Both the position numbers and the translations under genes were made by a program. This document shows, piece by piece, positions 1 through 64,000 of a DNA stretch of 64,000 nucleotides (positions are counted from its first letter, which is position 1; each line of letters begins with the position of its first letter). The DNA comes from Rhizophagus irregularis (Eukaryota; Glomeromycota; Glomeromycetes; Glomerales; Glomeraceae), in contig NC_089447.1 in NCBI RefSeq assembly GCF_026210795.1, positions 1,738,501-1,802,500 on the forward strand, written 5' to 3'. The notes under the pieces are model-generated. The model was given only the letters and a program-made list of their open reading frames with translations. It was not told the DNA's origin and searched no databases.

Positions 1-1126
1 TTACAATTGTTGAAGGATGGCTTAAATGGATTCTTAAAAAAGTTACTGGTGGATTTCATCTTGTATCTGCAGATACAATTAGATGTGATATTATACAATA
101 TCATATAGATATACGAATAACTATTCAAAAAATTTTAAAAGAAACTTTGGGAAAATTATCATTATCATTAGATATTTGGACTTCAACTGTTGTCAAATCA
201 TATATGGGAATAACTGTACATTTTATTGATAATTCTTGGAAACTTCAACAAATAACTCTTGATTTTATTGAATTAGAAGGTTCTCATACTAGAAAAAATA
301 TTGCAGAAGAGTTAATTACAGTATTAAATTTATATGGTATTTCGAAAAAGGTATAGTTAATAACTATTAAATTACTTATCTATTTTATTGTAACTAAAAT
401 AATTAATTTTTTGTAGATTAATAGTATTACTACTAATAATGCTTCAAATAATGATACCATGTTTAGCTATCTTGAATTATGGGCAAAAGATAACGATATT
501 GATTTTTCTGAAAATAATCAGCAATGTCGATGTTTTGCACATGTTGTAAATCTTGCAGTTCAAGCTGCATTAAAGGAACTAAAACCAGAAATTGATAAAA
601 TTCGGAATCTTATTGTCAAATCCCGTTCATCATCACAACGTCGCAAAAAGTTTTCAGAAATTTCTAAACTTAATGGAGTTGATGATCTATTGCCTATTCT
701 TGATGTTCCAACACGTTGAAATTCAACATATGATATGGTTAAGCGAGCTCTAGATTTAAAAGTGGTATGTATCTGGTATTATAATATTTAATTTATTACA
801 AAGTAAAATAGATATAAATTTTACAACACCTTTTTTACAATTAGGTTTTTGATAAAATTATACTAGCTAATGAATTTTCAGACTTAAACAATATTAAATT
901 AAGTCAATCGGATTGGACATCTCTGGAAAATATTGCAGCATTTTTACGGTGTTTTGCTAAACTTTCAACTGAAATGTGTGCGTTAACATATCGTTTTGCT
1001 GTTTACAAAGACATTTAATAATTGTTATAATTATACGTAATAATAAAAGAAGCAGTCCACTCTAATCCTCTTCAAAGAAATATAACAAACAATATTTCAC
1101 TTTTTTTTTTTTAAAAAAAAAAAAAG

Positions 1127-1178
<52 letters not shown>

Positions 1179-1959
1179 ATATTAAGATAGAGAAGAAAAA
1201 AAGAAAAAAAAGGCCACAATTAGTGCAGTATATCCGATGTATAATCTTCTTATGGGTCATGCTGAAAAAAAAATGAATAAGAACAAAACTTCAAATAATA
1301 TAGCTTTAGCAGCAAATGCAGCATGGAATAAACTTTATGAGTATTACAATAAAGCATCTGAAGAAACACATTATATTGCTACAATCCTTGATCCTCGCTG
1401 GAAAATTAAATATTTTAAGGACTGGGAAGATGGGGAAAATGGAGATGATAATTTGTATTATAAAAATGCCAAAGAAATGTAAGTTAAATTTTCAAAAAAA
1501 ACTACATGAAAAATTTTTAATTAATTTATTGTTTTATTTAAATCCAGGTTTACACGTAAATTTGATGAATATCATTCCATTTATTATCCAGTTTCAGGAA
1601 CTTTAAATAATAATTTGGATGAGGATGAGGACAGTGAAGATTCTTTATTTCCAGTTCCTAAACAGTTTCGTAATAATAACGGGTATGATGAGCTTAATAG
1701 TTACTTCAATAGTACTCCAGAACCAGGAACAATTAATGTACTAGAATGGTGGAAAGGTCATAAAAGTAATTATCCTACATTAGCGAAAATGGCACGAAAT
1801 TATCTGTCTATACCAGCAACTAGTGCGCCAGTAGAACGATTATTTAGTGAAAGTGGTAATCTAATAACTCCAGAACGAAATAGACTCAGAAGTGACATAA
1901 TTCGCGCAATTATGTGTCTTAGAAGTTGGTTAACTATTCCTAATATTACAAATCAGTAA
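1..1959 (+). pseudogene. Decayed hAT-family transposase (RICESLEEPER-like), 5' end outside window
   Basis: A degraded hAT transposase reads left to right and enters from beyond the window. Seen: a LSLDIWTS motif (the first catalytic Asp region) near 155-190, a short GT-AG intron at about 351-416, the AHVVNLAVQ motif near 540-560, and a C-terminal dimerisation domain with SIPATSAPVERLFS and RNRL motifs at 1799-1945. The frame is broken: TGA at 717-719 replaces the Trp expected in the conserved RWNSTY motif (one G to A change), the 780-1240 part is scrambled, and an A-rich run interrupts it at 1101-1173. The hAT assignment rests on the combination of these motifs. No right terminal repeat was recognised after the stop at 1959. 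It differs from the intact hAT element at 11816-14258. Confidence 0.85.
1101..1173. repeat. T/A homopolymer tract inside the hAT remnant
   Basis: Twelve T bases are followed by about 60 A bases with a single G interruption. The tract lies where the hAT reading frame is lost. It could be a retroposed tail or simple-sequence expansion; assembly length is unreliable here. Confidence 0.8.
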
Positions 1960-2160
1960 AATCTAAGTAATTCTAAGTATTTTACATAAATAAATAAAAA
2001 TTCACATTTTGCGATATTAAAAACATGTTTAACAATTTTATTTAATTTAATTTTTTGGGTTATACTAAAAACAAAAATGTAATACATGCCATAATACATC
2101 AATTTAAACAAAAATCAAAATAAATTATACAATAAAAAAGAGTAACATAATTAAGAAATA

Positions 2161-2850
2161 AACAAAATGCAATATTTCCTTCAAGATCCAGGTCGTCCAT
2201 TCGTCCAGGATTGCTAAAAAGAGGAGGAAACGTTAATTACGTTTCCAGAAAGGATAAAGATAAAAAAAAAGAACGAAATAACCTACCACATTTTGTTCGT
2301 TTAAGATCCAGGCTGTCTCACTCATCTGTTTGCTAAAAAGAGTAGGGAAACGTTAATTACGTTTCCAGAAAGTATAAAGATAAAAAAAAAGAACGAAATA
2401 ACCTACCACGGTTCGTTCGTTTAAGATCCAAGTTGTCTACTCGTCTGTTCGTTCAGAGTTGCTAAAAAGAGAAGGAAAACGTTAATTACGTTCCCTGAAA
2501 GTATAAAAATCAAAAAAATGAATGAAAAAAGAACAAAATAACTTACCGGAATTTCATTCAAGATTCCAGTTCGTTCAGCTTCGTCCGTTCGCCTAAGTTC
2601 TGTTCCTGAAAAAAAGAAAAAAAGAAATTTTAAAAAAATAAGTTAAAAGAAAAAAAAAGAACGAAATGACTCACCAGTCACTACATTTCGTTTAAGATCC
2701 CAATTGTTCAGCTTTGTCTGTTCATCTGGGTTCGCTAAAGTAAAAGAAAAAGGAAGCGTTAATGATGTTTCCTGAAGTAAAAAAAAATGAAAAAAAGGAA
2801 CGAATTGAATTACCTTTCCATTTGTTCAGGCTCATTTAGCAAGAAGCTTT
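2161..2850 (-). repeat. Tandem array of six micro-exon-like modules with splice-site borders
   Basis: Six diverged units recur every 119-143 bp. Read on the minus strand, each has an acceptor-like tract (CTTTTTAG or TTTTTCAG), a segment of about 46-60 nt carrying a GGATCTTAAACGAA-type core, and in five of the six a good donor (GTAGGT twice, GTAAGT, GTGAGT, GTAATT). The intron-like spacers of about 80 nt often carry a hairpin near their 3' end: GGAAACGT, five-base loop, ACGTTTCC. The exon-like parts are not open in a common frame (one unit has stops in all three), so coding is unproven. It may be a decayed micro-exon gene, a non-coding spliced transcript or an introner-like repeat. A related array lies at 31380-32200. 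Confidence 0.6.
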
Positions 2851-3243
2851 ATCTGATTAAATTCAAGAGATTTCCCATTATGTTTAATAACAACTGCTTT
2901 ATTCGAGAAATCGGTATTAATTTAGTGAATTTTATTTGACGCTAATAGTCATATAGAAGAAAACCTTTTTTAATTTTTAAAAAAGGAAAGTATATCTGTG
3001 GATTTTTGGAATTAGATTGTTGTAATTAAGTTTCACAAAAACTGTACTACATGATAATCCAATGTAATATTGATCAGATGATCAAAAAAAATTTTTGACT
3101 TGAACTCCACTTCAAACCCCATCGTCTATATTTAAAACCCATATAACTTGGAAGTTAGAGTAACCTGACAATTTCGCAGATATAGTAGTAGTTACTAAAT
3201 AATGGTTTAATACTTTTTGTCAGATATTTAGGTATATAATATA

Positions 3244-3370
3244 AAGATGTTAGCCGTAATTCAAAAAAGTGTCGTAATACAAAATTTTTATATGCCGTAA
3301 TTAATTAAGGCTATAAAAATCTTATAGCTGTAATTCAAAATTTTTTAAAAAATAATTAAGGCTAACATCT
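3244..3370. mobile_element. MITE with AAGATGTTAGCC ends
   Basis: Inverted ends of about 18 bp (AAGATGTTAGCCGTAATT against AAGATGTTAGCCTTAATT) bound a 127-bp AT-rich unit flanked by TA on both sides. This suggests a Tc1/mariner-type non-autonomous element. It contains a second internal palindrome and no coding capacity. Confidence 0.6.
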
Positions 3371-4208
3371 TTAGTATAATATTGTTATAAAGCTGTGTTT
3401 ATTTTGTTATTAAATTTTAAATATTTTACAAGATAATTTTAAAGTTATTGACAAATTTTTCATATCTATAGCATAATATGGCTTGTCTCTTATTAGTGTA
3501 TGAAGATTGTATATAATGATTAATAAATTTTACTAAATCATGTCTAATAAAAAATGTAAAAAACATGTTGATATATCGTAAAATAATATTAAAATCATCA
3601 TGTCGTGATTCCAAAATTTGCAGATATATACTAAAAAGTTACGCAACATTAAATCAAATTCAAATTTAAACGTATCAAATTCGATCAAATTCAAATTTAA
3701 ATTAAACTAATCAAATAAAATCAAATATCTGATTCGAGAAATCAAATCAAATACAAATTGACCATATATTTGATTTGATTTGATTTTGCAGAACCCTACA
3801 ACTTAGTTACAGCATTACTACCTAATTATAGCATTATGATCTAGTTACAGCATTAGGTAGTTATTTATTTACTACAATTACAATTAATTGCTAACTACAA
3901 TTATTACATATGATTACATTTTTATCACATACTTATATAATTACGTAACAAATATTAAATCTTTTACTATGATTACTCTATTTTAACTATGTATACATGT
4001 GACTACATTATTTATTACGTACTTATGTAGCTACATAATAACTAGTCTAATGCACTAACAAAAATTTAGCAGTCATATGACATACTTTTAATCATCACAG
4101 GCAGCAGTTTTAGTTTCTCAGTAAAAATGAAAATGTGAAATGATTTTATTATATCACCTTAGAAAGGTGTAATGTACTATAACCATTACCATTCACATAA
4201 CTGCCATG

Positions 4209-4359
4209 TAGAGCTTTGAAAATAACTCGCATAAACTCATATTTTTGACTCGTATAATTGTAAATTTTCGTTTAATTATATTCTAATTTAATAAAAAGTA
4301 CTTTAAAATTAAGGTTTTTAACTCGTGACTTGACTCAACTCGACTCATTAGGAGCTCTA
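4209..4359. mobile_element. hAT-type MITE with 8-bp target duplication CTGCCATG
   Basis: A 151-bp element starts TAGAGCTTTG and ends in the inverse of TAGAGCTCC. It is flanked by perfect 8-bp duplications CTGCCATG (4201-4208 and 4360-4367). Subterminal ACTCG/GACTCA motifs repeat on both sides, as is common in hAT elements. It has no coding capacity. Confidence 0.8.
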
Positions 4360-4367
4360 CTGCCATG

Positions 4368-5430
4368 TTTATATTGTTTATATTTATCTTAGCAACAGAA
4401 TTTTTTTGTAATCTGATCTCTATTTGTTACCTGCATAATATATTATTTGTATTACCATAAATATATAGCTGAGAAGTGTTATGATAAAATGATCCAAAAA
4501 TGTATTACACAAATTTTTAAAATAGAAAATTTTTTATGCAGATTACCAGAAATGATAATAATTATATGATCTGTATTCACACATATAATGTATAAATAGA
4601 CTATTTAGTAAATATAAAGTTTTATTTAATTTAATTTCATAATGTAAAAATAAAATAAATAAAAAGATAAAATTAAAGTAAAATCAAAATTAAAATAAAA
4701 TTACAAAGTCAAAGTATAAAAAATCCCAATAAAAAAAAGAAGAAAAATAAATTCAAAAAAGAAATATAAAAAGAAATCTAAAAATAATCTAAAAAAAAAT
4801 CTAAAGAAGAAATCCAAAAAAATTCAATAAAATCTAACTAAAAGAAATCCAATAAAATTCAAGAAGAAATTCAGAGAAGTTCAAATAAAAATCCAGCCAA
4901 AATAGAAGAAATCCAAATCTAAATAAAAAAAGACTAGTTAGTTATTGTAAAGAAACTAGACTTCTAAAATTCTGAAAAATTTGAAACTTATCAAAATAAT
5001 AGCAAAAATAAAAACATTAAAAAATGATAAAGAAACTTTTTAAAAAAGACATTAAGAATGTTTAAAAATTGTTAAAAAATATTGAAAGATGTTAAAGAAT
5101 ACCAAAACTCAAAAAAAGATTATTAAAAAAAATTAATCAGGTGATATTACTTATATTAAATAAATTTATATAATAAAAATTAATAGGTGATATCATGCAT
5201 TTAGATGATTCATCAGAGTAGTACAAATTAGTTATATTTGTGTATAATATTATGCAATTTAAATAATCTTTTTTTTTAATCTTTAAACTTTATAAAATAA
5301 AAAAAAAAATTCATTAAAATTGGATTACTGAATTTTAAAATACTTGCAAAAATTTCAATAAATATATTATATATAATTTATTATTAATAAAAAATACAAT
5401 ATTACTATAAAGATATATTGTAAAACCTAA
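4368..5430. other. Gene-free AT-rich stretch
   Basis: No coding region was recognised. From about 4620 to 5130 the + strand is an A-rich degenerate sequence built of short AAATCCAA-like words. The preceding interval 3373-4200 is similar and includes CAAATTCAAATTT repeats at 3650-3790 that resemble the subterminal repeats of a decayed element ending in TTTTGCAGAACCCTA. Confidence 0.6.
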
Positions 5431-5640
5431 TTGTAGAATCTAACCACCCTTCCCTATCAAATCAACTGATTTCTGGCCCTTTAGGATGAATTTTAAGATA
5501 CAATTTTACTACCATTGAATTCTTCTCATTGAGAAAAATCCAATGATATAAATTTTATTAAAATCCAATCAGTAAATCACTTAAAAACAGGGGGTGTATA
5601 GGATAAAAACTCCCCTTGTAGTATGCAATTTTGGCCAGAA
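5430..5640. repeat. Decayed copy of a dispersed element carrying the shared palindrome core
   Basis: The part at about 5493-5550 matches, with many mismatches, the internal core found in both palindromic elements at 38051 and 61575 (ATTTTACTACCATT followed by TTGAGA and TCCAATGA). The next 90 bp (GGGTGTATAGGATAA region) also resemble 22600-22680. It is an old degenerate repeat with no coding capacity. Confidence 0.55.
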
Positions 5641-5680
5641 TCAATATACACAAACTCAAATCTGTTAAATTAGTGGGGTA

Positions 5681-5800
5681 CAGTGAGGGTGTACGATATT
5701 AACGTACAAACTGGCCGGAATTAACGTTAACGCTATCACGTGCAAGTGCATACCTCCTAAACTCGGGCCAGTTTGTACGTTAAAATTGTACACCCCACTG
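5681..5800. mobile_element. Tc1/mariner-type MITE with CAGTG ends
   Basis: A 120-bp element has imperfect inverted ends of about 38 bp beginning CAGTGAGGGTGTAC and CAGTGGGGTGTAC, flanked by TA at 5679-5680 and 5801-5802. CAGTG termini and TA duplication are typical of Tc1/mariner derivatives. It lies 11 bp from the next MITE. Confidence 0.75.
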
Positions 5801-5811
5801 TATGTTAAGTA

Positions 5812-5922
5812 CCCCGAAAATAAGCACCCTGGCTAGAATTATGGCGATTTTGGCCAGAAATTATGAGGATCTTGGCCGGCATCAAGTGCAAAAAAGGGGT
5901 GCTTATATACCGCAAAATATGG
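5812..5922. mobile_element. MITE related to the copy at 31505-31641 (inverted)
   Basis: A 111-bp element flanked by TA has its right end intact (inverse of CCATATTTTGCGGTATATAA) and its left end eroded (CCCCGAAAATAAGCACC). The interior, with TTGGCCGGCATCAAGTGC, is the reverse complement of the element at 31505-31641. No coding capacity. Confidence 0.7.
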
Positions 5923-6166
5923 TATATATTTTACAAATATATTAATGTTAAATGTAATTAGATTTTCATACAACAAAACCAAATTATTAAATAGATAAAT
6001 AGATTATAAATAAACTCTTTTTTATTACTTAATTCATCATAAATCAATTCATTTTTAATCATCCATTAAAAAAATTAATAATATTAATCCAATTACAATA
6101 AATATCATGTTATTGCATAATAAATAAAGCTAATTATTACAAGAAATTTTCTTCCAAATCTAAAAA

Positions 6167-9100
6167 CTAGATATGTTTTTTTGTCATAACAGGCACAGGT
6201 TTAATCTCCCTATAAAATAGAAAAGATGTTAATAAATTAAAAGTACAATTTCAAAATATTTACATATAATGAATATCTAAAATTTACCAAATTTGATCTG
6301 CATATTCTTGGATAGCACGGTCACTATATATTATAGAATGATTAATAAAGTTAAATACAAATTGAAAATGTACTAAATGTAATATTATACATACGATGAA
6401 AATTTGCCCATATGTGCAGAGCACATAATACTCTTCGTTGTCCATCCTTCTTGATCCTTATACGATTCATCCACCAACTTTTGTGTATCAAGATATGATT
6501 GGAAGTCATCAGAAATCAAATAATAATCTTTACCATGAGTCAAAGTGTTGATTAAAGGTGCAAAGATGCGTGAATCACCAAATTGACCTGATTCGATATC
6601 ATTAATTACAGCTTGTAAAGAAGGATCCACTGGTACGCTACGATATCTAGATTGATAATGAAAGCAAAAAAAAAAGCGCTTAACAATTTCTACATTTTGT
6701 TTATTCACATGAATTTTGCTTACCTATGAGCATGTCTCAGGTCATCAACTTGATGAGCCAAATTTCCAAACATGAAAATGTTATCGTCACCAATTTCTTC
6801 ACAAATTTCAATATTAGCACCATCAACGGTACCAAGAATTAAACCTCCATTCAAAACAAATTTCATGTTACTGGTACCGGAAGCTTCTGTACCAGCTGTT
6901 GAAATATGCTGCGAAATGTCTGATGCTGGAATAATAATTTCAGCAACTGAGACGTTGTAATCTGGGATAAAGACAACCTTCATAAAAAAAATATAAATAC
7001 CATATTAAATATAATTCATATTATAATGATGATAATGATGAAATATTTTTTACCTTCAAAGAATCTTCAATTGAATTATCGTTGTTTACGACTTCAGCAA
7101 CACTATTTATTAGCTTAATGACCAATTTTGCGATATAATAACCTTCGAGTTTAAGAGACTAAGTTAATAATCATTAAATTTCTGAATTATTTATACTTAA
7201 ATTACTAACCAGGAGCAGCTTTTCCTCCGAAAATGACAACTCGATGAACAACACAGGCTCTTTCTTCAGAGGTCATCTTTTTTAATGTATTGTATCGGTG
7301 AATAACACTAAAAATAAAATAGTTGATTAATTATTTATCAAATAATATAATAAATTCAAAAATGAAGTTGAACATACCCCAAAATATTCATAAATTGTCT
7401 CTTGTACTCATGGATTCTTTTAACTTGGACATCAAACAAAGCATTCGAATTCACCGTAACCCCGGTTGCTTTTTGGATATAATCAGCCAAACGAACCTAA
7501 CACGATGAAAATTCAACATTCCAATTATTATACAATTATTATAATATTAGGATCAAACGTTGCATACTTTGTTTGAAAGTTTAGCGGCGACCCAACGTTT
7601 TCTGAAATCCTTATTGTTAACGTGTGATTTAAGCCCTTTCAATAAATCAAGATTCTAATAAATTCATATTAGTAATAATAAAAAAAATAGTAAAATAATT
7701 TAATTTAATTAAATTGAATGATGCAAGTTTACCTTTAACCAATTTTTACTTCCTAAGGTTTCAGTTATTAATTCACTTAATTTAGGATTGGCCTGATGTA
7801 ACCATCTAATGAAAGAATTTGTTATAATTAATTAAGAATTACGTCAAAGTAGAAATTTAATAATTAACTCAAAAGTACCTGCGAGGGGTAATACCATTTG
7901 TCTTATTTTCAAATTTACTTTCACCATAAAATTGGATGAAATCTTTGAAAATCTAATTAAAAAAAAAACACTTTGTTAATCAAAATGAAAAAAAAAACAT
8001 ATTATAATTTATAATTTGTCTTTACCGTTTGCTTAATCAATTCTGAATGTAACGCGGCAACGCCATTGACCCGATGGGAACCTAATAACAACCAATTGAG
8101 GTCAAGTCTGATTAAATTTTCATAAATATGGAATTTAAAGTGACTTACCAACAATGGCAAGATGTGCCATTCTAATAAAAAAATATATATATTTGCGTTA
8201 ATTAAATATCAAAAACATAAATTGAATGACTTTCTGTTAAAACCAACCTCACGAATTGAGGTGTTGATTCTTCAATAATAGACAATTTGGCCAAAAGATC
8301 ACGGTTATTAGGGATAGCCTTTTCTACTTTTTGTAAGAAGAACTGTAATCATATAAAAGTAGATTTTTAGAGTTAAGTGTTATTAAAGATCGTCCACTTC
8401 GATTACCACGTTACCTACCAAATTGATATCAAAGATGATTTGCATATGTCTTGGTAACAAATATTGTATCATGGGAACTGGCCATCTTTCCATAGCTTCG
8501 GGAAGAATAGTGTGATTTGTGAAAGCAAAAGTTTGTGTAACAATGGCCCATGCTTCATCCCAACCAATTCCTTCAAGATCAACCAATATTCTTTGAAGTT
8601 CGACAATAGCAAGTGTCGGATGGGTATCTATGGAAATATTTAATGTCAATACTAAACATATTATTTACAAACCGAAGTAACATCACTTATTCGAAATGCA
8701 AACCATTCAATTGGATGGCGACCTAAGTAAGAAATAAAAAAAAGATAAGTAAATAATATACATTTTAGAAATAACACGTTACACGGATTTTATCCATAAT
8801 TACTTGTAAGGGGAAATTACTCCACGGTTTTTCTGATTTTTTGAAACGGCGAACACTACAAATTAATAACAATTACTTATAAATATAACATTTTTCAATA
8901 TATTATACGAATGTCTCAATTAATAAGTACTCACATATCGAAAAGGCTAGCGGCTACCCAGAAATATTGCTGTTTAAGACGTAATTCTTTACCAACCATA
9001 TGGTTATCATTAGGATACAAGACAGCAGTTATGTTTTCAGCTTGCATCTGTTCATAAACAGCTTGTTCGTATTGACCTTCGTTGAATCGGGTAAGATCAA

Positions 9101-10671
9101 ATTGACGCTTGGGTTTACTACTCCAAAGACGGATGTTAATACAATTTTTGGTACCATATCCTAATTAGGAAATAAATATTCATAAATGAATGTCACAAAA
9201 AAACAGTGGTAAAAATTGAAATTAGGCAATCATTAACCTGGAATGGGTACATCATATGCAATTGCTTGAAGTGTATCACCGCCTTCCCACGCATATCGTT
9301 CATGACCTTCTTCATCAGTATAACGATTTACGGAGCCGCAAAATTGAACATCAACCACAACATCGAGACGAGGCAATTCCCATGGATTATCAAAGTTAAG
9401 CCAATAATCCGGAAATTCAATTTGGTATCCGTCCTTTAATCTATAAAAACAGCCGGTTTATATTTAATTAGATTTAATAAACAAAAACATTTTCATCATT
9501 ATAATATAAAATCGATTAATTATCGATAGTGTACCTTTGTTGAAAGATACCATAAGTGTACCTAAGACCATAACCCCAAGCAGGATAATCCATAGTAGCT
9601 AAAGAATCCATATAACAAGCAGCAAGACGACCTAAACCACCATTGCCGAGGGCAGCATCGACTTCTTGTTCAAGAACGTCTTCCATCGTAAAACCCAATT
9701 CCTTGATGCCCCCTGAAAGGAAAAGATAGAATTATGCATAAACTCAGAATTGAATAATCGCGTAATAAGCGCATTAAAGTATTCATGTGATATACCCCCA
9801 TAGTTGTCTTTTAATCCCAAATTGAGAAGAGCATTATCTAATGATCTTCCCAGCAAGAATTCCAAAGACAAATAATATACACGCTTAGAATCAACTTCAG
9901 TATGGGTCTAATATGAAATTAGGAGATTAATTGCGAAAAAAATAATTTATGTGATCAGAATTTAAAATTGCCATTGTTTTATGTGGCTATAATCTAGTTA
10001 ACGAGGATATTATTTGCAAAATTAATTGACAAACATCTTATATAAGTGTAATATTATGCATACAAGTCATTGGCTTTAATTAATGATCGAATTTGATTTA
10101 TTACAATAGCATTAAACTTGCAGTAATCTTTACTGTGTGATTCAAGGCTAATGAAACACATATTCTTTTGTATGAAACTAACCAAACCACTTAAAAAGCA
10201 CTAACCTGTTGCGTTTCATTCCATCTCTTGATTAATCGATCTCGAACGCTGTAAAATTAGTAATTAGTAGACCTGTTATAGTGATCCTAATAAGAAACCA
10301 CGAATTTGAGTTTACGACTTACCTATGAGCCGTTGCTTGATATGCGCTAAAATTATCAATATTATAGATCGATCTAGCGAGTGTTGTAGTCACGTGACGA
10401 ATAAATGATTTTTGAAAAGATTCCTTATCTTATGAAAAGCATAATTTTCAATCAAAAACTTTTCATTGATTTGTCAAATTAACTAATTTTATCGGATCAA
10501 ATACGAACCATCAGATTCATCAGCACCATATTTTTCCCACAAAGCTAAAGTTTCTTTAGGCAATTTAGCTATTTCTTTTTTAAGTTCTTTTTTCCCAACT
10601 CCGGTATAAGTACGTTTATGGTGGCCAGGCTTTGTAGTACCGTCAGCTTCAGCAACGTTAGCATTAGACAT
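6167..10671 (-). CDS. GPH1: Glycogen phosphorylase
   Basis: Cytosolic glycogen phosphorylase releases glucose-1-phosphate from the ends of glycogen chains using pyridoxal phosphate. Twenty-three exons join to 876 codons plus a TAG stop: 10671-10509, 10428-10323, 10248-10206, 9907-9796, 9712-9535, 9440-9238, 9160-8935, 8855-8783, 8722-8704, 8627-8419, 8342-8248, 8171-8149, 8081-8026, 7952-7879, 7805-7733, 7654-7568, 7496-7378, 7307-7210, 7142-7054, 6977-6724, 6646-6395, 6323-6288, 6209-6167. Visible motifs are AAYQATAHSVRD-like [31 protein letters not shown] (formed across a junction), and EASGTSNMK with the PLP lysine at about residue 721. Length matches the family (about 840-900 aa). Two exons are only 19 and 23 nt. 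The exon 1/2 border (GTTCGT donor) is the least certain join. Confidence 0.97.
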
Positions 10672-11390
10672 GATATATTGATATGTAAGTTACAAAGAGA
10701 AATAAAAATAAAAAATTTTACAAATGGGAAAAAAGGAGGATATTTATCGAAAAGTAGTAATCAGCAAAATCAGTTAAAAAACCATGTGTAAAAAAGATAT
10801 GTGCATGTTGCACAAATAAGATAAGGTGATCTTAAATCTAAATAATCGATAAATTACAAATAAATGCTATCATCATGGTGTCAGAAATAACAATCAATAG
10901 CGGTTTAACGCCTCCTTGACTCTTATTTCTTTGTGTTATCGTTTAACAAAGAACACAATTCGTTTTGCTGATCGGTACTTTGTCTAAAATGAAAAAAAAA
11001 TGCTGGCATATTACATCACTACAGATTTCATAATAAGTTTTCTTTCCGAATTTTTACATTTTAGGAAATATTAAGAACATAAGTGTATGTTCATATTTAG
11101 CGAACTGTGTTGGTAATTCTAAGGTTTGGGCGACATGCGATTGCAGGATTCTAAAATATTGCTCAGGACTGGATAAATGAACCGTTTTTAATATTAAGAA
11201 TAGTCATTCAACATATTTGTTACAATAATAATAGTGATTTGTCAAATACTTATATAATAATAAATGAAGACACTTATTGCTTAACATATTTTCTATATTT
11301 TAATTTAAAATATGTAAATATCGAATGATATTTCATGTGGATTACTAAATTTGTATTTTTCTCCAATGATGACAAACATTCTTTAATCCT
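10672..11390. other. Intergenic region between uS14m and GPH1
   Basis: About 720 bp contain the upstream region of the phosphorylase gene and the 3' flank of uS14m. No further coding region or RNA gene was recognised. It is less repetitive than other intergenic parts of the window. Confidence 0.6.
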
Positions 11391-11726
11391 TCACCAAACG
11401 GCTTTTTTGACTCCAGGTATCTCTCCATTTAAAGCTTTCAATCTAAATTGATACCGGCAAAGTCTTGAATCTCGAAAGATACCACGAGCTCGACCAGTTT
11501 CAGTACAACGGTTTCTGATTGTTGAAGGTCGTGCATGACGAGGGAAAGAATTTAGCATAAGTTGAGCATGTTGCCTAATTCTTGGGTGAACCTGTTCGTT
11601 ACGTGTAATAAATCGATAAGCTTGTCGAATTAATTCAGTGGCTGCAACTGTTTCGCGAGTTTTTATGTCGCGACGAACTCTTGCTTGACTTAAAATACGA
11701 AAATGCATTGTTTCTTTTTTTTCCAA
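11391..11726 (-). CDS. MRP2: Mitochondrial small-subunit ribosomal protein uS14m
   Basis: An uninterrupted 111-codon frame encodes a basic protein of the uS14 family, part of the head of the mitochondrial small ribosomal subunit. The diagnostic C-terminal block is visible: RNRCTETGRARGIFRD, then a YQFRLKAL stretch and the terminal GEIPGVKKAVW. It lacks the paired Cys-x2-Cys of zinc-binding uS14, as usual for mitochondrial forms. Length is close to yeast Mrp2 (about 115 aa). The first ATG at 11726 was chosen; a second Met six codons later is possible. The start lies only 81 bp from a hAT target duplication, so its promoter was separated from its divergent neighbour USE1 by that insertion. Confidence 0.95.
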   Translation of the reverse strand: MEKKETMHFRILSQARVRRDIKTRETVAATELIRQAYRFITRNEQVHPRIRQHAQLMLNSFPRHARPSTIRNRCTETGRARGIFRDSRLCRYQFRLKALNGEIPGVKKAVW

Positions 11727-11815
11727 TGAAGCCAGTCGATCAAATTTGTGATTTTAACCATCCAATCGGAATTAATTACGTTTTAGTTTGAGAATCAAAT
11801 GTGATCACTGATCAG

Positions 11816-14258
11816 TAGGGATGTTAACGGTTCGGTCCATCCGGTTTTCGGTCCAAAAACTGGTGGTTTGAGTACAAAACCGAACCGTTATAGGTTTAGA
11901 ACCAGAGTTTGAACCGAAGTTTGGACTGAAGTTTAGACCGAAGTTTAGACCGGATATTTATAGTATTTTATACAAAATTGTGTAATGCAGATCATGAATT
12001 TAAATATATCGTATATCGTCAAAAAATTTTTTATTATAAGAAAAAAAATTACCAACAAAATTTCACATAATGTAAAAAAAAGGAAAAAAAAAGACATATT
12101 GCAAGTATTGATTCAATTTTCCATTCTTTCTTTTTCTGATATCCAATTTTTCATGCATATAATTGCCCTTGCCGTTTCAGGATCTAACCTATTTCTAGTT
12201 TTTGAAATAGTTAATCCCGAAATTGAAAATGCCCTTTCTGATGGAACCGACGTTGCTTGGATTGTTAAATAATCCTTAGCTATTTGAGATAGTACTGGGT
12301 AATCCTTTTCATAAGTTTTCCACCAAATTAAAGAACCTGTATTACTATCTACTGGAGAATTTAAGTATCGATCTAATTCATCATGCGATACTTCTTGACG
12401 AATATTATTTGGATTAAGTAAATTAAGAAAATAATCACGAGATGATCGTGCTGGTGCTGATGGTATGGTTTGATTATTTAAGGGTAAATATGACAAATAT
12501 AATTCTTGTAATTTACTAATAATTTCAGTTATATCATTATGACTAAATAATGTGGTTTTGTAGCGTGGATCTAATATTGAAGAAGTAATGGAAGATTGAT
12601 TCAAATATTTGTCCCAATAGGCTTTCAATTTATTACAAATTGCTGATGCTATTGCCTTTTGTGTATGGTGATTTCCTCTTTGATAATGATCCAATTTTTT
12701 AAACATTCCATTAAAAACCAATCTTATATCACCTTGTGTAGGATTTTTTGATGATGATAATAAATTGGTTGCTTCATACATAGGTTCTAATACCTTTGCT
12801 AATTCCTGTAAAAAAAAAATAATAATTAATAAATATATAATTATAAAATAAAATAAATAATAATTTATAAAATAAAAAATACCTTAATATGTCGCCATTC
12901 AGATATTGTTGGAAATAAATCTCCAAGTTCTTCAACATTTGTTGTTGCAAGTAATTCTGAAACACCCTGCATTAAGATTTGTCTATTAATCATAAAATAT
13001 GTGGAATTCCAGCGAATGTCTATATCTAAAATTGGTTTAAGAAATTTAACTTTTTTAAGGGTACAAATTTCTGATAATTTATCCAAAAATAATGGTGAAT
13101 TCTTGATTTTAACAACAAATTGACGAAGTTTTTTGATTTCATTTCCAACATGACTCATTCCTGCTTTTACTGCTAAATTTATAATATGTGCAGCACATCT
13201 GTAATGAGTAAAAGCCATATTATTAAACTCCTGATCTAATTCAGTTGCTAGTTGATTACCACATGCTATCATGTTGCTTCCATTGTCTGTAGTTAATGCA
13301 AGAATATTATTACTGATACTAAACTCTTCAAGAATTTGTAAAAGCTTGCTAGTAATTAACCCAGCTGTATGAGAACCATTTACAGGAATTAAATCAAGTA
13401 AGAGATTTTTTAATTCCCAATTGTTGTTAATATAATGCATTGTTACTCCAAGATAACAATCTTTTGAGATTTCTGAAGTCCAAATATCAGTAGTAAGAGA
13501 GATTTTTGAGTTAATTTGTGAGACTTCATTAATTAACACATTTTTTCTCATTTTATAATTTTCTATGAATTTTTCCTTTAAGGTTTGTCTGCAAGGTAAA
13601 ATATAGTGGGGATTCAATTTATTAATTAATAATTTGAATTCAGGATTTTCAACAATGGTAAAAGGTTGCAAATCAGTTGCAACAAAATCAACCAAAGAAT
13701 CTGTGATAGGTTTAGATTTTGATGGAGAGTAAGGTTTAAAACGTAAAGTAGTTTGGCGGGTTTCAGGTTTTTTATAATGTGATGGATGTTTTTTAGTTAA
13801 ATGACGTCGAAGTGTAGATGTTGGATTACCAGGTGAATAAAGTTTTGCACACAAAATACACTTATAGTTTGTAATTAACCAACTTTCCTCATCTTGAATT
13901 TTTTGAAAAAACTCCCAAACATCTGCTGACAATTTCTTATTTATAATTCTTTCATCATCAGATGCTAAGGAATCATCTGATAAATTATTATCGTCATTTT
14001 CAAAAACTCCCGACATAGTTGTAATAATGCAAGGTGATATAAAAAAATGTAAGAATGTAAAATCCGTTATTCTTTTATTGTAAAAAGTTACGCGTGCAGA
14101 TACACGTAACCGTTAATTGAACCGATCTAAAACCGGTTCACTAAACCGGTTTCTATCGGTTCGGTCTCGGTTTGGTTTGACGTTTGAACTGAACTGAAAC
14201 CGGTCCTATGATCAAACTGCGGTTCGAACCATCCAATCATAAACTGTTAACATCCCTA
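11816..14258. mobile_element. Complete hAT DNA transposon, 2443 bp
   Basis: Both ends are perfect 13-bp inverted repeats (TAGGGATGTTAAC) flanked by perfect 8-bp direct duplications CTGATCAG (11808-11815 and 14259-14266). Subterminal regions on both sides are packed with short CGGTTC/GAACCG words, the likely transposase-binding repeats. The single gene inside is intact. Perfect ends, duplication and frame suggest recent insertion (inference). It sits between the starts of uS14m and USE1, 16 bp before the USE1 ATG. Confidence 0.96.
12113..14016 (-). CDS. hAT transposase with BED zinc finger, intact
   Basis: Two exons (14016-12883 and 12805-12113) joined across a GTATTT...TTACAG intron give 608 aa. 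The protein should bind its element's ends and catalyse cut-and-paste transposition in the nucleus. Seen in order: an acidic N-terminus, a BED finger with C53-x2-C56 and H72-x4-H77, TTDIWTS with Asp about 177, LTTDNGSNM with Asp about 244, and the C-terminal dimerisation block QATSVPSERAFS with Glu about 568 followed by TRNRL. These Asp and Glu positions fit the hAT DDE triad. There are no internal stops. It shows homology to, but clear divergence from, the broken copy at 1-1959. Confidence 0.95.
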
Positions 14259-14282
14259 CTGATCAGGCATTCTTTCCGTAGT

Positions 14283-15670
14283 ATGACTCTTACAGCGACA
14301 CAAATTCCAACAAAAGCTGAGGTCAATCTTCGAAGACTCTTGGCTGTTTGCGAGAGACAAGCCTCAGAAGAAATCAGCTTAATACGTGGGCCAGATAAAG
14401 TGAAATACGTAGCAGTAAGTATTTTCTTTACTATAGTTTTTTTTCCCGATATAATCTAATTCCTTTTTCGACTCCTTTTTCATGTTAGAACATAAAATAT
14501 CTACGTAAATTATTGGAACAGATTGAAAAGGAAGTCAATAGGTAAGTATTTTGACTGAGCGGATTTATCTCAAATGTAAACACGCTAATTTTTTTTCTAG
14601 TGAGCAGATCGATAAAACGGCAATTAGTGAATACTCTCGTAAAATCCAACAATTATCGAACATTGCTGACGAAAATAAATTGGTAGTAATTTGAATTTAT
14701 CCTTCTTTTTTTGTTTTACTTTATTTTATTTTTATTTTTAAAAAGTAACAATTTTAACGTAGACATCTCCAGTAACTCGCACATTTTCACAAGCGCGTTT
14801 TGTAAACCATGCAAATCAAACTCAAACGGAGAAAAACAAAGAAAATCAATTAGAATTGAAAATGGTGCGGCAGGCTGAAAAAGAACAAAAAGAAGAACTA
14901 TTACAGGTTTGTTATGAAGTGAAATCTGCCAAATCACTCACCATATGACTAATCACAAATTTTTCATTATATATAATTTTGATTACTAATTCTCCATGGA
15001 AAGCCGCCGACAACATTCACTAGAGAGCCCGAAGTTATGAAAACTTATTCCAAGAAACGAACTGGTATATATATATCGAATTTATCAAGTTATTAAAATT
15101 TCTCACTTTTTTAAATACTTTATAGAATTATTTTCTTCCGAGGCTCCCGGCTCCGAGATTAGACAACGAAGGTAAAAGATTGTTAGTATTTTCGTTTTAT
15201 TTATTTACTTAATTTAATAATAATTTTATTAAATAAAGAGTTAATACCTTCGATCCCGAAGACACGACAAATATCGAAAGTGTTCTACAACATCACCGAA
15301 AAACTCAAGAAGAACTTACGAATGATTTGGTTAGGATGGTAGAAAGATTAAAATTGAATTCAGAAACGTTTGGAAATATATTAATAAGAGATGAAAAGGT
15401 TTGTCGTTAAAATGTTATTTTTTTTTTGATGAATGAAAATTTAATATTGTCTATTTAATGTTTTTTTATGATTTAAAATAATAGATTATAGATGAAGCTC
15501 AAAATGTTATTGGAAGTAATTTAGATAGATTGAAAAGAGAAGGAAATAGATTAGGAAAATACGCTGCACGATCCAGTAAGACTACTTGGCTAGTTTGGTC
15601 GGTTGTATTATTTGTGTGCGTTACATGGTTTTTGATGTTTATGTTAATTCGTATAATTCCCAAAGGATAA
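14283..15670 (+). CDS. USE1: Vesicle transport SNARE protein USE1
   Basis: USE1 is a tail-anchored SNARE of the ER that acts in Golgi-to-ER retrograde transport. Eight exons (14283-14414, 14489-14541, 14601-14682, 14763-14906, 15004-15064, 15126-15171, 15239-15398, 15485-15670) give 287 aa. The N-terminus (NLRRLLAVCE, KYVANIKYLRKLL, EYSRKI) and the C-terminal block (VLQHHRKTQEEL, then a SNARE helix and a transmembrane segment at about 261-284 ending LIRIIPKG) match USE1 from yeast to human. The ATG at 14283 is the first in frame. A hAT element ends 24 bp upstream, so its 5' leader and promoter lie within or beyond the transposon. Its stop is only 69 bp from that of the convergent neighbour. 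Confidence 0.93.
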
Positions 15671-15739
15671 TAGCAATATGCAAATTTGGTTTTTTCACAT
15701 GACTTGCTGATTATCTATAAAATGTCCAACAAGAGATAA

Positions 15740-16717
15740 TCAAATTAATTTTTTTAATATTTGTTGATCTGCATGCTTCCCTTCTCTATACTGTTCAAAA
15801 GCCATTTTCCAAACTTTTGTAGTTTTTGCCTTATAAAGATACTTTTCTTCATAAAAATTTCCAATCCCCAAAACTCTTTTTACTTCCTTGCGAATTTCTT
15901 CATTATATACATAATTTTTTCCTCCAATGATTTCAATATATCTAATCTGATCATCATTTTCAGGATCATAAGAATATATCTTATCAGTTTGACAAAACCT
16001 AAACACCTTGCGAGAGGATTTCGACGTCTAGTTTACATATTTAATTAGAATATCAGTATTCAAATAGTTATGATAATATATATCGAAACAATTTATGTTA
16101 ATAACCTTATCTGAAAGCTTTAGTATACTATGAGGTCGAAAATTATCTGGTAATTCTGCCAAATTTTTTCTTTTTTTGTTCCATCTCTTATGATACTAAT
16201 ATGAAAAATTTTCGTATCAGAAACATAAAAAATAATAGTTTATAATTCAACAATAGAACTTACCTGTTTCTCTTTTAGTCTACCGTACCACACATAAATT
16301 GCACGTCGCTTCAAATATAAGTTAAATTTTTCTTCTGCCAACTTCTCCTTGTTATTTTGCATAATCTTACGATTTTTCCAACAATTTAAATATTTTCTGA
16401 GTTGTTGCTTTTGAAATGGTGTGAGGGTTGGAAAGGCCCCAGGAAATGGATTAGGAGGTTCGAGCCTTTGAGAAATGGACGGTATAATTGCTCTCGGTAT
16501 AACGATCGGCTGCTGAACAATTGGGCCAAGACTTGACTTCAAAATCGATAACAATTACTCAAGTGCTCGATATTTAGACCAAGAAATATTTATAATAACT
16601 GCGTACCTCAAGTAATTCTTTCCCTAATTTCTTTACTTGATCTAATATAGCGGAAGGATAGATAGGGTTATGGCGGTTATTATGACTTTTATTTATTGAA
16701 TCTACTATTGGTGGCAT
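15740..16717 (-). CDS. Uncharacterised basic protein, 253 aa
   Basis: Four exons (16717-16607, 16536-16264, 16195-16106, 16027-15740), all joined in phase 0, give 253 aa. I do not recognise the family. The N-terminal 90 residues are Pro/Ser rich (IPRAIIPSISQRLEPPNPFP); the middle is Lys/Arg/Trp rich and probably helical (LRKYLNCWKNRK, LKRRAIYVWYGRLKEKQ), vaguely reminiscent of Sfi1-type repeats but too short to assign; the C-terminal 95 residues are more ordered (KVFRFCQTDKIY, KVWKMAFEQYREGK). No signal peptide or membrane segment is seen. Canonical introns, frame closure and compact spacing to USE1 support a real gene. A mitochondrial or nuclear role is possible but unsupported. Confidence 0.8.
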
Positions 16718-17085
16718 CTTTATTCTTTAAATAGAAATATATATTTATTTATTAATTAATTTCTTGTTTATTTCCACATATCAACTAGTGTATATTATAG
16801 TTGATTCTAAGTTAAAAGCTTTAGATCTATTCCTTTATATCCAATACCTGCCTTTTTTCTTGAGTTGATCATGCGGTATTAATTTTTTTTTCCTTGTATC
16901 CACGAACGTTAAAAAAAGCCCAATAATTTTTTACAGTGTCACAAATTCTTGTGCGTCATGATTATGAAATCGTATTTATCTGTATTTATCTGGCATGATT
17001 TAATTGGCTAGTAACTTTAATGCTTGTGCTATGTTAAAAAAATTGTTTTAAAAAAATTCATTTCATTTTATATACCACTCAAAAT
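16718..17085. promoter_or_regulatory. Short divergent promoter region
   Basis: The 368 bp between the ATG of the uncharacterised 253-aa gene (minus) and that of OST3/OST6 (plus) must hold both promoters. No specific motif was identified. Confidence 0.5.
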
Positions 17086-18544
17086 ATGGAGAAAGTTTTT
17101 GTTTTCCTTTTTATACTTATATTTTCCTTTTCGTGCCTTTTACCTTCTCATGTAAGTGCGGCCAAACCTTCATTAGAAACAAAAATACACAAACTTAACG
17201 AAGCAACGCGCAAGAATCAAGGCGTGATTGAGCTTGATTCAAGCTTGTACGACGAATTTACCTCCAAACCGAGAAATTACTCCATAGCTATTTTATTAAC
17301 AGCGCTAGATCCGCAAATAAATTGTGTACCATGCAAGTATGTTTGAGTACACTGTTCTAATTCCAATGTCGACTTTTGAAAAGTACTCATTTTTGATGGA
17401 TAAATTAATATTGCAAGTAAACCATATTTTATTTTTCTTGATTAGAGAATTCGATCCGGAATTTCGATTAGTTGCAAAAGACTGGTTAGGATCTGGAAAC
17501 GTTCCTTCGCGCTTATATTTTGGCGTTCTGGATTTCAAGAATGGTAGGGAAATTTATGCCAAGGTAAATATCTCATTTAAAATAATTGAAATCGATTTTT
17601 CGCGCAAAGAATTAATAATGTGTTTTTGTTTAAATTAAAATAGTTAAACTTAAATAATGCACCAACATTATTTTATTTTCCACCAACGACCGGTCAATAT
17701 GCCAAAGAAATTTCGGAACCGGACCGATATGATTTTAATAGACGGTAAGCATTATTATTTTTGATTTGACGAATCATTACTGCCATTTCATAGTTATTTT
17801 GTTTTTTGAGTAGGGGATTTGATGCTGAATCACTCGCGTCTTTCTTATCACATCATTTGGGTACACAAGTTCCAGTAAATCGACCTTTGAATTATTTTGG
17901 CATTTTCATTACTATATTCTTTACGCTCGCCGGGCTAGCTTTTCTCAAATCAATTTATCCTATCGTGCAGAATTTAATTCAAAATAAGAGCGTGTGGACC
18001 ACGTTTTCATTGGTATTATTTTAGATATTTATGTCTTGCTAAATATTGTAACATAAAATCTAATCTTTTACGCATTGATAGATCACTATTTTTATAATGA
18101 TTTCCGGGCATATGTGGAATCATATCCGAAGTCCACCTTACATTATTCCACAAAATGGTAAAATAATAGCTCCCGGGTTTTCATCGCAATTGGGCATAGA
18201 AAGTCAAATAGTGGCTATACTATGTAAGTTAAATGAAATTTATTTACAAAAATATGTATTTGATTTTATTAATTATAATAATTTCTTTATAGATGGTTCC
18301 TGTGCGTTTTCGGTCGTAACACTAATAATCTCAGTTCCAAAAATTGAAGACAAAACGAAACAACGTTTTGGAGTTTATGTAATAAATTTTTATTATTCTA
18401 ATTTGAAGATTTGTTATTAAATTTATACTTATTTATCAATTCTATTTACAGTTTTGGATGGGAATTTTAGTTGCAACATTTAGTGTATTGTTTGCACTCT
18501 TCCGACAAAAAAATTCAGGATATCCCTTTAGATTGTTTATATAA
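17086..18544 (+). CDS. OST3: Oligosaccharyltransferase subunit OST3/OST6 family
   Basis: This ER membrane subunit of oligosaccharyltransferase has a lumenal thioredoxin fold that helps glycosylate sites near cysteines. Seven exons (17086-17336, 17446-17563, 17644-17744, 17814-18012, 18082-18223, 18293-18378, 18452-18544) give 329 aa. Seen: a signal peptide (about residues 1-25), the PRNYSIAILLTALDP motif, a CVPC redox pair at Cys80/Cys83 formed next to the first splice junction, EFDPEFRLVA, and four hydrophobic segments in the C-terminal half, the usual Ost3 topology. Length is near yeast Ost3 (350 aa). Whether it corresponds to OST3 or OST6 cannot be decided here. Confidence 0.94.
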
Positions 18545-18864
18545 TTTAATATAATTTTATATATTTGACCTAATAAAGTAGAATAGGAATATATTTTAAT
18601 GATCTTATTAATATTATACGTGACGGGTAAAGTGTGATATAATAGGATGAATGATCGATCATGGGATCATAAAATGACCAAATTCAAGAGTTTCAATTGA
18701 TCGAACATAAAATTTAATCTTCTAAATTCTAAGAATGTTTTTTTTCTTTGTGGGTAAGTCGTTAGTTTTCCTTTAAAGGGTAAAATATTTAAATAAAGAC
18801 TTTCAAGATTATACATAACTTGGTTCATTTTGAATAAGGCTCATATGCACCAAAGCTTTCAAGA
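18545..18864. other. 3' flank of OST3/OST6
   Basis: About 320 bp of AT-rich sequence with no recognised feature. The lead into the zinc-ribbon ORF could contain an undetected upstream exon. Confidence 0.5.
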
Positions 18865-19050
18865 ATGATATCCTCACCTGTAAGATGTCCAACCTGCTTT
18901 TCCCCAACGGTCTATCATTATAAAGTACAACATCAGTTGTCAATGTTTTTTATCCCTATCTGGCGAACTAAGTCAAAATACTTGTGGATTTGTGATCGTT
19001 GTAATTGGACAGGGTCCTCTAGACCTGAAGAACAAGAAATAACAACTTAG
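18865..19050 (+). CDS. Small zinc-ribbon protein (61 aa)
   Basis: A single 61-codon frame opens with ISSPVRCPTCFSP and ends with a WICDRCNWTG block: two Cys-x2-Cys knuckles about 37 residues apart, the spacing of a treble-clef or zinc ribbon. A hydrophobic SMFFIPIW stretch lies between them. The pattern resembles the short fungal zinc_ribbon_15-type proteins (from memory, unverified). The frame may be a full gene or the last exon of a longer one, since the first Met directly precedes the ribbon. Downstream sequence decays quickly toward the Tc1 insertion. Confidence 0.6.
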   Translation: MISSPVRCPTCFSPTVYHYKVQHQLSMFFIPIWRTKSKYLWICDRCNWTGSSRPEEQEITT

Positions 19051-19332
19051 GACTCACATTACCAACTTGGGTAAAAAGTTTCTGGTCAAACAGAATGAAA
19101 TATCAGAAAATAGTATGTTTTAGACTAAACGTGAAGAAATTATATTTATGTTGACTACAAACTGCATCTAATTGGTTGTTTGAAAACGAGCACTTGCATA
19201 AATGGAGCTATTTTAATAAAATCAATTCTTTTTTTACTCAAATAATTAGTCTGAATTATTTTATATTATTTTTAAGTATGCTAAATCAATTCAGAAGTAA
19301 AAATTTAACTCATGAAAAATATTATTTATTAA

Positions 19333-19479
19333 TGGAACCATCCGTTCCATTAGTAAAATTTGTCAAAAATCCTGAGAGTAAATTAATTATAGATTATGAT
19401 AATCCAATTCCGATATATCAAGACTTTACTTATGTTCCGTTATATCAAAGTTCCGGTATATCGAATTTCACTGTATATA
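19333..19479 (+). pseudogene. Possible coding fragment cut by the Tc1 insertion
   Basis: An open frame starting MEPSVPLVKFVKNPESK runs about 49 codons up to the TA target of the Tc1 element at 19480. Composition is more gene-like than the surroundings. No family was recognised and no convincing continuation was found beyond 20793. It may be a disrupted gene or a chance frame. Confidence 0.35.
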
Positions 19480-20791
19480 CAGTGCCTGGAAATAAGTCAG
19501 TAAGCACGTGACTGTAGATCATTTATTTGTTTAACTTTAAAACCAGTTTTGTCGATCATTTTATTATAAATTTGTCTCCAATTTTTTCCCATGTGTTGTT
19601 TAGAACCTTCTTTAACTACTATGTCTTGCAAACGAAGAGAACTTACAATTTTTGAACGTGGAGAAGTCATTGGAGCTTGGAAATGTGGAGTAAGTGAACG
19701 AAAGATAGCTGAAGCATTAAATTGTCCCAGTTGTACCATTCATAAGGTTATTTCTACTTACAAGATACGTGGTGATGAGACACTCCCTCCTAGGACTGGA
19801 AGACCGCCTAAAATGACAGAAAGGGATGGCCGACATTTAATAAGAATTCTTAAAAAAGATAGGAAAATGACCCTTCAGGAGTTACATGAGAATTTCGTTG
19901 ATTCTACTTCCACACATGTATGCAAAAAAACTTTACTTAATTATCTTCATGAACAAGGTTTTTATAGTCGAGTAGGAGTAAGAAAACCTCTTGTTACTGA
20001 AACAAATAGAATTAAAAGACTCAACTGGGCTAAAGAACGAAAATTATGGATAAATGAGTGGGACAGTGTTATTTGGAGCGACGAATCCAAATTTGAATTA
20101 TTCAGAGGAAATGGTAGGAGATTGGTTTGGAGAAGGCCACATGAAAAATATGATATTGAGTGTTTAATACCTACAGTAAAGTCAGGTCAACAAGGAGTGA
20201 TGGTTTGGAGATGTTTTTCAAAAAACAATCTTGGTCCATTAGTTAAATTAGAAGGTAAAATAACAGCCACAGTATATATGAATGTACTGGGAAATTATTT
20301 ATTACCATTTATTAATAATCTAGACGATCAGGAAAATTTTATTTTTCAGGATGATAATGCCCCTATACATACTGCAAGGGTGGTTAAGAGTTGGGAAGAA
20401 GAAAATGAAGTAAACAGCCTCCCTTGGCCCGCACAGAGCCCAGATTTGAATCCTATAGAGCATTTATGGGATGAATTGGAAAGGCAGGTGCGGGCACATA
20501 AGCCATTACCAAAAAACAGGGAGAATTTATGGGAAATACTTCAAGAGGAATGGTCAAATATTGAAGCTGATAAATATCAAAATCTTATTAGTAGCATGCC
20601 TCATCGTATCTCTGCTGTTATAAATAGTAAAGGTTACCCAACAAAGTATTAATAAAAAGTTGAAGGCTTTGTCTTTCAAATAAAAAAAAAAATATTAAAT
20701 TTGGCGTAGTAATTTATGAATTATTTAATTTTAAAAATTCGCATTAAAATTGATCGACATCACGTGCTTACTGACTTTTTTCCAGGCACTG
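19480..20791 (+). mobile_element. Complete Tc1/mariner element, 1312 bp
   Basis: Inverted ends of at least 33 bp start CAGTGCCTGGAAA and differ at one position between the two sides. They are flanked by TA at 19478-19479 and 20792-20793. The element contains one intact transposase frame. The target lies between near-palindromic GGTATATC and GATATACC sequences. Confidence 0.95.
19591..20652 (+). CDS. Tc1-type DD34E transposase, intact
   Basis: An uninterrupted frame of 353 codons, or 343 if the internal Met at 19621 is used (closer to usual Tc1 size), encodes a Tc1 transposase. The N-terminal part is a paired helix-turn-helix region (GEVIGAWKCGVSERKIAEAL, then RTGRPPK linking the halves). The catalytic core shows IWSDES (Asp164), QDDNAPIHTA (Asp255) and SPDLNPIEHLW (Glu290), giving exactly 34 residues between the second Asp and the Glu. 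There is no intron or stop. It should bind the 33-bp ends and move the element to TA sites. Confidence 0.97.
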   Translation: MCCLEPSLTTMSCKRRELTIFERGEVIGAWKCGVSERKIAEALNCPSCTIHKVISTYKIRGDETLPPRTGRPPKMTERDGRHLIRILKKDRKMTLQELHENFVDSTSTHVCKKTLLNYLHEQGFYSRVGVRKPLVTETNRIKRLNWAKERKLWINEWDSVIWSDESKFELFRGNGRRLVWRRPHEKYDIECLIPTVKSGQQGVMVWRCFSKNNLGPLVKLEGKITATVYMNVLGNYLLPFINNLDDQENFIFQDDNAPIHTARVVKSWEEENEVNSLPWPAQSPDLNPIEHLWDELERQVRAHKPLPKNRENLWEILQEEWSNIEADKYQNLISSMPHRISAVINSKGYPTKY

Positions 20792-20793
20792 TA

Positions 20794-21514
20794 CATTATC
20801 TGATATACCCAAATTATTCATTATATTTTTATAAATGCACTAATTATATACAGTAATACTTCTTAAGTGTATTCTCTAGTATAAATGCATAGGTTTTAAC
20901 TTATAAGAGCTCTTAATATTTTACTCTATAAATGCACATCTTCTCTAAGTGTACATTTTACTATTTTTTTACTATAATCCCAAGAGAGATGTATTTAGAA
21001 AGTTATTATTATATGTCCTTTATAAATGTATCTTCTTATTTATCTTTATATATTTAAATTAATACATTTATAAATAAATATAATTTATAAATACTTATTT
21101 AATAAAAAAATTTTCAACTAAATTTTGAGTTTTATTTGATAAAATAAAAATATAACCTTAATATACCAATATTTGATACTAATATATTATTAAAAACTTG
21201 ATATACTGATAAAATTTTATTTTCTTACTATATGTGAAACATATAAATATTGGTATAATTTAATATATCAATATTTCCTAAAATTTCATATAATAATATT
21301 TCAGTATATTATTATATAAAGGTTTAACTGTAAATGTTTTGTATTATCAGTTATATTAATTTCAAAATAATATATCTGATATACAATAAAAATAAAAATT
21401 ATTTAATTAAATATTCTGATTATATAATAATAGATAAAAAAATATGCAATACAAAAAATTTAAATTTTAATATAATTTTAATATATAATGGTAATTTAAT
21501 GATTTTTACTTCAA
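20794..21514. other. AT-rich, TATAAATGCA-word region
   Basis: No gene was seen. Degenerate TATAAATGCA and TATAAATGTA words recur between 20820 and 21080 and probably mark an old decayed element. The 64-codon frame around 21334 is AT-rich noise. Confidence 0.5.
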
Positions 21515-21632
21515 ATCACTGGGGGTGATCATCACCGTTGGCCAGAATTATCAATTTTTACTGGCACTATATTTTTTTAATGCTGGTCGATCATCATAAT
21601 TTCAGTCACCGGTAATTATCACCTCTGGTGAT
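21515..21632. mobile_element. Short inverted-repeat element (ATCACTGGGGGTGAT ends)
   Basis: Imperfect inverted ends of about 25 bp (ATCACTGGGGGTGATCATCA against ATCACCAGAGGTGATAATTA) enclose 118 bp of GC-richer sequence in a very AT-rich context. No clear target duplication was identified. Confidence 0.55.
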
Positions 21633-23140
21633 AGTTGGAAAAATTCATAATTTAATATAGGTTAGTATATGATATAATTATTAGTAAATTATAAGGTAGG
21701 TTAAAATCTAACTATTATTAACATTATGCAAATTTTAAATAATTAATATAGTAGCTTTTTAAAAAAATTCATCAAAGTTTTTAAAATCTTAAATTATATA
21801 TTTGTCAATTAAAATAAATTTATTTAGTCTAAAATTTTAAAATAAAATGAAAATGAATACGATTACACTTGTTGTTTATTTATTTCTTAAAATAACTGAA
21901 GTTATAAAACCAATAAATTTTTAATCAACTAATTTGAATTATTAAGTTTTATATATTGATCGTTAGTTGTGTAGTATAAATATTAATTTTAAAAATATAT
22001 AATTTTTCAGTATTATATAAAAATTAAAATTAATGTCATTCTTTTTTTAAAACTATAGTATAGCATTTTGTAAAAAAAAAAAAATATTAAAATATTAAAA
22101 AATTTTATTGTAATTATTTAATTTTATTTGTAAAAATAGTTTTTAAAAAATATAAGTAATCAGTAAAAATTTTGTAAAATATTTAATAGTAATAAGAAAA
22201 AATGTAATTTAACTTTATTTAAAAATTATTGAAAACTGATAATAATATTGAAGTTAATAGTAATATTATATGTAAAATTTTATAAAAAAATAATTTAATA
22301 ATTCAAATAAACAGCATTTTTTTAAAAAATTAAAAGAAAATATACAATTGTATTTATGAAAGTAACTAACTAAACTAATTAGAATAAAATAAACATCTCA
22401 TCAAGGTAGTGCAATATAAAAAACCTTATAAAAATCCTGAATAATACTAATATATAACTTACAAATAAACTTTAAATATATACCAAAATAAAAATACATT
22501 TTATGATATAATTTTATATTGAAACTAAAAATGTGATTTTATTATCATTAGAATCCTCTCATTAAGATGAATCTAATAATATAAAATTTATTAAATCATA
22601 TTACTAGTTGTATTAAAAATAAGGTATATAGGATAACAAAATTTTGAAAATTTCCCTATAATATATAACTTTTAAAAAATTTTAATATAAACTCTAAATA
22701 AACTTAAATGTAAATTATATTAATATTGTTTGAAATTCTATCTTATATATATACAGTTAGGTAATTACAAATCCTATTTACTTATAATAAAAGCTACCAT
22801 AAAAATTTAGCTCTTTTCTCTATCTATTAGCAAAATGGTATACAAATAACCAATATTAATACTTTTTATTTTGAATCTTATCTACTAATAAATGTGCATA
22901 TATAAAGAATTGGTATACTCTAAAATGGAAACTCATAAGCATTATTAAAAGTAGCTGTAATAACTTATTTAATTCTATGTAAATATACTAAAAATTATTA
23001 GTAATACTTCAAGTTTTTTTAATAAATTTAATTTTAAAGAATCTATTGCTGATTAACTTAAATTAGTAAAAATTAAAATAAAAATCCACTAATTCTATTA
23101 ATTCCCCTTATTTGGCCAATCTACATAAATTCAAAAAATT
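21633..23140. other. Gene-free AT-rich stretch with an old repeat
   Basis: No coding region was recognised. Bases 22531-22690 are a diverged copy of the repeat at 5493-5640 (degenerate palindrome core, then the GGTATATAGGATAA region). Confidence 0.55.
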
Positions 23141-23322
23141 AAGTAATACCCTTTACAGAAACTTAATATTTTAATCAATATAGAATTGATATCGTTAAGT
23201 TTATCTTAACGGTATCATTTTGATATCATTTCAATATCATTTCAATATTGATTTAATATCGATATTAAAATGATATTGAAATGATATCACTTGAAAACTT
23301 AAAGTTTCTGTAAAGTTACTTT
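23141..23322. mobile_element. Palindromic MITE with GATATCATTTCAATATC core
   Basis: Ends read AAGTAA(TACC)CTTTACAGAAACTT and its inverse. The centre is a 21-bp perfect inverted repeat starting GATATCATTTCAATATC, with extra GATATC/AATATC repeats. It would fold into a long hairpin. No coding capacity. Confidence 0.6.
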
Positions 23323-24804
23323 TGAAATTTTTAAAAAAACTTCGAAGTTGGACGAAATTACTAAAACTTTCAGAAACTTCGTAGGGCTGGAGTCCCTACA
23401 AAATTAATTTTTCTTTAAAAAAAATTTTGTTAAAACTTTTTAAAGAAAAAGATTTTAAAGTTTAAACTTTATCAAAAAGTTTAAATATATATATATATTT
23501 TAATTAAATTATATTATTTATTTTTACTCACCTTAGGAACTGAACTGAATATCTCAACATAATACTTGGTTAGTGATCAATCATCTCACATGACCAATCA
23601 GTGCAGTTATTACTGTACACTAAACTGAATTGCTCCTACAGCCCTAGTAAAAATATTAATAGGATTAATTCATAGTTACCAATCGGTATATGCCTATTGG
23701 ATTCAGTTTCACAAGAACCCCAAATATCTCCAAAACAGGGCATAAGTCACACTTTCAGGCAAACATGGCATAGCAGCCTTTATCTTTATTAATTATTTAT
23801 CAAACTTCACAAATTTACATACATAAAGAAAATAGAAAAATAAAATAAAAACTAACTAAAAACAAAGCTATATAGTCTCCTAGAAAGAAATTAAAATTAA
23901 AAGAGAATTCAAAAGAAAAATCGCTAATACTAACACTTCCTAGATCTTCCCCTTTGATATATTCCAACCAAAGTAGAAGTAACCATGCTAACATAATAAC
24001 GAATGACATGTCCACTATTAAAATCAACATTCCATCCTGCAAAAGCTGTTATTAAGTAGCATCGTTAGACGACCCATAAAACCTGACATGTGATTAAACC
24101 AAGATAATCCATATTTCATCGAGTTCATTAACCAATCGGTTCTGGAATCACGTGAATCAACATGGGTCAGAGGTGGTAAAGATGAGTAAGGTAAATAAGA
24201 AGATTTGGGCAAACCTTTAGGTCTTGAGGATTGTTTAAGTTTTGAAGTAATGTTCATCACATGTTCCCATATGCCTTTATCATACGAATGCGAATTCCAA
24301 ATTCGTTTATTTGAATTTGTTGATAAAATTGTTGTGAATGGCAGCGATCACAGTCATGAAGGTAAGGTGAGGAATACCTAAATTTTCAAAGAATTCCAAG
24401 AAAGCAGTAGGCAAATAGCCTCAAACCAGACTATAGGAGGACCAGTTACTAGACGAGAAAGTCCAACAAGGGAAGAAAATGATCCTATCAATTTGAGAGG
24501 AATAATCACAATTGGCGTTATTACCCGCTTCTTTAAGTTTTTGGGTAAGATGGTTGAGATATGATGTCAAAATTTGTTGTAATTTAGGATAGCGCTTCTT
24601 GCACATAAATAAGTGCATAAAGTCTTCTAGTTGGTCTTCATAAAAGCAACAGGTAAGAATTTCTACATATAAGTTAGGTCGCGTCCTTTTAAGAGATTTC
24701 AAAGTAGGTAAATCCACCAAAAAGAGTTGAAATTTCATTGTATGATTTCTGGAAACATTTTCCTTAGTAAAAGAGTTATCATATTTAGGTTGGAACATTA
24801 ATGC

Positions 24805-25089
24805 AGGACCCCGGATATCTCCAAAACAGGTCATAACTCACACTTTCGGCAGATTGGCCCATTTTTCGACGCAAGAATCGGTTTTTTGTAAATATCTCGG
24901 CATCCAGTGGTCAATTTTGATGAACTTTTTTTTAAATTGTAGAGCTAAATGAGGGCTACAAAAAAAAAAAAGTTCATTAAAATTGAATTACTGGATGCTG
25001 AGATATTTACAAAAAACGATTTTTAGTTTACGTAAGGGGTGTTTTTACGAAAAGTCCATTATGACCTTTATATTAGATATCCGGGTCCT
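24805..25089. mobile_element. Intact 285-bp MITE inside the LINE (TSD ATTAATGC)
   Basis: Ends AGGACCCCGGATATCT and the inverse of AGGACCCGGATATCT are flanked by perfect 8-bp duplications ATTAATGC (24797-24804 and 25090-25097). A large internal inverted repeat (GTTTTTTGTAAATATCT arms, about 50 bp each) gives a foldback structure. Excision in silico restores the LINE reading frame across WHALMFQ. No coding capacity. Confidence 0.92.
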
Positions 25090-25783
25090 ATTAATGCATG
25101 CCAAGTAAGAGCCCAATCAACCATATACTGAGATGAGTCTGATAGTAAAGAAGTAAAACGGAAACGAGAAAGAGCTAAAAGGTCTTTCATATATAACATT
25201 TGATGATATTGTTTAAACAAATGTCTTGGATTAGATTCACAGATCACGTCATCATAGACCAAAATATAATCATGAACTGCGGCTAGGTCAAGGCGAAAAA
25301 TAAGAACAGCGTCCTCAGATGTATGTGCTATATTAGCTAAAGAGTCAGCAAAGTCATTCCAATAAAAATTAGAGTGCACTTTAACTTTGAAGGATAGAAC
25401 TGAAAGGTTTTTGTCTACAATCAATTTTTGAATAATAGCCCAAAGTTCAAAGTTGGTGGTCTTATAATAAAGACGGGAATCTAAATAATCAGATAGGAAA
25501 CAATGTTTCAAACCCTCAATGGAAATCTGTGAATCAGTATAAATATAAATAACAGATTTTGCAGGAGAAGCTGACAAGGCTGCATAAATAGCAGCAGCTT
25601 CGGCTCAAGAAGAGGAAGGCCAATCGTGAATAACACCCCGTTTATAGGTGGCAATGGAATTAAGGAAGCCAGAATCTTTAACAATTTGAACCCAGCCCCA
25701 ACTCATAGAGATATCACTAGTTCCTAAATTAATAAGAGCATCAGGAAATTATATAGTGCGAAAAGTTGCGCAAGTTTACACAT

Positions 25784-26850
25784 CATAATATTTCGTAAGC
25801 TTCCAGACCCGCCGCAAGTTTGCGTAAGCGTAATATTTTGTAACTTTTTAAAATATTTCGAAATATTACGATATGCAAAGCTTCGTAATTTTACGATTTG
25901 TAATATTCCGTAATTTTGCGGTTCGCAATATTTCGTAATTTTACATAATATTTCGTAAGTTTTCAGACCCGTCGCAAGTTTGCGTAAACGTAATATTTTG
26001 TAACTTTTTAAAATATTTCGAAATATTACTGTATGCAAGGCTTCGTAATTTTACGATTCGTAATATTCCGTAATTTTACTGCGTAATACTTCGCAACTTT
26101 TTTAAAATATTTCGAAATTCTATGATGCGTAATGTTCCATAATTTGATGATTCGTAATATTCTGTGATTTTACACAACTTAATATTTCGTAATATTTCAA
26201 AATATTTCGATAAATAATACTTCATTTTCTGTACTATAAGTTTATATAATGTATGTTTTATTAGATATAATCATAAAAAATTACAAGTATTTATTAATAT
26301 ATACAGAATACATAAAAGTAAAAAAAGAAAGAGTAGAGTAACAATATTATTAGACGTAAAAAGAAGAGAAACAGCTATAGTAACGTTAGTATTAGATATA
26401 AAGATAAAAGAAATATTGTTATTATTGTTAGTATTAAGGTAAAAAGAGTTAAAGAAACAGTAAAAGGAGTAAAAGAAACATGGATATTATCGTTAGTATT
26501 AAAGTACAAGTAAAAAGAAATAAAGGAAACGTAGATAGTATTGTTAGTATTACGACATAAAGTAACAAAGAGGTAAAAAAAAATGCGTTAATATTAAAAT
26601 AATTAGTATTAATAAATAAATATTTCTATACCTGCAAAGTAATTGAACAAAAGAATAAAGAAATAAAGAGAAAGGAAAAAATAAACATGTTGTTAGTATT
26701 GTTAGTATCGTTAGTATTAAAGTACAAGTAAAAAGGAATAAAGGAAACATGGATATTATTGTTAGTATTACGATACAAAATAACAAAGAGGTAAAAAAAA
26801 ATGAAAATAATTAGTATTAATAAACAAATATTTCTATACCTGCAAAGCAA
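25784..26850. repeat. Left subterminal repeats of the CATCAGG element
   Basis: Two direct copies about 161 bp apart (CATAATATTTCGTAAG start at 25784 and 25945) consist of CGTAATATT words. Farther in, a unit of about 208 bp (AGTATTAAAGTACAAG at about 26494 and 26702) is repeated with small changes. Apparent minus-strand frames here are low-complexity products of the repeats. Confidence 0.7.
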
Positions 26851-27790
26851 TAAATTATGAAATATATGTAAATATATTGTATATAATTAAAGAAATAATA
26901 GAAAGAAGAGACAAAAAAATTAAAAATATTGAACAAAAGAATAAAGAAATAAGAAACAAAAATAAATAAGACAAAAACGCGTGCATGATTAAATGATTAA
27001 ATCACATGCAAGGATCAGCCTAATTTTGATTGGCCAGAAAATACGATATCATAAAATTACAGAAATTTGCATTTTAAAAAATTATGTATATTGTACAGCA
27101 GGTGTGACATAAATAAATCGTGACTGAAATTTGTGTTCAATTTGTGTTGATAATTCTGGTAAAAAATTATTAATTTTGGCCAAATTTCGTTAAATTTGTT
27201 AAATTTGTGTTGAGTTTGTGTTGAATTTGTGTTGCGTAATTTTTTATTTATCACAAAGGGATGATATTTAGTAATTGCATGTACGACGTACAAGATTTTT
27301 TTTTATGATTTTTTTAAGAAATGTACGCAAAATATTTAATCAGAATATAATTGTTTTATTTTTAAATATGATATATTGATTTTTTTTTAAAAAAAAAATT
27401 GATTTTTTTAAAATTCAATAGAATGTGCTAATAATAAATTGGTTTATTTTTAAATATAATATATTGATATTTATATTTAAATAACCAAAACATGTACATG
27501 ATTTTTAATTATTTTTAATTGAAATCAAACTAAGATTTTTTTTTAAAAAAAAATTAAAATAAATTAAGTGATTTATATTTATATTTAGAATCATGATATT
27601 TATATTTAGATAATCCATATCCGCATGAGATTTAATTAATATGTTTAATGATGAAAAGTCTAATAAATTAAATTTTAATTGAAACGAGAAATAAAATCAA
27701 ACCAAAGAGGTATTGTTCAAATTTTATTTAAAGTGACATTTTACGACTTTCTTTCAAATTTTTACTCATCCCAAAATCAAATTACTAATA

Positions 27791-28415
27791 ATGCCTCGCC
27801 ACACACGTCGTCGTTCCCACTATAACGTCCATTGGAACTGGGCTATGATGGACGAACTTGTTGACATACGCCGAGACAGAAACCGCACCTACCACAATAT
27901 TAATGGTAGAAGCCGCCAAGATTTTTGGGACTCTGTTGCCAATAGGTTCATATGACTAATATCTATAATTTCTTTAAGAAAGAATTTAAATTCAAATTAA
28001 CCAATCCATTTAATTGAATCAGAATAAATAGAATATTTCGAATGAGGGTTTCCGGGCAACAGTGCAGCCAAAAGTGGAGGAACCTCGTCAGGGATTACCA
28101 TGTAAGTAAATAAATAACATTACATTCATATAAATTAAATGTATTTACCGAATATTCAAACTGATTTTGATATTTAGAACTATGTCCTTTATCGTAATGG
28201 TAACCCTGGGCGGCGGCTGTGGACGCGTACCGGCGCAAGATATTATCGTGAATTTAGAACGAGATTTTGGGAGAGGCCGGGTAATTATACTATAATAAAA
28301 TTTATAATTAATATTTACGTTCATGTTTTAAATTTGATAAATTTGATCAATTTTAGTCATGCGTGACGATCGTAGGGCAAGGAGAAACTTACCTACGTAT
28401 CGTAGAAGAAGATAA
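27791..28415 (+). CDS. Myb/SANT-like DNA-binding protein encoded inside a transposable element
   Basis: Four exons (27791-27945, 28032-28101, 28178-28280, 28357-28415) join in frame to 128 aa, using GTAAGT and similar donors and TTTAG or AATAG acceptors. The order HWNWAMMDELVDIRRDR, FWDSVANRIFRMR, then GQQCSQKWRNLVRDYH follows the three-helix Myb/SANT (trihelix-type) pattern: spaced tryptophans, FW..VA, and QC..KW.NL. The C-terminal 45 residues are very Arg-rich (RRARRNLPTYRRRR). Likely role: binding the repeated subterminal motifs of its own element, as Myb-like accessory proteins do in PIF/Harbinger transposons (analogy only). The intact frame in a region of decay suggests recent function. 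GC content is clearly higher than the surroundings. Confidence 0.78.
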
Positions 28416-28780
28416 TTATTTTTATTTTTTTATTATTTATTAAGTGAGTAGCTAGTCCGTACCAAATATCGGCTGGAGACTCACGTTTTTTTGGGCTGTG
28501 ACTGATACTGACGTCCACGCCGTACAGCCTGGGTACTATTTTATAAAATAGTAGCGAACAAGTATCAAATGTGTATTTTTTTTATTAAGTTATAATAAAA
28601 ATTAGAATTTACTTTAATTTTTAACATAAAAATTGTAAATAATAAAAAATTCGTAAATAAAAATAAATTTGCTTTCCCAAACTTAAAAAAAAAGGTGTTT
28701 ATATAAAAGAAAAGGTGTTTATATTATTTTTGATTATTCAATAGTATCACATGCCATTTGTATACGTTCTACTGCATATG

Positions 28781-29280
28781 CAGTTTACAATCTCGTAAAT
28801 TTTCGAAATATTTCAACCGTAATATTACGCAGGTTTACAGTTTCGTAAATTTTCGAAATATTTCAACCGTAATATTACGCAGGTTTACAGTTTCGTAAAT
28901 TTGCAGAATATTTTGACCGTAATATTACGCAGGTTTACAGTTTCGTAAATTTTTGAAATATTTTAACCGTAATATTACGCAGGTTTACAGTTTCGTAAAT
29001 TTTCGAAATATTTTAACCGTAATATTACGCAGGTTTACAGTTTCATAAATTTTCGAAATATTTCAACCGTAATATTACGCAGGTTTACAGTTTCGTAAAT
29101 TTTCAAAATATTTTAACCGTAATATTACGCAGGTTTACAGTTTCGTAAATTTTCGAAATATTTCAACCGTAATATTACGCAGGTTTACAGTTTCGTAAAT
29201 TTTCGAAATATTTCAACCGTAATATTACGCAGGTTTACAGTTTCGTAAATTTGCAGAATATTTTGACCGTAATATTGCGT
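28781..29280. repeat. 50-bp tandem array, about 9-10 copies
   Basis: The unit contains AGGTTTACAGTTTCGTAAAT followed by TTCGAAATATTTCAACC and CGTAATATTACGC. It repeats at 28831, 28881, 28931, 28981, 29031, 29081, 29131, 29181 and 29231 with one to four changes each. It forms the right subterminal part of the CATCAGG element and is a plausible array of protein-binding sites. Confidence 0.92.
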
Positions 29281-29874
29281 AAATCTTACGATATTGAAAA
29301 CTCACGTAATATTTTAACCGTAATATCACATAAATCTTACGAAATTGTAAACTTACGTAATATTTTGAAATTTTTCGAAATATTATGCCATAAACTTTCG
29401 TAAACTTACAAAATCGTAAACTTAAGCAATTTTTCGCGCTATAAAATTTCCTGATGAGAACCATCAGTGTAAAAGGTATAATGTGAATCTGGAGAGAGCA
29501 CAACTGATGATGATGCAGCAACATCACCAGCCGTGAATAAAGGTGAAGCAGGCGAAGCCATGTCAACAGTGCCAATAGAAGTACAAGAAATATCAGCAGC
29601 TAATGCTGAACGAACAGAGAGATTACAATTTGAAATAACATAATCCATAATTTCAGCCCATGATACCGTAGCAAACAAGCTGGATGTGTGATTCATAATG
29701 GATGATTTCTTCATAGGTAAAATCCATGACTGACGAAGAGAAACCGAATAGGAGCAAGCCACAGAACTAGTAGCAACTGATTTCTTTGAGTAGGAAGATT
29801 TATTTATATTCAAATTACAACCAGGACAAGGTTGTAGGGTAATCAAATCGCTCGAACAGGATAAGTCACACTTT

Positions 29875-29933
29875 CGGTCAAACATGGCATAGTAGCCTTT
29901 ATCTTTATTAATTATTTATCAAACTTTACAAAA
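29875..29933 (-). mobile_element. Tail-only LINE fragment at the same target site
   Basis: These 59 bp match the 3' tail of the long LINE fragment (about 23756-23815, containing AATAATTAATAAAGATAAAG on the minus strand). They are flanked by the same 12-bp AAGTCACACTTT (29863-29874 and 29934-29945), so a second, extremely 5'-truncated insertion used the same site. Confidence 0.75.
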
Positions 29934-30410
29934 AAGTCACACTTTTGGCAGATTGGCCCATTTTTCAAGGGTTTAAAAAATCGTTTTTTGTAAATATCTT
30001 GGCATCCAGTGATCCAATTTTGATGAACTTTTTTTAAATTGTAGAGCTAAATGAAGGCTACAAAATAGAAAAAAGTTCATTAAAATTGAATTACTGGATG
30101 CTGAGATATTTACAAAAAACGATTTTTTAAGTTTCAGCAAAAAGGGGTGTTTTTGGCCAAAAGTCCATTATGACCTTTATATTAGATATCCGGGGTCCTG
30201 TTTCACATATAATAATAAATCAAATGATGTCTATTGAATAATTACCTAATTTATTTAAATTAATAAATCCTTTCAATCCGAATAGCCTAAATTTTTATAT
30301 AGTTATCAATCAGGTATATGCCCTATTGATTACTAATTTTTGGCTAATCTATTAGCCTAATAGTTACCAATAAGGTATATGCCCAATTTTTCAGCTAGAA
30401 CTCTGAACTA

Positions 30411-30583
30411 TACATGCCACCCAAATTATTTTGGGCTGCCATAATTATAAGTAAAATCCCAAATTCAATTATGGCATCCCAAATTATTTTGGCACTTTAC
30501 ATAGTAAATTATATATAAACTAAATGAATTACGGCATCCCAAATTATAATTATGGCATCCCAAAATAATTTGGGCAGTATGTA
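30411..30583. mobile_element. MITE nested in the hAT-like element
   Basis: Inverted ends of about 38 bp (TACATGCCACCCAAATTATT against TACATACTGCCCAAATTATT) bound 173 bp. Interior copies of GGCATCCCAAATTAT are also inverted. It separates the terminal TAGAACTCTGAAC of the host element from its subterminal repeats. Confidence 0.75.
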
Positions 30584-30724
30584 TACTTTGAACAGATCAG
30601 CCAAATTCAGGTAATTCGACCTGACCTGACCTGAAATTCAGGTCAGATATGAGATTTTTGAAAAAAATTCAGGTCAGGTATGAAGATTGACCTGACCTGA
30701 TTGACCTGTTGACCTGAAACTATT

Positions 30725-30955
30725 GATTCTACTATATAATAAAAGTGAGTTGCAGTATTGCGATTCACTTTTTTATATTGATTTTATATAATAAAAGTGA
30801 GTTGAAATATTGCGATTCACTTTTTTATATTGATTTTATATAATAAAAGTGAGTTGTGATATCGCAACTCACTTTTTTTATATTAATTCTATATAAAAAA
30901 AAAAGTGAATTGCAGTGTTGGGATTCACTTTTTTATATGATTTTAATATAAAAAT
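30725..30955. repeat. 60-bp palindromic tandem array (about four copies)
   Basis: Each unit contains TATATAATAAAAGTGAGTTG and GATTCACTTTTTTATATTG, so each can form a hairpin between AAAAGTGA and TCACTTTT. It belongs to the hAT-like element. Confidence 0.8.
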
Positions 30956-31379
30956 GTTGAATCGCAATATTTCAAGAAAAAACGTTGCGAAAACGTTTTT
31001 TTCATAATATTATATTAAAAAAATGTTTCGTAACATTTTTTTTTTGATATTTCAATAATAACATTGCAAAAACATTTTTTTCATAATGTAAAACGTTTTG
31101 CAATATTTTTTTTCAATATTTTAATAAAAAACGTTGCAAAAACGTTTTTTTTTTATAATATTATATTAAAAAAAAAAGGTTTGTACCATTTTTTTTTAAT
31201 ACTTTAATCAAAATAGTCCTGAAATTTTTCAGGTTAGGTCAAACAGACAACCTGATATAACCTGACCTGACCTGACCTGAAAAAAATTTCAGGTCAGGTT
31301 TATCAATTAACCTGACTCATGACCCATTCGGAACTCTATTTTCAGCTTTCGACTCGTCTTAAAAGAAAATAGAAATGTT

Positions 31380-32200
31380 AGTAACATTTCTTAAAATAAT
31401 AAAAAAATTCTTCTTTGATTTCCTTTACTTTGATTCAAAGTTTGGTAGCTTCAGTTATGTTTTTCATCTGAAAACTCTAATAAAAAAAAGAGAAAAATAA
31501 GTTACCGTATTTTGCGGTATATAAGCACCCCATTTTTGCACTTGATGCCGGCCAAGATCCTCATAATTTTGGCCAAAATCGCCATAATTCTGGCCAAGAG
31601 TGCTTACTTTCGGGAGGGTGCTTACTTACCGCAAAATATGGTAGTTACATTTCTTTAAAAAAAAAGAATTAAAAGGTAATGAACACCAAACACCTTTTTT
31701 TCCAGTCAACTTTACTGCATTTCAAAAGTCCAGTTATGTTTTTCGTTCGGCAACCCTATAAAAAGAAAAATAGAAATGTTAGTAGTGTTTCTTAAAGAAA
31801 TAATAAAAAAACTCCTTTGTTTCTTTTTTACCTTAATTCCAAAAAGTCAGACTATATTTTACGTTCAGAAACCCTAATAATAAAAAAATAAATGATCAGA
31901 AATCAGATCAACATTTTGTACTACAGTTCTGATTTCCAATAATTATCTTTTTTAATAAAAATTTACAACATACTTGAGGTCTGAAGTTTATCTTTAAGCC
32001 TGTTCCTACAAAATAAAGTAAAGAAGAAATGTTAAAACGTTTCTTTAAATGAATTTCACTGAAGCCTCCTTTATTACAACATACTTGAAGTTCGAAGTCT
32101 ATCTTCAAGCCCATCCTTACAAAATAAAGTAAAAAGAAATGTTAGAATGTTTCTTTAAGTAAATTTCACTAAAGTCCCTCTCATTACAACATACCTACAA
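31380..32200 (-). repeat. Second array of micro-exon-like modules
   Basis: On the minus strand at least five units have an acceptor (TTTTGTAG, TTTTATAG, TTATTAG), a segment of 31-48 nt and, in four of them, a donor (GTATGT twice, GTAAAA, GTAAAG). Two neighbouring segments are clearly homologous: GGGCTTGAAGATAGACTTC and AGGCTTAAAGATAAACTTC, encoding GLKIDF/GLKINF-like peptides in the read-through frame; joining those two gives an open 21-codon frame. Intron-like spacers carry a hairpin GAAATGTTA-G-TAACATTTC or decayed versions. The layout parallels 2161-2850, although the sequences differ. A MITE (31505-31641) interrupts the array. No long spliced frame could be built. Confidence 0.6.
31505..31641. 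mobile_element. TA-flanked MITE with CCGTATTTTGCGG ends
   Basis: Ends CCGTATTTTGCGGTATATAA and the inverse of CCATATTTTGCGGTAAGTAA bound 137 bp, with TA at 31503-31504 and 31642-31643. Same family as 5812-5922. It sits inside the second micro-exon-like array. Confidence 0.85.
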
Positions 32201-34540
32201 AAATTTGTCTGTAAATCATTGTATGTATTAACTGTTACTGATTTGAACAACAAATAGTCGTAGAATTCTTATTTGAACACTTTCAACTAATACAATACCT
32301 GACTACGAGGGTAACTATAGCAAGTAAAAGTAGCACTACCAGCGTTGTATTTCAACTAGTTGTATTTTCTCACGCATTCTCATGCATTGTGACACGCCGC
32401 CCATAGGATATTAAAATAAAATACCGTATGTTGCCACCGACGTGTTGAGTTCGAATAATATTTATGCTTGGTTTAAAATAAGAATTAGTTACAAAAATTA
32501 CAAAACATTATTTTCTTACCAAATATTATTTTAAAATCTCGAACTTAATAATATAATATTAATTAATTCTCAAGCGTACAATAAGCATATTCATATTGAA
32601 TAACTTTTTAATAATTAATATTTTAATATTATTTTTATTGAGCCAAAAATTGACTGCGGAATTTCCTATCGAAATCCACTTGTATTTATACATTTTTAAG
32701 AAAAATATTTCTCATATTTACTATTTTTTCTAATAAAATTCGAAGATCTATTATCATCTGACTATCTCGTTACACTAAACTAAACTATAAATATAATTTT
32801 ATTGGCTAATTATTTACCCATCGGTTAATTATTTATCCTTCAGCTAATTATTTATCCTTATTCTATTTTATTGCATTTTTCGGTTATTACAGCATAAGAT
32901 TTATTATTTTAATTTATTAAAAAAAATATAAAAAAATTTTCAGTTTATAAAACTGATAAAAAATAAATAAAAAATTTTTTTTAAATAAATAAAAAAGGAC
33001 CAGTTTAAAAAACTGATAAAAAATAAATAAAAAATTTTTTTTTTTTTTAAATAATTTAAATAATTGTATGTTGAAATCAGGTTTTAAAAAAAATAAAAAA
33101 TAAGATTGAAAAAAAATGATTGGTGCTATGCAACTCAAAACTCTTAGTCTTAATTTTACGCAAATATAATTTATGAGTTGCTTAAAATTAAACCGGTCTA
33201 CATAAATTCAATTTGTGAGTTTAAAATATAATCTCATATAAACTCTACATAAATCCATATATGAGTTATATCAGTATTGTTCAGAGTCCTTAGACCATAA
33301 ATAAACTAATAACTAATATAGTAGTAAAAAAGTTTTAATATAATAAAAAAAGAAGCTATTCAAGAAACAGACCAGAATTTAAATCTGAAAATTAAAACAA
33401 CTTTCGTGATTTTTTGAGTGAAATATTACAAATATAAAGTCAAAATGTAGTTTATAATAGAACTAATACTATATTTATATATATAAATATGTATTAAATC
33501 TTTATAGTATAAAAGGTAAAAATAGCATGTAAAAGTGTTAATATATATATTCAGTTGAAAAAGTTTCAATTTTTCCAGAATAAGCATTAACCTTTAGTTA
33601 TATATTGAAGATTTTATTTATATAATAATTGTAAAATTTTTAGCAGAAAATTAATTTTTTAAATATAGTAATAAAAATTAATAAAATTACAAATGGATTT
33701 AAAAAGATTAAAAGAATTTCTAATGTGATTAGTACTATTAATAGTAGTTATATACCAATTAAAATATTATATATATTTTTTATAGATTATTTTTAATAGA
33801 AAGGTTCTATTCAATTATTTTATATAATTAATTACAAGAAAAAATTTTTGAATATATATATTAGTTGGTTAAGTTTTACATATAATAGTAAAGTTTTAAT
33901 AAATTTTAACTTTATAATAAATTTAATAATCAATAATTTTTCTTTTAATAATAAATATATTTTGGGTAATAAAGAATATCTAAATTTTAGTTGGTTAATA
34001 GTTTCTTATAAAAATATTGATAGAAAATTAATTTAACAGTAAATATATTTTAATCTTAAATATTTCCAAATAATAATTAAAGTAAAACAAACTTTTAATT
34101 TATTAAAGAGTAAATAGAGATATCTTTTTTATAATTTAAAAAAAAATTCTTTCTGGTAGATCTCACGCCTAAAAAAAATTTCCAAATATAACTGAAAAAA
34201 GTGATTTTATCACTGAATCATATAAGAAAAATACATTTTTGTTTGCAAAAATAAAACTCTTGACTTTCAGTCTACAATATTCAGAAAAAACCTGGAGTTT
34301 TTTGAGAAAATATTGGTTTCTTTCTTTTGTTTTGCTAGCTGTAGTAATAGTATTAAATTAGCTAGTAGCTACGTTAAAAGTACTTTTCTGCTGTATATAA
34401 GGGCTAGAATCACTCATATGGACGAGTAAACTGAAGGACTATACTAAAAATATATTTATTAACAACAGTTAATAACGGGTTTCACAACTTTTAGTATACA
34501 ACTTTTTCAACTTTCTCTCATTTTTAGTGCTGAATTTGCT
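32201..34540. other. Gene-free AT-rich stretch
   Basis: No coding region, RNA gene or clear element was recognised. Two direct copies of an AGTTTAxAAAACTGATAAAA unit occur at 32942 and 33002. A frame at 34544-34700 (about 51 codons, starting MINMKKRLS) may belong to a decayed gene that continues beyond the retroposon at 34765. Confidence 0.55.
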
Positions 34541-34764
34541 TAGCATGATCAATATGAAAAAGAGATTATCCATCAATGTTACACACCTTGTAGCTGAAAA
34601 GCTGACACATTTTAGTGGTGCGAATAGGTTATACAATTCTAATAAGGGTAATTTTTACGCCTTACTGGACTTTGATTTTTTAAGAAAAGATAACATATGA
34701 TTACAAATGTTCAAAAATAATCAATGAATTATGGACAGGTATAAAAACCACATGATATTATTAG

Positions 34765-35835
34765 TTTTTTTTTTTTTTTTTTGTTTTTGAGCCAATCAAG
34801 GATTTTATTAAGTTAATGGTACGAAAGAGTAACTTTACAACAGTTCGAGGATAACCTACTACATAAAGAAAGCTACAAAGCTAGCCAAAAGAGTTAAAAA
34901 CCTAGAAGCCTGCCTGCTCAAAAAAATCGGATTTAAAAAGAAAAAAAATCAACCCCAAAAAAGGGGCGAACAGGAAAGAAAACTATAACTAAAAGAATGA
35001 AAACAAACCAAAAAGTGCGCAATGCACAAAAAAAAGTAAAATATATCCCCTATTTGACTACATACTATGGATAACAAACCTATTTCACAAAGATCTCCTT
35101 TGACCTAAGATCTACCTAGATAAGTCAATCCAACGATATCCATCGCATTGACCACCTCGATCGGCATACTACAAAAACTGCGTACCCAACCTGTCAGCCC
35201 CCTTATCACCCGACGATCATCGATTTGAAAATTAGTAACACCAAGCCACCATGACGATCAAATTTTCCAGTATCCCCCCACCCCCCAAAGAAAATAAGGT
35301 TACACCAAAAAAAGCGACCAAGAAAAACAAAAAGCAAAAAATAAAGACATAAACCTCAGGAAAACTCGAAGTGCAATGAGAAAAAACTTGAGTAAAAAAA
35401 CACCAAGCATACACCTCAACTCCGTCTCCTTATTTTAGAAGACTAACTCCCCAGTTAACAACATCAACTAGCAAGAAATACGTTGGTCAGGAGCTCCTTC
35501 CAAGAAATACCGGTCCGGCCTGCAAACCACTTGGCCAGTTAGACTTTAAAGGCGTAGGAACCAAAACGCACTACTTTGCAACCTTTCAGAAAGCCCAGGG
35601 GAACGTTCGTATGGAACTGCCATCTTACAGTATTATTGGTAACTCCAAGACTACGATAACGGTCCTAACTCAATATAAGCCGTAAGGAGTTCGGGCGAAA
35701 CTAAAGACCTCAGTAATAACTTCATATAACGTCGAAAAGTCCTTTTACTATCACTCAAGGCAAAAAATCCTCATATTTTTCATCCATAACTTCATGGGCA
35801 GAGCCCAACGGGGAAGAAAGTACGATGATCTCTCC
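34765..35835 (-). mobile_element. Retroposon (5'-truncated LINE or SINE-like), 17-bp target duplication
   Basis: A 1071-bp GC-richer block is flanked by perfect 17-bp duplications CCACATGATATTATTAG (34748-34764 and 35836-35852). On the minus strand it ends in an A tract (the T run at 34765-34782), the signature of target-primed reverse transcription. No RT or endonuclease motif was found; short broken frames (GVTNNTVRWQFHTNV, GFLKGCKVVRFGSYAFKV) suggest a decayed 3' coding end of a LINE. No tRNA-like head was seen. Confidence 0.85.
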
Positions 35836-36472
35836 CCACATGATATTATTAGTGACAGAAAGAATATGAATATTAGATTTCACATCTCCAAGTATCTGAC
35901 TGTGATAATGCTTGCATTACTAATATCATGAGGGATGAGAACTAAATACTTCAATAAACTATGTGCCTTATTAATAAAAAAATATCAATCGTTAATCAAA
36001 CGGTTAGAATTCACATTATCTAGAAATAATAAAACAACAACCTACATTAGGTTTTCAGTCAGACATACCAGGACCCAGAAATATATCTACAGGGGTAGAG
36101 TATACAGATATGTCGCCATCATAGTGGAATTAGACAGAGTAAAGTTTTGATTTGTGTACAATTTTAGAATTTTTCATCTATAGTTAAGTAATCAAGATTG
36201 CGTATTTTTTATCAAAATTTTTATATGTAAAAAATTAGTTTGCATATTTTTAGCCTAAATTTGGCTAATCTTATATATATAATATATTTACTGTATGTAC
36301 TTATTTAATTAACTGCATTGTAATATTTAGTATTAATTGAAAGAAATTTCTAAGGGTTAAAAAGTGAAATTTTAGAAAAATATTATTAAAAAAATGGTAA
36401 ATTCTATTTTTTCACATTAGTATTTGGTTTTATAAATAATATAGAAGTCATGATAAAATAATTAATAACTTA

Positions 36473-37489
36473 ATGTCTGAAATTTTATTTACATATTTTT
36501 GCAGGATTTTCAATATATATCAGGTATCAATTATGCGTACTACTCATATAAAAAGTTTCATAGTAAAAAAATTTTTCACTACGCACCTGACCCCTATATA
36601 TATATTTCTGGATTCTAACATACCACATGGTATTTTGGTTTCAGGTTGTTGTTCACAGTTGTGTGCCATAACTATATCAAAAAATAGAAAAGTGTGTTGA
36701 AAATGTAAGAAATAGGTTATTCAACAACCATCTAAGGTCCCGTTAGAGAATGCAGTCTTTAAGGATTCAATATACAAAGAAGAGAAGGAAATTTATTTGC
36801 CAAAGAGAGGGATAAGTTTCATCAAACAGCTTGCTTATAAAGATAAAAAGCCTTACAAACGTCATGAAGGTAGTACTTCTATACAATATTGAGTCATCTA
36901 TTTTTGTTATAAAGAAGATGACCTGGAATTTAGAACTAGAAAAGCAGAAATACTTATGAAGAGAAGAGTTAGAGGTTTAGCAAATAATAAGAGCAAGTGG
37001 CAGATTTTAAATAACAGTGATGTTTTATTAACACCACTCTTCCGCTTATCTTACCATGTATTCAAAATAAAAGAAGCAATACTTAAAAAGGTATACATTA
37101 AATCGAGTGATCTTGCACATTTATACAGCGAAATTAACATCAAATAACATTTCAATGATTTGAATGATGAAATTATCCTCAATTATACTTATGATGAGGA
37201 AGATTTTGCTATTATTAGAAGTTTCAAAGAAGAATAGTTACCGGCTGTACATGTCTTAGCGGATGAAGATTATAGACATGTAGAATATTTATACATAAAA
37301 AGTAAGTTAACGCTCAAAGAAGTAGATGAGCTACATGATAAATGTACACATGGTAATATTAGGTTCAATATGTTAAGAAGTTAAGAATCGATCCTTGGTA
37401 TATTAAATGTAGAAGTGAACTGATAGAAACTAAAACTGCTAAAAAAAAAATGAAAGCAAGAGAAAAAAAGTGGTTACGTGATAAGAAAT
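36473..37489 (+). pseudogene. Decayed protein-coding gene, family not recognised
   Basis: One reading frame holds gene-like protein from 36473 to about 37381, broken by TGA 36698, TAG 36713, TGA 36890, TAA 37145, TAG 37235 and TAA 37382. A minus-one shift then continues to a TAG at 37487-37489 in a very Lys/Arg-rich tail (KKKMKAREKKWLRDKK). Recognisable stretches are KEEKEIYLPKRGISFIKQL, MKRRVRGLANNKSKWQILN and KSKLTLKEVDELHDKCTHG. All five stops inside the frame are one transition from CGA, CAA, CAG or TGG. I cannot assign a family; a transposon-derived multi-copy gene is likely in this context. Confidence 0.6.
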
Positions 37490-38050
37490 AGCATGGTCAT
37501 GCTCAAATGCTGTAAAATAGAAACAGAACTATTGGTTTTTGGTTTTTACAATTTGATTTGTATGTTTTTATCTTTTAAATAGAATTTTCCTTAAGTTAAA
37601 CATTCTACACCTTACAGTATTTATATGTAGCTAACCAGTTTTTAGGTTAGAAAAAACAATATGGGCTTTAATTAAAGTTGCATTGGGCAAATTTTTAGGT
37701 AGATCTTGACAGTCACCTAAAATTTTTGGTTGTATTATTGTTTTTAATAGTGATATAAGTATCTAGGTGACAGGTTGACTTTTTCTGAGTAGTCTTTTTC
37801 ATAATACTTAGTTCTTATATATATTATATTTTTCTTATTTTTATAAGTTTAGTATATGTAAGTAGATGTAATTATATTAAAACAAAATTGTATCTATAGA
37901 AATTAATAAAAAAAAAAAAATCTTTTTTATAATTTAGAAATTTCATTTAAAATAATAATATATATTATAATTGCTTACTGTATATTTCATAAAATTTATG
38001 AATTGTTTATATAATATATAAATTTAATATTAATAAACATATATAAACTA

Positions 38051-38572
38051 CATCAGGAAATTTGTTTAGGCGTAATTTAGTGTAATATTTCGAAGGTGGT
38101 GTAAAATTTCGAAATATTACACTAAAAACGTAATATTACAAAAGTTTACGCTCTTAAATTTGAATAATTATAGTAATTTAAGAATATCTCGCTATCTACT
38201 GATCCAATCAAGACGATCTATAGCTCATTGGAATCAGCTCATCAAGACGGATCGAATGGTAGTAAAATCGCATTTCTACAGTTGATAGAACGCTCTATAG
38301 TATGCAGTAAAGTTTTAAATTAATAGAAAATCATCTATCGAACGTAAAGATACGATTTTACTACCATTCGATTCGTCTTGATGAGCTGATTCCAATGAGC
38401 TATAGATCGTCTTGATTGGATCAGTAGATAGCGAGATATTCTTAAATTACTATAATTATTCAAATTTAAGAGCGTAAACTTTTGTAATATTACGTTTTTA
38501 GTGTAATATTTCGAAATTTTACACCACCTTCGAAATATTACACTAAATTACGCCTAAACAAATTTCCTGATG
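38051..38572. mobile_element. 522-bp near-perfect palindrome, CATCAGG family
   Basis: Each half is the reverse complement of the other over more than 200 bp with only a few mismatches, apart from a short unpaired centre (about 38280-38345). Ends CATCAGGAAATTTGTTTAGG are flanked by TA on both sides. The arms contain TTTCGAAATATTACAC words like those of the 3.7-kb element, and internally the shared core (CATTGGAATCAGCTCATC ... AATGGTAGTAAAATCG). It would form a giant hairpin. No coding capacity. Confidence 0.9.
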
Positions 38573-38574
38573 TA

Positions 38575-40675
38575 ATTTAAAATACTTTATTTTATTTTAC
38601 TTTTGTAAATATATTGTATTACTTTAACATAATTATCAATAAACATGATCGCACCTTTACATAGAAAAAAAAAATTAATAAACATATATAAATCATTAAA
38701 ATAATAATAATAATAATAATATTTGTGAAGAAAAATATGATTTTTTACTATTATAATAATATAAAAACTGGTATAAATAATGAAATAAATATTTCACTTA
38801 TTTATAAAATAAGTAAAAGGAAATTTTATGTTACATTATTATGATTTTTTTCTTTTTAGCTAGTTAATCAATAGAATTTAAGAAAAAAATAAGGTAAAAA
38901 ACTACCTTAGCATTATTTCAAAAAATACTGGTTAGCTAATATTATGTGAAATTATGCATTATTACGTGAACAGTAGTATAGTAATAAATATAACAAATAA
39001 GTTTTTACTAATTCAAAAAAAAACTAAATTTCTTTGATAAATATAAATAATGAAAACAATTGAGATGTGATAATTTTTATATAGTCACGTAATTTTTTTT
39101 GAAATAACACTAGGTTAAGTAAAGTAAAAATTATTAGTAAAAGACCAATTTTTACAGTAATCTTTATTATAAGTAATGGAATTCTTTCTAGTTATATCAT
39201 CTTTTTATTATACTAGTAAATCAAAAATAGAATATATTTATTCAATTCAATTATGTTTCTATATAAATAATTTATATTTGACCTTTTCTTCAATAGATTT
39301 TAGAATTTTCTTAGCAAATTATCTATTTAATATACTAATGAACTTGCTTGTGTTAATTAAAGAATCTAATGATATTAATAATCTACTAATAATCCAATCT
39401 GATATATTCTTTATAAAAATAATATTGGAATGGATTATTTAGTACAGTTTTACTTATTTAAAATATAACTTAAGTAGCAATTTGAAAGATATTAAATAGT
39501 TTACATATATTGGTTACTTTACTTTTCAGTTTAACCTGATAGTTTTTTTTTATTATATATTTTTTAGAAGATTGTTTAGCTTTTATTTTTGTTTTGTTTA
39601 TTTAGAACTTTACATGTTTATGTATTATTTTTGAAATTCTTGTATAAATTTAATAAAGATAAAAGATTACTAAGCCTGATTTACATCTAAAAATCACCAG
39701 TATGAGTTATAAATAATACCATTATAAAATACTTGAAAATTCCATTATATAGGTTAATTTTTATATATAATATTCAGGTATTTTGAAATTTTTTTAAAAA
39801 ATATACTATATAAAAAAGTAAAATCTGCATTGAATCAGATTTAAAATTTTTGGATTAAACATTTAGTTTTGATTTTATATATTACAGACCAACTTATATT
39901 TTAATTATAAAGAAGCAATTATTATTAGTTATATTTTTTAAATAACTTACTAATTATTAATATTAACATAAAAATTTTATAAAACTAACAAATATAAGAA
40001 ACAATTATTTATATTTGTTATGCTTTATAGTAAAATTAAATATAGTATAATACATATAATTTTAGATCGAAACTGGTAAAAATTTTATATATTAAAATTT
40101 TTTAATATAAAATTAATACAATTATATTTCTTATTATTAAAAACATAAGTAGGTAAAATATTATTTTATTAATTATATCTAATTTTATATATGATTATAG
40201 ACAGTATTTGGCATTTAATTTGTTGATTTAGCTCGATTAATAATAGAAGTTTGTAGTATTGAAATAAGCTTTTCAGTTTATTAAAAAATCTTAATTTTTT
40301 AAATTACTTAATAGTTTCAAACTATTAACTTTAAATGGTTTTTTTCAGTTATAATGAAAGGAATAAGCAAGAAAAAAATTTTATTATTTACGTATATATA
40401 AGACAATTACAGGATGAAGTCATGTCATTGTTCAATCGAACATCAAATTAAGGGATAAACGGCCGAAGCCGATCGATACTTAATCAGTGATAATAACGCA
40501 GTGTGATGATAAAGAGTGCTGCCATATTACAGCTCTCGATTCGTTGTATACTGTATCAGTACATTTTTTTTTTGTTTCTTTCTATTAGAAATTTTTTATT
40601 AAAAAACAATCTCTTAATCTCAAAACGAAAAAAAAACTTTATATAACAGCCGATCATAAAGAAATAAATTTCACA
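38575..40675. other. Gene-free AT-rich stretch and upstream region of the next gene
   Basis: Nothing recognisable before about 40430. The 88-codon frame at 39176 has AT-driven composition (I, F, L, N, Y) and no family signature. From 40430 to 40675 the sequence is GC-richer and non-repetitive, probably promoter and 5' leader of the gene starting at 40676. Confidence 0.5.
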
Positions 40676-41725
40676 ATGAACGCCGCTACATCTATTCCAA
40701 CGACACAAACTCAGCAAAAGCCAGGTTTCCGAAAAATAATGACTTGGAATAATAAAAGAAGCAGTAAAAAACTTCCTCATTTGTCTTATGATAGTGCGCC
40801 TGGTATGTTTATAATAATTTTCTTAACCTTTCTTAAAAGGTTTTATGGTATTTTTGTTTTCGTGGTTATTGTGTTGTGAACATATGCTCTTAGATGTTTA
40901 TTTTTCTGAATATAAGATTTCGTGGTGGGCTGTCTAAACTAAAACGCGGAATCTGAACTTTATAACTAATGACTTTATGACCACTTCTTTTCACACCTAC
41001 ATCATACTCCTTATGTAATCACAAAATAATATATTCCTTTTAACTCTGCCTCAAATTCTATGATAGAAGGAGACGACAAAACATCGCCTGTACCAGCAAG
41101 CCCTACTCATAGTTTGAGGAGTCTTAAAACAGGACGACCTTCTCTATTTGCAACTTTTGCACGCAGAAATTCTACTAAGAGTGAACATTCTTCAAGGAGC
41201 CGTTCACCTACAAGTCCTAGACCTTCTAACGACTTAATCTTTACTTCCGATGGAATCCGTACTCCAAGCCCAACACCATCACGAAATTCAATGATCTTTG
41301 AGCGGGACATAGAATTCCATGATCATCTTAGTGTACACGAGGCTATTGACCTCGCTATTCCTCCTGTCCTAGACGACGCAGCTGAAGCATTCGTAAATGA
41401 AGAAATACCTACTATCCTCACAGAAGAGAATGTTAATGAGCCTGGAAGTGAATCTAAATCGGATAATGGAAAAGAGAAGGCCAAGGTCAACGAAAATGGA
41501 AACGGCAAACAAGGAGTAAATGGTGAGAATCCTAGAGTTAGTACATTGGTAGAAAATGAAGGACGAAAACGACTTTCGTTATTAATAAATTACGGAGACA
41601 TTGCCAATGGCCGGACGAGTCCTAGTCCATTTGATCATACACACACACTTTCCGAGACCTTAAGAGTAACAACACCAAAGGAAATGAATGGCTTAACCGG
41701 AATGTTTGATAATTCTGGAAAATAA
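40676..41725 (+). CDS. Uncharacterised Ser/Pro-rich protein, 261 aa
   Basis: Two exons (40676-40802 and 41067-41725) joined across a GTATGT...GATAG intron give 261 aa. I do not recognise the family. The N-terminus is basic (KPGFRKIMTWNNKRSSKK). Residues about 43-125 are a Ser/Pro/Arg-rich region with many SP and RS sites (SRSRSPTSPRPSNDL, TPSPTPSRNS), a plausible phosphorylation target. A helical acidic patch follows (VHEAIDLAIPPVLDDAAEAF), then a charged Asn/Lys/Gly stretch and a KRLSLLINYGDIANG motif near residue 210. No signal peptide or membrane segment. Codon use and the clean intron support a real gene; a signalling or cytoskeletal regulator is possible but not supported. Confidence 0.75.
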
Positions 41726-42862
41726 CCATTTAGCTTCAATTCATGGAAAAGGAAAGTTGGTTCCGCCATGAGCTGTGCAAATGGACCAGGTAAGCGATAA
41801 AATTTTCATTCGGTTCTCATTGTATTTTTTTGGTTGGCTTTCGGTTCATGAAAAATTTTTCTTTCCTTGCATATATCATATAATTTGCCGATAAGTTCGT
41901 CGGCAGTACGGTGATTAAAATAGAGGGCCAACTATATAATTAATTTGCACTTTATATATTTCTATTGCAGATTCAATAAATACTTGTTTATAGTCTTTCC
42001 TTTTAATATTCTTAGTAATTTTTGAATTTCAATGATTTTGTAGGAAATAATTAATGATGTATATATTATACATATGAGAATCGCAAGATACCGGGCAAAA
42101 GGCAGTTTTGGGTGCACAGCTAATTTGTATTATTCATTATCACATTTTTTTTTTCTTTGCTATATATATTATAAATACATATATACATACATATACTCAT
42201 TATATATACATGTGCCTAAACTTCCTTATTTACTGACGAATGGACCAAAAGATGGATATTTGGCTTTCTTTTATTTTGGTGCTAGTTTCTTTTCATTATT
42301 TCCCGTTTTCTTTATTTTCGATATCATTTCTTCATTTTTCAATAAGAAGAAAGCAAAAGAAGTTTTTCTATTTTTTTCAATTTTGATTAAAGAAAAAATA
42401 TATATTCACTTTTTTTAATGACCAATTTGTGAATTTTTTCTATCCATTGTTTTAATAATGTATTATTTTTTTCACGAAAAAATGATTCGAATTTTCAATG
42501 AAACCTTTTTCCATTGTATTTTATTTTATATATATATTTTTTTCGTTTTCTATTGTTTTATCATCTGTTATTTATATATATACATATCAATTATTAACCC
42601 TAAGAAATGAATTTTTTAATTTTATTCAAATCTTTTTGCTTTTTATTTATATTTAAATATAAATATATATATATATATTATATATATTGAGAAATTATTT
42701 TTTATAGTACATTAGGAAAAGGAAGGTTTATTCATTACTTCATCTTTAAAAATTTTTTTTTTATTTTCTTTTTATTTGAATATTAATTGGGTATTAGGTT
42801 TGGTTTAGCCTTTAGTTATTATGATATTTAGTTATTATTTTAGTAGTATTTTTTTTTCTTTT

Positions 42863-42899
<37 letters not shown>

Positions 42900-43305
42900 G
42901 TTAAAAATGAAGGTATTTTAATTTTTTTTAAAAAGATATTTATATTCATGTTTTTATTGGTTTTCTTTATTCTTTATTCAACTAAAGTGGAAAAAAAAAA
43001 ATAAAATAAAATTTGGTAATGTTATATTATTTAATGCATCATATATTATTACATCACAAAATGGTTGTGGCTAACTAAATTTTCATATTTGTTTTTCAAT
43101 TATTTAAATCTATATTGTGGTTTTTTTTTGTTTTTGAAATAAAATAAACAAATATAGCTGGTAAATATACATTCCATCCTTAAAATGATAAACATTACCA
43201 ATTTTTTTTTTTATCTAATTTAATTTTTTATTATTATTATTAATGAAAATAATGAAAATGTTATATAGAAAAGAACCTAACTTATTTTAAGAAATTTTTT
43301 TTTTT
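41726..43305. other. Long AT-rich 3' flank
   Basis: About 1.6 kb with many T homopolymers and TA dinucleotide runs (for example 42869-42896). The 114-codon frame at 42074 is T-rich (F, Y, I, K) and looks non-coding. It probably contains 3' UTRs of both convergent neighbours. Confidence 0.6.
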
Positions 43306-44718
43306 TTATCTCTTCGCAAATGTTACTTTCATTTCTTTATCATGTGTAATCTTAAATTTGTTAAGCACATCTTTTGCTACAGCTGCTTGATGATCAGCCT
43401 CATATTCCACAAAAGCAATGTCCGATTTACCAGGAACAAGACGCACTTCCTTGAAACCAGGATATCTTAAAGGAAAATCTTTTTTGTTAACCTAATTATC
43501 TTTAATTTTTTTTAAAAAAAGTATAAAAGAAAAATTTTAAAATGTACATACTGTTGGAATAAGTAACTTAACATCTCATCTGTAACATCTGGTGGTAAAT
43601 TCTGTATATATAATATTCTATTAATCGGTTCCGCTTCTTCTTTAACCACAGTTGTAGCTGATGTAGTTTCTTCTACTTCAGTTTCTGTTAAATAATATGA
43701 CTTGTGAGAAATGTAAAAATTAATATATAAAACTAAATAATATATTACCTATCTCAGGTGATTCAGATTCTATTTCATTTCTTCCATCACCTGCGGCTCT
43801 CTTAGTATCCGTTGTATCTATAAATCATTATAATCAAAAGTTAAAAAAAGAACAATAATTGCAATCAATTTAAAAAAGATCCAATATTTTTTATATTACC
43901 TTCTTCTTCACGTTGTCTTTTCTGTGCAGGTGCTGAAACTGGTTGACCATAGGTCTGTGCACGTTGAGCATTGGCACCTGAAGCAGCAGCTGCTGCACTG
44001 CCAGGTTTTTTCCATGTACCATCTAATTTCGCGACGGCTTCTGACTTACTTTTTGCGTATTCAATATTCTATACAAAAAAAAAATATTTTTTTTTTTTTT
44101 TCATAATAAAAAAAAGTAGAAAACCAAATGATCAGCTTCATTCGATAGAATTGTTAAGAAAGTTATCCTCTTTCATAATTAATTTGGAATCACCCTTTAA
44201 TTAGGAGAATAGTGAATGAATTAAATAAAAAAGAATGATTATAATCAGCCTTGATTGGCATTAGTGTGTAAAAAAAAAAAAAGACTTAAAAAAATCTTTA
44301 TATGAAAAATAAAATGCTTAACGACTCTATCTATAGAGTCATGTTAAAATAGAAGAAAAAAAAAATCGAAAATATTTTTAAAAAAAAATAACTCACCATT
44401 GGTTTATCATAAAAGTTAAATCCATTAAGTCCTCTCATAGCTGAAGTGGCACTTTGAATTTCTTTAAAAACAACGAAAGCTTGTCCACGCATTTTCATTG
44501 TTTTCAAGGCAACTATATCAAGAATACGTCCATATGCCGAAAATAAGGAATATAAAGATCTTTTTAATTCTAAAATTTTTTTAAAAAAAAAGGAGTCAAA
44601 AAAAAAGAGTAAAAATTTTTATTCAGAATAAAAAACCAATTTTTAAAATACCATCTTTATTAACTTTTTCATTTAAATTTCGAACATATAAAGTTTGATT
44701 TGGTAGTATACTAGTCAT
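43306..44718 (-). CDS. U1 snRNP A / U2 snRNP B''-type RNA-binding protein
   Basis: This spliceosomal protein binds a snRNA stem-loop through its first RRM. Six exons (44718-44652, 44569-44397, 44068-43900, 43817-43749, 43684-43552, 43465-43306) give 256 aa. Seen: the short N-terminus [20 protein letters not shown], typical of the U1A/U2B''/SNF family; RNP1-like RGQAFVVF; then [19 protein letters not shown]; a linker rich in Ala, Gln and acidic residues (QKRQREEE); and a second RRM from about residue 180 ([17 protein letters not shown], then IAFVEYE) ending KVTFAKR. Length lies between human U2B'' (225) and U1A (282). Whether it serves U1, U2 or both, as in Drosophila SNF, cannot be decided. 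Confidence 0.95.
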
Positions 44719-44865
44719 AATTGAAAAAAAGTTCAGTAAATCTATTTTCGAGATAAAAATTTGGTTTAACAATCTACAATACTATCACGTGCATAATAGA
44801 ATAAATCGTTATAGATCATAGTAAAATAAAGTTTGAAAATTTAATTTTTTCTAGAAAAAAAAAAA
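44719..44865. promoter_or_regulatory. 147-bp bidirectional promoter
   Basis: The start codons of the U1A-type gene (minus) and of the sirtuin gene (plus) are only 147 bp apart, so both promoters overlap here. No conserved box was identified. Confidence 0.55.
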
Positions 44866-45941
44866 ATGTCAGCTAGTTCAAGTTATGAAGCTTTTCAACA
44901 AAGTATAAAAAAAGAAATTTTTTTTTTCTTTTAAAATTCACTTATTAAAGACCAAAACTATTAATATTTATCTCAAAAAGTTTTAAAGTCTGCAAAACAT
45001 ATTGCCACGATATGTGGAGCAGGACTTTCCGCAGAAAGTGGAATTCCGGTTAGTTTATATAATATATATATATATTTTTTTTAAAAAAAAAACGGGAAAT
45101 AATATCCTTTTTCTCCTTTGTTATATAGACGTTTCGTGGTGAAGGTGGCTTTTGGAGAACTTTTGAAGCAACTGAACTTGCAACTCCAAGTGTATGTACT
45201 TAATTCTCTTTAAAAAACTTTGTTATTAATTTATTTTGTTTATTAGGCATTTAAAGCTAATCCATCGCGTGTCTGGGAATTTTATCATTATCGTCGAGAA
45301 TTAGTATTAAAGAAACAAGCAAATAATGCTCATAAAGCTTTAGTGAATTTTGAAAATAAAGTACTTTCACAAACACCACAAAATCAAACATTTACTGTTA
45401 TAACACAAAATGTTGATGGATTGTCGTCAAATTTAAAGAATATTATTGAAATGCATGGATCATTATTTAGGACTCGTTGTACTAAATGTGGTGATATTGA
45501 GAAAAATAATGATTCACCAATATGTGAAGCATTGAAAGGAACCGAAGATTCAAATTTTGATACGAATATACCTATTGAAAAACTTCCTTCTTGTACAAAA
45601 TGTCAAGGATTATTAAGACCTGATGTTGTTTGGTTTAATGAAAAACTTGATCAAAATATTTTAAGTAAAATTCATGAAGAATTAGATAGGTGTGATTTAC
45701 TTTTGGTTATCGGAACTAGCGGAACCGTTTACCCTGCAGCTGGGTATTCTAATTATGTTAAATTACGAGGTGGCAAAATTGCCATCTTCAATATTGAAGA
45801 TACTGGAGATGCTGATTTTAAGTTGTTAGTATTTCTTTGTTTTTTTTTTTCTTAAGAAATATTTTTCTTAAAACTATTATTTTTTTTTTAATTAGCATCG
45901 GTCCTTGCGGAGAGACTTTGTCGAAAGCTCTTGAAGTTTAA
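44866..45941 (+). CDS. SIRT5-type (class III) NAD-dependent protein deacylase
   Basis: This sirtuin removes acyl groups, probably succinyl, malonyl or glutaryl, from lysines using NAD. Five exons (44866-44902, 44981-45048, 45129-45191, 45247-45821, 45896-45941) give 262 aa. Seen: GAGLSAESGIPTFRGEGG (NAD-binding loop), TQNVDG, the catalytic His in IEMHGS, zinc Cys pairs TRCTKCGD and SCTKCQG, GTSGTVYPAAG. WEFYHYRRE supplies Tyr69 and Arg72 at the positions of human SIRT5 Tyr102 and Arg105, which bind acidic acyl groups. No clear mitochondrial presequence is seen. The last donor (GTTGTT) is unusual but the only one that keeps the IGPCGETL frame. Confidence 0.94.
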
Positions 45942-46157
45942 TTTAATTGGATTCTAAATATGAGTCCCCTCAATCATAATCTATCTTTTATTAGCTGATT
46001 AGATTACATAATTAATTAAATTTTATTCTTAAATATTATTACATCTTTTACATTTTATAACTTATTTTCCATCAATAATTCAATAAAATAAATAAGAGAT
46101 TTACAAAAAAAAAACAAAATGAAATTTAAAGAAAGATAATGATGTAATTTTTTTTTA

Positions 46158-47033
46158 TCATAATGTATTGCCTCTTATTCTTCTAGATAATTTTCTATAT
46201 CCATCTGCTGCAAGTTTACTTCTTCTCCATATTAATATTGAACATGACATGAATGCAAGAAACATATTGAGAAACTATAAAAAAGAATTAACAAGTTAAA
46301 AAAGAGTATATATATATGTATATATATTATTTAATTATTTAATTCATACCTGAAATTCAAAGTATTTTGTTCTTTCGAATTTAATTACTCTTTTACAAGG
46401 TTGAAATTTTGGTAAAGAATATGTGTTATTTCCAGCTGATATATCAGGTGAATCCAATTGACATTCAACAGGTTGTTTATTACCAAACTCATGACAATAT
46501 TTTTCAAGTTTCTATAAAAGAAAATAATATTAATATGAATCTTATAATATAACAATGGATCTTTAAAACCGTGAATCTTTAAAATAATGAATCTTTAAAA
46601 TAATAATTACCACTTCAAATACACCACAAGGTACGCATGGCCCAATTTCATGACATGTATAAATTGGTACTTTATCGTAATCAGTATCGTTATTATTGAT
46701 TGTATTTGTTGGAGAGGGTAAAGAGGAAGGAGGTGGTAAATAATTATTATCTGATGAAGTTTGGGTCGGAGATGTATTTGATGATTCTTTTTGTTGTTGA
46801 ACTTCTATACTACTATTAACAATCTCAACATTTGTTGTAGTTTCTGTGATTTCTGTTATATCTGCATGTATAACTACAGTAAGTAAACTAGAAAATAAAA
46901 AAAAAAACAAATAATTAATTTTTTTGTATTCAAGAAAATGTTATATATATCAGTAATATCACACAGAAAGATTTTTATAATACCATAAAAGACAAAGACA
47001 TAATATTGTTATACATGAAGAAAATTGATTCAT
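46158..47033 (-). CDS. JTB-like single-pass membrane protein
   Basis: Four exons (47033-46984, 46887-46611, 46511-46350, 46274-46158) give 201 aa. An N-terminal signal peptide (about 1-25, LCLCLLCLLTVVIHA) is followed by a Thr/Ser/Asn-rich lumenal or extracellular stretch, a Cys-rich domain (TCHEIGPCVPCGVFE, KYCHEFG, VECQ, QPCKR), a YFEFQ segment leading into one transmembrane helix (about 163-180), and a short basic tail (RRSKLAADGYRKLSRRIRG). Order and Cys spacing match the JTB (jumping translocation breakpoint) family, whose cellular role is poorly defined. The long Ser/Thr/Asn insert is larger than in animal JTB. Convergent with the sirtuin gene (216 bp between stops). Confidence 0.82.
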
Positions 47034-47428
47034 AATGAAAACTAATAAACTTTCAAATTTCAATTTTTTTTTAGTTTCTTCACACTTGAATATTAAAAAA
47101 ACAAAAAAAGAATAATATTGGATAATATTAAGTTTATTAAGTTTTTTTTTTCAAAAATATTTGTTTAAAGATGTCAGAAAAAAGAAAGTTAAAAAAATGT
47201 TGAATCCAGTTGTTAAAATAGAAGAAAGAAGTAAAGTTTTATGAATGTTACAAACTCGGGGAAAGTCAATTAATTGAAAAAATCGGTATATTTATTTATT
47301 AATAATATCATATGACCTCATTAAATCGGCCAATAATATTTTTGTTAGAAACGAGAAAAACTTTTTTAAATGATTTATTTTCTTATTTCATAAATAGAAT
47401 ATAATTGTTTTGGGAAAAATTTTTTTTT

Positions 47429-48290
47429 TTATTTCTTCGTTTTTTCTACAATGGCTCGATTTGATACTTCAACAATTGGTATTTGTATTTCACTTTTACA
47501 AAATAATTTCAATCGAAATGCATCAACACCATTAAGATAATATCTATATAATCTTTTATCTCTAATAAATCCTAAATTATGATATAATGAAAGAGCTCCA
47601 AGATTTGTATATTCTGTTTCAAGTACGATCTAATAAATGAAAAAAAAAATTTTTAATATTTGAAAATTTAAAGTATTATCATTTTTTGCGTATTGTACTG
47701 TACCTCATCAGCGTTTTTAAGTTTCATGGCATTGATAACAATTTTTACTAATGTAGTTCCTGATTTTTTTTTAAAAAAAAATTGTAGGTTATTAAGATTA
47801 TTTTTTTTTTTAAAAAAAAAAGAATAATTGGAGTTGAAATCAAAAATACAAACCAATCTTTCTCTTTCGATATTCTTTTTTTACAGCCAACATGGCTATA
47901 TAACCACGCAAAGCGTCACGATGTCGATCCAGTTTACAGATTATAACTCCAATACATTTGTCTTGATCCATTGCCTTTTTTTTTTTTAAAAAAAAAAAAA
48001 AATTTTTGGACAAAAAAAAATTAATACAAAAAAATTTTGTTTTTTTTTTGTTATAATTAATTAATTAAACACACCATGAAACATAAATTAGGCCAATTGT
48101 TTATGAAATAACGATATGTGTATATTGAATAGGGTTCAGATAAATCATTTTCAATTAAACTCATAATTCCAGGAAGTTGTAATTCAGAAGAGTAAGGTAC
48201 ATAAGTTATATCTGGACTATCTTTTGTGAGTTGTTTAATGATAGAAGAAGTGGAAGCAGTTGTTTTTTGCTTATTTTTGACCTTATCCAT
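47429..48290 (-). CDS. NAA30: N-alpha-acetyltransferase 30 (NatC catalytic subunit) type GNAT
   Basis: NatC acetylates N-terminal Met followed by hydrophobic residues. Four exons (48290-48075, 47974-47854, 47759-47704, 47629-47429) give 197 aa. The first 35 residues are a Lys/Ser/Thr-rich leader. The GNAT fold then begins with the Naa30 block [28 protein letters not shown] and RGYIAMLAV follow, then the acetyl-CoA loop RKRKIGTTLV (108-117) formed across a junction, [20 protein letters not shown], and the C-terminal [16 protein letters not shown]. These match Naa30/Mak3 closely. Acceptors lie next to long A/T homopolymers, which makes borders of exons 2 and 3 slightly less certain. Confidence 0.93.
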
Positions 48291-51200
48291 AATTATAAAT
48301 TTATGAAAGAAAAAAAAGAGAAAAAAGGGACAAAAAAAAGATAAAATAAAATAAGAAAGTTAAAAAGAGAGAGAGAGAAAGAAAAAGGAAAGTTCTAAAA
48401 AGCTCGCTTCGCTTATTGATAATCTTGTAATACCAATTATGCACAATTACGCATGGTTTAATGTCAGGCAGAATTAAGTATATAATGCTAGTCAAATAAT
48501 ATAGTGTATATATATATTAAGACAATTTTAGATAAAAAGGTAAAAAGGAACAAAAGAATAAAAATGAATTATGTCAAAAGCCGATCCATGACGAATTTTT
48601 TCGAATTCCTTTTATCCAATAAGTAAGGTAAAAAATTTTTTTTTTACGATAAAAAAAGGAATTTCGGGAAACAAACGAAACAAATTAATAAAAAAATCAC
48701 ACGGAGTAACACACAATGACAAACAAGAATATCACCATACTATTGAGATTTACAAACATCGCATGATTCAAAGTCTAGAAAATACGAAATGTATTGGTTA
48801 GTGTAATACACATAATTCATGATCATTTACAGTACAGGAAAAAAATGAGTATTTACAAACTATACAGAGTAGTTTAAAGTCTAAATTAAATGCATGTAAT
48901 GCATGAAGTTTATATAATATTATAGTGTGGCAAAACATTATAAACAACACAACATATTTGTATCACAATCTCTACATTTTTGTTTTGCTTTTCATTTCCA
49001 AAGTTGTAAACAAAAAAAAAAATCAACAAAACGAAAGAAAAAAGCGCAGTATATTCTTACCATATTCGCTAAGCCAGGAGACTTACAATCACAAAATGAC
49101 CAAGCCAAAGGATTTTATCATAAATGTTACAACGATGATACTTTTATGCTTAGCAAAAAGAAAAAGAAAGGATAACGGCTTACTAAATAAAGAGGGATAT
49201 ATGTATATATATATGCTTATCTTACAATTTCGTAATAACATGACGATCTATGTAATATAAAATGAAATGATTTTCATGATATTCCATCCAATTAAAATTT
49301 ACTTATCAGTTACGGTATGATTTGAATGAAAAAAAAAAAAATGGGTTATTCTAAATTTGGATAGTAGAATGAATTTTACAAAAATTTCTTTAGAGAATAT
49401 CATTTTATAATTTATATTTGACATTTAAATGATTTAAATGGGAACGAAAATATATATATATATATATATATATAGGGCATATTTTTTAGCGGAATTCTGA
49501 TTAAATGAAAAAAAGAAATTTTATAATTTTATAATATTTTAACAGTTTAGTTAACGGATATATTATTATTACAAGGTCTAATTTTGGTAAGAAATAATAA
49601 AAAAAAAAAAATTTTTTTTAAAAGAAATTTATTTATTTTCTTTTGTCAAAAAATCAAAGAATATATATTTGACATGCATACTGTAAAAATTGAATCATCT
49701 GTAGACACATCGTAATTAAGCATGCAACATGACAATCAATACGGCCATTATTACTTGAAAGAAGTTTGAGTCCGAATAAAAAAAGTTTACTTTTTTTTTT
49801 TTATTTTATTTTTATTATTGAGTGATTCATCGGATTTGCATTACAGTAGTAACCTAAGGATTTGACTCTCCGATAATTTTCTTGGTGTCCTCTTTATTTG
49901 GTTACTCACTTCATTCTTTATCAATATTATTTTGGGTTTGATTATTAATTGTTTGTATACACAATATATTCAAGCTAATAATTGTATTTTATTTATATCT
50001 GCTATAAAATGACACAGATAAATTAGTACAACATAATTGTAATCATTACAATTCCTTTTATGTTTGAATATATCTCATCGTTCTCCTCTCTATGTTCTGT
50101 ATCACCTAGTTTTTCCTTTTTTTGCAAAGTTATGAATTTCATTTCCCGTTATTATTCAAAATAATTTAAATTTTTTTTTTATAAAAAAAAAAAATAATAA
50201 ATACAAAAAAAAATACCAAAAAAAATCCAAAAAATACCAAAAAAAAAAAAAAAAAAAATATGATATAATATAATATAATATAATATAATAATATAATAAA
50301 TATAATATAATAATAATAAAAATAAATAATAATAATAATAAATTGATTGGATTATGCGTTAGAATATGCCTTTAAGCAGGTAAAAAAAAGATTTAAACCA
50401 ATTTTATCCAATGGATATTTCATGTAGAAACAGGTGCATATTGTGCTAATACTTAAAGCAAGTTTTTTCACATAAACTTTACTTGTAATAGAATCAAAAG
50501 TGAGCCACTATCCTCCAAATCAAGAACTAATCAAGATTATTATATTAATATATATAATAATAATAATTATTTATTAGTATTTTTGTCCTTTTTTTTTTTT
50601 TTTTACTTTATATTTATTTATTTGTAGTACAATAAATATGTAGGTTTTGCCATACATAAATAATTTATATTTGCTGAATTGCTGTTTGGCCGTTCTGTTG
50701 CAGTTATTGCCGTAATTGTTTAAAATATACATAAATAATTTTCACTTTTAAAAATAAACTAATCCATTTATATTATTTAACTTTAATAATCAAACTGATT
50801 CCGATTTTTTTTATTTATTTTTTTTTATTTTTTTTTTACATATATACATTTTATACGATTTATATACATTTATACGCCCTTACCCAAATTAAGCATTGAT
50901 ACTGTGACCTCCACGTAACACCGAAACTTTCCCTCCTTCATCTATAAATACGGTCAATTGCCATCATCCACTCCCCCTTTTTTCTCAAAATTTGCCATCC
51001 AATTTTTTTTTTTTTTACTTTGTGAGATTAAACTAAAAAAAAAAATCTAACCACTATAAATACTTCACAATTTCCCTTTTTTTTTAATAAAAAACTATTT
51101 TTTTCTTAAAAAAAATAATCGATTTTTTTGTTTTTTTTTTAAAAAAAAAAGAAAGGTTTATATATATATATAATTATATAAGGAATATTTAAATTTTTTT

Positions 51201-51297
51201 ATATATTATATATATATATATTTATTATTATTATTATTATCATAAAAAAAAAAACTTTGTAAATTTTTTTCTTTTTCCTTTAAAAATTTTATTTTTC
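48291..51297. other. 3-kb gene-free leader of the TFIIB-like gene
   Basis: No convincing coding region. Short frames near 48925-49260 are not conserved-looking. The region has homopolymers, a TA run near 49452, TAATA repeats at 50255-50340, and from 50940 T/C-rich tracts with several T/A homopolymers leading to the ATG at 51298. No transposon ends were found, unlike most other gaps of this size here, which suggests a long 5' leader or regulatory region (inference). Confidence 0.5.
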
Positions 51298-54200
51298 ATG
51301 AATCAGGAACGAGTAAATAATAATAGTTTCGCGTTTGTAATGGAAGATCCTTCAAAACCAAGAAAATATCAACTTAATTTTCAACTAAATGATAATCATC
51401 AATTTAAAGAATCACCGCTTATACAACCAACAATGGATCAAAGTTTAGCTTCGCATCATCTTCATAATCCTCAACATCATTCACTTCATCATATTGATCA
51501 CAATCCTCTACCAAGACAAACTTCGTCGATCACACTTCCTTCTATAAAAGAATTAATGCAAATTCCACCATCTCCTGTACCTCCTCCTCCATCACTACCT
51601 CCATCTTTACCTCCTACTCAAAGAATATTACAACAACAACAACAACATCATCACCATCATCATCACCATCATCATCAACAACAGCAGCAACAACAGCAGC
51701 AACAACAACAGCAGCAGCAGCAGCAGCAGCAACAACAACAACAACAATTTTTACAGCATCATCATAATATTCATTCTCAACATAAAACAGAATCTTTAAT
51801 TTCTTCATCGAGGCCTCATCTACCTCCTTTACTTGATACACCTCAACATCCTTCTAATTTTAATTATCCTTTTAATGCTACTTCACGTAATGATAATAGA
51901 AACGAAAGGATTGATTCACATTTACAAATATCACAACATTCACAACATTCACAACATTCACAACAACAGCATTCATCTCATTTATTATCACAACATACTC
52001 ATCAACGTCCCTTAATGTCGTCGTCTTCAACACCAGAAGTTTCTTCATATTATTCATCTCATTCTTACCCATCTCATTCTACAAATACACAATATTCTGT
52101 AAATCATAAAATTAATCCTACCCCTCCTCCTTCATCTCAACATCATGTACATTATCAACAACCTCAGTTACCACAATCGCAGCGATCCCCTCCTCATCAA
52201 GTACAAGTTTTACCACAACAGATGCAGCCCTCACAACGAATGTTACATCAACAACATCAATCTCATCATCATCACTTACAACATTCGTTACCAATGTCTC
52301 ACCATCAAACAACTCAATCGCAGCAACAAATACAGCAAGGGTATCATCCTCCTCCTCCTCCTCCTACTCACTCTCTTCCTCCTTCCTCTTCTCATCATCA
52401 TTCTAATGTATATAATAACGAAGTTATGGCAGTAGTACCTGAAAGAAATCAGCTCGATCATCAATCTTCCGCTACTTCTGTTGCTTCTCGTGCTCCTTAT
52501 AATTCTCATTATTATTCCTCTCAGGTGTATCCAAATAACCCTCCAATAATTTCCACTCCATCACATGTGACTTCCTCTCATGGTCGTAATGCACCATTAA
52601 CTGAGTATCAAGCTGTTCGTGATGTTCGTGATGTTCGTGATGTTCGTGATGCTCGTGATGTTCGTGATGTTTCGTTAAGTAATGAACATCATCAACACCA
52701 TCAACAACAAAATGGTATTTCTGGTCATGTACAGCAATATCCTCAAGTTCAACACCCTCAAGTTCAACACCCTCAAGTTCAACACCCTCAAGTTCAACAC
52801 CCTCAGGTTCAACACCCTCAGGTTCAACACCCTCAGGTTCAACATCCTCAGGTTCAACATCCTCAGGTTCAACATCATCAGGTTCAACATCCTCAAATTC
52901 AACAACAACAACAACAAATGTACATTCAAAATCATCATCATCAGCAGCAGCAGCAGCAACAACAACAACAGCAACAACAGCAGCAACAACAGCAGCAACA
53001 ACAACAACTACAACCACTACAAGTTTCTCATTTGCAAGTTCCTCCACAAAATATTTCTCGTCCTCTTACGCCACCGCAGTTAAACTTGCCTCCACAGCAA
53101 CCACAAATTCAAAATCAATTTTTATTGGAGAATCGTGAAACTTCACCATTTCATTTGGCGGCACCTTCGCATCATCATTCAGGAAGTAATTCGTCGGTTT
53201 CCACTCGATCATCATCTCCTGCACCTAGCACTCCTGTAGCTTCTAATAATCTTCCATTTTCTCCTAATGGTGGTAGTCATGTTAATAATACGGTTAATAA
53301 TAATAGTATTGATAAATCTCTTGAACAGAATGTTTCTGTTAAAAAGAAGGGACGTTCTAAACCACCGAGACCTATTGTACCTGCTGGACCTATACCAAAT
53401 CAACAACCTATATCTAATAATCAACCTTTACCAACAAATACTCCAAATGATCCTCTTGTGTTTGTACAATATTCAAATTCTTCAAATAATAATACTCCGA
53501 CAAAACCGCCATCATCTAGATCAAGAAAAAATAGTATATCTGGTGTCTCAGCTCCTCTCGTTTCAAAACGCGGTAGAAAAGCTAAAGATTCATCATCAAC
53601 AGCAGCAGCCACCATGCAAACAAAGGTTGATGATGATGTTTATAATGTTATTCCATTCACTCCAACTACTGTATCGGAGAATAATGAGAAGAATGTTGCA
53701 CAAAGTCGTAAGAGAGATTATTCTTCTTCAAATGAGAGTCAAAATAACAAAAGGTATAGAAAAGATGAAGATGTACATGTTATTCAAGATGATGATGATA
53801 CAATGGAAGATGTTATTCATAATGTGAAGGAAGAGGAACCAAAGATGGACGTTGATGATGAAGGAGTCAAATTACTCTTATCATTGAAGGGTGATAATGC
53901 AACTACTTTGGTGAATAATGTTTCAGAAAATACGGTTACCGTTGACAAACCTGTGGTAGAAGAACGTGTTCAGGATATCAAAATTAAAGAGGAGCCTTCA
54001 ATCAACAAAGTTGTTACACCAATTAATGAACCAGTTGTTAAAAATGAAATTGATATAAAGCCGGAACCGGTTGACCAAGTGGTAACAAAAAAAGTCAGAG
54101 AAATGTCAATTACGGATGAAGAAAAACAATCTTATGTACAAAAGAAAGCTGCTCTTAAATCACCAAAAAATACAATAAAATCTGAGTTTCCTGAGAAGAT

Positions 54201-56246
54201 TAATAGCATTTCAGTTACTCGTGGTTTTATTAACAAAGATCAAGATAAAAAAGAACGAGTTAAAGTAGCATCAGTTGAATGTGATTCAGATAGCGATTTA
54301 GCTATGGATGATGGTTCTGATGATGATATTGATCAAAATAAACAACCCGAACGTAATTTTAATAGTATAGAAGGAAATATGCAATGGAATAGTGATGATA
54401 TGGAAACTGAAGAAGAAGTTGAAGAAGAAGTAGAAATCTCCTCTCTTAATCGTGATTCTACTATAAGAACTGGTACAAATGGTGCAGCTAAAGATCATAT
54501 CAATAATAATAGTACTTCAAATGTTATTAATCATCGAAAGAGTAATGAGGATGTTAAAGAAACTAATGTAACCATAAATTCAAATACTTCTGATAAAAAA
54601 TTATCCCTACCTGCCTCACCTATCTCTGCATGCTTTACAAACACCAATAATGGTATTTTGTCTCGTAAAGCTTCGACTTCGAGTTCTATTTCGCGTAAGG
54701 GTTCAACCTCATCAAATGGAAGTAATAAAGAAAAGGACAATGTGATTTGCGGTTCACCTATTGAGGCTATCGCTTCACCTATTTCGTCACCACCTTCAGT
54801 TAAAACTGTTTCCATTGATGCTGTAAATTCCACTACTGGTAATACAAATAGCAATAATAGTAATGGTAAACCACAAAGACCTTGCCCACCTAGACGTAGG
54901 TCAACAATGAGGGACGATGAAAAGCTCGAATTGAACGCAATTGAATGGGAAAAGAACATCGAAATTCCTCATGATATTTGGGTGGAAACTTTAAGAGTGT
55001 TTGAAATTGTTAAACATTCCAAGGAAATGAAAAATCGTCAACCTCATCGCAAACGTAATCATATTCTTGCTTCAATTCTTTTTATATTATGTCGCCAAAA
55101 TGGTCTACCACGTACTTTTGTTGAAATATGTAATGCTGCTTCAATTAGGAAACAAGAGATTGGAACTTATTATCGTCTCATGCTTAAAGTATTTGAGAGC
55201 AATGGCTTGGGTGATGGATCTAATGGAACTGTAGATTCTGCTGAATATTTGGTATATAATCAATTTTTTAATTTTACATTTATCTTTATTCATTGGTTTA
55301 CTTATTTCATTTATTAATTAACTTTATTTTTGTTTAATAGAAACGATGGTGCCAAAATCTTAAACTTCCACAACATATACTCAATGCAGCTATTCATGTT
55401 TATAGACAAGCCAGTGAATTAAATATTACTACCGGAAAATGTCCAGTATCTGTTGGAGCTGCTTCAATATGGTTATCTATACATGCATGGAATGAAACTA
55501 GAACTTCAACCTATAGCCACACTGTACATACGGATGATGCAGAGTTGATAAAAGTAGAACATAAAGATGTTGCAACAGCTGCTGGTGTCGTTAATGCTAC
55601 TCTTGTTGGGTGTTTCAAAAATTTATTAAGATTCAAAGAACAATTATTACCTGAAGGATTTTTGAAGGAAGCCAGAGAAAGATCACCTTATTATTTAAAG
55701 TCAAATTCAATAAACTGTGTTAATAATAATAATTCGGAAAGTGATGCATATGGTCGATTGTCTTCGTCAACGGATAACGTTAAATCTTATATTTCTAAAG
55801 CTGATAATAGCGATAATGGCAAATCAAAAGGTTAGTTTTAATACATATTTTATTATAAATTATAATGTTTTATCACGATTGGAAAAGTTTGTTAACAAAA
55901 ATTTTTAAATTTTATAGTTGAAACGGCTACAACTGAAACAACTTCAAAGCCTATAAAAAGTGAGCCAGTATCAAAATTGCCAACGAAGTCACAAGTCAAG
56001 GTTGAGAGGAGCGAAACGAATACTCAATCATTGAAATCACCAATTAAAGAAACCGAAACTATAGATAAAGTTCCAGCAATTTCTAAAAAAGAAGTAAAAA
56101 ATGAAAAAACTTTACCGGTATTAAAATCTCCACCTAGAATGACAAAACCAATACCTGAAATTGAACCTGGTCAAGAAGACGCTGACGATGAACTAGAAGA
56201 AGGAGAGTTAAGAGAAGATGATGATGATAATATGGTGGTTGATTAA
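51298..56246 (+). CDS. Giant Q/H-rich protein with C-terminal TFIIB-like cyclin-fold domain
   Basis: Three exons (51298-55251, 55341-55830, 55918-56246) give 1590 aa. Residues 1-620 are extremely Gln/His/Pro/Ser rich, with long poly-Q and poly-H runs; residues 620-1200 are Ser/Asn/Lys/acidic, with basic patches (KKKGRSKPPRP, SKRGRKAK). From about 1205 the chain becomes ordered and shows two TFIIB-type cyclin repeats: HILASILFILCRQNGLPRTF and EICNAASIRKQEIGTYYRLM, then KRWCQNLKLPQHILNAAIHV and TGKCPVSVGAASIWLSIHAW with DVATAAGVVNATLVGCFKNL. The tail is Lys/Glu-rich and ends EELEEGELREDDDDN-like. No N-terminal zinc ribbon was found. Probably a nuclear transcription factor related to TFIIB/BRF (inference); whether it loads polymerase is unknown. 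Confidence 0.85.
52614..52671 (+). repeat. 9-bp coding minisatellite (VRD repeats)
   Basis: About six copies of GTTCGTGAT encode VRD/ARD repeats in the TFIIB-like protein. All changes keep the frame. Confidence 0.9.
52741..52905 (+). repeat. 15-bp coding minisatellite (PQVQH repeats)
   Basis: Eleven copies of CCTCAAGTTCAACAC-type units encode PQVQH. The first four, next three and later copies share diagnostic synonymous changes, a sign of stepwise expansion. The repeat length in the assembly may vary between strains or nuclei. Confidence 0.92.
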
Positions 56247-58257
56247 AAAAAAAAAATTTTTTTAATAAACGTTATAACTTATTCAAATTATCCAATTTTT
56301 CTTTAATAATTTAGTAATGCAATGATATTTTAGGTAATGTAATTAGATAGATGAGAAAAATTTAGTGTACAAATCTTTTTTTTAAAGAAATAGTATCATC
56401 ATTTTCAAAAGTAATTTTATTAGTAATCTATTTTTTTATATATATATAATTGTAGTAATTATTTTGGTCCCTTAAAAATGTAATGGAGGTTCAATGATTA
56501 AGGAAATAGAAAAATTTCATTAGAATTTTATTAAATGAAATTTATAATTAATTAATTTTCTTGAAATTACTACAAGAATTTATTATAAAATACATTATAT
56601 ATTTTTTCACTTCATTTCACTTCATTTATACATAATATTCATTCAACGTCAAGATATTCCTCCTTTCTATACTTAACACCTTTTTTGTTAAATATATAAA
56701 TATATATAATAGAGTTTTATATTACAAGATTTTATTGTAGTATAGTTATTTATTTTATTTTATTGTAAATATTTTTTATTATAAAATTTAGGGATCAATT
56801 GATTTGATTTCTTTTTCTTTTTAAATATTTTGCGGACAAAAAATATTTACTTTTTGTGGTTTTATTAGTAAATATTTATATGTATATTTTTAGAAATCAA
56901 ATAAAATTTTTATAAAATTTGTATATAAACATCATGTAACAGATAAGCATTTGCCCCTTTTGACAATCCCTAATCGGTATTTCCATTACCAATCAAAAAG
57001 GCTTGTTTTGGTAATCAAATGGTCTTTGTTTTTAACTTTGTAATAAAGGTTAGACTACACGTTGCTTAATTTGTTTGGTTATGTGATATGTCATATGAAA
57101 CTTAATTCTCGTAATGTCGTAATGCCAGCCGGGACAAGAATAGGATTATCTATCTATCAGAAAATTGCAAAAATATCATTTTAGGTAAAATATCCATTGC
57201 AGTAATTTTTTTACATCCTATTAACTTTTACATATTATTATCACTATATTAGATGTTATATACAGTAATGTATTATTAGACAATTGTAATATATGACTTT
57301 TCAAAAATTTTACAAAAATAAGCAAATAAAAAATATAATATTAGCAAAAAATATCATTAATTTTATGCAAATCTAATTTCTAACTGTAGATAAAACAGTA
57401 TATGATTAAGCAAATAATATTGTTATACATATATTACTTGGGATTCTATTTATACTTACTTGTAATATAATGAATATATTTATTTATTTAATCTATAAAT
57501 CTATAAAAAAATTAGTAAAATTATATTAAAATAAATTACTATTACTTTTTATTAATAAATAAAATCCAAAAGTATATAGTAATTTTATAAAATAAAATTT
57601 TCATTTTATAATAAATTATTTTTAATTTAAAAAAAATTAGAAAAAATATATATTTCACTTTCTTTGTATAATATTAAAATTTCGCATTTTGTAATAAAAA
57701 AAGAAATTCTTAATATATAAACTTTTTAAAAATTATTTATATGTATTTTCTCTTTATTTTGCAAATTTATTTAAAGCATTAAAAGATAGTTTTAAATATT
57801 ATTTTTATTTATTTGACAAATTTTTTTTTTCGGAAATTTTTCATTAAATCATATAATATATTTATATTCTTTTTTAAAATAAAAGTAAGATTTAAATATT
57901 ATATATAAAGGATAAGATCTAAATTTATCCAAAAAATAATATTAAATTTTTTTTTTTTTATATTTCAAGTTTATTAATTTTAACACTTGGATCTATATAA
58001 TATAAGTGAACTACATCACAAAATAAACAGAAGATAGGTCAACTATTCCCGCAGTACAATGAAAATGCATTAATAAATCTGGTGCAAATACACCTAAGAA
58101 CCAAAAGAAATAAGATGTAGGAAAAACAAAAACAAAAAAAAATCCCATATACAAAAACAAAAATAAAAAACAAAATGAAAAAATAAGGAAACAGTCAGTA
58201 ACGAAGCCATTCTACTACATCTACACTTCTAAATCTAACCATTCTTTCAAACTTAAA
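56247..58257. other. Gene-free AT-rich stretch
   Basis: The first few hundred bases are probably the 3' UTR of the TFIIB-like gene. No coding region was recognised further on; 56940-57130 is GC-richer, with an inverted TACC/GGTAA pair near 56970-57020 that may be an old MITE. Confidence 0.5.
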
Positions 58258-58445
58258 TTATAACGCTCCCAGTTTTTTAAACATCGATATTATTTCTGTT
58301 AGTACTGTAAGCTTGTCAATATCACCCAAAGCCTTATTAATCTTTTTGATTTTCTTGGCCATCTTTTGCTTCTTACTCAACTGAATATTAGTATTAGTTA
58401 CTATTTGAACCTTGAAGTCATCTTCTTGATTCACCTTCTGAAAGC

Positions 58446-59619
58446 TAAAGCTTGCATAAACTGAGTTAGCTTACAAGCTGACTCGAGCTTTTCAATTTGA
58501 GCCAAGCTGGTTATAATTAAATTGAACAATAGTCATTTCGTGAAATAACTTGAAAAAAGTTTAAGCCAGTAATAGACTCGATTTAAAAAACTCAATAATA
58601 AGCTCAGCTCAAAAAGCTCAAATTGGCTTGAATTATCATACAAAAACGTTATGAATCATTTTTTGTATAATAGTATATTTTAAAAAACGGTTTGCAACAT
58701 TTTTTTTAATGATTTAATAAAAAATATTGCGAAAATATTTTTTTCATAATAATATATTTAAAAAAAAATGTTTTACAATGTTTTTTTTTTGATATTTTAA
58801 TAAAATATTGTGAAAACATTCTTTGTATAATATTATATTAAAAAAAAACCATTTTTAACATTTTTTAATTATTTAATAAAAAAATGTTGCGAAAACATTT
58901 TTTTCAAAATATTATATTAAAAAAATATTTTTGTAACATTTTTTTTTAATTGTTTAATAAAAAAATATTACAAAAACGTTTTTTTTTGTAATATTATATT
59001 AAAAAAACGGTTTGCAACATTTTTTTAATGCTTTAATATGTTGCAAAATATTTTTTTGAAGATAAAGCTCACTTGACTTAAGCCAGCGCACAAAAAATTT
59101 TTGAAAAAATACCAGAAATTTTCCAAAAAAAATCTAAAAATCCCAGAAATTCATTTTTTTGCATCAGAACATATAACTGGAATCAATAAAAAAAATTTTT
59201 TTATTTAATTGGCAATTTAGCATAAATTTATCAATATTATAAAGTCTCAAATATTTTCATTATGTCTTTATTACAATATGGATTTAAGCATTAAAGAATT
59301 AATAATAGCTTGACTCAAGAAAATAAGAATTAATATTTTAACGTTTTTATTATATATTAATAAAATTCTGACATTCATAAAATTTACCAAAAATTTGCTG
59401 TGCCATATCCAAAGTTTAAAAATTTTTTACAGATTTATCAAAAAGTTTTCAGAAAATCTGGCAAAATTTAAATAAATTTTGTGCGCTGGCTCGAGCTATG
59501 ATTTTTATAGTTCAGCTCAATTCATTTTAGCTTGAGCCAAAATTTTTATGGTTTAACTTATTTTAGTTTAAGTCAGAATTTTTTTTTGAGCTAAGTCAAG
59601 TGGCTCATATAAAACTTTA
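58446..59619. mobile_element. hAT-like element with AGCTCA subterminal repeats
   Basis: Ends TAAAGCTTGCATAAACTGAG and the inverse of TAAAGTTTTATATGAGCC are flanked by degenerate 8-bp repeats CTGAAAGC and CTGAAGAT, which differ by three transitions. AGCTCA/GAGCTT words crowd both subterminal regions. The middle has the same AACGTTGCGAAAACG-type array as the element at 30396-31338. A CAGCGCAC element is nested at 59094-59488. Removing it reconnects the surrounding decayed gene. Confidence 0.65.
59094..59488. mobile_element. CAGCGCAC-ended element nested in the hAT-like element
   Basis: Ends CAGCGCACAAAAAATTTTTG and the inverse of CAGCGCACAAAATTTATTT bound 395 bp. Flanking 8-mers ACTTAAGC and GCTCGAGC differ by three transitions, a plausible eroded duplication. 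Interior CCAGAAATT words match the family at 59968-60397. Confidence 0.65.
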
Positions 59620-59967
59620 CTGAAGATGTTTTCTTCTTTACTTCAAATTAGAAGTAAAATACCTTATCTAATCACCAGTAAATCTAAATGGTTTACTAAT
59701 GACCTTTTCCAAGTCAGCCTATAAATCGTAGTAGATTATTAACTTGTGGATGCTCTGATCTTAAATTAATTTAAATGCTTTACACCTTAAAAGTGTAAGA
59801 ATAGATTGAGCAAGGTTATTCAGATATAAAGTAGTTGTAATAATAGAGACAGAAACTCCTTTAAGTACAACCTGGAATCATTCTCGTTCTTTCCTTTATT
59901 TGAGATTTCAGTTGGCTAGAAACTATCGTATGGATAAACTTCTAAGCAGAGCAATCTATACTCCATC

Positions 59968-60397
59968 CAGCGCAGAAAATCCATTATAATTTAACCGGTT
60001 TTTCCAGTAAATTTCTGATAAACCCGGTAAAATCTTATAATTCCGGAATTGTTCCAGTCGTGATGTAGCAGATTTCTGGAATATTTTGTAAATACCAGAA
60101 ATTTCATTTAATAAATTTATATCGCAAAAAAGTTTTTTATCTTTAATTTTATTATTTATTATTTAAGTAGTTTATTACAATATGATTATTTAAAGCCAGT
60201 ACGTCTTTTCTGGTTACTTCATATTGTATATGCACGAATAAAAAAAAGTTAAAAGATTATTATACAGTATATTTGGTAATACCATCTAAAACTGGAACTT
60301 TTTTTTAATTCCATACCGGTTAAAAAAATAAATTTCCAGAATTTTTATATTTAACCAGAATTTTTCTGAAATTTTTCCAAGGTTTTTTTCTGCGCTG
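59968..60397. mobile_element. hAT-type MITE, CAGCGCAGAAAA ends, TSD ACTCCATC
   Basis: Inverted ends CAGCGCAGAAAATCC and CAGCGCAGAAAAAAACC bound 430 bp with perfect 8-bp duplications ACTCCATC (59960-59967 and 60398-60405). The interior contains many TTCCAG/CTGGAA and CCGG words. It interrupts the decayed gene on the minus strand. Confidence 0.88.
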
Positions 60398-61574
60398 ACT
60401 CCATCATTTCAAAGTTTTGTAACCACTTGATTGAGTTCAATTGACACTATAATAGTAATATATTTCTGTTGAGATTTAAATTTAATTGCAACTACTTGAT
60501 CCCAGGCTTTTAAGTAATTAAGCATATCAAATTACAGGTGGAGGAGATATCATGAATCATAATTTTGCAGACAAAGTCCTTATTTGTGAGTGTATATCCA
60601 GTTATTATGGATTTATGGTACTAATTATTTTAAGTGAAAGTATAGCAGATTGTTTCTTGATAGTCTTAAAACTTTTGCTGGAACGCAGCATTGAAAACAG
60701 GTGCAGTTTTTTTTTTTTCTGTAAAAGGTAAAGGCAAATTAGATCTGCTAACATTACTACTTTTCAAATTCTGTTTAACTATATTGACATATGAAACTCA
60801 CTTTTGTTTATTTTTAGACATAAAAGGAGTGGCTGTTGTTGAGAGGATACTAATTGGTTCTTCTTATTATGCTGCAACTTTTGATTGGTATTTGAGCATA
60901 TTAGGCATATTAATAATTTCTATATCTATCAGTTGATCTTTTACAGATTTGAATGTGTTTAGAATTTGTTGTGATAACGTTATTAAACTTTTTACAAGCG
61001 GTTTCCATTCCTTTAATTACGCTTATTTGGATAAAGTTAAAAGACTCATAAAAAAGAAAAAGTGATTTAAAGACTGTAAATCACTGATACTAAAAGTTTA
61101 AAGAACCTCCTGATATTTTATAAGTAAATTAGTAACTACTAGTTCACTATCGCCAATATTTCTTTCAATAGTTTGAGAAATATCATCTTCAGTTAAACTA
61201 AAAAAAGAATTTTTTTAAAAACATGGCTGACTAGTTCAAAGTAAAAGGCTCTATCCACTATTATTTCTTTATTGTCGCCCTTAGAATAGGCTGTTAAAAT
61301 GATTTGTTTCAACAAGAAAGCCATTATTTCAGAAAATTTTCCTTCAAATTTCCTATGAGAAAAAATGGTCTATACGATTAGTGGAAAGAATTCTCTTATT
61401 AAAATTAAATTTAAGCAATTAAATAAAATAAATTAATTATTATAATACTTACTTAAATTATACTCTGAATTGTAATAGTTAATCTCAAATTCATTAATAT
61501 TACTTGCTACACATTTAAAAGACAGGTCAATTTGAAAATATTTACACTTTTTCTATTCAAACAATTGCTTAGAA

Positions 61575-62096
61575 CACAGGTCGAAAAGTGAAAAATCAGG
61601 CACCAATCGGTCACCAATCAGGTAGCTGATTGGTGACTGATTGGTGACTGATTGGTACCTGATTGGCATTTTTGCCAAATACCGTCACCAATCAGGCAGT
61701 TTGCTAACTTTTGATCCAGTGATCAGAAAAGGATGAAATATAGCTCATTGGAATCGTCTCAACAAGACGAATCTAATGGTAGTAAAATCGCATCTCTAGG
61801 ATTGATAGTTAATAAAAAATTAAATAAAATATAAATGATACATTTTCATTTTTATATTTTACTTAATTTCTCATCAAGTATTAATCCTAGAAATGCGATT
61901 TTACTACCATTAGATTCGTCTTGTTGAGACGATTCCAATGAGCTATATTTCATCCTTTTCTGATCACTGGATCAAAAGTTAGCAAACTGCCTGATTGGCG
62001 ACAGTATATCATGCACCAATCGGTCACCAATCAGGTACCTGATTGGTGACCGATTGGTGACTGATTGATGCCTGATTTTTCACTTTTCGACCTGTG
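61575..62096. mobile_element. 522-bp palindromic element with CACAGGTCGAAAAGTG ends
   Basis: The halves are reverse complements over more than 200 bp with few mismatches, apart from a short unpaired AT-rich centre (about 61800-61880). Ends CACAGGTCGAAAAGTGAAAA are flanked by GAA on both sides (3-bp duplication). Near the ends are repeated ACCAATCGGTCACCAATCAG words. The interior carries the same core as the palindrome at 38051 (CATTGGAATCGTCTCAAC ... AATGGTAGTAAAATCG), although the termini are unrelated. Confidence 0.85.
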
Positions 62097-62227
62097 GAAG
62101 TAGTGCAAATAATTAATATATTGTTGTTTTCAAAAATTCTAAATTACAAATATAATTTATTTTGCATTAAAAAATTGATATAATAATATTAAAGAAATAA
62201 AGAAAACTTTTATTTTTATCTAATCAT

Positions 62228-63490
62228 TTTACATAATCACAAAAATTATTTATATTGCGTGAATAATTATAAATTACTCCAAAAAGTTCTTGTCTATAAG
62301 GATAAACTTCTTTTTGAATTTTATCCATATAATACTGCAGATGATCATTATTATTTAAAAATGCATATATTTCAGAAAGATAATTGATTCCAAAATATGT
62401 TTTAATTAGATTTTCTAATAATAAAAATATGTTAAAATTTTATAATAATATTTTTTAAAGTATATACTTGTAAAATAATTACTAGTTATAATTAGTGTTC
62501 TAAAAGGATTGAGTTAGATTGGATTTTGAGATGTATTCGAACTCGACTTGAATATAAAAGTAATAACTCAGATTTCTGACTTAGATAATCTGAGTTCAAC
62601 CTGTTAAGTTGTATTTAATATAAAAAAATTAAAATTTTTAGTTAAAAATATAATAAAAAGATTTGGGTTGTCAGGTCAAAGTAAAGGTATAATCCAACTC
62701 AGTGAGTCAGGTTAAATTCATGCGGGTTACAGGTCATCATATCAAATCATGCAACCCCAACCCAACTTCTAAATACGAGTCAGATTAATAATCTGAATTT
62801 AACTAGTTATAATATTAGTTGGTATAGCATTAACATTATTATCATTTGCCTAATAAATTAATTTTTGTAAACATGACTGAATAGTTAATGGTACACAACT
62901 TGATGAAGATGAAGGGTGAGAATGAATTCCTTTTGATATAAGAATCACATATGGACAACTCTTTATATCATGTGAAATTATTTTAGAATACTTAACATTA
63001 CATGTTTTTTTGTGTAATTACATCTTGTTTAATAATATTTCCTGTATGATGTAGATGTGCTATTAATGGATAATTTAAATAAATAAGTAAAATAATTAGA
63101 TATTTAAAAAAAAATTAATTACTCTTTAATAGTTATACTTATGACAAAAAGTCTTTTTTAAATTATTATGCAATACTGTAAAGCAATCATTAGTTGGTTT
63201 ATTTGATTCACCTTAAATATAAAATATGTTAAATAAAATTAAATAAATAAATAAAAAAAAATAATAAATTATATCTAATCTCATATAATCCATCTAACAG
63301 TTGACGTAGTAAATTAAAATCTACATTTTCTTTAATATTAATAAACTAATAAAACTTTTCATTAAATTTTCATTCAGAACAACCAATAAAATAATTTGCT
63401 ATATTATCTTTACATTTCAAACATTTTAATATTAGTTTTCCGGTAGTGTGTTGTATTCTATTTGCATATATCTACATTTGGTTATGAATG
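62228..63490 (-). pseudogene. Decayed transposase-like gene (Cys/His-rich, multi-copy family)
   Basis: Minus-strand pieces in order: RIQHTTGKLILKCLKCKDN (about 63400-63470), GESNKPTNDCFTVLHNLKK (63155-63215), YPLIAHLHHTGNIIKQDV (63020-63075), SCPYVILISKGIHSHPSSSS (62895-62960) and, after an AG acceptor, ENLIKTYFGINYLSEIYAFL with EVYPYRQELFGVIYNY, ending TGA at 62228-62230. Cys and His pairs followed by a CPYV...HSHP motif resemble the FLYWCH/MULE-type zinc modules of transposase-derived fungal genes (inference). Several stops, and a repeat at about 62500-62810, interrupt it. Confidence 0.55.
62500..62815. repeat. Insertion-like block with TGAGTT/AACCTG subterminal words
   Basis: Both ends are crowded with short words (GAGTTAGATTGGATT, CAACCCAACTT, GTCAGGTTAAATT), the layout of the hAT-like elements at 11816, 30396 and 58446. 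It splits the decayed gene around it. Neither terminal repeat nor target duplication could be fixed. Confidence 0.45.
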
Positions 63491-63591
63491 TTGCAAAATA
63501 TATGCTAAATAAATAATCATATGAAAAAATATATTAATAATAAACTAATTTAATTGTAAATTAAAAAATCAATTATATTTATGCAAAAGTA

Positions 63592-63997
63592 TAGTCAACT
63601 CTTAATATAACGAAGTTGACGTCTGGGCTGATCTGGCCTTCATTATAGGAATAATATTCATTAATATAATGGGAAAATATGGTATAACCTGGAAAATTTT
63701 TGTGTATTATGGTATATTATCATATAATAATTATATCTTATAATGCAAAAATGCAAGTTACACAAAATATCTTCGTTATATTGAAAAAAAATTCGTTATA
63801 AAAGAAAATTTGTTATTAAAAGGGGCATTTTTCATATACAGTTTATAAAATTTACTTCGTTAAATGGTATACAGCATTTAATTAGTAAAATTCGGTATAA
63901 TGAGATTTTTTTCATATGTTAAAATCTGTACCATACTGAAGATCCGTTATATTGTAAAATTCGTTATATCAAAATTCATTATAAGAAGAGTTGACTG
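63592..63997. mobile_element. pogo/Tigger-like MITE at the window edge
   Basis: Ends TAGTCAACTCTTAATATAAC and the inverse of CAGTCAACTCTTCTTATAAT are flanked by TA (63590-63591 and 63998-63999). The interior (406 bp) repeats TTCGTTATA / TATAACG words. Termini of the form CAGTCAACTC...TATAACGAA are characteristic of pogo-like elements (established pattern). No transposase. Confidence 0.8.
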
Positions 63998-64000
63998 TAG

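Follow-up and report, generated by a model that had tools for sequence, protein, structure and literature searches.

Which enzyme moves a DNA element that has well-defined ends, repeat-built flanks and an intact gene of its own, and in which no transposase can be seen? This question is raised by an element of 3,718 bp at positions 25739-29456 of a 64,000-nucleotide stretch of the Rhizophagus irregularis genome (hereafter, the window), which carries CATCAGGAAATT at both ends and is bordered by an AG duplication. An earlier interpretation made without database searches (the sequence-only reading) had seen in it a possibly undescribed transposon family, dependent on a partner that supplies the nuclease. 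Our analysis makes it very probable that the element derives by internal deletion from a two-gene Plavaka DNA transposon, of the PlavakaB type and related to CACTA/EnSpm, and is itself non-autonomous.

That the element is a real transposon with inverted ends, as first claimed, is borne out by the close match of its termini, by AG on both sides and by the repeat arrays on both sides (Table 1). The likewise claimed 2-bp duplication holds up: after deletion in silico of the element together with one AG, the flanks read through as a single open frame on the minus strand (...YTDGSLINLG...), and because this removal restores an uninterrupted frame, the AG is a genuine 2-bp duplication. This evidence for the duplication is independent. 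As YTDGS resembles what we take to be an RNase H motif, the element appears to have inserted into a retroelement gene. The sequence-only reading also saw no transposase in the element, and indeed no Plavaka fragment was found in the window with the profile PF18759 (best E 0.11, outside the element), the stop-to-stop frames of the element being at most 108 aa long, except for one of 124 aa that crosses the right edge. What the element does encode is the predicted four-exon Myb/SANT gene, with three introns that are all GT..AG, a frame that is intact in the window copy and a product of 128 aa that matches Pfam Myb_DNA-bind_4 (E 8.4e-9; 36.2 bits against a cut-off of 27). The protein additionally matches, weakly, the GT-1 DNA-binding domain (E 0.014); plant GT-1 is a trihelix factor.

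Table 1. Features of the element and of its small relative, in window coordinates.
Feature	Position	Strand	Remarks
Left target-site duplication AG	25737..25738		Frame of the interrupted gene restored on removal of the element and one AG
Left terminal inverted repeat, CATCAGGAAATT...	25739..25756	+	Matches the right end at 12/12 and 17/18 positions; 36/41 if extended
5' subterminal repeat array	25784..26210	+	Units of 160 bp (x1.8), 94 bp (x2.4) and 25 bp; rich in AATATT(A/T)CG
Internal deletion junction	27082..27099		~5.9 kb, including the gene for the Plavaka transposase, absent relative to the long C1 copy; placed at 27082-27095 by one alignment and at 27095-27099 by another
Myb/SANT gene, exon 1	27791..27945	+	
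Myb/SANT gene, exon 2	28032..28101	+	
Myb/SANT gene, exon 3	28178..28280	+	
Myb/SANT gene, exon 4	28357..28415	+	Includes the stop codon
3' subterminal array	28783..29366	+	50-bp unit x9.9 and 51-bp unit x2.2
Right terminal inverted repeat	29439..29456	-	
Right target-site duplication AG	29457..29458		
Small relative, left target-site duplication TA	38049..38050		
Fold-back non-autonomous relative, 522 bp	38051..38572		Ends as in the element; 6 copies of the subterminal motif
Small relative, right target-site duplication TA	38573..38574		

The ends of the element are not confined to this locus. Within the window, CATCAGGAAAT occurs four times exactly, forming two inverted pairs, and five times with at most one mismatch (100 shuffles give a mean of 1.75 and a maximum of 4), and the TA duplication that had been noted at 38049 is correctly that of the small fold-back relative. 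A genome search for the end sequence, as the sequence-only reading had suggested, covered 146,748,485 bases (146.7 Mb) in 32 contigs and was productive: the 13-mer CATCAGGAAATTT is present 546 times (279 on the plus and 267 on the minus strand), against 0 and 3 for the reversed control, and TACATCAGGAAATTT is present 228 times. TA adjoins 38 of the 100 CATCAGG ends listed. Among 22 small-element pairs on C1-C4 scored for TA, it stands on both sides of 12, on one side of one and on neither side of nine (Fisher p 2e-5); the one with TA on a single side, L002, is discordant (CA and TA), and the CATCAGG pair of L069 is flanked by GT on both sides. These duplications, 2 bp in length and comprising AG and GT besides TA, exclude several familiar superfamilies, in agreement with the first interpretation: hAT elements have an 8-bp duplication (5-8 bp being recorded in a passage of PMC12730594), canonical PIF/Harbinger elements one of 3 bp, and Tc1/mariner elements duplicate TA only.

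The larger copies with a DDE gene that the sequence-only reading proposed to look for do exist. On C1, a long copy (L070 and the adjoining L076, together 11.5 kb of sequence) carries both a Plavaka gene and the Myb gene. Its order is a C2H2-zinc-finger-like segment, the exons of the Plavaka gene (PF18759, E 1.2e-24), the Myb/SANT gene, the array of 50-bp units and a CATCAGG end, which is the same 3' end as that of the window element and is adjoined by TA. The element's full length of ~9.7 kb, 9.3 kb of which were read, is an estimate because the sequence stops ~400 bp short of the expected 5' end. Besides Plavaka, no Pfam match in this copy exceeds the cut-off, and the rest were taken as chance; the C2H2-like segment falls below it. 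By eye, its frames show CHSC and HSWVYH, followed by TETYESLH; the first two fit the C(2)C and H(3-4)H motifs of Plavaka transposases, located between the second D and the last E, which allows a provisional assignment of the catalytic residues. The window element aligns to this copy on both sides of a 5.9-kb gap, and reads as the long form minus ~5.9 kb, a part that contains the transposase.

The same deletion is found at many sites. Among 30 copies with enough upstream sequence for comparison, 17 are continuous as in the long form, 12 have the deletion and one corresponds to neither; of the 12, 10 form one cluster, the others being L058 and L052 (right breakpoint of L052 slightly different). 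When the 10 copies of the cluster are compared, their 3' flanks do not match one another, and these copies are thus independent insertions. A Plavaka match is listed for 13 of the 17 long-form copies, and among the matches listed none lies on the own strand within 12 kb of any of the 10 short-form copies. Since one and the same deletion recurs amid unrelated flanks at 10 sites, the deleted form must have spread with a transposase provided from elsewhere, which supports the earlier proposal of a nuclease supplied by a partner.

Beyond individual copies, the two genes are co-located in many places in the genome. Searches yielded at least 246 matches to the Myb protein (554 first-look candidates, of which 150 were scored) and at least 123 to PF18759 (180 candidates, of which 123 were scored). 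The 108 listed Myb matches that include the beginning of the protein (exon 1) were compared with all 123 listed Plavaka matches: 56 of the 108 have a Plavaka match upstream on the same strand within 12 kb, at a spacing of 2,502-3,192 bp in 51 cases and of 4.3-7.7 kb in five. None of the 108 has a Plavaka match only downstream, and just three opposite-strand pairs occur within 12 kb in the same comparison. The other 52 listed Myb matches have no listed Plavaka match within 12 kb; they could be deleted or decayed copies or, alternatively, have partners among the matches that were not scored. A CATCAGGAAATTT end lies 1.35-1.89 kb downstream of 12 of 13 Myb matches on C1-C3 and on C4 to 4.05 Mb, where the list of ends is complete. 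Conversely, 67 of the 123 listed Plavaka matches are without a Myb exon-1 match, although next to four of these, at 2.9-3.4 kb on the same strand, there is a Myb-type match of another kind. Few of the Myb-less ones lie near an exact CATCAGGAAATTTTT end (2 of 43 testable) or an exact CATCAGGAAATTT end (1 of 10 testable), and hence the majority appear to represent other Plavaka families.

A Myb/SANT gene combined with a 2-bp duplication also brings to mind the PIF/Harbinger-ISL2EU group, which has such a gene and in part such duplications; passages of PMC12730594 describe Harbinger relatives with duplications of 0, 2 or 3 bp. We accordingly considered Harbinger (PF13359) as the source of the transposase. 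At least six DDE_Tnp_4 loci in this genome have a Myb_DNA-bind_4 gene of their own within 5 kb, and for two of 42 DDE_Tnp_4 matches the distance to one of the 108 listed Myb matches is 8.6 kb in one case and 9.4 kb in the other. However, the other 40 have no listed Myb match of the family within 10 kb, as against the 56 of 108 for Plavaka, and the Myb match near C1:2875148 has a Plavaka match of its own. When those CATCAGG ends that were listed (100 out of 546 and 100 out of 150) were inspected by eye, DDE_Tnp_4 was nearby only at C2:3332705 (7 kb) and C1:2875148 (11 kb). Moreover, the Harbinger Myb genes of this genome are opposite in orientation to their transposase, whereas the Plavaka-linked Myb gene has the same orientation as its transposase; this, and the rarity of DDE_Tnp_4 nearby, sets the Plavaka-Myb pairing apart in its arrangement. 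Membership in the Harbinger group, largely contradicted by the Plavaka linkage, was rejected and is highly improbable.

Even less credible is a new, partner-dependent family with a nuclease unrelated to the known ones. Its candidate is L069 (C3), whose CATCAGG pair, with ends 6.8 kb apart and the GT flanks mentioned above, encloses a gene with DDE-like motifs recognized by eye. That gene, however, sits in a separate, nested element flanked by TTAA: copies of 98-99% identity in L072 and L073 align only over positions 2808-7170 of L069. The locus was for this reason rejected as the autonomous partner.

The Plavaka assignment, to which we return, agrees with what is published of this superfamily. 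In the portions of PMC12730594 that bear on it, Plavaka is grouped with EnSpm, Mirage, Chapaev and Transib, and PlavakaB, of the CMCT clade, has CATCA..TGATG termini, duplications of 2 or 3 bp and, as the accessory gene described, a TET/JBP dioxygenase; according to PMC11075540, Plavaka is prevalent in several strains of R. irregularis. The CATCAGG family likewise has CATCA..TGATG ends, a 2-bp duplication and a Plavaka transposase in its longer copies. Our placement within the PlavakaB type is by ends and duplication length, which fit the published PlavakaB. The window copy differs from PlavakaB in being without a transposase, and the long form has a Myb/SANT gene where the dioxygenase is the accessory described. 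The element hence belongs to a known superfamily, and the notion of an undescribed family has to be given up, in view of the Plavaka transposase of the larger copies and of the PlavakaB ends and duplications recorded in PMC12730594. As its refutation, the sequence-only reading had named full-length copies with a known transposase and a different duplication length: the transposase did turn out to be a known one, while the duplication length it had given was not contradicted. The less expected part is the accessory Myb/SANT gene; the limited collection of literature searched yielded no report of a Myb gene in Plavaka.

What might this second protein do? The subterminal regions offer a candidate binding site in AATATT(A/T)CG, which was picked after word counts within the element. 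It occurs there 45 times, 44 of them in the two subterminal regions (first-order Markov mean 0.53), but because the element was the source from which the motif was derived, only its six copies in the 522-bp relative (mean 0.07) and its rarity elsewhere (0 in the remaining 59,760 bases of the window) count as independent tests. The motif contains CpG, and its tandem copies are not independent of one another. The sequence read from the long C1 copy has 41 sites, 34 subterminal and seven interior, with one more beyond the 3' end. Further, half of the fold-back element has 14 ten-mers in common with the subterminal arrays, a number reached by none of 496 control stretches of the window (maximum 12). 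In the sampled parts of L006, L007, L008 and L069, which are other CATCAGG-ended elements, the motif is absent; these therefore seem to use other repeats.

Two known systems work alike. In CACTA/EnSpm elements (TnpD plus TnpA), a transposase is combined with a second protein, subterminal repeats and many deleted derivatives, TnpA being presented in a passage of PMC8195511 as a regulatory protein that binds the subterminal repeats; in PIF/Harbinger elements, the transposase is accompanied by a Myb-like protein that, according to a passage of PMC9179366, binds the ends and helps nuclear import. The present family differs from the former in its CATCAGG rather than CACTA ends and in a Myb/SANT trihelix protein in place of TnpA, and from the latter in having Plavaka instead of DDE_Tnp_4 and a 2-bp instead of a 3-bp duplication. 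By analogy with TnpA and the Harbinger Myb-like protein, we lean slightly towards a role in which the Myb/SANT protein would bind the AATATT(A/T)CG subterminal sites and recruit or otherwise help the transposase. Binding of the repeats by the Myb protein, which the sequence-only reading had proposed, is thereby a better-motivated hypothesis than before.

The copies of the gene bear on this role and on its alternative, namely that the element simply carries the Myb/SANT gene along, as a captured or inherited passenger without a role in transposition, and that the transposase recognizes the ends alone. The window copy departs from the majority of 30 copies by four changes, all of the CpG-transition type, three of which alter amino acids. 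Nonsynonymous and synonymous changes number 24 and 5 in the short form and 40 and 13 in the long form; as these changes among copies fit the neutral expectation, selection on the gene after insertion cannot be claimed, the 30 copies showing neither a departure from neutrality nor purifying selection. Such neutrality is what a passenger would display, as is the presence of many Plavaka matches without the Myb gene downstream. Against it, the consensus coding sequence is identical in the long and the deleted forms, and the frame is intact in 10 of 17 long-form and 6 of 10 short-form copies (0 of 3 others), though recent spread alone could account for this; the side and strand of the Myb gene are fixed relative to Plavaka; and the motif-rich ends resemble those of two-protein CACTA elements. 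A passenger gene is on balance the less probable of these two readings.

Under the reading of a deleted two-gene Plavaka element, we advance the following probable history. In the full-length form of ~9.7 kb, which is flanked by CATCAGG ends and motif-rich subterminal arrays, the gene for the Plavaka DDE transposase is followed on the same strand by that for the Myb/SANT protein. The Plavaka protein is inferred to cut the CATCAGG ends. The ~5.9-kb deletion took out the transposase, after which the short form multiplied by cut-and-paste in trans. By the same analogies, it is an evenly balanced proposition that this Plavaka lineage acquired a Myb/SANT trihelix protein dedicated to recognizing the ends, in parallel to TnpA in plant CACTA and the Myb protein in Harbinger; each family might then have its own subterminal code, with the Myb protein and the repeats co-evolving and deciding which deleted or miniature elements are mobilized.

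Two thirds of the transposable elements of R. irregularis remained unclassified according to the abstract of PMC11075540. Against this backdrop, our results assign to Plavaka a set of ends present in high copy number, together with a miniature relative and a family of Myb/SANT genes. While the superfamily itself is known, an accessory Myb/SANT gene inside a Plavaka element is new relative to the literature searched, and it offers a testable case in which the choice of elements moved by a CMC-type transposase may be set by a subterminal motif and an accessory protein that binds DNA.

The 3,718-bp Myb/SANT-bearing insertion in the window interrupts an open frame that contains YTDGS, which we take to be an RNase H-like motif; the target was probably a retroelement. 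Elsewhere in the window, GC skew is strongly negative at 50001-54000 (-0.41 and -0.29), more extreme than in any other of its 2-kb steps.

Further elements of the same genome have subterminal sequences that differ despite their common CATCAGGAAATTTT ends, and CATCAGGAAATTTTT occurs 150 times genome-wide. The TTAA-flanked element of L069, previously rejected as a source of the insertion's transposase, has near-matching ends (GTCRTGATCCG) and encloses a multi-exon gene with motifs that by eye appear DDE-like. One exon of this gene has 151 genome matches, with identity as low as 32% among those listed; six frames returned no Pfam family above its own cut-off. This element, with its counterparts at two other loci, is possibly Kolobok-like.

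Features of the window and of other loci in the genome
Feature	Location	Strand or further loci
Open frame split by the insertion	window 25605-25736 + 29459-29915	minus
TTAA-flanked element	L069 2808-7170 (G000:C3)	also L072, L073
Additional elements with CATCAGGAAATTTT ends	L006, L007, L008, L069 527-2807
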